A DNA stretch of 36,812 nt. Origin: Deltaproteobacteria bacterium (GTDB lineage Bacteria > Desulfobacterota > Desulfobaccia > Desulfobaccales > 0-14-0-80-60-11). This document shows, in pieces, positions 1-36,812 of the stretch; position 1 is the first letter of the stretch; each line of letters begins with the position of its first letter. The notes beneath the pieces were generated by a model that was not told the DNA's origin, ran no database searches, and saw nothing but the letters and a program-made list of their open reading frames with translations. The translations under genes were made by a program, and so were the position numbers. The DNA lies in contig JAKAKP010000160.1 in assembly GCA_021813445.1 (NCBI GenBank), forward strand, positions 7,501 to 44,312. The letters are read 5' to 3'.

Positions 1-715
<715 letters not shown>

Positions 716-859
716 TTTGCCTTTGCCTTCGGAAACTGTTAAGGATACTCTCTTCTTCGATTCACTTGCGGGCGAACACAAGGTTCGCCCCTACAAAAAC
801 GGTTTTTCGTTATTTACGAAAAATGAAAAACCAAAAACCGAAAACGGTCTTTAAAAGTT
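716..859 (+). other. 23S-5S internal transcribed spacer with palindromic repeat
   Basis: The 144-base spacer holds no tRNA. It contains a palindrome at 770-790 (GGGCGAAC / GTTCGCCC) followed by CTAC, which recurs almost unchanged near 33984-34005. It also has an A/T-rich segment at 801-832 that can fold with GGTTTTTC pairing to GAAAAACC. The palindrome is a member of the dispersed intergenic repeats of this genome, here transcribed as part of the pre-rRNA. Confidence 0.7.
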
Positions 860-975
<116 letters not shown>

Positions 976-992
976 TTTATTTTCATAGCACC

Positions 993-1027
993 AACCCCGC
1001 CTCCTTGAGGGAGGCGGGGTTTTTTTA
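993..1027 (+). terminator. rRNA operon intrinsic terminator (copy 1)
   Basis: A GC-rich stem (ACCCCGCCTCC pairing with GGAGGCGGGGT, loop TTGAG) is followed by a run of T. It lies 18 bases after 5S and should end the rRNA transcript. Near-identical terminators recur at 3147 and 3757, each after a 5S-like remnant. Confidence 0.93.
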
Positions 1028-1031
1028 TTAA

Positions 1032-1061
1032 TTGGATATTATTCCGATTTTTTGCTATCAT
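1032..1061 (+). promoter_or_regulatory. Possible sigma-70 promoter for the DUF6414-like gene
   Basis: TTGGAT at 1032-1037 and TATCAT at 1056-1061 are separated by 18 bases in an A/T-rich gap just after the rRNA terminator. The match is weak, so this is only a candidate. Confidence 0.3.
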
Positions 1062-1105
1062 GAAACATAGTCGATATGCAAAATGCCCCAAAGGGAATTA
1101 ATATC

Positions 1106-1976
1106 GTGAAATCTGACGATCTGATAATCCCTGTTTACCTTAATCAGCGCATTGTGTTTGACCTTGTCGCAATGTTGCAAGGAGGAATTGCAGCTGTAAC
1201 CCAAGTATCCCAAATACAAAAGACATCTGAAACATCTTTAGCTGAGGTATCCGGAACTTTCGGGCTTAGCAAGGCATTGTCATCGTTACTAAAGGTTGAC
1301 TTTTCCGGCAAGACGGCGGGGAAGAGCGGTAGTGAATCTAGTTCGACAAGTAGTGAGGAACGAATTCATACTCCTGCATCTATGTTCATTCATCTGCGAG
1401 CAATGCTTCGCGAACAAGGAGGTCTTATTCAGGAATCCGAAAATATAGAGCCTATGCCAGGAAACCTTATTGAATTTTCCTCTATTCTTAAACGCAATCC
1501 TCTATTGGAAGCTTTTGACTGGATGATTGGAGGGTTAGATTTGTACAAACCCTTCGCAGACCAAAAATCTAAAGGAAGGCAAGATACTGAAGTTCAAAAA
1601 ATGAAGAAGGATATGGAACATTTTATATCGACGCTAAAATTCAGGGAATATGCAAGATCTTACAACCCCCGCTTTGTTATCAGGCCATCGGTGCCTGATA
1701 ACACTTGAGACTCAGTATCTCAATGATCAGTCAATGTCCGATTTAGTTGATGGCACATTTAAAGTTGTTGGTAAGGTTATTCGAGTTATCGAAGAGGGAA
1801 AGGGGGCGATAAGCCTTAATCGAAAAACAGCAATAGGCCGTTTACCAATAAGCTCATTAGATGGATTAAAGCAGATATTTAAACAAGGGCAATTACAAAA
1901 TTATAACTTACCAGAATTTGAATGGGAGATTCCTGGTCCAGTAATTCAAGTATTACCTATTGCTATATTTGCTTAA
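1106..1976 (+). pseudogene. DUF6414-like protein, split by a +1 frameshift
   Basis: Function unknown. Frame one reads to a stop at 1706-1708. Frame two continues the same protein to 1976 with ITLETQYL, GTFKVVGKVIRVIEEG and a terminal PVIQVLPIAIFA, which resemble the C-terminal half of DUF6414 proteins as I recall them. The N-terminal half has IIPVYLNQRIVFDL and the HTPASMFIHLR segment also typical of that family. An ATG at 1076 is possible, but GTG at 1106 has a better ribosome-binding site (AAGGGA, 9 bases upstream). The frames can be joined by a +1 shift at the C5 run 1666-1670; removing one C restores a continuous gene of about 290 codons. A perfect hairpin begins at 1676. The gene is A/T-rich compared with its neighbours, suggesting transfer. 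It is either inactivated by an indel, a sequencing error, or a recoded gene. Confidence 0.6.
1676..1702 (+). other. Perfect 10-bp stem-loop at the frameshift point
   Basis: GTTATCAGGC (1676-1685) is the exact reverse complement of GCCTGATAAC (1693-1702), with a 7-base loop. It begins 5 bases after CCC-C (1667-1670), the natural place for a +1 slip between the two halves of the DUF6414-like gene. The stem has no T-tract, so it does not look like a terminator. Confidence 0.75.
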
Positions 1977-2023
1977 AATAAATCTCCCAAAAAAGATCTT
2001 GAAGGGCGGGAAAGCGAAGCGCA

Positions 2024-2059
2024 TCCCACCTTTAGTCTGCCGGGCCGATGATACTCCGC
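2024..2059 (+). pseudogene. Short 5S rRNA relic
   Basis: CTGCCGGGCCGATGATACT and the next bases match the helix IV/V part of the 5S gene at 860-975 with two mismatches over about 22 bases. A weaker match (CATCCCA) precedes it. Nothing else of 5S is left. It is followed by three palindromes and a different terminator. Confidence 0.55.
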
Positions 2060-2062
2060 AAG

Positions 2063-2171
2063 GTGCGCAGGCTGGAAAGCCTGGGCTACCATTTAAAGGA
2101 AATGGTGGGCAGTGCCCACCCTACAGGGAAAGCAGCACGCCGCGGGTCCACAGGCGAGACGCCTGTGCCAC
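2063..2171. repeat. Cluster of three dispersed palindromic repeats
   Basis: Three REP-like palindromes lie in a row: GCGCAGGCTGGAAAGCCTGGGCTACC (split about its centre near 2076), GGTGGGCAGTGCCCACCCTAC (2104-2124) and CACAGGCGAGACGCCTGTGCCAC (2149-2171). Relatives of the first and third occur near 30263, 31176 and 32840. A short ORF reading through this stretch is not credible as a gene. Confidence 0.7.
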
Positions 2172-2190
2172 TATTATTTCCCGGCGCCCC

Positions 2191-2220
2191 GCCCGCGTCT
2201 TGACGGACGCGGGCTTTTTT
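2191..2220 (+). terminator. Intrinsic terminator before the RelB/RelE-like pair
   Basis: GCCCGCGTC pairs with GACGCGGGC across a short loop, followed by six T. A related but degenerate sequence, with the right arm GGACGCGGGCTTTTTT intact, occurs at 5112-5127. Confidence 0.8.
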
Positions 2221-2262
2221 ATTATTTTCGAGTAAAGCAAAGTATTTTCAGGAGCCGAAAAA

Positions 2263-2487
2263 ATGGCCGTCCAGTATTTGACCGATGCCAAAGGCAAAAA
2301 AGTCGCAGTGGTGGTGCCCCTGAAAGAATGGGAGGCCTTGCAGGCGAAACTGCGGGATTTGGCCTTTGAAGAGCTAACCCCCGCAGAGGCCGCGGCCTCC
2401 GAAGCCGCCTGGCAGGATTATCTGGCCGGCAAGACCAAACCCCTGGCGCAAGTGATTAAAGAGCAACTGCATGACCGGGAAGACTAA
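2263..2487 (+). CDS. Type II antitoxin (RelB/Phd-like)
   Basis: A 74-aa acidic protein starting MAVQYLTDAKGKKVAVVVPL, the short beta-strand plus helix opening seen in many antitoxins paired with RelE/ParE toxins. The C-terminal part is helical and charged and would wrap the toxin. The start has a good ribosome-binding site (CAGGAG, 9-10 bases upstream). It overlaps the toxin gene at 2471 by 17 bases, implying translational coupling. Type II antitoxins usually repress their own promoter, but no operator is obvious. The pairing is strong evidence; the exact antitoxin family is uncertain. Confidence 0.8.
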   Translation: MAVQYLTDAKGKKVAVVVPLKEWEALQAKLRDLAFEELTPAEAAASEAAWQDYLAGKTKPLAQVIKEQLHDRED

Positions 2488-2740
2488 GCCCGCCTGGCGT
2501 CTAGAAATTCATCATCAATTTGGCAAGAAATTAGCCAAGCTGCCCCGCCCTGACCGCGAACAGATTCTTTCTGCCTTAGAAAAACTGCAACAAGCTCCCC
2601 TCACCCTGGCAAAATCTCTGAAAGGGCGCTCCGACTGGCGTTTGCGCGTGGGCAATTGGCGCATCTTGCTGCGAGTAGATAAAAAGTTGCGGGTGATCAT
2701 CGCCTATGACCTTGGGCCCAGAGGGGATATTTATAAATGA
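2471..2740 (+). CDS. RelE/ParE-family toxin
   Basis: An 89-aa basic protein. The pattern FGKKLAKLPRPDREQILSAL, then LKGRSDWRLRVGNWRILLRVD and the final IIAYDLGPRGDIYK is the RelE fold: two N-terminal helices, then a strand series with the WRLRVGNWRILL core. RelE toxins cleave mRNA at the ribosomal A site, whereas ParE members poison gyrase; this one looks closer to RelE, which is inference. It is the second gene of a two-gene cassette with the antitoxin at 2263. The cassette lies between 5S relics at 2024 and 3020. Confidence 0.87.
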   Translation: MTGKTKPAWRLEIHHQFGKKLAKLPRPDREQILSALEKLQQAPLTLAKSLKGRSDWRLRVGNWRILLRVDKKLRVIIAYDLGPRGDIYK

Positions 2741-2789
2741 ATCTTCCGAGGAAGATTTGCCAAGACCTGGATATCCCATGGGTGAAATA

Positions 2790-3014
2790 ATGAAATTCAG
2801 AGCTATGATTAAAAAAAGCGGCGATTGGTGGATCGGGTGGCTCATCGATCTTCCCGGGGTCAATGCCCAGGAGAAAACCAAAGAGAAGTTATTGGATTCC
2901 CTAAAGATCGGTGCTGAAGATTTGCTGAAGACTGAGGTTCCCTTTGAAGCCGAGGCGCAAATGACCACCATAGAGATTCCCCCACCGGCATGGAGCCTGG
3001 AAAATAGAGGATAG
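2790..3014 (+). CDS. Orphan HicB-like antitoxin
   Basis: The product from this ATG is about 74 aa and starts MKFRAMIKKSGDWWIGWLIDLPGV, the strand-turn-strand of the HicB partial RNase H fold, with GVNAQEKTKEKLLDSLKIGAEDLL forming the helix. A longer reading from 2706 adds residues without similarity and overlaps the toxin gene. ATG 2778 is another possible start. HicB normally pairs with a HicA toxin, but no hicA follows; a degenerate 5S copy begins within about 6 bases of the stop. The missing partner may have been lost when the 5S segment arrived, or this may be a stand-alone HicB-like protein. Confidence 0.7.
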   Translation: MKFRAMIKKSGDWWIGWLIDLPGVNAQEKTKEKLLDSLKIGAEDLLKTEVPFEAEAQMTTIEIPPPAWSLENRG

Positions 3015-3019
3015 AAATT

Positions 3020-3130
3020 GGAATGGTATAGGAAGTCACATCCGCTACCATCCCGAACTCGGCAGTTAAGCCCTGCCGGGCCTATGATACTACGTGGGTG
3101 ACTGCGTGGGAAAGTAGGACGCCGCCGGAT
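3020..3130 (+). pseudogene. Degenerate 5S rRNA copy
   Basis: From CATCCCGAACTCGG to GACGCCGCCGGAT this matches the 5S at 860-975 with about 8 differences over some 84 bases, and the match continues into TTTATTTTTC and the terminator. The 5' part is badly altered (GGAATGGTATAGG in place of CCGGTGGCCATG), so helix I cannot form although its 3' arm is intact. It should not yield a functional 5S. Confidence 0.85.
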
Positions 3131-3146
3131 TTATTTTTCTAGTACC

Positions 3147-3180
3147 AACCCCGCCTCCTTGACGGAGGCGGGGTTTTTTT
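3147..3180 (+). terminator. Copied rRNA terminator (copy 2)
   Basis: AACCCCGCCTCC pairs with GGAGGCGGGGTT, loop TTGAC, followed by a T run. It differs from the copy at 993 mainly in the loop region. It now ends the transcript of the toxin-antitoxin genes upstream. Confidence 0.9.
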
Positions 3181-3231
3181 ATTTCCAGTAATGATTACAG
3201 ATTTGATATATTGGCGGCAGGAGTTGGGGTG

Positions 3232-3438
3232 ATGACGTTCACGGTGGATTTTGAACAGGAAGAGGACGGGCGCTGGATCGCCGAGGTGCTGGAACTTCCC
3301 GGGGTCATGGTCTATGGGGCCACCAAGGAAGAGGCCCAGGCCAAGGCCCAGGCGCTAGCCCTGCGGGTGTTGGCCGAGCGTCTGGAACACGGCGAGATGC
3401 TGGCCGAACCCATTAATATCCTTTTTGCTGCGGCATGA
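3232..3438 (+). CDS. hicB: HicB-family antitoxin
   Basis: A 68-aa protein starting MTFTVDFEQEEDGRWIAEV, then LELPGVMVYGATKEEAQAKAQALALRVLAERLE, the typical HicB core. A TTG start at 3211 is possible, but the ribosome-binding site AGGAG at 3219-3223 sits correctly for ATG 3232. The stop overlaps the start of the hicA-like gene (ATGA, 3435-3438), the usual translational coupling. HicB binds and blocks HicA and may repress the operon. No DNA-binding domain is visible in this short form. Confidence 0.87.
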   Translation: MTFTVDFEQEEDGRWIAEVLELPGVMVYGATKEEAQAKAQALALRVLAERLEHGEMLAEPINILFAAA

Positions 3439-3656
3439 GCAGCTGGCCCGTCACCAAAGCCAAACGGGTATTGGCGGCTTTGGAAAGGATTGGCTGGCAG
3501 ATCAAAAGAACGTCGAAAACGACAGGCTCTCACCGCACCCTGTCCCGGCCCGGCTGGTCCGATGTGGTGTTCGCCTTCCATGACGGCGAGGAAATCGGCC
3601 CGCGTATGCTCGCCCGCATCTCCAAAGTGACCGGCCTGAGACCCGAAGACCTCTAA
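3435..3656 (+). CDS. hicA: HicA-family mRNA interferase toxin
   Basis: A 73-aa basic protein with a double-stranded-RNA-binding-like fold. The sequence RVLAALERIGWQIKRTSKTTGSHRTLSRPG contains the G-S-H motif whose histidine is the catalytic residue of HicA ribonucleases. The C-terminal IGPRMLARISKVTGLRPEDL is also standard. The gene overlaps hicB by four bases. Its stop codon TAA (3654-3656) sits on the edge of a truncated 5S copy, so the module is joined directly to 5S sequence. Confidence 0.9.
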   Translation: MSSWPVTKAKRVLAALERIGWQIKRTSKTTGSHRTLSRPGWSDVVFAFHDGEEIGPRMLARISKVTGLRPEDL

Positions 3657-3745
3657 CCCGCCTTCATCCCGAACCCGGAAGTTAAGCCCTGCCGGGCCGA
3701 TGGTACTACGCGGGCAACTGCGGGGAAGAGTAGGACGCCGCCGGA
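3655..3745 (+). pseudogene. 5'-truncated 5S rRNA copy
   Basis: The core from TCATCCCGAAC (3664) to CGCCGGAT (3745) differs from the intact 5S at only about 2 of some 84 positions. A weaker match begins at ACCCG next to the hicA stop. The first third of 5S, including the 5' arm of helix I, is absent. It is closer to the intact gene than the copy at 3020 is, suggesting a later duplication or ongoing gene conversion. Confidence 0.88.
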
Positions 3746-3756
3746 TTTATTTTCGC

Positions 3757-3790
3757 AACCCCGCCTCCTTGAGGGAGGCGGGGTTTTTTT
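3757..3790 (+). terminator. Copied rRNA terminator (copy 3)
   Basis: The stem is the same as in copy 1 at 993, with the TTGAG loop and a seven-T tract. The short linker between 5S and stem is deleted relative to copy 1. It ends the hicBA transcript. Confidence 0.92.
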
Positions 3791-3851
3791 CTTTGGTATC
3801 CATTTTGGGAATTTGATAATGTGAAGATGAGAAAAGGGGGAAGAGGCGGTT

Positions 3852-4094
3852 ATGACCTCCATTAAAGTAAGCGAAGCCCGGGATAAGCTGGGGCGGCTGG
3901 TGGCTGAGACCGCGGCGTCGCACGAGCCCATTCTCATTACTGGGAAGCGGGCCAATGCGGTCTTGATCTCCGAAGAAGACTGGCGGGCCATCCAGGAGAC
4001 CTTGTATTTGTTGTCCATTCCCGGCATGCGGGAGTCCATCCGGGAAGGCTTGCAGACGCCGGTGGAGGAGTGCGCCCAGGAGCTTGATTGGTGA
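3852..4094 (+). CDS. yefM: Phd/YefM-family antitoxin
   Basis: An 80-aa protein starting MTSIKVSEARDKLGRLVAET, then EPILITGKRANAVLISEEDWRAIQETLYLLSIPGMRESIREGL. This is the classic Phd/YefM pattern: an N-terminal DNA-binding half and a C-terminal helix that neutralises the toxin (LLSIPGMRESI is characteristic of YoeB partners). YefM-YoeB complexes usually repress their own promoter. The stop overlaps the YoeB start at 4091. Confidence 0.92.
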   Translation: MTSIKVSEARDKLGRLVAETAASHEPILITGKRANAVLISEEDWRAIQETLYLLSIPGMRESIREGLQTPVEECAQELDW

Positions 4095-4354
4095 CATGGA
4101 CAATTGTCTATACCAAACAGGCCCAGAAAGACGCCGAGAAACTGGCCGCCGCCGGACTCAAAGGCAAGGCTATTGAGTTATTAGAAATTCTCCGGGAAAA
4201 TCCCTTTCAAACCCCGCCGCCATTTGAAAAGCTGGTGGGCGATTTAGCCGGGGCCTACTCCCGCCGCATCAACATCCAACATCGCCTGGTCTATGAAATC
4301 CTGGAAAAAGAGAAGGTAGTGAAGGTCATCCGCATGTGGACGCATTATGAATAG
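4091..4354 (+). CDS. yoeB: YoeB-family mRNA interferase toxin
   Basis: An 87-aa protein whose natural start is GTG 4091 (reading MTWTIVYTKQAQKDAEKL), overlapping the antitoxin stop as GTGA. The diagnostic YoeB residues are present: FEKLVGDLAGAYSRRINIQHRLVYEI and the terminal RMWTHYE, including the conserved C-terminal H-Y. YoeB cleaves mRNA in the ribosomal A site. This is the last module of the array; the next gene runs the other way. Confidence 0.93.
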   Translation: MTWTIVYTKQAQKDAEKLAAAGLKGKAIELLEILRENPFQTPPPFEKLVGDLAGAYSRRINIQHRLVYEILEKEKVVKVIRMWTHYE

Positions 4355-4378
4355 GCTTTAGTCCATGTTGACTTAAAC

Positions 4379-4954
4379 TTAATTCGAGCAGACTTGCCGG
4401 GCGATCTCTTCGGCCAAGGTCAAAATATCCTGGCGAGTCTCAATGTCTCCCGCCTCCCGGACGCCGCAAGCCCGGATCAGATGGCTTTCCTTAAAGCCAT
4501 ACCATTTCATAAAGTAATCGTACCGGGAAAAGATGTCACTGAATGCCTGCTCGTCGGGGTTTCCCTGGGTCAGCACCATGACCAGCTTCTTCCCCGGGGC
4601 GAGGCGCACCGGACTGGGATTGGTTACATAATCAGGCTTTAAAAAAGAATACATCCTATCGATGCAGGCCTTCAACTGGCTGGAAACGTCCCCGAAATAG
4701 ACTGGCGAAGCCATGACCAAGACATCACTCTCTTGCACGGCCTCCAGGACTTCGGCCAGCTCGTCTTTCAAGGCGCATTTCTCCAGCTTCTTTTTGCAGG
4801 CCATACAAGCCTGGCAGCCGCGATATTTGAGGTCATTCAGGGTGTAAGTTTTTACTTTTGCTCCCAGTTTTTTGGCAGTTGCAACGAAGCGCTTGGCCAG
4901 GGTGGAACTATTGGATTTTTTCCTGGGACTTCCGAGTAAACAGACGATGTTCAT
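4379..4954 (-). CDS. Flavodoxin-fold iron-sulfur flavoprotein (Isf-like)
   Basis: A 191-aa protein of the NADPH-dependent FMN reductase superfamily. The N-terminal GSPRKKSNSSTLAKRF is the FMN phosphate loop, and MASPVYFGDVSSQLKACIDRM is the second flavin-binding segment. Between them CQACMACKKKLEKC gives a C-x2-C-x2-C-x6-C cluster like that of the 4Fe-4S iron-sulfur flavoproteins of anaerobes. It is a probable electron carrier or reductase for oxygen or quinone stress; the substrate cannot be told. The ribosome-binding site GGAGG lies 7 bases before the start. It is transcribed towards the YoeB gene. Confidence 0.85.
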   Translation of the reverse strand: MNIVCLLGSPRKKSNSSTLAKRFVATAKKLGAKVKTYTLNDLKYRGCQACMACKKKLEKCALKDELAEVLEAVQESDVLVMASPVYFGDVSSQLKACIDRMYSFLKPDYVTNPSPVRLAPGKKLVMVLTQGNPDEQAFSDIFSRYDYFMKWYGFKESHLIRACGVREAGDIETRQDILTLAEEIARQVCSN

Positions 4955-5044
4955 GGATTGCCTCCATCCGATAGCAGACCTGATTCAGAGTTATCAATTC
5001 AATATAGCCTTTTGCAGTCCGAAGGTCGAGTATTCCTTGACGAA

Positions 5045-5127
5045 ACCTGGTTACAGCCTGGAAAGCCCGGGCCACCATTAATTTCCCGGCGGTTAGCCAG
5101 CGGTGTTGGCGGACGCGGGCTTTTTTG
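5045..5127. repeat. Decayed palindromic repeat and terminator relic
   Basis: ACAGCCTGGAAAGCCCGGGCCACC resembles the repeat at 2071-2090. After ATTTCCCGGCG it runs into GCGGACGCGGGCTTTTTT, matching the right arm of the terminator at 2191-2220, but the left arm has decayed. The same order of parts as 2063-2220 suggests the two regions share an ancestor. Confidence 0.5.
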
Positions 5128-5194
5128 TTTGGCAAAGCCGGGGAAAGCGGTTATAAGAGGCCTTATTCCCTTGATTTGACCCGGAGGTGAAGAT

Positions 5195-5611
5195 ATGGCT
5201 GAGCCCATTCGGAAAGAAGATTTTGCGGAAAAATATAAGGACGGGGACAAGATCTGGTCGGGACCCTCGTTTTTGGGCTACATGGACGGTTTGAAGGCCC
5301 TATTGGCGGAGCTGCCCATCTCCCCCGCGGCCATCCCCACCAAGCAGTATTATTACAGCTTGCAAGGCAATCTGGATTTTGTCTACGGGGAGATGCTCTA
5401 TTCCCTGAGCGGCACTGAGGGCCTGCTCCGGGACAAGGCTTTCCCCTTGCAGGAGTGCTATATCCGGCCCTTGTTGGAGCCCTCCGTGGCCCTGGAATGC
5501 GGCATCCGTTATAAGACCAAAGAAGGGGAAGAAATCACCCGGACCTGCGAGGTGGTCCGCACCGACGACACCGGTTATATCTTTTTCACCGATTACCACC
5601 GGCCCCTGTAA
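5195..5611 (+). CDS. Conserved-looking hypothetical protein, 138 aa
   Basis: I do not recognise a family. The protein is acidic, soluble, without signal or membrane segment. It has many aromatic residues (KQYYYSLQGNLDFVYGEMLYSL, DTGYIFFTDYHRPL). A strong ribosome-binding site (GGAGGTGA) precedes the ATG, and codon use matches the GC-rich host genes, so it is real. It stands alone between the divergent flavoprotein gene and the DUF192 gene. Confidence 0.75.
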   Translation: MAEPIRKEDFAEKYKDGDKIWSGPSFLGYMDGLKALLAELPISPAAIPTKQYYYSLQGNLDFVYGEMLYSLSGTEGLLRDKAFPLQECYIRPLLEPSVALECGIRYKTKEGEEITRTCEVVRTDDTGYIFFTDYHRPL

Positions 5612-5688
5612 GACGGCGATCTTGGGGGAGGGGGCCAGGGGCTCGCAGCCACCTTCTTCTCCCCCAACCCCTTACTGTCAAGTTGGCG

Positions 5689-6132
5689 ATGAAGTCGCGA
5701 AGAGTCACAACTGCGCTGGCGCTGGCGCTCTTCTGCCTATGGTCCGGGATGGCCCCTGGAGAAGATCTTTCCGCAGACGGCAATCCTTTTCTGCAGGTGA
5801 CTGTGGGCCGGACCCCGGTGAAAGCGGAAACGGTGCAGTCTCCGGGCAAGATCTATCTGGGCCTGGGGTACCGCCAGAGTCTGCCCGAGGGCCGGGGCAT
5901 GCTCTTTTTGATGCCCGGGGTGGGGCCGCAGAATTTCTGTATGCGGGGCATGAAATTTCCCATCGATATCATCTGGATCGTGGGGGGGAAAGTCGTGGGC
6001 CTGGCGAAAAATGTCTCCCCCCAGTTCCCCGGCGCTGTTTGTTCCCCGGAGCCGGTGAATTTTGTCCTGGAAGTGCCCGGGGGATTCTGCGACCGCAACG
6101 GCATCAAGGTGGGCGATCCGGTGAAATGGTAG
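5689..6132 (+). CDS. Secreted DUF192 protein
   Basis: About 147 aa. An N-terminal signal peptide (MKSRRVTTALALALFCLWSG) is followed by the DUF192 domain: VKAETVQSPGKIYLGLGYRQSLPEGRGMLFLM, then FCMRGMKFPIDIIWIVGGKVVG and a C-terminal VLEVPGGFCDRNGIKVGD. DUF192 proteins are small envelope proteins of unresolved role. The ATG at 5689 is preferred over the TTG two codons earlier because it begins directly at a proper signal peptide. No strong ribosome-binding site is seen. Confidence 0.88.
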   Translation: MKSRRVTTALALALFCLWSGMAPGEDLSADGNPFLQVTVGRTPVKAETVQSPGKIYLGLGYRQSLPEGRGMLFLMPGVGPQNFCMRGMKFPIDIIWIVGGKVVGLAKNVSPQFPGAVCSPEPVNFVLEVPGGFCDRNGIKVGDPVKW

Positions 6133-6274
6133 TGAGCAGCAAGCAGTGAGCAGTGACAGAAAGGGACTTGAGAAGACTAGTTTTTGCTGCTTCCGGTCCT
6201 GACCTTCCGCATCGGGCTTTCCCCCAATCCTTGCCAACCTGGCTTTCCTGCTCTATATTGACACGCTAGAGCAT

Positions 6275-6754
6275 ATGGAACCGATATTGACCGCACTGGA
6301 ACAAAGAGTCATTCTGGCGCTGCAGCGGGACCTGGAGGTCATCCCCCGTCCCTTTCTGGAGGTGGCGGAACAGTTGGGGGTGCCGGAAGAAGAGCTCCTG
6401 GCCGCGATCCGCAGCCTCATGGGCAAAGGCGTGATCCGCCGTTTCGGGGCCACCCTGCGCCACCAGCAATCCGGTTTTCCGGCCAACGCCCTGGTGGCCT
6501 GGTCGGTGCCGGCCGGCGATCTGTCGGCCATCGGCAAGGAAATGGCGGGCTACCGGGAGGTCTCCCACTGCTACGCCCGCACCCCGGCGCCTTCCTGGCC
6601 CTATAACCTCTATACCATGATCCACGGCAAGACCCCGGAGGAGTGCGTGCGCACCGCGGCCCGCCTGGCCGCGGAGACCGGGATCGCCGACTACCAGATG
6701 CTGTTCAGCGAAACCGAACTGAAAAAAACCACCATGCGCTATTTTAAAGAGTGA
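6275..6754 (+). CDS. ahbB: Siroheme decarboxylase subunit AhbB (Lrp/AsnC-like)
   Basis: A 159-aa protein with an N-terminal winged helix (LEQRVILALQRDL...VIRRFGATLRHQQSGF) and a C-terminal ligand domain. The residues RRFGATLRHQQSGFPANALVAW and SHCYARTPAPSWPYNLYTMIHG fit the AhbB/NirH group, which with AhbA decarboxylates siroheme to 12,18-didecarboxysiroheme in the alternative haem pathway of sulfate reducers and archaea. It probably does not act as a classical Lrp regulator. hemL starts 3 bases after the stop, placing both in tetrapyrrole synthesis. No ahbA is in the window. Confidence 0.87.
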   Translation: MEPILTALEQRVILALQRDLEVIPRPFLEVAEQLGVPEEELLAAIRSLMGKGVIRRFGATLRHQQSGFPANALVAWSVPAGDLSAIGKEMAGYREVSHCYARTPAPSWPYNLYTMIHGKTPEECVRTAARLAAETGIADYQMLFSETELKKTTMRYFKE

Positions 6755-6757
6755 ACT

Positions 6758-8053
6758 ATGCCTACTTTTGCCAATTCGGAGCGTTTATTTCAAGCCGCGT
6801 CGCAGTTGATGCCAGGGGGGGTCAACAGCCCGGTGCGGGCCTGGGGCGCGGTGGGGCTTTCCCCCCGGCTGATCGCCCGGGGAGAGGGGGCCCGGCTCTA
6901 CGATATGGACGGCAATTCCTATCTTGATTATGTGGGCTCCTGGGGACCGCTGATCCTGGGGCATGCCCATCCCCAGGTAGTGGCGGCGGTGCAGGAGGCC
7001 GCAGCCCGGGGCACCAGTTTCGGGGCCTCCACGCCCGGGGAGGTGGAACTGGCGGAGATGTTGGTGGCAGCAGTGCCGGGTTTGGAGATGGTGCGGCTGG
7101 TGAGTTCCGGCACGGAGGCCTGCATGAGCGCGCTGCGCCTGGCCCGGGGAGCCACCGGCCGCGCCCGGGTGATCAAGTTTGACGGCTGCTACCATGGCCA
7201 TGCCGATTCCTTTTTGGTGGCCGCGGGCAGTGGCGTGTTGACGCACGCCATCCCCGGCAGTCCCGGGGTGCCGGGGGAGATTGCCGATCTGACCATGTCC
7301 CTGCCATACAACGATCTGGACGCGGTGGCCCGGGCCTTAAAACAGCACCCGGGGGAAGTGGCGGCCATCTTTGTGGAGCCGGTGGTGGGAAATATGGGGG
7401 TGGTGCCGCCCCAGGCCGGATTTCTGGAGGGGCTGCGGCGGCTGTGTGACCAGGAGGGCTGCCTTCTGGTCTTCGATGAGGTGATCACCGGTTTCAGGGT
7501 AGCCTGGGGCGGGGCCCAGGAGCTTTACGGCATTAAGCCGGACCTGACCTGTCTGGGGAAGATCATAGGCGGCGGCTTGCCGGTGGGCGCCTATGGAGGC
7601 CGCCGGGATCTGATGGCCCAGATGGCCCCGGTGGGGCCCATTTACCAGGCCGGGACCCTCTCGGGCAATCCGGTGGCGGTGGCCGCGGGCCTGGCCACCC
7701 TGAAGGCCCTGCAGCAGCCGGGGACCTACGAGTCTCTGGAAGCAAAGGGGGCCTGGCTGGCCCGGGAATTGGCCGCGGCTGCGGCCCGGCAAGGGGTGCC
7801 GGTGACGCTTAACCGGGTGGGGTCCATGCTTACGGTTTTTTGTACCCCGGGACCGGTCACCGGCCTGACTGCCGCCAAGCAGGCTGACTTAGGCCAGTTT
7901 CAGCGCTTTTTCCAGGGTATGCTGGCAGCCGGGGTCTATCTGCCTTGCTCCCAGTTCGAGGCCTGGTTCGTGTCCACGGCCCATAGCCAGAAGGACCTGG
8001 AAGACACGGTGGCCGCGGGGGAGCGGGTATGGGCCGGCTGGGCCGCCGGCTGA
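6758..8053 (+). CDS. hemL: Glutamate-1-semialdehyde 2,1-aminomutase
   Basis: A 431-aa PLP enzyme, the normal length, making 5-aminolevulinate from glutamate-1-semialdehyde, the first committed tetrapyrrole step in the C5 pathway. Recognisable are PGGVNSPVRAWGAVG near the N-terminus, SSGTEACMSALRLARG, FDGCYHGHAD, VFDEVITGFRV and the PLP lysine in CLGKIIGGGLPVGAYGG (K268). It follows ahbB by 3 bases as a two-gene operon feeding haem and siroheme synthesis. Confidence 0.97.
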   Translation: MPTFANSERLFQAASQLMPGGVNSPVRAWGAVGLSPRLIARGEGARLYDMDGNSYLDYVGSWGPLILGHAHPQVVAAVQEAAARGTSFGASTPGEVELAEMLVAAVPGLEMVRLVSSGTEACMSALRLARGATGRARVIKFDGCYHGHADSFLVAAGSGVLTHAIPGSPGVPGEIADLTMSLPYNDLDAVARALKQHPGEVAAIFVEPVVGNMGVVPPQAGFLEGLRRLCDQEGCLLVFDEVITGFRVAWGGAQELYGIKPDLTCLGKIIGGGLPVGAYGGRRDLMAQMAPVGPIYQAGTLSGNPVAVAAGLATLKALQQPGTYESLEAKGAWLARELAAAAARQGVPVTLNRVGSMLTVFCTPGPVTGLTAAKQADLGQFQRFFQGMLAAGVYLPCSQFEAWFVSTAHSQKDLEDTVAAGERVWAGWAAG

Positions 8054-8380
8054 AGAGGACAAGGGAGGCGGCCATCGGGACCGGCGTGGGGTGAAACGCC
8101 CCCTGGTTTGGGGAAAATGTCCCGGTTTTATCCCCTGATTTCGGGGGGGGCGCTGGACCAAGTTAGCTTGAGAAAAAAATAATTTAATGATTCTAACCGG
8201 TTTTTCCCGGGGAAACGAGGGGCTGAGTTCTATCCGCAGTTGGCAGACACCTTGCATTAATCATTCTGGTGATCTTTAATCCTGGAAAGGGGGTGGTTGC
8301 AGTCAATTGTTAATGATGTTAAGGAGTTAATTTAATTAAGGCCTTATTCTTACGGTTAATCTTGACTGAGGAGGGATCTC
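8054..8380 (+). other. Intergenic region with sigma-54 promoter
   Basis: This 327-base gap between hemL and the transporter has no gene. It changes from GC-rich to A/T-rich at about 8168, and holds a sigma-54 promoter at 8240. Weak G/C-rich inverted repeats just after hemL (for example GGGGTGAAACGCCCC near 8090) have no T-tract. Confidence 0.7.
8240..8256 (+). promoter_or_regulatory. Sigma-54 (RpoN) promoter of the OFA transporter
   Basis: TTGGCAGACACCTTGCA carries the -24 GG (8242-8243) and -12 GC (8253-8254) separated by exactly 10 bases, close to the TGGCAC-N5-TTGCA consensus. It lies about 125 bases before the ATG at 8381 and points at that gene. Transcription would need an AAA+ activator; one is encoded at 15523, though nothing proves it acts here. 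Confidence 0.78.
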
Positions 8381-9670
8381 ATGGCAGATCAAGTACCAGG
8401 AAAGGCGTGGGTCGTTACATTTTGCGGCACGGCTGTTAACCTTTGTTTGGGAATCTTATACGCCTGGAGCGTTTGGTCCGGGAAGCTGATCGATGTGAAA
8501 AAGGCGGGGCAGCTCATCACCGAGGGTCCCGCGGTCGGGTGGACTTACCTGACTAATGCGGAAGCGGCCACGCCGTTTTCCTTGTGTGTCATTATCTTTG
8601 CTTTATTGATGATTCCCGGCGGCCGGATCCAGGATAAGGCGGGCCCCAAGGTTGGCGCTATTACCGGCGGCCTCTTCCTGGCGGTGGGCTGCATCATCGC
8701 CGGCCTCATGAAAAGCTATGCCGGCCTGATCGTCGGTTTTGGTATCTTTGGCGGCATTGGCATGGGCATCGGTTATGCTGCGCCTACGCCGGCGGCCTTG
8801 AGCTGGTTCGGTCCTCATAAGCGGGGTCTGGTAGCCGGTCTGGTGGTGGGCGGCTACGGCGGCGCTGCTTTGTACATCGGTCCTCTGGCTTCCTATCTGA
8901 TCGCCACCGGCGGTGTCACTTACAGCTGGATCTTCCTGGGCATCTTTTTCGCGGCGGTGGTCATTATCGCCGGTTCCCAGCTAGCCAAGGCGCCTGCGGG
9001 CTATGTAGCCCCCGCACCCCCGGTTAAAGCCGGCGGCGCGCCCGCCAAAGCCGCTGGCACCCTGGTGGATTGGGCCCCCAGTGAAATCGTGAAGACCTGG
9101 CAATGCTATGCCTTGATTCTGATGTTCATCGGCACCACCCAGTCCGGCCTGCTGATTATCGGCAACGCGGCCGGCATCCTGGCCACCGCGGCCAAAGGTA
9201 TCCCCTTCCTGGTGGCCAACGCCTGGATCCTGGTATCTTACGGCGGTTTGGTTAATGCCGTGGGCCGGGTCGGCACCGGCCTTTACTCCGACAAAATCGG
9301 CCGGGACAATGCCTACACCCTGAACTGCCTGGTTTCGGCCCTTTGTCTGTTCGTGCTGCCGAGTATCATTGCCAGCCACAACATCTTTCTGCTGTTCGTG
9401 GCGGTGGGTATCGCTTACTGGCAGTACGGCGGCGGCCTGTCCCTGATGCCCGCTTACACTGCCGACTTCTTTGGCCCCAAGAACCTGGGCATGAACTACG
9501 GCATCGTGTTCCTCGGGTGGGGTCTGGGCTTCTTCATGACCCGTTTGGGCGGCACCATTAAAGACATCACCGGTTCTCTGACCTGGGCCTTTATCCTGTC
9601 GGCCATCGTCTTGATCGTGGCGGTGGTTATCTCCCGGCTCACCAAGAGACCGATGCATGCCACGGAGTAG
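8381..9670 (+). CDS. OFA-family MFS transporter
   Basis: A 429-aa, 12-helix membrane protein of the oxalate/formate antiporter family in the major facilitator superfamily. The opening GKAWVVTFCGTAVNLCLGILYAWSVW, the IPGGRIQDKAGPK loop and GIGMGIGYAAPTPAALSWFGPHKRGLVAG are typical. The second half has AVGRVGTGLYSDKIGRDNAY and ADFFGPKNLGMNYG. OFA members carry small carboxylates such as oxalate, formate, lactate or pyruvate; the substrate here is unknown. The ATG has a strong ribosome-binding site (GGAGGG). It is monocistronic by appearance, with a sigma-54 promoter upstream and a hairpin downstream. Confidence 0.92.
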   Translation: MADQVPGKAWVVTFCGTAVNLCLGILYAWSVWSGKLIDVKKAGQLITEGPAVGWTYLTNAEAATPFSLCVIIFALLMIPGGRIQDKAGPKVGAITGGLFLAVGCIIAGLMKSYAGLIVGFGIFGGIGMGIGYAAPTPAALSWFGPHKRGLVAGLVVGGYGGAALYIGPLASYLIATGGVTYSWIFLGIFFAAVVIIAGSQLAKAPAGYVAPAPPVKAGGAPAKAAGTLVDWAPSEIVKTWQCYALILMFIGTTQSGLLIIGNAAGILATAAKGIPFLVANAWILVSYGGLVNAVGRVGTGLYSDKIGRDNAYTLNCLVSALCLFVLPSIIASHNIFLLFVAVGIAYWQYGGGLSLMPAYTADFFGPKNLGMNYGIVFLGWGLGFFMTRLGGTIKDITGSLTWAFILSAIVLIVAVVISRLTKRPMHATE

Positions 9671-9737
9671 AACGGAAAGGCCGTCCCTAGAGGACCCTTT
9701 CTGATGTGAACTCTCCCTTAATCTGCTAGATAAACCT

Positions 9738-9769
9738 GAGAAGGCAGGGTGAAGTTCCCCTGCCTTCTC
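9738..9769 (+). terminator. Hairpin after the OFA transporter
   Basis: GAGAAGGCAGGG pairs perfectly with CCCTGCCTTCTC over an 8-base loop. It is followed by TATGTTC, not a clear T-tract, so it may act as a weak terminator or as an mRNA-stabilising 3' end. Confidence 0.6.
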
Positions 9770-9930
9770 TATGTTCAGAGCCTTGATGCCAGTCGGCGGC
9801 CCAAGGGGCAGCATGGTCAGGCCGGGGGCCGTGAATCATTTTCAAAGGCCCTGGTTCACTTCCCTTTACTTCGTGCCCCGGGGCATGCAATATTAATTTA
9901 TGAGTCCAGCCTAAAATAAGGTTTAAGAAG

Positions 9931-10581
9931 ATGTCTAACAGCGATTGGCCTGTTCCTTTCCTGCTTTCCTCCCAGACCTTGCAGATCGATGCGGTGGTAA
10001 CCTTTTGTGTGGCCATTCTCGTGACCACCATGATTAATGCGGAGGCCCAGGCCTTTGCCGCCACTTTTCTGGGCGATTACCGGCAGGATACCAAGGACCG
10101 TTTTAATTTTAATGTCTTCCTGCACCTGGATATCTTGGGAATCATCTGTTACCTGGCGGGAGGGTTCGGCTGGCCCCGCATGGTGGACGTCGACACCAAG
10201 AGATTTAAGCACCCCCGGGCTTACTTGGTCATCACCCGCTGCGTCGGTCCCCTGGCCAACCTGCTGCTGGCCGGCATCGCCGGCAGTCTGGTGATGATCA
10301 TGAGAAAGTTCGAGTACGATCCCAGAGTCTTTTTATTGATAGTTGGCGTTAATATCACCACCGCGGTGTACAATTTGCTTCCCATTCCGCCATTGGCCGG
10401 GGGCGTGTTGGTCTCCTCTCTGCTGCCGCAAGGGATGGATCGGGTCAGGCGGTGGTTCAACCTGATAGCGCCCTATCTGCTGGTGGCCTTTTTATTAGAG
10501 GAAAGAATGCGGGGGAAAATTCCCTTGAGAGGCTTCCTGGATCCGGTGATCATCGCCATCTACCAATATATTATCAAATGA
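9931..10581 (+). CDS. Site-2-protease-like (M50) membrane protein, metal ligands missing
   Basis: A 216-aa protein with five or six membrane segments and the layout of M50 proteases. Where M50 has HExxHA it reads NAEAQAFAATFLGD, and where M50 has NLLPIPPLDGG it reads NLLPIPPLAGG. So both zinc histidines, the catalytic glutamate position and the third ligand Asp are lost, while the surrounding scaffold is kept. It is probably a non-proteolytic relative. The proximity to the OFA transporter gene (same strand, 260 bases apart after a hairpin) may be coincidental. Confidence 0.75.
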   Translation: MSNSDWPVPFLLSSQTLQIDAVVTFCVAILVTTMINAEAQAFAATFLGDYRQDTKDRFNFNVFLHLDILGIICYLAGGFGWPRMVDVDTKRFKHPRAYLVITRCVGPLANLLLAGIAGSLVMIMRKFEYDPRVFLLIVGVNITTAVYNLLPIPPLAGGVLVSSLLPQGMDRVRRWFNLIAPYLLVAFLLEERMRGKIPLRGFLDPVIIAIYQYIIK

Positions 10582-11032
10582 GCGGGGGGCTCCTCCTGCG
10601 TCCCAGCCAGGCAGGCCGAGCCCCTTGGTATTCCCTTAAAGGTTGCCGGTGAGGAAAGTGGGGCTGGAAAGCGCCGGCGATGATTGCCTTTTTTAACCTC
10701 CGCACCAATCCCTGATTAAAACAGGCGTATCCGGAAATCTATCCTAACCAATGACCTTCCGGAGCGTGGCGCACCTGGGGAGGTCGTGGACCTCAAGACC
10801 TGGCTATCTTCCACAAACTGTTGCCTTCAGGTCCTGCGGGGAAGCCGGGAACGGAATTGGACGGCGTGCAGCTTTCAAATCGCAGGTAAAAAAATAAAAT
10901 TAATGGCATTAGGGTTCGGTGCATATTTAATAATTTTAAAAAAAGATTAAAGAAGAAAGACCGTTATTCCGCTATATTATATGACGAGGTATATTTCTGA
11001 TCGAAAGTCAAGGCCCAAGGTTTCCAAAAGCT
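10582..11032. other. Intergenic region, no gene seen
   Basis: In this 451-base gap I find no credible ORF, RNA gene or terminator. It shifts to A/T-rich sequence after about 10885, including a run of A near 10937 and a TATATTAT stretch near 10974 that could serve as a -10 element for rmlC. No clear -35 is seen. Confidence 0.5.
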
Positions 11033-11527
11033 ATGGCTAAATCCGCTGAATTTATCAATCCGCAAGTGCAAATCCCGGGGGTGGTCTGCCGGCCCCTGGC
11101 GATTTTCGAAGATGCCCGGGGGTGGCTGGCGGAGATTTTCCGCCAGGATGAACTGGACCCGGACCTGGCGCCGGTGATGTCTTATCTCTCCCTGACCCGG
11201 CCGGGAGTGGGACGGGGGCCGCATGCTCACCGGGGGCAGACGGATTTGTTCTGTTTTCCCGGGCCCGGAGATTTCCGGGTCTTTCTTTGGGATGACCGGC
11301 CGGAAAGCCCGAGCTATCAGACCCGGCAGGTGCTCCAATTGGGGGAGAGGTGCCCGGGCGTTGTCATAGTCCCGCCCGGGGTGGTCCACGGCTACCTGAA
11401 TATCAGCGGGCATATGGGACTGGTGGTCAATTGCCCCAACCGCCTTTATAAAGGCCCGGGACGGCAGGAAGAGGTGGATGAGATCCGTTATGAGGACGCG
11501 CCGGACTGCCCCTTCAAGTTGGAGTGA
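11033..11527 (+). CDS. rmlC: RmlC-like dTDP-4-dehydrorhamnose 3,5-epimerase
   Basis: A 164-aa cupin protein. FEDARGWLAEIFRQDEL resembles the F-x-D-x-RG-x-F opening of RmlC; GPHAHRGQTDLFCF provides the metal-independent cupin histidine and VPPGVVHGYLNIS the second conserved segment. It should invert C3 and C5 of dTDP-4-keto-6-deoxyglucose. It is a little shorter and more divergent than standard RmlC (about 180 aa), so a related sugar epimerase is possible, but the place beside rmlD and rmlB supports the assignment. rmlD begins 6 bases after the stop. Confidence 0.82.
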   Translation: MAKSAEFINPQVQIPGVVCRPLAIFEDARGWLAEIFRQDELDPDLAPVMSYLSLTRPGVGRGPHAHRGQTDLFCFPGPGDFRVFLWDDRPESPSYQTRQVLQLGERCPGVVIVPPGVVHGYLNISGHMGLVVNCPNRLYKGPGRQEEVDEIRYEDAPDCPFKLE

Positions 11528-11533
11528 GGCGGG

Positions 11534-12385
11534 ATGAAAGTACTGATAACCGGCGCGGCCGGCCAATTGGGACGGGCCCTGATGCAGGAACTGGCGCACC
11601 GGGGGTGGGAGGCGGTGGCCACCGACCTGGCGGAACTGGACATCACCGTCGGGGACGCGGTCTGGCGTACCCTTTCCAATCACCGGCCCCAGGTGGTGAT
11701 CAATGCAGCCGCGGCCACCCGGGTGGATGACCTGGAGGCCGACCCGGACCTGGCAATAAAGGTCAATGCCCTGGGGCCGCGCAACCTGGCCGTGGCCTGC
11801 CGCCGTCTGGGACTCAAGCTGGTGCACATATCTACCGATTATGTCTTTGACGGGGCCAAGACCGTTCCCTACGTGGAGTGGGATGAGACCGGACCCCAGT
11901 CGGTGTATGGACGCAGCAAATTGCTGGGGGAAAAACTGGTGCGGGAGCAGTGCCCGGACCATTTTCTGGTGCGCACCGCCTGGCTCTATGGCCTGCCGGG
12001 CCCCAATTTCATCACCGCTATTCTGGCCCGGGCCCGGCAGGGTCTGGACCTGAAAGTGGTGGACGATCAGCGGGGCACTCCCACCAGCGCCCTGGCTCTG
12101 GCGCCGCAGCTCCTGGCCCTGGCAGAGACCGAGGCCTTCGGCACTTACCATGCCACCTGCCAGGGGGAAGCTACCTGGTATGAATTCGCCCGGCTGATCC
12201 TGGAGCGGGCCGGGTTGGCGGCGCAGGTGCAGCCCTGCGGCACCGAGGAATACCCCCGGCCGGCCCGGCGGCCCGCAAATTCGGTTTTGGAGAACCGTCT
12301 GCTGCAACTGGAAGGGCTGGACCTGATGCCTTCCTGGCAGGAGGCCTTTCACCGCTTTTGGGATTTTTACGGGGAGCAGTTATGA
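11534..12385 (+). CDS. rmlD: dTDP-4-dehydrorhamnose reductase
   Basis: A 283-aa short-chain dehydrogenase. The NAD(P) loop is TGAAGQLGRALMQEL, followed by NAAAATRVDDLEADPDLA, ISTDYVFDGA and the catalytic YGRSKLLGE (Y-x3-K). It reduces dTDP-4-keto-L-rhamnose to dTDP-L-rhamnose, for LPS or other surface glycans. GAGGCGGG serves as ribosome-binding site. The stop overlaps the rmlB start by ATGA. Confidence 0.95.
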   Translation: MKVLITGAAGQLGRALMQELAHRGWEAVATDLAELDITVGDAVWRTLSNHRPQVVINAAAATRVDDLEADPDLAIKVNALGPRNLAVACRRLGLKLVHISTDYVFDGAKTVPYVEWDETGPQSVYGRSKLLGEKLVREQCPDHFLVRTAWLYGLPGPNFITAILARARQGLDLKVVDDQRGTPTSALALAPQLLALAETEAFGTYHATCQGEATWYEFARLILERAGLAAQVQPCGTEEYPRPARRPANSVLENRLLQLEGLDLMPSWQEAFHRFWDFYGEQL

Positions 12386-13443
12386 GTGTGGTCCTGGTCA
12401 CGGGCGGGGCCGGTTTCATCGGCGCCAATTTTGTCCATTTCCTCAGACGGCAGCGCCCGGAATGGCAGATCATCAATCTGGACCTCCTCACCTATGCCGG
12501 CAATCCCGAGAATCTGGCCGGGCTGGAGGAAGACCCCCGGCATATTTTGGTCCAGGGGGACGTGGCCGATCCGGCCTTGGTGGCCTCCTTATTCAGCCGC
12601 TACCCCATCACCCGGGTGGTGCATTTTGCCGCGGAAACCCATGTGGACCGCTCCATTATGGACCCCGGAGTCTTTGTGCGCACCAACGTCCTGGGCACTT
12701 ACACCCTGTTGGAGGCGGCCCGCCATGCCTGGCAGGGGCTGAAAGCGGAAGAACCCCGCTTCCTGCATATCAGCACCGATGAGGTGTACGGCTCCCTGGG
12801 ACCTCAGGACCCGGCCTTCACCGAGAAAACGCCTTATTCCCCCAACAGTCCTTATGCGGCCTCCAAGGCGGGCGCGGATCTGCTGGTGCGCTCTTATTTC
12901 CGCACCTATGGCTTCCCGGCCCTGATCACCAATTGCTCCAACAACTACGGTCCCTACCAGTTTCCGGAAAAGCTCATTCCCTTTGCCCTCAGCCAGGCCC
13001 TGGCGGGGAAACCGGTGCCCATCTACGGCGCCGGCACCAATATCCGGGACTGGATTTACGTGGAAGACCATTGCCGGGGTGCGCTGCTGGTGCTGGAGCA
13101 GGGGCGGCCGGGGGAAACCTATAACCTGGGCGGCCGACAGGAGAAGCCCAACCTGGAGCTGGTGCGCCTGCTCCTCAAGCTGCTCCGGGAGATGCGGCCG
13201 GAGTTGGGCCATCCGGAGGAATTGATCACCTTTGTGACTGATCGCCCGGGGCATGATTGGCGCTATGCCCTGAACACCGCCAAGATAGAGGGAGAGTTGG
13301 GCTGGCGGCCCCAGGTGGATCTGGAGGAGGGGCTGCGGCGCACGCTGTCCTGGTATCTGGGCCACCAGGACTGGCTGGAACGGGTCCGCTCCGGGGCCTA
13401 CCGGGATTATTTGCAGCGGCAGTACGGTGCGGCCGTGGTTTAA
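12382..13443 (+). CDS. rmlB: dTDP-glucose 4,6-dehydratase
   Basis: About 353 aa. The NAD loop VTGGAGFIGANFVHFLRRQRP, the HFAAETHVDRSI block, ISTDEVYGSLG and the catalytic SPYAASKAGADLLVRSY (Y-x3-K) identify RmlB. ATG 12382, overlapping the rmlD stop by four bases, is preferred over the TTG 24 bases upstream. It catalyses the step before RmlC. rmlA, the usual fourth member, is not in the window. Confidence 0.96.
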   Translation: MSVVLVTGGAGFIGANFVHFLRRQRPEWQIINLDLLTYAGNPENLAGLEEDPRHILVQGDVADPALVASLFSRYPITRVVHFAAETHVDRSIMDPGVFVRTNVLGTYTLLEAARHAWQGLKAEEPRFLHISTDEVYGSLGPQDPAFTEKTPYSPNSPYAASKAGADLLVRSYFRTYGFPALITNCSNNYGPYQFPEKLIPFALSQALAGKPVPIYGAGTNIRDWIYVEDHCRGALLVLEQGRPGETYNLGGRQEKPNLELVRLLLKLLREMRPELGHPEELITFVTDRPGHDWRYALNTAKIEGELGWRPQVDLEEGLRRTLSWYLGHQDWLERVRSGAYRDYLQRQYGAAVV

Positions 13444-13509
13444 AAGACGGTTTTCGGTTAAGGGGATGGTGTCAACAGGGTAATTCGTTTGGTTTTCGGA
13501 GGCGCGGTC

Positions 13510-13540
13510 AACTTTGAACTTTGAACCTTGAACTTTGAAT
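13510..13540. repeat. TTGAACT/TTGAACC heptad-like repeat
   Basis: A string of near-identical 7-base units (ACTTTGA, ACTTTGA, ACCTTGA, ACTTTGA). Relatives occur at 31281-31308 and 34016-34047 and, inverted, at 33676-33692. Here it lies just before the histidine kinase gene. Confidence 0.75.
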
Positions 13541-13559
13541 TTTTTTCAAGGGCAAGATA

Positions 13560-15584
13560 ATGAAAGAACAGCCTCTGATCCTGTTGGTGGATGACGACCC
13601 CGTCATTTTGGAACTGATGCGGGAGATTCTACGCTTCGGCTCCTATGGAGTCGATGTCGCCCGCAACGGCCGGGTGGCGGTGGAGCGGCTGCAGAACACC
13701 CGCTATGACCTGGTGCTCACCGACATGGTGATGCCGGAGATGCAGGGGCTGGACCTGCTCCAATATGTACGCTTGCACCATCCGGAAACGCTGACCATCG
13801 TTTTCACCGGCTACGCCAACTACCAGGATGCGGTGACCGCGGTGAAGCTGGGGGCCTTTGATTGTCTGACCAAGCCCATAGGCGCCGAGATTCTGCGCCA
13901 TGCCATTGACCGGGCTCTGGAATTCCGCCGCCTCACCCGGGCGCAGCAGGACCTGGAGATGATTTTGCAGGGGGCCGAGTCCCTGGGATGGCAGGCCCTG
14001 GAACTGGTTTCCGATACGCCGGAGGCCGCGGTGCTGGCCGGGCTGCGGGAGGAGGCGCGGCAGGAACCGGACCTCAAGCAAGTGGGGCAGCGCTTCCTGG
14101 AAACGAGCCGGCAACTGGTGGGCGCGACCCACGGCTCCATCTTTCTCTTTAAACCCGCGTTGGGGCAATTTTCCGGGCTGGCGGCCATGGGGCTCAACCA
14201 GGAATACCGGGCCGGCTTGCAGGTGCCGGCCAACTCCGGGCTCATGGGTTATCTGGCCACCAACCCCCGGCCCTTGCTGGTAGCCGATCTCCGGCAGGAC
14301 TCCCGTTTCCCCATGGCTCCCGGCCGGGAAGGTTATAACAGCTCCAGTTTCATCCTTATCCCCCTGCTGGGCCGGAAGTTTTGGGGAGTGATCAATCTCA
14401 CCGACCGGGAGGATGGCGAGCCTTTTACTTCCCGGGACCTGTTTTTAGGGTGGCTCCTGGGGCGGTTGCTGGTGGAGATCCTGGAAGTCCGGCAGGAGCA
14501 GCAGCCCGCGGAGCGGTTTTCTCCCCCCGCGGCCCTGGCCCAGGATCAGGTGCCGGTGGCCGTGGCCGTCCTGGATGGGGATCTGAAGATCGTCCAGGCC
14601 AATGCGGCCCTGGAGGGCCTGCTGGGAACCGGGGTTAAGGTGGCGGCAGAGCAGGAATTTTTTCCGCTGTTAGGGCTAGATCTTCAGACCCAACAGGAAC
14701 TGGCGGATTCCTTTCGGGGCGCCCTGCACGGCCAGGAATCGCAGAAGATATCGGTGAAGGCTACGCCCAACGGCCAGACCGAGCGGTTTCTGGAGGTGAA
14801 GATGATACCCATCCCCGGGAAGGAGGGAATCACCCAGGGGCTGGTGCTGATGGAAGACATGAGCGAACTGGAGCAACTGCGGCAGCGGCTCCGTCTTTTC
14901 GAGCACCTGGCCATCATGGGCAAGCTCAGCCTCTGTGTGGCCCACGAGTTGAATAACCCCCTGGACGGCATCCGCCGTTACCTCTCTCTGGCGGTGATGA
15001 AGAAAGAACAACCTGAGGAGGTGGAGCGGTATCTGGCAGAAGCCCTCAAAGGCCTGGAGAAGATGGCCGCGAGCATCCGGTCTTTGATGGCCTCCGCCAA
15101 ACCTTTGAAGGGGGCCCGGAGTTGGGATAATCTGCAGAATCTGCTGCGGGATGCGGTGAAGATCATGATGTTTCAGGCCAGCGACCACATGGTGCAGGTG
15201 ACTTTCAATCCGCCCAGAGAGTTGCAGCAGGTAAAGGCCGAGGCGGACCTTTATCACGTGTTCCTCAATATCATTAAAAACGCTCTCCAGGCCATGCCCC
15301 AGGGAGGCCATTTGCGCATCGACGGCCTGCTCCATCCCCAGGAAGTGGAGATCGTTTTCGAGGATACCGGGAAGGGCATTTCCACCGAAGAACTGGAGCA
15401 GATTTTTAAGCCGTTCTATTCCACCAAACATGGGGCCCAGGGCTTGGGCCTGGGACTGCCCATCTGCCAAAAGATTCTGGAGAGGTATGGGGGGCGGCTG
15501 GAGGTAAGCAGCCAGCCCGAACATGGCACCAAGGTCAGCGTCTTTCTACCCCAGACGGCTTATAGGGAGGGCAGCATCCATTAA
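13560..15584 (+). CDS. Cytosolic REC-GAF-PAS histidine kinase
   Basis: A 674-aa hybrid kinase with no membrane segment. Residues 1-120 are a receiver (acidic DDD 11-13, phospho-acceptor D55, K105 in LTKP). About 175-310 is a GAF domain, about 330-440 a PAS-like domain. The HisKA box AHELNNPLDGIRRYL has its phosphorylatable H462, and the ATPase follows with NALQAMPQGG, DTGKGIS and GLGLGLPICQ. The receiver at the N-terminus suggests a phosphorelay input. It overlaps the sigma-54 regulator downstream and is surely co-expressed with it. The signal is probably a small cytosolic ligand, by inference. Confidence 0.93.
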   Translation: MKEQPLILLVDDDPVILELMREILRFGSYGVDVARNGRVAVERLQNTRYDLVLTDMVMPEMQGLDLLQYVRLHHPETLTIVFTGYANYQDAVTAVKLGAFDCLTKPIGAEILRHAIDRALEFRRLTRAQQDLEMILQGAESLGWQALELVSDTPEAAVLAGLREEARQEPDLKQVGQRFLETSRQLVGATHGSIFLFKPALGQFSGLAAMGLNQEYRAGLQVPANSGLMGYLATNPRPLLVADLRQDSRFPMAPGREGYNSSSFILIPLLGRKFWGVINLTDREDGEPFTSRDLFLGWLLGRLLVEILEVRQEQQPAERFSPPAALAQDQVPVAVAVLDGDLKIVQANAALEGLLGTGVKVAAEQEFFPLLGLDLQTQQELADSFRGALHGQESQKISVKATPNGQTERFLEVKMIPIPGKEGITQGLVLMEDMSELEQLRQRLRLFEHLAIMGKLSLCVAHELNNPLDGIRRYLSLAVMKKEQPEEVERYLAEALKGLEKMAASIRSLMASAKPLKGARSWDNLQNLLRDAVKIMMFQASDHMVQVTFNPPRELQQVKAEADLYHVFLNIIKNALQAMPQGGHLRIDGLLHPQEVEIVFEDTGKGISTEELEQIFKPFYSTKHGAQGLGLGLPICQKILERYGGRLEVSSQPEHGTKVSVFLPQTAYREGSIH

Positions 15585-16977
15585 AGATCTCCTGATCGTG
15601 GACGATGATCCCCTGGTTTGCGACTCCCTGAGAGAGATGCTGCTCTTGGAGGGGTACCGGACCGATACGGCCCTGGATGGGGACCAGGCCATGGCCAAAT
15701 TGCAGGGGGAGCGCTTCCGGGTGATCATCTCGGACATCCGCATGCCTGGGGTCAACGGCCTGGAGCTTCTCCGGGAGTTGAAGGGCCGCTCCCCTGACAC
15801 CCCCGTGATTTTCATCACCGGCCACGGCTATATCGACGACGCAGTGGAGGCCATCAAGCTGGGGGCCTATGACTACCTCACCAAACCCATAGATGACCTG
15901 CGCCTGAAACTGACCCTGCACCGGGCCCTGGAGCAGGTGGAGCTCAAGAGCTCATACCAATCTTTGAAAAGGCGTTGCCGGCCCTGGGAGTTGGCCGACA
16001 ACCTGGTGTTTAAGGACCGGCAGATGGGCCTGCTCCTGGAACTGGTCCACACCATCGCCGACACCTTTGCCACCGTCTTGATTACCGGCGAATCCGGCAC
16101 CGGCAAAACCAGGCTGGCCCGTTATATCCATGACCAGTCCTTCCGGCGGGAGCTCCCCTTTGTCAAGATCAGCTGCGGCGCCCTGTCGGAAACCCTCCTG
16201 GAGAGCGAGCTCTTCGGGCACGTGCGGGGGGCTTTTACCGGGGCGATCCGGGACAAAAAAGGCAAATTCGAGGAAGCCCAGGGGGGCACCGTTTTTCTGG
16301 ACGATATCAATTGCGCTTCTCCCAGTTTGCAAATGAAGCTGCTGCGGGTTCTCCAGGAGCGGGTCATCGAGCGGGCGGGGGGCAACAGCTCCATCCAGGT
16401 GGATGTGCGGATCATCACTGCCACCAATGCCGCCCTCCAGGAGGAGGTGGCGCGCAATAACTTCCGGGAAGACTTATTTTACCGGATTAATGTGGTTAAC
16501 CTTGACATTCCACCCCTGAGAAAGCGTCTAAGCGATATTGAACCCTTGATCGAGCATTTCATCCAGCGTTTTAATCAGAGTCATCACCGCCAGATCAAGG
16601 GCCTGAGCCGGAGCGCGATGCAGGCCTGCCTGCGCTATTCCTGGCCCGGGAACGTGCGGGAACTGGAAAATGTGGTGGAGCGCGCCGTGCTTCTAAACCC
16701 AGGGGAATTCATCGTTCCGGAGACGCTGCCCCCGGAGATCCAGGCGGCTGGACACCTGGGGCCGCCAGGCACCGGAGACCTCAATCTGGAGGAGGCTCTG
16801 GGCCAGGCAGAGAGACAGATTTTGTTGGAGACTTTGGAACGCTGCAAGTGGAACCGGCAGCTCACCGCCACGGCCTTAGGCGTCAGCCGCACCACTTTGT
16901 TCAATAAAATGAAGAGATTTAAGCTGCTGGATCCCAGGCGTCAGACCGCGGCTTTTCCCTCCACCGAACCCCTCTAA
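15523..16977 (+). CDS. NtrC-family sigma-54-dependent response regulator
   Basis: Up to 484 aa: receiver domain (acidic DDD 27-29, phospho-acceptor D71), AAA+ domain with Walker A GESGTGKT (189-196) and the sigma-54 contact motif GAFTGA (236-241), then an HTH_8 (Fis-type) helix pair WNRQLTATALGVSRTTLFNKM. It activates RpoN promoters when phosphorylated, presumably by the kinase encoded immediately upstream. The only ATG (15523) lies 62 bases inside the kinase gene and adds about 20 residues unlike any receiver. A rare ATT start at 15580, 9 bases after GGGAGG, would give a normal N-terminus (IKDLLIVDDD) and an overlap of just a few bases. The start is therefore uncertain. Confidence 0.95.
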   Translation: MAPRSASFYPRRLIGRAASIKDLLIVDDDPLVCDSLREMLLLEGYRTDTALDGDQAMAKLQGERFRVIISDIRMPGVNGLELLRELKGRSPDTPVIFITGHGYIDDAVEAIKLGAYDYLTKPIDDLRLKLTLHRALEQVELKSSYQSLKRRCRPWELADNLVFKDRQMGLLLELVHTIADTFATVLITGESGTGKTRLARYIHDQSFRRELPFVKISCGALSETLLESELFGHVRGAFTGAIRDKKGKFEEAQGGTVFLDDINCASPSLQMKLLRVLQERVIERAGGNSSIQVDVRIITATNAALQEEVARNNFREDLFYRINVVNLDIPPLRKRLSDIEPLIEHFIQRFNQSHHRQIKGLSRSAMQACLRYSWPGNVRELENVVERAVLLNPGEFIVPETLPPEIQAAGHLGPPGTGDLNLEEALGQAERQILLETLERCKWNRQLTATALGVSRTTLFNKMKRFKLLDPRRQTAAFPSTEPL

Positions 16978-17137
16978 ATTTCCCCAGAGCCGATTGGGAA
17001 GGCGGGTTGGCATTACTCCGGTAGAGTGCTTGATATCTCTGCGGAAGTCCCTTTTCTGTCATTTTGAGAGGTGGTAGGGACTATAGGCAGAATTTTTTTT
17101 TCCTGGGATCGAATGTAAACATAAATCGTAATATCGG

Positions 17138-17166
17138 TTGACATTTATTTTTTTTAGACGATCTTA
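17138..17166 (+). promoter_or_regulatory. Possible sigma-70 promoter of bioA
   Basis: A consensus -35 TTGACA (17138-17143) lies in an A/T-rich tract about 95 bases before bioA. The -10 at 17 bases' spacing, ATCTTA, is poor. Offered as a candidate only. Confidence 0.3.
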
Positions 17167-17237
17167 CGCCGTATGTCTTTCAATCAAGCAGATTTTGCAG
17201 AAATCTTGTATTGGTTTATGCTTCAGGAGGCGGACGC

Positions 17238-18587
17238 ATGGGATACTCCTATGAAACCCTGGTGAAATGGGATCAAGAACATCTCTGGCATCCCTTCACC
17301 CAGATGCAGGGTTTCCGGGAAGAGGAGTTGCTGATTATCACCCGGGGCGAAGGCGCCTATCTCTATGACTTCCAGGGACGGCGTTATCTGGACGGGGTTT
17401 CTTCCCTGTGGACCAATGTCCACGGCCATCGCCGGCCGGAGTTGGATCGGGCCGTCAGCGAGCAACTGGAGCAGATGGCCCACAGCACCTTGTTGGGTCT
17501 GGCCCACCCCCCGGCCATTGTGCTGGCCCGGCGCCTGGCAGAGATTGCGCCGCCCGGTCTGACCAAGGTGTTTTACTCCGACAGCGGCTCCACCGCGGTG
17601 GAAGTGGCCCTGAAGATAGCCTTTCAATACTGGCAGTTGCGGGGTTTTCCCCGGAAGCAGCGCTTTTTGCACCTGAGCAACGCCTATCACGGCGACACTC
17701 TGGGCGCGGTCTCGGTGGGGGGGATTGCCCTGTTCCATGAGATCTTCCGGCCCCTGCTGTTGGAGACGCTGGAGGCCCCGGCCCCATACTGCTACCGCTG
17801 CCCTGAGGAGCCGGACTGCCGGGAGCAATGCCTGGAGCGGCTGGAGGAACTGGTGGCCGCCCACCACCAGGAGCTGGCCGCGGTGATTATCGAGCCGGTG
17901 ATGCAGGGGGCCGCGGGCATGATTCCCCAGCCTCCCGGGTACCTGGCCCGGGTGCGGAAAGTGACGCGGCGCTATGACGTGCTCCTTATCGCCGACGAAG
18001 TGGCCACCGGGTTCGGCCGCACGGGCCGGATGTTCGCATGTGAACATGAGAAGGTGAGCCCCGATCTCCTGTGCCTGGCCAAGGGCATCACCGGCGGGTA
18101 TCTGCCCCTGGCCGCGACCTTGGCCACCGATGAGATCTATCAGGCTTTCTTGGGGGAATTCCAGGAATTCAAAGCCTTTTTTCATGGCCATACCTATACG
18201 GGCAATCCCCTGGCCGCGGCCGCGGGCCTGGCCAGCCTCGAAATCTTTCAGAAAGAGAAAGTGGTGGAATCCCTGGGGGCCAAGATAGAAAGACTGAGCC
18301 GGTTGCTGGCAGAGATGCAGGATCATCCCCACGTGGGGGATATCCGCCAGCGGGGCTTGATGGTGGGCCTGGAGCTGGTGCAGGACAAAGAGACCCGGGA
18401 GCCTTTTCCGCCGGCGCGCCGCACCGGCCACCGGGTCATTTTGGAGGCCAGGAAACGGGGGGTCATCCTGCGGCCCCTGGGAGATGTGGTCGTCCTCATG
18501 CCCCCTTTATGCATCTCTCCGGAGGAACTGGATACTCTGGCCCGGATAACTTACGAGTCCATCTGCCAGGGGGTAAAGGAAGCGTAG
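17238..18587 (+). CDS. bioA: Adenosylmethionine-8-amino-7-oxononanoate aminotransferase
   Basis: A 449-aa PLP enzyme of biotin synthesis, converting KAPA to DAPA with S-adenosylmethionine as amino donor. The BioA-type opening [68 protein letters not shown] and the PLP lysine in [20 protein letters not shown] (K282) are all visible. ATG 17238 has AGGAGG 7 bases upstream, so the upstream alternative start is rejected. No other bio genes are adjacent. A lysine-using variant (BioK) cannot be ruled out. Confidence 0.94.
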
Positions 18588-18871
18588 GGAGAAGAGCCCA
18601 GGGCGGCTTGCCCGCCCTGCGGCTCACTCCGCCTGCCGCCCAGCCGGTATTGGCTGGAAACTCTATTAAGGCGAAGATGACGGTTTAAGGAAAAGGTGGG
18701 GGCTACAGGGGCATTCCCTCGTCTCACCAATTGCTTCTGAAAATTGTTAATGAGACGCGGTGGCAGATTTGATAGATGCAAAAAATAAATTTCGGGGTCT
18801 AATATTTTTAAACTATTTCAATTAATCATCTTGTGTTAATGTGACGATATCAAACAAGAGAAAAGCAGAAA

Positions 18872-19294
18872 ATGTTTAATCTTGATGACCGCCATAAGGA
18901 AGTGCTGCGAAAACTTGACATCCTAGTGGTGGACGACATTTCCGCGGTGCGCAATATCCTGGCCCAGATTCTCCGCAACCTGGGGGTGGAAGGCCGCATC
19001 GATACGGCGGGAGACGGCCTGGAAGCCTGGGAGAAGATGCAAACCTGCAAGTATGATGCAGTCATCTGCGATATCCGCATGCCCCGGATGAATGGTCTAG
19101 AACTCAAGAGACTCCTGCGGGCCACCCCCCGTTTCGCAGAAATGCCGTTTTTAATGATTACCGGTGAAGTTTCCGAGGCGATGATGGCCCTGGCCGTGGA
19201 AAGCCCATGGGACGGCTATCTGCTCAAACCTTTTCCCAGCCCAGTATTGGCAAAACTCCTGCTGCGGCTTTTGGGTCATAACGATAAAACCTAG
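18872..19294 (+). CDS. CheY-like single-domain response regulator
   Basis: A 140-aa stand-alone receiver: acidic pair VVDD (21-22), phospho-acceptor D67 in VICDIRMPRMNGLEL, the T/S-position MITGE, and K in LLKPF. A 15-residue N-terminal extension precedes the domain. There is no output domain, so it should act by protein contact, as CheY does at the flagellar motor or in a phosphorelay. The gene after it starts 51 bases downstream and is likely co-transcribed. Confidence 0.92.
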   Translation: MFNLDDRHKEVLRKLDILVVDDISAVRNILAQILRNLGVEGRIDTAGDGLEAWEKMQTCKYDAVICDIRMPRMNGLELKRLLRATPRFAEMPFLMITGEVSEAMMALAVESPWDGYLLKPFPSPVLAKLLLRLLGHNDKT

Positions 19295-19345
19295 CACACG
19301 CCTCGGGGTCAGCCCGGCCAAGGCGCTCAAGTTAGGGAGTAAGAC

Positions 19346-20083
19346 ATGGATCGGGATTGGAAGCAGGTTTTGCATGAGACCCAGGAAAAAATCGAGGCCA
19401 TCGGCTTCTTTGCCGCCATCGGCATGCATTTTGCGGAATCCACTCCTCTTTTGAGTGAAGATTTGGGGGATCATGTCAAGGGCACTCCCTGGGAAAGATA
19501 CTCTTCCACCGATCAGTGTCTGAAAATGATCCATGAACTGGCTTCCAAGGCCTGGCGTAATTTGGAAAGTATGGTTGCTTACGTGGAGTCCAAAGCATTA
19601 GAAAAGAAAGACCCTGAAAGGGAGATGATCAATCAGCAGGAAGCCATGCTCCTGACCGGACTTCCCACCAATTTTCAAACCATTGCCGGAGAGGTGATGC
19701 TTCTCAAGACCATGGGCGAGTCCATTATGGCCCTGGCAGCAAATGGAAAGCAGGTGCCGGAATTGGATCATTCCCAGGTCAAATCCATGGGTGAAATGAT
19801 CATCAACTCCGCGGCCGCCATCAATAAAAATCTGCAGGAACAGAAGGAAAAGATGCTGCAGGAAGCGAGCTGGGCCGGGATGGAGCAACGGACGGAGAAA
19901 CCTTGGGCCTTGATCCGGGAGGAAGTGAATAGCATCAAGGCCTTCGGGTCCTCTCTGGCGGCCATGGGCACAGCCTCCCATGTTCCCTCCCAGCAGATGG
20001 AGACCATCGGGCAGTTGATCGTAGAACTGACGGCAAAGATAACGGAGAAGTTGAACCGGCCCTCTGACGTCCCCCTCTCTTGA
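19346..20083 (+). CDS. Unrecognised helical protein, 245 aa
   Basis: I do not recognise a family. The protein is soluble by inspection, predicted largely alpha-helical, with a four-helix-bundle look (repeated amphipathic stretches such as MINQQEAMLLTGLPTNFQTI and SMGEMIINSAAAINKNLQEQKEK). Two similar-sounding blocks, MGESIMALAANGKQVPELDHSQVKSMGEMI and FGSSLAAMGTASHVPSQQMETIGQLI, suggest an internal duplication. It follows the CheY-like gene on the same strand with AGGGAG as ribosome-binding site. It may be a target, phosphatase or phosphotransfer partner of that receiver; no histidine phosphotransfer motif is evident. Confidence 0.75.
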   Translation: MDRDWKQVLHETQEKIEAIGFFAAIGMHFAESTPLLSEDLGDHVKGTPWERYSSTDQCLKMIHELASKAWRNLESMVAYVESKALEKKDPEREMINQQEAMLLTGLPTNFQTIAGEVMLLKTMGESIMALAANGKQVPELDHSQVKSMGEMIINSAAAINKNLQEQKEKMLQEASWAGMEQRTEKPWALIREEVNSIKAFGSSLAAMGTASHVPSQQMETIGQLIVELTAKITEKLNRPSDVPLS

Positions 20084-20325
20084 GGCCGCCTTTCCACCCT
20101 CTCAAAATTTTCCGGTCTTGCAAGCCCGGGGCAATTCCGCCGCGGGGGTGCGTTTTCCCATCCTTGATCCCCAGAATTGGCGCGGACTTGGCCGGGGCCC
20201 CAAGTGTTGCCCGCCTTTAGAGTAATCCCCCTCGCGTTGACAAACAGGATAGGCTTGGGTTATCAAGTAAAAAATCATTACTCTTGCACCCATCCCAGCC
20301 CACGGCAATGGATAAGGAAGTAAGT

Positions 20326-21528
20326 ATGCCTGCAGAGGTTCAGCGTCGGAGTCAGATAGGGGCCCGGCTCCGTAATGGCGGCAAGAATCTTCTGCTGGTC
20401 CTGTTAAGTCTGGTCCTGGCCCTCAGTCTGGTGGAGATCTGCCTGAGAATCTATAATCCCCTGGGCTTCAGCATCAAAGGCAATCAAATCATCCTGCCCT
20501 ATAATAAAAATGAAACGATCTATCACAGCAGCGCCAGCAAGTTGGACCGGGTCGTGCATTTACACCGGAATTCCCTGGGGTTTCGCGGCGAGGAGCTGCC
20601 CCCGGACCTGGCCCGGCGCCTGAGCATTGTGGCCGTGGGCGGCAGCACCACCATCTGTTTTGAACTGGCTGATGACAAGACCTGGGTCCACGTGCTGGGA
20701 GAAAAATTAAAGGACAACTTCCCAAAATTATGGATTAATAATGCCGGTCTGGCCGGTCATTCCACCTTTGGCCACATTATTCTGATGGAGAATTTCGTGG
20801 TGAAACTGCGGCCCAAGGTGGTGATTTTTCTGGTGGGGGTTAATGATACGGGGTTGCTGGACCAAGCCAACGATGTGGACACCAGCCTCCGCAACGGCTT
20901 GAGATGGGATTCTTTTCGCTCCCTGGAGAGATTTGCCGGAGCCCTGGCGGATTACAGCGAGGTGGCGGCCGCGGTCCTCAACCTGAAACGATATTATTTT
21001 CCCAAGGTGACCTGGGCCCCGCCACAACGGGAAGTGGACCTGAAAGACGAACCCACCCTGGAGATGTCCCGGAAAAAGACCGCAGCCCTGGAGCGGGATT
21101 TTCTGGCCAAGTACCCCCATCCCTATGAAATGCGGCTGAAAAAGTTGATCCGCATCTGCCGGCAGCACCAGATCGTGCCGGTCTTGATGACCCAGCCGGC
21201 CCTTTACGGCCACGGGGTCGATGACCTGACCGGTGTGGATCTCTCCAAGATTAAGATTATGGATGGTATCAACAGCGGATTTTACTGGGATATCCTGGAC
21301 ATCCTCAATGACGTCACCAGGAGGGTGGCCCAGGAGGAGAAGGTGTTATTGATCGATCTGGCCCGGGAAGTCCCCAAAAGCTCGAAATACTATTACGACC
21401 TGGTGCATTATGATAATGTGGGGGCCGAGAAGGTGGGGACCATCGTCTACCAGCATCTCTCTCCCTACCTGGCCCAAAAATTTCCCCAATACCTCCAGAC
21501 CACTGCTGGTCAGAGAAATATGCAATAA
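20326..21528 (+). CDS. Membrane-anchored SGNH/GDSL hydrolase (paralogue 1)
   Basis: About 400 aa. A single N-terminal membrane segment (NLLLVLLSLVLALSLVEICL) would place the rest in the periplasm. SGNH blocks: nucleophile Ser in VGGSTT, Gly in NNAGLAGHST, Asn in GVND, and the Asp/His pair in YYYDLVHYDNVG. Such enzymes often add or remove acyl groups on surface sugars; the substrate is unknown. ATG 20326 is preferred (AAGGAAG at 20314-20320) over ATG 20308. It is a tandem paralogue of the gene at 21550. Confidence 0.87.
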   Translation: MPAEVQRRSQIGARLRNGGKNLLLVLLSLVLALSLVEICLRIYNPLGFSIKGNQIILPYNKNETIYHSSASKLDRVVHLHRNSLGFRGEELPPDLARRLSIVAVGGSTTICFELADDKTWVHVLGEKLKDNFPKLWINNAGLAGHSTFGHIILMENFVVKLRPKVVIFLVGVNDTGLLDQANDVDTSLRNGLRWDSFRSLERFAGALADYSEVAAAVLNLKRYYFPKVTWAPPQREVDLKDEPTLEMSRKKTAALERDFLAKYPHPYEMRLKKLIRICRQHQIVPVLMTQPALYGHGVDDLTGVDLSKIKIMDGINSGFYWDILDILNDVTRRVAQEEKVLLIDLAREVPKSSKYYYDLVHYDNVGAEKVGTIVYQHLSPYLAQKFPQYLQTTAGQRNMQ

Positions 21529-21549
21529 TTGCCGCTTATTAGGTAGTAT

Positions 21550-22731
21550 ATGCATCTTCCTGCGGAAACCATGAAAAAGAGATCATTCCTGATGGACCTG
21601 GGAAAAAATCTCTTATTAGTGATTCTCAGCCTGATGTTAGCTCTGGGCTTGGTGGAAGTGGCCCTAAGAATTTATAATCCTCTGGGGTTTAGGATCAAAG
21701 GCAACAAGATTTTATTGCCCATCAACAAAAATGAGACTATTTACTACCATTCGCCCAAGCTGGCAAAGATAGTCAAGATCCACCGCAACTCCCTGGGATT
21801 TAAGGGGGAGGAACCCCCGCCCGATTTTGCCGCGCGGCTGACCATTCTCTGCGTGGGCGGCAGCACTACCGAAGGTGTGGGCCTGAGTGATGATCAGACC
21901 TGGCCCCTGGTCCTGGAGACCAAATTGAAGAAGCATTTTAGGAAATTGTGGCTGAATAATGCCGGCTTGTCCGGCCATTCCACTTTTGGCCACCTGATCC
22001 TGATGCACGACTACGTCTCGAAGATCAAACCCAAGGTGGTGATATTTCTCATCGGCCTCAACGACCTGGGCATTGAGTCGCTTAATCCCTTTGACCGCCG
22101 GATGTATATGGGAGTCTCTTTCCGCTCCCTGGACGGTTTCCTGGCCGGACTGGCCAATCATAGCGAAGTCTTTGCCGCTCTCCTCAACCTGAAGAGGTAT
22201 TATTTCCCGAAGGTAATGCCCCAGGTGGGGAAGGAGGAAGTAAATTTCCGCACCGCCCCCACCCTGGAAGTATCGGCTAAAGATAAAGCGGCGACGAAGC
22301 AGCTTTACAGGAAAAAATATCTGGGCCCCTACGAACTCCGGTTGCGTAAACTCTTGGAGATGGCGCACAACCAGGGCAGCGTCCCCATTTTGTTAACGCA
22401 GCCGGTGCTTTATGGAGATCAGACCGACCCGGCCACCGGGGTCGATTTGCGGAAGTTGCAGGTTACCAGGGAGATGAACGGCGAGTTGGCCTGGGAGATG
22501 TTGGAGCTTTATAACGACATCACCAGGAAGGTGGGGAAAGAAAAAGGCGTGCTGGTCATCGATCTGGCCGAGGAAATGCCCAAGAAGTCCCTCTATTATT
22601 TCGATTTAACGCATTACACCGCGACCGGCGCCGAGAAAGTGGCAGAAATCATCTCCCGGGAGCTCCAGCCCTACCTGGCCCGGAATGTCCCTGCCTACGC
22701 CCTAACCGCCGCCGTGGCCGGTAAAAATTAA
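21550..22731 (+). CDS. Membrane-anchored SGNH/GDSL hydrolase (paralogue 2)
   Basis: A 393-aa protein closely similar to its upstream neighbour along the whole length, for example LRIYNPLGF, IHRNSLGFKGEE, NNAGLSGHSTFGH and KPKVVIFLIGLND. The nucleophile is in VGGSTTEG and the Asp/His pair in YYFDLTHYTATG. The N-terminal anchor is NLLLVILSLMLALGLVEVAL. ATG 21571 is another possible start. It is separated from paralogue 1 by 21 bases, so one transcript is likely. kdsB lies convergently, hinting at an LPS or surface glycan context. Confidence 0.88.
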   Translation: MHLPAETMKKRSFLMDLGKNLLLVILSLMLALGLVEVALRIYNPLGFRIKGNKILLPINKNETIYYHSPKLAKIVKIHRNSLGFKGEEPPPDFAARLTILCVGGSTTEGVGLSDDQTWPLVLETKLKKHFRKLWLNNAGLSGHSTFGHLILMHDYVSKIKPKVVIFLIGLNDLGIESLNPFDRRMYMGVSFRSLDGFLAGLANHSEVFAALLNLKRYYFPKVMPQVGKEEVNFRTAPTLEVSAKDKAATKQLYRKKYLGPYELRLRKLLEMAHNQGSVPILLTQPVLYGDQTDPATGVDLRKLQVTREMNGELAWEMLELYNDITRKVGKEKGVLVIDLAEEMPKKSLYYFDLTHYTATGAEKVAEIISRELQPYLARNVPAYALTAAVAGKN

Positions 22732-22759
22732 CCTCCGGCTGACGGCGTTCATCTGCGTT

Positions 22760-22788
22760 TATCGGCGGTTAAATATTAGCCGCCGATA
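22760..22788. terminator. Hairpin between convergent genes
   Basis: TATCGGCGG pairs with CCGCCGATA over an 11-base A/T-rich loop. It lies between the end of the second SGNH gene and the end of kdsB and could serve either strand, but no T-tract follows on either side. Confidence 0.45.
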
Positions 22789-22831
22789 CACGCCGCTCCT
22801 CCCGATTTTTGCTCAAAGAGTGAACCTGCCT

Positions 22832-23575
22832 TTATTTCCCCTGGGCCTGCCGCAGATAAGCTTCCACTTTCCGGAGATCCTCCGGGGTGTCCACTTCCAG
22901 GGTGTCGCCGCTGGTTTCGACGATGCGGATGGCAAAGCCGTGCTCCAGGGCCCGGAGCTGCTCCAGTTTTTCCGCCTCCTCCCAGCGGCCGAGGGGCAGG
23001 GTGACGAATTTTTGCAGGAAATCCATACGGTAAGCATAAATACCGATATGCTTGTAAAAATAGGGGGCTTGCCCGTCCCGCCAGAAAGGCAGGGGGCTGC
23101 GGGAGAAGTAGAGGGCCCGGTGATGCTGGTCAAAGACCACCTTGACCACATTGGGGTTCAGGGCCAGTTCCAGGTCGTCCACCCGCCGGGCCGGGGTGGC
23201 CATGGCCGCGGTGGGGTCCAGGCGCAGGACCGCGGCCAGTTGCTGGATGAGCTCCAGGGGAAAGAGGGGCTGGTCCCCCTGGATGTTGATGACCAGGTCG
23301 TCGGCGGCCAGTCCCAGGAGGAAAGCGGCTTCCGCCAGGCGGTCGCTGCCGGAGCGGTGGTCCTCCCGAGTCATGACCGTGTGCCCGCCGAACGCGGCTA
23401 CGCAGTCCCGGATGCGGGCATCGTCGGTGGCCACATAGACCGCGTCCAGCCCCGGCGCCAGCCGGGCCTGCTCATAGACCCGCTGGATCAAAGGTTTTCC
23501 TAAAATAGGGGCCAGGGGCTTCCCCGGAAAGCGGGTGGAGCCGTGGCGGGCGGGGATGAGGGCGATGATGCACAT
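22832..23575 (-). CDS. kdsB: 3-deoxy-manno-octulosonate cytidylyltransferase
   Basis: A 247-aa enzyme, the normal length, that activates Kdo as CMP-Kdo for the inner core of LPS. The N-terminal IPARHGSTRFPGKPLAPILGKPLIQRVYEQA, then VATDDARI, THRSGSDRLAE-type TREDHRSGSDRLAEA and VINIQGDQPLFP are the family signatures. FYKHIGIYAYRMDFL and the terminal EVDTPEDLRKVE complete it. GGAGAG upstream is the ribosome-binding site. It confirms a Gram-negative outer membrane. Confidence 0.96.
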   Translation of the reverse strand: MCIIALIPARHGSTRFPGKPLAPILGKPLIQRVYEQARLAPGLDAVYVATDDARIRDCVAAFGGHTVMTREDHRSGSDRLAEAAFLLGLAADDLVINIQGDQPLFPLELIQQLAAVLRLDPTAAMATPARRVDDLELALNPNVVKVVFDQHHRALYFSRSPLPFWRDGQAPYFYKHIGIYAYRMDFLQKFVTLPLGRWEEAEKLEQLRALEHGFAIRIVETSGDTLEVDTPEDLRKVEAYLRQAQGK

Positions 23576-23762
23576 GGGACGCTCTCCAGAAGCGGAAGCT
23601 TACCGGCGGTTTTTGCGCCTAGAAGCCTTGGCTATCTTCATTTTTTTCGTTTTCTTTAGTTTGCCCTTGGTCTTGATAAGGTTTAAGGGAAATCTGGAAC
23701 TTTATTGACAGCCAGCAAAGCGGTAACCATCTTACCAAAGATTTGAGGGGCAGGCCACTTAT

Positions 23763-23894
23763 TAGAAGCCATTTCAAAACCCCAATTATCCTATTTGTCA
23801 TTCTGAGGGCAGCGAAGAATCTCGTATTTTCGAGGCGTTGAGATCCTTCACCGCGTTCAGGATGACAGAAAAAGAGGTTTTGAAAAGGCTTCTA
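23763..23894 (+). mobile_element. MITE-like element, copy 1
   Basis: A 132-bp element bounded by 19-bp terminal inverted repeats (TAGAAGCCATTTCAAAACC and, at the other end, its complement with one mismatch). The inside is a large palindrome, GTCATTCTGAG...GCAGCGAAGAATC against GATCCTTCACCGCGTTCAGGATGAC. A second copy in the opposite orientation lies at 27153-27285, on the other side of clpB. No transposase is encoded; movement would need one supplied elsewhere. Confidence 0.82.
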
Positions 23895-24206
23895 GGAGTT
23901 ACTATTACGAGAATGTTTTCCGTGGGGCGCGTCATACGCGCTAAATATGGTGCGTGAGACGCACCCTACATTGATTTTCCTAGGGGCTCTTTTGTGGACC
24001 CTACAAAAGATTTCTCAATTGTCGAATTTTAACCATTATCGAGGCTAAGTGATGAAATAATTAATAAGGGAGCGTTGATATCATCTAGGCTAATTATTTG
24101 AATTTTACCTAAATTTAGATTATTTTCGTATCAATTTTATATTAATCCCAAAAAAAATTTCCGTCAAATTCATTCCCTGGCAGTGAAAGCATTTGATCAC
24201 AAGCGC

Positions 24207-24234
24207 TTGACAAAAATGTTTTCCTGCTTATTAT
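24207..24234 (+). promoter_or_regulatory. Sigma-70-type promoter candidate for clpB
   Basis: TTGACA (24207-24212) and TATTAT (24229-24234) with a 16-base spacer, about 150 bases before the clpB start. The flanking CGCTTGAC resembles part of a heat-shock -35 but no full sigma-32 or CIRCE site was found. Confidence 0.5.
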
Positions 24235-24286
24235 TTTTGTCAGTGATTTCTCAAAGTTAAGTCGCAAATAAAAAAATAATGGCATT

Positions 24287-24359
24287 GTAGGGGCGCACCC
24301 GTGTGTGCGCCCTTTGCCCGTGCGGACGGTTCAGAGCGGACACGTGGGTCCGCCCCTAC
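24287..24359. repeat. Two dispersed palindromes in the clpB leader
   Basis: GTAGGGGCGCACCCGTGTGTGCGCCC and GCGGAC...GTGGGTCCGCCCCTAC form two hairpins, the outer GTAGGGGCG and CGCCCCTAC also being complementary to each other. It belongs to the same GTAGGGGCG-type family as 31141 and, less closely, 770. It lies 22 bases before the clpB start, inside the 5' leader if the promoter at 24207 is used. Confidence 0.75.
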
Positions 24360-24381
24360 GAGGAAATGGAGGTTGGAAATA

Positions 24382-26988
<2,607 letters not shown>

Positions 26989-27077
26989 GGGATTCTGGAT
27001 GATTGAGGGGAGGGCCAGGGACCTGAGCTCACTGCCCTCCCCTCAAACTTCCCTCCCAACCCACATAAAATTCTTCC

Positions 27078-27111
27078 CGCTCCCAAGCCCCGGCTTGGGA
27101 GCGTTTTTTTT
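27078..27111 (+). terminator. clpB intrinsic terminator
   Basis: CGCTCCCAAGCC pairs with GGCTTGGGAGCG over a 2-base centre of C/C, followed by eight T. It ends about 100 bases after the clpB stop. Confidence 0.92.
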
Positions 27112-27152
27112 CAGAAGGCTCATGCTTTCTGACATTTGATCTTCAGGATGAC

Positions 27153-27285
27153 TGAAGCCATTTCAAAGCCTCTTTTTTTGTCATCCTGAACGCAGTGAAG
27201 GATCTCAACGCTTCGAAAATACGAGATTCTTCGCTGCGCTCAGAATGACAATGTAAGGGAATATGAGGTTTTGAAATGGCTTCTA
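27153..27285 (-). mobile_element. MITE-like element, copy 2 (inverted)
   Basis: A 133-bp sequence whose reverse complement matches the element at 23763-23894 over its full length. It starts TGAAGCCATTTCAAAGCC and ends GGTTTTGAAATGGCTTCTA. Its central palindrome (GTCATCCTGAACGCAGTGAAGGATC ... GATTCTTCGCTGCGCTCAGAATGAC) is close to copy 1. Together the copies bracket clpB. Confidence 0.82.
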
Positions 27286-27319
27286 AGGGTAAGGTATTGC
27301 CATATTAATGGGAATAGGA

Positions 27320-27547
27320 TTACTTAGCGGACCCGGCGGGTTGGGTCGCGGCCGGGGGGGGATTGCCGGCCGCGCTGTCCGGCTGCACCGAATCATCCAG
27401 GGTCAGGACATAGATGCTGATGGCCGCCAACATCAGGCCCAGGGCCAGCCAGGCCCGCCAGTCTTTGTGCAGCCCCATCCAGACCGGCTTTTTCTCCGGG
27501 TGGTGCTCATGGTGATGCGCATGCTGCGAATGTTTCGAGTGGGTCAT
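27320..27547 (-). CDS. Small His-rich single-pass membrane protein
   Basis: About 75 aa: a histidine-rich N-terminus (MTHSKHSQHAHHHEHHPEKK), one membrane helix (AWLALGLMLAAISIYVL), and a Pro/Ala-rich tail. The internal ATG (27547 on this strand) follows GAGG by a proper distance and is preferred to the ATG 15 bases upstream. The His cluster could bind metal, but that is a guess. I know similar small proteins from related anaerobes without a known role. Confidence 0.65.
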   Translation of the reverse strand: MTHSKHSQHAHHHEHHPEKKPVWMGLHKDWRAWLALGLMLAAISIYVLTLDDSVQPDSAAGNPPPAATQPAGSAK

Positions 27548-27834
27548 GCCTTTGCCTCGCATAGATGTATGTCAAATCAGATTACCATAATAATTCCCTC
27601 TTGGTGCAAAATCAGGATTTTCCAGATTAATAATCAGGGTTTCCCTGATATACAGATAACTTCCGGGGGAGCATAGTTCTTATTAATCCAGAAACCACCA
27701 AAGGGAAGGAGAGGCAGTTGACCAGGGTTTTCCGGATTTGCCAATGGTTACAGGGGCTCAAGAACGCGGCCAAGAGGTGCCAGGAATTCAGCTTTATGGG
27801 TTATTAGATTTGATATACCGGGAACGGGGGCAAA

Positions 27835-28665
27835 ATGTTTTATCCGAATAAAATGTGGAGCCAATTGGATATGCTTAAGAAAAATGCAACCCATTATGTG
27901 CAAATAGGGAATTTTTTGCGGGCGGTGTCAGACAACTTAAATACAAGAGCTAATTTTCACGGCAAGGTTAGGGATGCTGAACGGTTGACCATTGATGACC
28001 CTTTGCCTATTTCTGAGATTAATTACCTTTTGGAGAAAATAGAGCAAGCGATTACTCAATGTAAAGCGCTTGAATTGGATGTGTCAGTACAAGCTTTAAA
28101 AGAAATTCAAAAAAATCTTTCTGACTCGACGGTTAAATGGACCTGGCGTAAGGCGCAAAACGAATTTACCTATTGGTCTCGTACTTTAAAATACGAACTT
28201 AATAATAGATTATTTTTTTACATCCCAAATCAGAGAGCATCATTCTATAGGAACCCTCTACTTGATGACCATTCCCTAAATAAATTTCCATCAAGCGTGC
28301 GAGATGATATGGAAGCTGCGGGAAATTGCTTGGCTACAGAGAATTATACCGCTTGTGTTTTTCATTTAATGCGCGTTATGGAGATTGCGGTTCAAAACTT
28401 AGGAAATACATTAGGAATAACGTTGAATGACCAAACGAGATGGGATAGAATAATTGGTGATGTCCGACAAGAATTTAATGAAAAATTCTCCAAGAATTAT
28501 CCAGATAAGATCCGTTGGGATATGTTATTTGAAAAGTTAGAGATAGTTAAAAGCGCTTGGAGAAACCCTACAATACATCCAAGAGCCACTTATAATGAAA
28601 GTGAAACAATGGATGTTATAATGTCAGTAAAAACATTTATTAATGATTTGGCTAAGTTAATATAA
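27835..28665 (+). CDS. HEPN-domain protein, AT-rich
   Basis: A 276-aa protein with no membrane segment. The C-terminal half carries the HEPN-type helical bundle: SSVRDDMEAAGNCLATENYTACVFHLMRVMEIAVQ and, later, AWRNPTIHPRATY holding the R-x4-H motif (R243, H248) typical of HEPN RNases. The N-terminal half is helical and unrecognised. HEPN proteins are often toxins or defence RNases. Codon use is much richer in A/T than in the neighbours, as in the DUF6414-like gene, pointing to recent transfer. No adjacent antitoxin (such as an MNT nucleotidyltransferase) is seen. Confidence 0.72.
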   Translation: MFYPNKMWSQLDMLKKNATHYVQIGNFLRAVSDNLNTRANFHGKVRDAERLTIDDPLPISEINYLLEKIEQAITQCKALELDVSVQALKEIQKNLSDSTVKWTWRKAQNEFTYWSRTLKYELNNRLFFYIPNQRASFYRNPLLDDHSLNKFPSSVRDDMEAAGNCLATENYTACVFHLMRVMEIAVQNLGNTLGITLNDQTRWDRIIGDVRQEFNEKFSKNYPDKIRWDMLFEKLEIVKSAWRNPTIHPRATYNESETMDVIMSVKTFINDLAKLI

Positions 28666-28693
28666 GGCGGAAAGGGTTTCCCTGCCCCTCAAA

Positions 28694-30061
28694 TTAGACC
28701 GCAAAATCTTGGGCCAGGGTCCTTAATCGTCTCAATAGCGCGCCATAGGCCTTGAAAAGGGAAGGCAATTCCCGGAGGCGGTATTTGCGCATAAGTCTGA
28801 TCTGGTTTTTCAGCGAGCGGGAGCGTTTGAACAGGTCGGCCAGTTCCTGGTAGAAGTCTTGAAGCGGCAGAGTGGTGGGCAAAAGGGTGTGGAAGAAATC
28901 GAAATAGTCGTAATCCGCGGTGATGAGCCGGTCCCGGACCTCGTCATAAAGGTCGGTCCCCGGCAGGGGCGTCAGCACGGAAAAGCCGATGAAGCTGAGG
29001 TTCAGGTCCAGGCAGCATTGCCGCAAAGCCGCAAAGTCCCGGCGCTCGAATTCGGGCCGCACCATAAACATAGGCCAGATATCGAGGTTGAGGCCTTTGA
29101 GTATCTGCAGGGCCTTGACATTGTTTTCCACGGTGGAGCCCTTGCGGATCAGCTTCAAGTCCGCATCCCGCATGAACTCCAAACCCACGAAGATGCGCTC
29201 CAGGCCGATTTTCTGCCACTGCTCCAACAATTCCGGGTGCTTGACGATGGTGTCGCTGCGGCCATAGAGGAAATAGCGTTTCTTGGTCCCCGCTTGTTGG
29301 ATTAGGTTAGCCAGGGCGGCCATGCGCCGCGTATCCAGCAGGGATTCATCATCCGCAAAGAAGACGTAGGGCTCCTGGATCGTCCCCAATTCTTCCACAA
29401 TTAATTCCGGTTTGCGGGTGAGATAACGCCCGCCGGTCAGTTTCCACAGGGCGCAGAACTGGCAGCGGAAATGGCAGCCCTTCGAGGTGCGGATGGAGGC
29501 CAGGGGCCGCATCCACTCGCTGAAATATGATTTTCGGTAAGCCGCGGTGAGGTCCCGCCGGGGCATAGGAAGGGCGTCCAGATCGAGTCCTTGATCTGCC
29601 TGGCGGAGCAGCACCGTACCGTTTTCCAGGGGGGCGGCCCCGGGCATCCCGGAGAGTATCGGATGCTTTTCCAGTCTGCGGATGACTTCCCGGAAGGGTA
29701 AGACGCCTTCGCCGGCGATGATGACATCAATAAAGGGCGTGGCAAAATCCCCGGGCAGGACCGTAGCATGGTGGCCGCCCACCAGGGTTACTGTTTCCGG
29801 GTTATGGGCCTTGATCTGCTGGCACAGCCTTTTCACCGTGTTGACATGGACGGTATAGGAGGTGAGGCCCGCCACCTGCGGCTGAAAATCCCGGAGGACT
29901 GCGTCCAGATCAGGCTCCAGGCGCAGGTCCAGGATCCGGACGTCATGGTCCGGGGCCACCCCCGCGGCCAAGTATTCCAGGGCCAGGGGTTCGAATACGG
30001 AAAAGTCCTCGCCTCCCAAGGCCTTGGCAGATTTGGCGGGTTGGATGAGCAGGATTTTCAT
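28694..30061 (-). CDS. B12-binding radical SAM protein (HpnR-like)
   Basis: A 455-aa protein from the ATG at 30061, which has AAGGAG just upstream; an ORF extending to 30160 is less likely. Residues 1-130 form a cobalamin-binding Rossmann domain (KILLIQPAKSAK, VAGLTSYTVHVNTVKRL, VTLVGGHHATVLPGDF). The radical SAM domain has the 4Fe-4S motif in GCHFRCQFCAL (C-x3-C-x2-C). It resembles the hopanoid C-3 methylase group (HpnR), but the class is broad and includes other methylases and cyclases, so the substrate is uncertain. It is followed on the same strand by nothing; a TetR gene lies upstream. Confidence 0.8.
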   Translation of the reverse strand: MKILLIQPAKSAKALGGEDFSVFEPLALEYLAAGVAPDHDVRILDLRLEPDLDAVLRDFQPQVAGLTSYTVHVNTVKRLCQQIKAHNPETVTLVGGHHATVLPGDFATPFIDVIIAGEGVLPFREVIRRLEKHPILSGMPGAAPLENGTVLLRQADQGLDLDALPMPRRDLTAAYRKSYFSEWMRPLASIRTSKGCHFRCQFCALWKLTGGRYLTRKPELIVEELGTIQEPYVFFADDESLLDTRRMAALANLIQQAGTKKRYFLYGRSDTIVKHPELLEQWQKIGLERIFVGLEFMRDADLKLIRKGSTVENNVKALQILKGLNLDIWPMFMVRPEFERRDFAALRQCCLDLNLSFIGFSVLTPLPGTDLYDEVRDRLITADYDYFDFFHTLLPTTLPLQDFYQELADLFKRSRSLKNQIRLMRKYRLRELPSLFKAYGALLRRLRTLAQDFAV

Positions 30062-30160
30062 CAGTTTCTCCTTGATCGGTGGCATGGCCTTTTCGGGCTG
30101 TGCTGAAAAACTTGTACAGGCCAAATACTCATGAACAACAATGTCTCCCTTTTGCAGCAC

Positions 30161-30240
30161 CCAAAATCCCCCCCTTCCCCCCTTTAGAAAAGGGGGGAGT
30201 TAAAAGTCCCCCTTTAGAATAAGGGGGATTAGGTAGGATT
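30161..30240. repeat. CCCCCTTT/AAAGGGGG hairpin repeat
   Basis: Alternating C-rich and G-rich blocks (CCCCCCCTTCCCCCCTTTAGAAAAGGGGGG, then CCCCCTTTAGAATAAGGGGGATT) form two adjacent hairpins. Relatives occur at 32238-32323 and 33755-33826. It lies just upstream of the radical SAM gene. Confidence 0.75.
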
Positions 30241-30262
30241 TTGGTTGTCACCCGCAAAAGCC

Positions 30263-30293
30263 GGTGTGCGCAGGCTGGAAAGCCTGCGCCACC
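30263..30293. repeat. Palindromic repeat, GCAGGCTGGAAAGCCTGC type
   Basis: GGTGTGCGCAGGCTGGAAAGCCTGCGCCACC is a nearly perfect palindrome, the same family as 2063-2090 and 31176-31200. Confidence 0.75.
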
Positions 30294-30393
30294 AAAAACT
30301 CCTTAAATCAACTATTTCCCCTTGCGGCTAAGGACCGGCCTCCGGGTGGAAGAAGATAAGGAATTAATTTTCTATCAAAATAGTCCTGGAACC

Positions 30394-30999
30394 TTATTCC
30401 TCATTAATTATTCCTCCCAGATATTGCCCGGTCATGGCCGCCAGGACCTCGGCCACCATTGCCACGGTCATGGCTGGCTCCCGGAAAAGGAGGATCAGGG
30501 CGCCGAGATACAAAGAAAAAATGGCGCCCGCGGCCACCTGAGAGTCTACCTCTGCCCGGATCTGGCCCCGGGCCTTTTCTTCCTCCACCAGGGTGTCCAA
30601 AATCTGGAGGTACCTGGCGTTGAGCCGGGTCATGTGCGGGGTCTCCCCCCCGGGCTCAAACACGGTCTGGCGAATCAGGGCCCGGTAGAGGTCGCGGTGG
30701 GCGTCGTAAAGCCGGAAGAAGCCCGTGGCCAGGTGCTGCAGGCGGTCCAGGAGCGGCAGGTCCGGGGGCATCGAGGCCAGCAGTTCCGACAGGGCCTTTT
30801 CAATATCCCGGGTGAGGGCCTCTTCCAGCAGGGCAGTCTTGCTTTGGAAGTGGACCACCACCGAGGCCGGGGAGACCCCGGCCTCTCGGGCGATGTCCCG
30901 AATGGTGCATTCCTCCGGCCCCTTTTGCGCAAAGAGGCGGCGCGCGGCTTTCAGGATCAGCTGCCTAGTTTCTTGTTTGGAGGCTTCCCGGCGGTTCAT
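30394..30999 (-). CDS. TetR-family transcriptional regulator
   Basis: A 201-aa protein with the TetR N-terminal HTH: TRQLILKAARRLFAQKGPEECTIRDIAREAGVSPASVVVHFQSKTALLEEAL. The C-terminal ligand domain is variable and does not identify the inducer. TetR proteins usually repress neighbouring genes; the radical SAM gene downstream on the same strand is a possible target, as is the region to 31459. No operator could be defined. Confidence 0.94.
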   Translation of the reverse strand: MNRREASKQETRQLILKAARRLFAQKGPEECTIRDIAREAGVSPASVVVHFQSKTALLEEALTRDIEKALSELLASMPPDLPLLDRLQHLATGFFRLYDAHRDLYRALIRQTVFEPGGETPHMTRLNARYLQILDTLVEEEKARGQIRAEVDSQVAAGAIFSLYLGALILLFREPAMTVAMVAEVLAAMTGQYLGGIINEE

Positions 31000-31140
31000 A
31001 GTTATCCGGAAGCAGTTTAATAATTAAACATGTTTTGTCAAGGGAAAAATTGCAGCCTGGGGGAATCAAAAGCTAAGTAAGGATTAAGGCGAAGCAGTTC
31101 CTTACGCGCCACCGGCCCATCCATAAAGATGAAAAGAATC

Positions 31141-31200
31141 GTAGGGGCGGGCGTCTCGCCCGCCCTGTTAATCCGCACAGGCTGGAGAGCCTGTGCTACC
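31141..31200. repeat. Pair of dispersed palindromes
   Basis: GTAGGGGCGGGCGTCTCGCCCGCCC and GCACAGGCTGGAGAGCCTGTGCTACC lie in tandem. The first arm type matches 24287 and 32811, the second matches 2063 and 30263, so the two families tend to occur together, GTAG... to ...CTACC. Confidence 0.78.
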
Positions 31201-31280
31201 GCTCAGGAACTTTTCAGGACAGTTGCTCATGAGCCAATGGTTCACCCATAAATCATGAAGTTCGGGGAAATCGCCGCCTT

Positions 31281-31308
31281 AACTTTGAACCTTGAACTTT
31301 GAACTTTT
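31281..31308. repeat. TTGAACC heptad-like repeat
   Basis: Units AACTTTG, AACCTTG, AACTTTG, AACTTTT match the repeat at 13510-13540. Confidence 0.72.
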
Positions 31309-31459
31309 AGGAACAGTTGCGCAGCCAAGGATCTTTCCAGGCGGGGCTGGGGCCTGGGTATGCCCCGCTGCCGGCGGCCCAGGGAAGCAGGAAGATATTA
31401 AGGGAAGTTTCTGTTAAAATGATGCCGATAATCAACCCGGCTGGAGAGGATGGTGGTTT

Positions 31460-32197
31460 ATGCCCGAGAAAGAGGGCTTGCCTCTGGAGAGGGAAGTGGA
31501 ACAGGTGGCAGAGGTGGAGGCCTATTTCCAGGACTGGCGCCGTTACCGCAAGGCGGTGGAGAATAACTACCTCTATCATCGGGAAGTCTATGCCCGGTTA
31601 CACGATTTTTTCTTGAACCACCTGGCTCATCCCTTCTCGCTTTTGGACCTGGGATGCGGCGATGCCGGGTTCATGGTGCAGTCCCTGCAGGGGACCGCGA
31701 TCTGCCGCTACCTGGGAGTGGATCTGGCCAGGATGGCCCTGGATCTGGCCGCCCGGAACCTGGCCGGGCTGGGGTGTGAGCATCAATTAAGGGAAGAAGA
31801 TTATTATGAAGTGGTGTGTGCCGGGGCAATCAAGGCGGACGTGATCTGGATGGGGCTGACTTTCCATCACCTGCCCCGGCCCCAGAAGGCCAAATTTCTC
31901 CAGGCCGCCCGCGGCATCCTCCCTGCCGGCGGCTACCTGCTGATGTATGAACCTATCCTCCTGGAAGATGAGGACCGGGACCAATTCCTGGAGCGCAGCG
32001 GCCAAATCCGTCAAGATACCTGGGGGGCCATGACCGCGGCCGAACTGGAGAGAATCGGGGACCATATCAACAACCACGATTTTCCCGAGAAAATCTCCAC
32101 CCTGGAGCAGATGGCCCGGGAACAGGGGTTCTCCGGCCTGACCGCCATGTTCCTGGACCCGGATCAGGTCTATGCCTTGATGTGCTTCCAGGCCTGA
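31460..32197 (+). CDS. Class I SAM-dependent methyltransferase
   Basis: A 245-aa protein. The SAM motif I is LLDLGCGDAGFMVQSL, followed by YLGVDLARMALDLAARNL (acidic end of strand 2), VIWMGLTFHHLPRPQKAKFL (motif IV with a QH-type methyltransferase feel) and GILPAGGYLLMYEP (motif VI). The acceptor cannot be told from sequence. GGAGAGG lies upstream of the ATG at a longish spacing. It stands alone between repeat-filled gaps. Confidence 0.88.
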   Translation: MPEKEGLPLEREVEQVAEVEAYFQDWRRYRKAVENNYLYHREVYARLHDFFLNHLAHPFSLLDLGCGDAGFMVQSLQGTAICRYLGVDLARMALDLAARNLAGLGCEHQLREEDYYEVVCAGAIKADVIWMGLTFHHLPRPQKAKFLQAARGILPAGGYLLMYEPILLEDEDRDQFLERSGQIRQDTWGAMTAAELERIGDHINNHDFPEKISTLEQMAREQGFSGLTAMFLDPDQVYALMCFQA

Positions 32198-32237
32198 GGA
32201 TGTTTCCAACCAGCAAAGATGCGGGAACGAGGTTTTA

Positions 32238-32323
32238 AAGTCCCCTTTTCCTAAAGGGGGATTTAGGGGGATTAGCGGGCGCTTAGGTAATCCCCCTGCC
32301 CCCCTCTAGGAAAGGGGGGTGAT
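32238..32323. repeat. CCCC/GGGG hairpin repeat
   Basis: AAGTCCCCTTTTCCTAAAGGGGGATTTAGGGGGATT, a spacer, then AATCCCCCTGCCCCCCTCTAGGAAAGGGGGG. Same family as 30161 and 33755. It may also act as a bidirectional terminator between the methyltransferase and the gene at 32391. Confidence 0.72.
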
Positions 32324-32390
32324 TTTTTCCCCAACTTTAACCCTGAGGCCTGATCCAAAACGACTGCGGAAATCAATTTGGAAACGGCTT

Positions 32391-32669
32391 TTAGGCAGGC
32401 CGGCCGGGGGGAGAGACGAGGAAGCTGGCGGTGATGGGCACCAGGGACCGGGCCAGGGTGCCGTCGTCGATGGAGACCAGCACCCGGATCGCACCTCCCG
32501 CCTGGTCATCCCAAAATGCCTGCCATTCGACCTGGTAGGTCACGCCGCTGGGAGCGGTTTTTTCCATGACCTCGGACTCCCCCAACAGACCTTGCCATTC
32601 CTGGTAGGAGCGCGCTTGCAGGGCCGCCACGAATAGGTCCAACAGATTCCGGGCTTCCTTTTTATTCAT
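32391..32669 (-). CDS. Small hypothetical protein, 92 aa
   Basis: Not recognised. The sequence MNKKEARNLLDLFVAALQARSYQEWQGLL... followed by VTYQVEWQAFWDDQAGGAIRVLVSIDDG looks like a helix then three strands, soluble, and codon use fits the host. There is no strong ribosome-binding site. It lies alone between repeat clusters, convergent with the methyltransferase. Confidence 0.62.
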   Translation of the reverse strand: MNKKEARNLLDLFVAALQARSYQEWQGLLGESEVMEKTAPSGVTYQVEWQAFWDDQAGGAIRVLVSIDDGTLARSLVPITASFLVSPPGRPA

Positions 32670-32691
32670 TTGGCTCTGACATGAAAATATT

Positions 32692-32874
32692 GGTGGAGCG
32701 GGCCTTCGTGCCCGTCGGGGCCCCGGGCGGCCAGGGACGGCCGCCCCACCGATCAGCTTCTGTAGTTTCCCAGGCGGGGCGTTGGCTCAGCCGTAAATTA
32801 CGAAAAGTTTCGTAGGGAGGCATCTCGCCCGCCCTTTTTAGCGCAGGCGAGACGCCTGCGCCACCAAGAAATAC
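32692..32874. repeat. Two clusters of dispersed palindromes
   Basis: 32692-32750: GGTGGAGCGGGC...GCCCGTCGGGGCC with GGTGG...CCACC closing the unit. 32811-32874: CGTAGGGAGGCATCTCGCCCGCC and GCGCAGGCGAGACGCCTGCGCCACC. The second resembles 2149-2171 and 31141. They fill the gap between the small hypothetical gene and the sirtuin gene's end. Confidence 0.72.
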
Positions 32875-32895
32875 TTTGCAGGCAGGAAAAAAATT

Positions 32896-33648
32896 CTAAC
32901 TATCTAAGTTTTTCATTACCTCCGGCCACAGCTCCCCGGCCTTGCCGGGGAGGAAGTAGTCGGTGACCGTACGGGTGAGGCGGGTGGGTTCCAGGTTGTT
33001 CTCGACAATGAGGGCGCCGTTGCCCTGGGCGAACCCGGGGAGGTAGTTGGCCGGGGAGACTTCCCCGGAGGTGCCGATGATCAGGAGCAGGTCGCAGGTG
33101 GCGGCCAGGTGGTCCGCGTCCCGCTTGCCCTCCCGGGGGATGGGCTCCCCGAAGAAGACCACGTCCGGCTTGATCAGGCCGCCGCAGTAACAGTAGAGGG
33201 GGACCTGGGAAAAATCCAGGGACTCCCGGGGGTGCTGGCCGTGACAATTCAGGCAGACGAAGCGGTGGGCGTTGCCATGGTATTCCACCACCTTCTTGCT
33301 GCCCGCGGCCTGGTGCAGGTTGTCCACGTTCTGGGTGATGATCCCCAGGAGCTTACCCTTCGCCTCCAACTCCGCCAGGGCGTAGTGCGCGGGATTGGGC
33401 CGGGCCGCGGTGATGATCCGGTCCATTTCTTTCAAAAGCCCCCAGACCTTGGCGGGGTTCTTCCGGAAGGCGTGGATGGTGGCGTACTCCATGGGGGCGA
33501 AGCGCTCCCAGAGGCCGCCTGGGCTGCGGAAGTCGGGAATGCCGGATTCCACGGAGATGCCCGCGCCGGTCAAGGCGGCAATCCGGGGTTTGCGGCGGAT
33601 GAGGTCCGCCAGGTCTGCGGGCGTGATTTCCTGGGATGAAGCATTCAT
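32896..33648 (-). CDS. cobB: Sir2-family NAD-dependent protein deacylase
   Basis: A 250-aa sirtuin. NAD-binding GAGISVESGIPDFR, ITQNVDNLHQAAG, catalytic histidine in EYHGNAHRFVC, and the zinc cysteines CLNC and CYC are all present, with GTSGEVSPANYLPG near the end. It removes acetyl or other acyl groups from lysines, using NAD. Bacterial class III/U types are typical; the class could not be settled. No obvious ribosome-binding site precedes the ATG. Confidence 0.94.
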   Translation of the reverse strand: MNASSQEITPADLADLIRRKPRIAALTGAGISVESGIPDFRSPGGLWERFAPMEYATIHAFRKNPAKVWGLLKEMDRIITAARPNPAHYALAELEAKGKLLGIITQNVDNLHQAAGSKKVVEYHGNAHRFVCLNCHGQHPRESLDFSQVPLYCYCGGLIKPDVVFFGEPIPREGKRDADHLAATCDLLLIIGTSGEVSPANYLPGFAQGNGALIVENNLEPTRLTRTVTDYFLPGKAGELWPEVMKNLDS

Positions 33649-34045
33649 GGTTTATAACAGGATACCATAGAAACGGTTCAAGGTTCAAAGTTGGATTTTC
33701 TGCCAGGCTAAAATCTTCATGAGCCACATTGTCTCATTGTTGGGAGGCATTGAAATCCCCCCTGCCCCCTTTTTCAAAGGGGGAGATAGTCCCCTTTTGC
33801 GAAAAGGGGATTTAGGGGAAAAAGGGTCTAAAAGAGGGGCGAACACCTTTATCATTGCCCACAACTCATTGAGTAGTTGATATAAGGGAGTTTCGGTGGC
33901 ACAGGCTTCCCAGCCTGTGCAGGTTTCTTCGGCGCAGCCTGGAAAGGCTGCGTCATGATTATAGAAATTTGGGGGCAGGATCAGGGCGAACACCAGGTTC
34001 GCCCCGTTGAGAAATAACTTTGAACTTGGAACCTGGAACCTGGAA
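33649..34045. other. Repeat-filled intergenic region
   Basis: Four repeat types in about 400 bases: TTGAACC units inverted (33676-33692), the CCCC/GGGG hairpin family (33755-33826), GCAGCCTGG-type palindromes (33896-33953), and GGGCGAACACCAGGTTCGCCCC (33984-34005) almost identical to the palindrome in the rRNA spacer at 770. No gene is seen; a 133-codon minus-strand ORF runs through the repeats and is not credible. Confidence 0.75.
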
Positions 34046-34047
34046 CT
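34016..34047. repeat. TTGAACC heptad-like repeat touching a stop codon
   Basis: AACTTTG, AACTTGG, AACCTGG, AACCTGG, AACT repeats run up to the stop codon (34046-34048) of the permease gene on the minus strand. Family as at 13510. Confidence 0.72.
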
Positions 34048-34825
34048 ACTCCGCCGCGGCCAGGGCCGCCCTTTTTTGGGCCGCACCCCGGATATCCCGG
34101 AGGCCCATCAAAATGAGCATGACCGCGAAGACCAGGCGCAATTTGGGTTCGCTGAGGTGCAGGGCCAGGCTGCTGCCCAGGTAAGTGCCGACGACGATGC
34201 CGCCGCTGAGCCAGGGCAAGACCCGGAGCACGACGTTGCCCAGCCGCCAGTGGGTGTAGGAGCCCACCATAGCCGCGGGCACCATGGCCAGAAGGGAGCT
34301 GCCCTGGGCGGTATGCTGGCTGAAACCCGCGAAGAGCACCATAGCCACCACCATGAGGGAGCCGCCGCCGATGCCCATCATGCCTGAGAAAAAGCCGGTG
34401 ACCACGCCGGTGGCTAGCAAGACCGCGGCCTCGCTCCAGCCGCTGACGTCATGGGGGAGGAAAGTGAGCTGGAGCAGATAGGGTTTGCTCAAAAGCAGCA
34501 GGGAAATGAAAATCAGGAAAAACCCGAAGGCCTGTTTGAGCCGCCAATCCGGCAGGGCGTTGGCATAAAGGGCGCCGAAGCGGGCGGTGAGCATGGCGGA
34601 GGCGGCCAGCAGCACCGCGGACCAGGGGTCCACCGAGCCCTGGAGGTGGTAAGTGGCGGCCCCGGCCAGGCCGGTGAAGACCAGGGCCATGAGGCTGGTG
34701 CCATGGCCCTGGTGCTGGCTGAATTTGAACAAACGCACCATCAGGGGGATCATGACCGCGCCGCCGCCCACGCCGATGAGGCCGCCGAAGACGCCCGCGG
34801 CCAGGCCGATGAGTATGCCAATCAT
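34046..34825 (-). CDS. TauE/SafE-family permease (second of tandem pair)
   Basis: A 259-aa protein with about eight membrane helices in two repeats. Each half carries the family motif: IGVGGGAVMIPLMV in the first and GMMGIGGGSLMVVAMV in the second. TauE/SafE permeases carry sulfite, sulfoacetate, taurine-type sulfonates or other small anions; the substrate is unknown here. GAGG lies upstream of the ATG at a proper spacing. The gene begins 27 bases after the end of the other TauE/SafE gene on the same strand, so they form an operon. Confidence 0.93.
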   Translation of the reverse strand: MIGILIGLAAGVFGGLIGVGGGAVMIPLMVRLFKFSQHQGHGTSLMALVFTGLAGAATYHLQGSVDPWSAVLLAASAMLTARFGALYANALPDWRLKQAFGFFLIFISLLLLSKPYLLQLTFLPHDVSGWSEAAVLLATGVVTGFFSGMMGIGGGSLMVVAMVLFAGFSQHTAQGSSLLAMVPAAMVGSYTHWRLGNVVLRVLPWLSGGIVVGTYLGSSLALHLSEPKLRLVFAVMLILMGLRDIRGAAQKRAALAAAE

Positions 34826-34852
34826 GTTACTAACCTCAGTTGCTTAAAATAC

Positions 34853-35614
34853 CTAGTGCACCAGGTAGATGATGGCGATGATCACCCCGGCGGTGACCAC
34901 TAGGCGGCGCAGGGCCTCGGGCTCGATGCGGCCGGCCAGGCGGCCGCCCAGGGCGCCGCCCGCCAGGGCCCCCACCATCATCACCAGGGCTGCGGGCCAG
35001 ACGATCTTGCCGGAAAACAGGAAAAAGACGGCCGCGGCGATGTTGATGGCAAAGGCGATGATCTGTTTCAGGGCGTTGAGCCGGGTCAGGGTGTCTTCCA
35101 GCACCAGGCCCAGGACCGCCAGGACGATGACGCTGAGCCCGGCGCCGAAATAGCCGCCATAGATGGAGGCCAGAAACACCGGCAGCACGGTCCAGACCTC
35201 GTGGATGCCGCGGGCTTCCTCCCGCTCGGTCCGCCCCACGAGCCAGCGGCGCAGCCGGTCCTGGACCGCCAGCAGGGCTGTGGCCAGGAGGATCAGGTAG
35301 GGCACCAGGGCCCGGAACATGCTTTCGCCGGTGTTGAGGAGCAGGAGGCCGCCGGCGATGCCCCCCACAACGCCGGCCGGGGCCAGCCAGAAGAGATGGC
35401 GCTCATGGCCCTTGAGGTCCCGGAGCTGGGCCAGGGTGCCCCCCAGGTAGCCCGGGCACAGGGCCACGGTATTGGTGATATTGGCGGCGACGGTGGGGAT
35501 GCCCACCGCGGTGAGCATGGGAAAAGTGATGAGGGTGCCGCCGCCGGCCAGGGCGTTCACCGCCCCGCCGATGACGGCCGCCAGACCTACGAGAATATAG
35601 GAAATTACATCCAA
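34853..35614 (-). CDS. TauE/SafE-family permease (first of tandem pair)
   Basis: A 253-aa membrane protein of the same family but clearly different sequence: [15 protein letters not shown] in the first half and [21 protein letters not shown] in the second. It is the first gene of the two-gene unit 35614 to 34046. In sulfur-metabolising anaerobes such pairs could export sulfite or sulfonates. That is inference from family and guessed lifestyle. Confidence 0.93.
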
Positions 35615-35991
35615 GATAGCCTTGCCCTTTCGAGACAGATGCAGGAGACCTGAGTCCTTCCAAAAATTCAGGGCGGACCCGGGGGCCGCCCCTGACGGAA
35701 GTATGGTTCCGGTTATTTTGTCATTTTTTATGGATTAAGCAATCGGGCGGTGCTGAAATTGGGATGCGCAAAAGGCAAAGCTTAAAAGGAGGGATGGGTG
35801 GGGGCCAGACGTTAAAGTCCACTTTGAAAAGGTGGATTTAGAGAGATTTCATGATATTAATCTGCCTCTTTTTTGCCATTATAATGTTTAAACATTATAA
35901 TGTAACAATAATTATGATATCCTATATAATTAGGAAAAAAGGGCGGCCTTTGCGGGCCGCCCCTTTGAAAAAGCAGCAACAGATTGAGTAA
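35615..35991. other. Intergenic region, mostly featureless
   Basis: GGGCGGACC...GGGGGCCGCCCC forms an imperfect palindrome near 35670-35693. Around 35813-35850 a weak relative of the AAAGGTGGATTTAG repeats appears. 35870-35935 is very A/T-rich, and the uspA terminator lies at 35934. No gene is seen. Confidence 0.6.
35934..35962 (-). terminator. uspA intrinsic terminator
   Basis: Reading the minus strand, GGGCGGCC pairs with GGCCGCCC over a 6-base loop and is followed by a T-tract (the A run at 35935-35940 on the plus strand). It lies 30 bases after the uspA stop. Confidence 0.85.
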
Positions 35992-36441
35992 TCAAGCCTT
36001 GTGCGGATGGATGGTGAGCACCGGGCAGGCCGCGCCCTGGACAATCTTGTCGGCGACACTGCCGAAGATGGTGCGCTCCAAGCCCTTGCGGCCGTGAGTG
36101 GCCATGATGATCATATCGATCCCTTCAGCTTTTACCATTTCCAGGATTTTGGCGGCAGGTGAGCCGACAACCACCCGGGTTTCCAGCTTGTGAAACTTTT
36201 GGAACGATTCCTGGACCACCGCGGCCATTTTCTTCTGGGCCGCGGCCAGGGCTTCATCCTGGAAAGTCTTGATGGTGGCGTGGGGGACATAAAAGGTGGA
36301 GAATTCCGACAGGTCTTGGGCCACGAACACCACATAGAGGGTGGCCCCGAATTTATCCACGAAGGTGGAGACCCAAGGCAGCAGGGTTTCAAATTTCTCG
36401 GAAAAATCAATGGGGAACAGGATCTTCTGGATTTTCTGCAT
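35992..36441 (-). CDS. uspA: Universal stress protein, UspA family
   Basis: A 149-aa protein. The opening QKILFPIDFSEKFETLLPW and the C-terminal ATHGRKGLERTIFGSVADKIVQGAACPVLTI contain the ATP-binding G-x2-G-x9-G-S pattern of the UspFG/MJ0577 type. These proteins bind ATP and support survival under stress. AGGAGG precedes the ATG by a good distance. It is monocistronic with its own terminator. Confidence 0.95.
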   Translation of the reverse strand: MQKIQKILFPIDFSEKFETLLPWVSTFVDKFGATLYVVFVAQDLSEFSTFYVPHATIKTFQDEALAAAQKKMAAVVQESFQKFHKLETRVVVGSPAAKILEMVKAEGIDMIIMATHGRKGLERTIFGSVADKIVQGAACPVLTIHPHKA

Positions 36442-36641
36442 GTGCCAGCCTCCTTTGGCGAAGTGGTTCCGGGAAAAAACTTAAGTCTCACTGGGGGCAT
36501 TGTCAAGGAGAAAGGCCTTGCCCCGGGGGCAGGTCCGTCTTTCTCCGGACCAGAGAACCGGCAATTTCCGCAAAAAATGCTTGCCAAACCTTTTTGAGGT
36601 TATTATATTTCCCCAGCGGATACACCTGTGCCCATATTTCC

Positions 36642-36812
36642 ATGACGATTGGGGTGAGGACCATCGGCGAGATCTTTTTCAGTCGCGAGCATCTGTGGAT
36701 AAAAATTGATGATGAAATCCACGCCACTCTGGGGGTGACCGATTTCCTGCAGGATAAGATGGGGGAGATCTATTCCCTCAGGCTCCCCGAAGAAGGCGAG
36801 GAACTGATCAAA
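36642..36812 (+). CDS. GcvH-like lipoyl-carrier protein (N-terminal part, runs off the window)
   Basis: 57 codons are present before the window ends, with no stop. SREHLWIKIDDEIHATLGVTDFLQDKMGEIYSLRLPEEGEEL matches the glycine-cleavage H protein pattern (HeW...ATVGITdyAqdqlGdi...LPevG), but with unusual replacements (LGVTDFLQDKMGEIYSLRL). The lipoyl lysine would lie beyond the window. It may be GcvH or one of the atypical stand-alone H-like lipoate-binding proteins of anaerobes. No good ribosome-binding site precedes ATG 36642. Confidence 0.78.
   Translation, partial: MTIGVRTIGEIFFSREHLWIKIDDEIHATLGVTDFLQDKMGEIYSLRLPEEGEELIK

Follow-up and report, generated by a model that had tools for sequence, protein, structure and literature searches.

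A conserved bacterial M50 pseudoprotease encoded beside an SfMCT-like transporter

Is a site-2 protease (S2P)-like protein that has lost its metal site a gene in decay, or a protein kept for a use other than cutting? Retired intramembrane proteases are well known among rhomboids. We addressed this question for the M50 class with a 36,812-nucleotide stretch of contig JAKAKP010000160.1 from a member of the Desulfobaccales (referred to here as the window, with position 1 as its first letter), in which one open reading frame had been predicted to keep the M50 scaffold with every metal ligand gone.

An M50 scaffold without its metal site

The gene for this M50-fold pseudoprotease (PP; 9931..10581, plus strand) starts with ATG and encodes 216 amino acids. 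Alignment with HExxH relatives placed NAEAQ (codons 36-40; 10036..10050, plus strand) at the position of HExxH and LAG (codons 155-157; 10393..10401, plus strand) at the position of LDG, just as the original prediction had read these motifs, and all four catalytic or metal-binding residues of short M50 proteases are replaced in the window PP. Neighboring landmarks of M50 proteins are nevertheless retained (GD 48-49, R57, H65, GW 80-81, GP..N 106-110, N141, and P154). A search with the Pfam M50 profile (PF02163) gave 25.7 bits for the window PP (E value = 8.6e-6), slightly below the curated cut-off of 27.2, and 29.0 bits for the family member L106, above that cut-off; 20 of 45 family members matched the profile at an E value of ≤0.01. 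With the window PP as the query, NCBIfam yielded nothing above any cut-off. A resemblance to MtrE (Pfam E value = 0.026, NCBIfam E value = 0.0068; 1 of 45 family members) scored far below the cut-offs and was rejected as noise from membrane composition.

We then compared the predicted fold of PP with solved structures. The AlphaFold2 model, built on 45 family sequences, had a pLDDT of 90.4 and a pTM of 0.87. In VIA-align, S2P entries occupied ranks 1 to 7 (Z from 11.3 down to 7.7), led by RseP (Z 11.3, 3.4 A, 160 aligned) and MjS2P (Z 11.1), and the next, non-S2P entry reached 5.9; Z scores near such levels can be common among helical bundles, and we relied on the clean separation of the S2P entries. 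A control model of HExxH relatives gave Z scores of 12.0 to 8.1 with S2P structures and then 6.2, and because this control scores similarly, PP retains the predicted S2P scaffold to the same degree as relatives whose motif is intact. The first four PDB matches of the PP model in Foldseek were MjS2P and SpoIVFB chains (probability 0.97-1.00), with modest E values (best 2.1e-2) and TM scores of 0.44-0.48 by query length. A sequence-profile search of the PDB with PP found nothing significant, the best match being RseP (E value = 0.11). The model, the S2P ranks, and the HExxH control together led us to reject a fold unrelated to M50, and the proposal that the scaffold is kept was borne out. Since the metal ligands and the general base are gone, PP would be unable to cleave peptides; these losses, taken with the established chemistry of S2Ps, mean that it does not act as a zinc protease.

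A clade with fixed losses under purifying selection

A profile scan of the GTDB collection with the family alignment found 61 relatives, 47 of them in the PP family (L106-L152); the same scan with a single PP protein as the query found no relative. Aligned with the window PP and three sequences from further genomes, these 47 loci gave 51 rows, some of them near-identical. The catalytic Glu is Ala and the second His is Gln in 51/51 rows, and the Asp that is the third metal ligand is Ala, Pro, or Thr in all 49 rows that reach the LDG position. Because the same losses are fixed throughout, they are not due to chance. The first His is replaced by Asn, Ser, Thr, or Gln in 43 rows and is still His in 8/51, so the description of every metal ligand as gone holds for the window PP but not for the whole family. 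HExxH did not occur anywhere in the protein across 77 family rows, some of which are one contig fetched twice, and a shift of the motif to another place, which would have spoken against the original prediction, was therefore rejected.

Within the former motif, A37, E38, and Q40 are invariant (51/51), as is Ser119 outside it (51/51), and Arg192 is present in 48/49 rows; Glu38, Ser119, and Arg192 each occur in <20% of 26 HExxH rows, where the position of Glu38, the third motif residue, is mostly Tyr, Phe, or Val. Asn148, by contrast, is fixed in the 26 HExxH rows but present in only 22/49 PP rows. The invariant Glu38 and Gln40 may mark a site that has been reused. A WPVP-like N-terminal segment also sets PP apart from the HExxH M50 proteases.

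A clear PP orthologue is present in 26 of 29 genomes of the window's order, with a contig-end fragment in one more (G015), and PP was not found in the remaining two (G014 and G019). Across a sample of the phylum, 20/345 genomes carry PP, at scores of at least 240 bits, compared with at most 115 bits for other M50 proteins; among the ten next-best loci (L096-L105), nine have HExxH and LDG, and L099 has neither. Records of family members are labeled Desulfobacca, Desulfosoma, Desulfobulbaceae, Desulfocapsaceae, and Desulfobacteraceae, among others. In a maximum-likelihood tree of 75 rows, a single branch (support, 100/99) separated the 49 family rows from the 26 HExxH relatives; L099 sat on a very long branch with an unsure placement. 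All 15 close PP pairs had dN/dS values of 0.12-0.33, which indicates purifying selection. Separately, L175 (4473-5111) encodes an M50-like protein of highly divergent sequence, in which both HExxH and AExQ are missing and LAS takes the place of LDG; its gene is convergent with an SfMCT-like transporter gene (5427-6722), and the protein may represent a second, older branch.

The transporter next to the pseudoprotease gene

Directly upstream of PP in the window lies a gene for a transporter of the major facilitator superfamily (MFS; 8381..9670, plus strand) that is SfMCT/SLC16-like and is a conserved neighbor. It matched the NCBIfam model for SfMCT, an L-lactate transporter (NF049980), with 347.3 bits (cut-off, 320) and the SfMCT structure (PDB 6g9x) with an E value of 5.5e-41. 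The ligand residues described for SfMCT include Y119, N276, R280, Y331, L145, and F335 (PMC6573034). Counted over ungapped rows, at positions mapped by hand on the 6g9x alignment, four of them are kept in the transporter family (Y119 in 42/42, N276 in 41/43, R280 in 43/43, and Y331 in 43/44), and the window transporter differs from SfMCT at the other two (L145 to Tyr and F335 to Leu). An acetate-CoA ligase adjoins the transporter in many relatives, which suggests that it carries acetate or another short monocarboxylate, and the sulfate reducer Desulfobacca acetoxidans degrades acetate (PMC3156406). For SfMCT itself, however, only linear monocarboxylates that were unsubstituted and had at least 3 carbons are described as competing (PMC6573034), which does not favor acetate. 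In L168 (14850-16085) and L169 (14702-15937), a second SfMCT-like transporter, with 51-52% identity to that of the window, lies about 5-6 kb downstream of the transporter-PP pair.

The transporter gene directly precedes PP on the same strand in 21/21 loci of the order that were examined, with gaps of 75-306 bp (measured from the longest-ORF start), and lies upstream of PP in 40/47 loci of the GTDB collection, which span several orders. The acetate-CoA ligase, named by NCBIfam in L128 and confirmed by its domains, stands between the two genes in 14 of these 40. Genes outside the transporter-PP pair vary from group to group. The window has a siroheme decarboxylase beta subunit gene (ahbB, NCBIfam NF040707 above the cut-off) directly followed by hemL (6275-8053), a pair found upstream of the transporter in many, though not all, loci of the order, and two ORFs upstream of ahbB (5195-5611 and 5622-6149) have no Pfam match; relatives of the first recur at the same place in some loci. 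In L150 (6937-8823), an acetyl-CoA hydrolase/transferase is fused to a GNAT acetyltransferase domain, and such a fusion adjoins PP on the opposite strand in several loci.

The seven PP loci without a nearby transporter all keep the first His. Six have PP after an electron transfer flavoprotein (ETF):quinone oxidoreductase (named in L141), and the seventh (L143) is cut by the contig end; this etfA-ETF:quinone oxidoreductase setting, the third besides the transporter alone and the transporter with ligase, is confined to one clade. In L141, L142, L147, and L151 (about 4200-6630), the PP that retains the first His lies 45-138 bp after the oxidoreductase gene, and the gap has no hairpin. One genome of this type (G312) has the transporter elsewhere, beside genes judged by eye to be TetR-like and acetate-CoA-ligase-like.

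Next, we looked at how PP and the transporter co-occurred across the phylum sample, counting a close transporter at scores of at least 430 bits, plus G012, where the match is split across two contigs. A close transporter was present in 20/20 PP genomes and in 14/325 others (Fisher's P = 1e-23 when genomes are counted and 6e-6 when families are, the latter with counts made by hand; neither value is corrected for descent, with which the co-occurrence is confounded). G014 and G019 lack both PP and the transporter. Among the 14 transporter-only genomes, G159, from another family, has the divergent L099 tail-to-tail with a transporter of the same kind; in the remaining 13, the surroundings of the transporter gene contain no ORF resembling PP. 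Because these 13 of the 345 genomes have the transporter without an adjoining PP, PP is not needed for the transporter everywhere, and we rejected the idea that the transporter requires it.

We also scanned the gaps for hairpins. In the window, a terminator-like hairpin conserved in relatives lies between the transporter and PP (9738..9769), and a second, with a T-run, follows PP (10676..10688, plus strand); under a stricter scan, the hairpin at 9738..9769 is terminator-like on the minus strand only. A hairpin with a T-rich tail was found in 36/38 gaps before PP (23/25 transporter-PP gaps and 13/13 ligase-PP gaps), compared with 3-4% of mononucleotide shuffles of the same gaps, and in 0/6 gaps between the ETF:quinone oxidoreductase and PP. 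Since a hairpin separates them, the transporter and PP may not share a transcript; a plain operon is weakened accordingly, and PP could be expressed either from a promoter of its own or by read-through.

A probably noncatalytic membrane protein and its possible partners

These results indicate that PP is almost certainly a genuine bacterial M50 pseudoprotease, because the M50 fold is combined with total loss of the metal site and with fixation across orders. The interpretation first put forward for this gene stands to that extent; the chaperone role it hinted at, by comparison with iRhoms, is conjectural. PP shows homology to an enzyme family, loss of the catalytic motif, and retention under selection, which are the marks of a pseudoenzyme. 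An ancient relative of a short S2P would have lost its zinc site and catalytic Glu in an ancestor within the Thermodesulfobacteriota and would have been retained afterwards as a noncatalytic membrane protein. The nearly constant transporter neighbor suggests that a former protease now serves as a helper protein, and we give slightly less than an even chance to a role as a noncatalytic membrane partner, probably of the transporter. This partnership rests on the gene linkage, the co-occurrence, and a membrane-embedded Glu where relatives mostly have Tyr, Phe, or Val. With less certainty, PP may bind the neighboring transporter in the membrane and aid its folding, stability, or activity; Glu38, which by helix geometry would face away from the old pocket, would then belong to a new contact. 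A more specific form of this reading, tentative and with a modest chance of being right, makes PP a bacterial counterpart of basigin in its pairing with monocarboxylate transporters (MCTs), in which the S2P fold, having given up catalysis, would serve an SLC16-type transporter of sulfate reducers and their relatives as its dedicated ancillary subunit, with a contact or ligand site rebuilt around Glu38, Gln40, Ser119, and Arg192.

The simplest alternative, a decaying gene without function, would account for the loss of all catalytic residues and the subthreshold Pfam score in the window, but the open frames, the fixed substitutions, the dN/dS values of 0.12-0.33, and the single clade with orthologues across the order and in several orders refute it, both as a local event and for the family, and leave it next to no chance. 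It is unlikely that PP is instead a noncatalytic decoy or regulator of the cell's active S2Ps, one that would hold, protect, or present membrane segments as iRhoms do and for which the transporter neighborhood would be a regulatory convenience. The same genome does have HExxH M50 proteins on several contigs, hairpins part PP from its neighbor, and one clade has a different neighbor, but such a role leaves unexplained why one particular transporter occurs in all 20 PP genomes and stays adjacent while other neighbors change.

The three neighbor settings, together with the mostly short, hairpin-free gaps after the ETF:quinone oxidoreductase, would fit a membrane partner of wider carboxylate or acyl-CoA oxidation, for example, a scaffold or a quinone- or lipid-binding protein, in place of a transporter subunit; we consider this improbable, given that the oxidoreductase setting is limited to one clade and that the transporter is found at 40/47 loci. 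Quite improbable is an old pocket rebuilt for other chemistry or ligand binding through Glu38, Gln40, Ser119, and Arg192: all or nearly all family members share these polar residues, which few or none of the HExxH relatives have, yet Glu38, judging from its spacing, probably sits on the side of the helix that points away from the pocket, and no known catalytic motif was recognized.

Among known systems, the nearest sequence relatives of PP are the short bacterial M50 proteases with HExxH and LDG (PF02163), with which it has the fold and landmarks in common and from which it differs in forming a separate clade with a WPVP-like N terminus, invariant E38, Q40, and S119, and near-invariant R192. 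The closest described case, and the nearest M50 precedent in place of the iRhoms to which PP had been likened, is EGY3, a plant chloroplast S2P homologue that lacks the zinc-binding motif, is highly conserved in its lineage, and is described as stabilizing CAO and CSD2 (PMC10978774, PMC9355673). EGY3 is restricted to plant chloroplasts and associated with heat and light stress, whereas PP is bacterial, short, and transporter linked. A 2022 paper calls EGY3 the only S2P pseudoprotease (PMC9355673), and our search of the literature, within the portions of text it covered, recognized no bacterial S2P or M50 pseudoprotease; a description outside that literature is possible. The iRhoms likewise retain an intramembrane protease fold without catalysis (PMC3149277) but are eukaryotic and belong to another fold and another protease class. 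On the side of the transporter, mammalian MCT1-4 are described as needing ancillary proteins for trafficking, apparently not for transport itself; basigin and embigin resemble PP in being a second membrane protein beside an SLC16-type transporter, and the available text of the same paper mentions no bacterial partner protein of SfMCT (PMC6573034). Both basigin and embigin, however, are members of the immunoglobulin superfamily, and the link of PP with its transporter is one between genes. Fixed across orders and tied to a transporter whose structural type is known, the PP family would be a simple model in which to ask what role an S2P fold has once it no longer cuts and if monocarboxylate transporters of bacteria, like some human ones, have partners.
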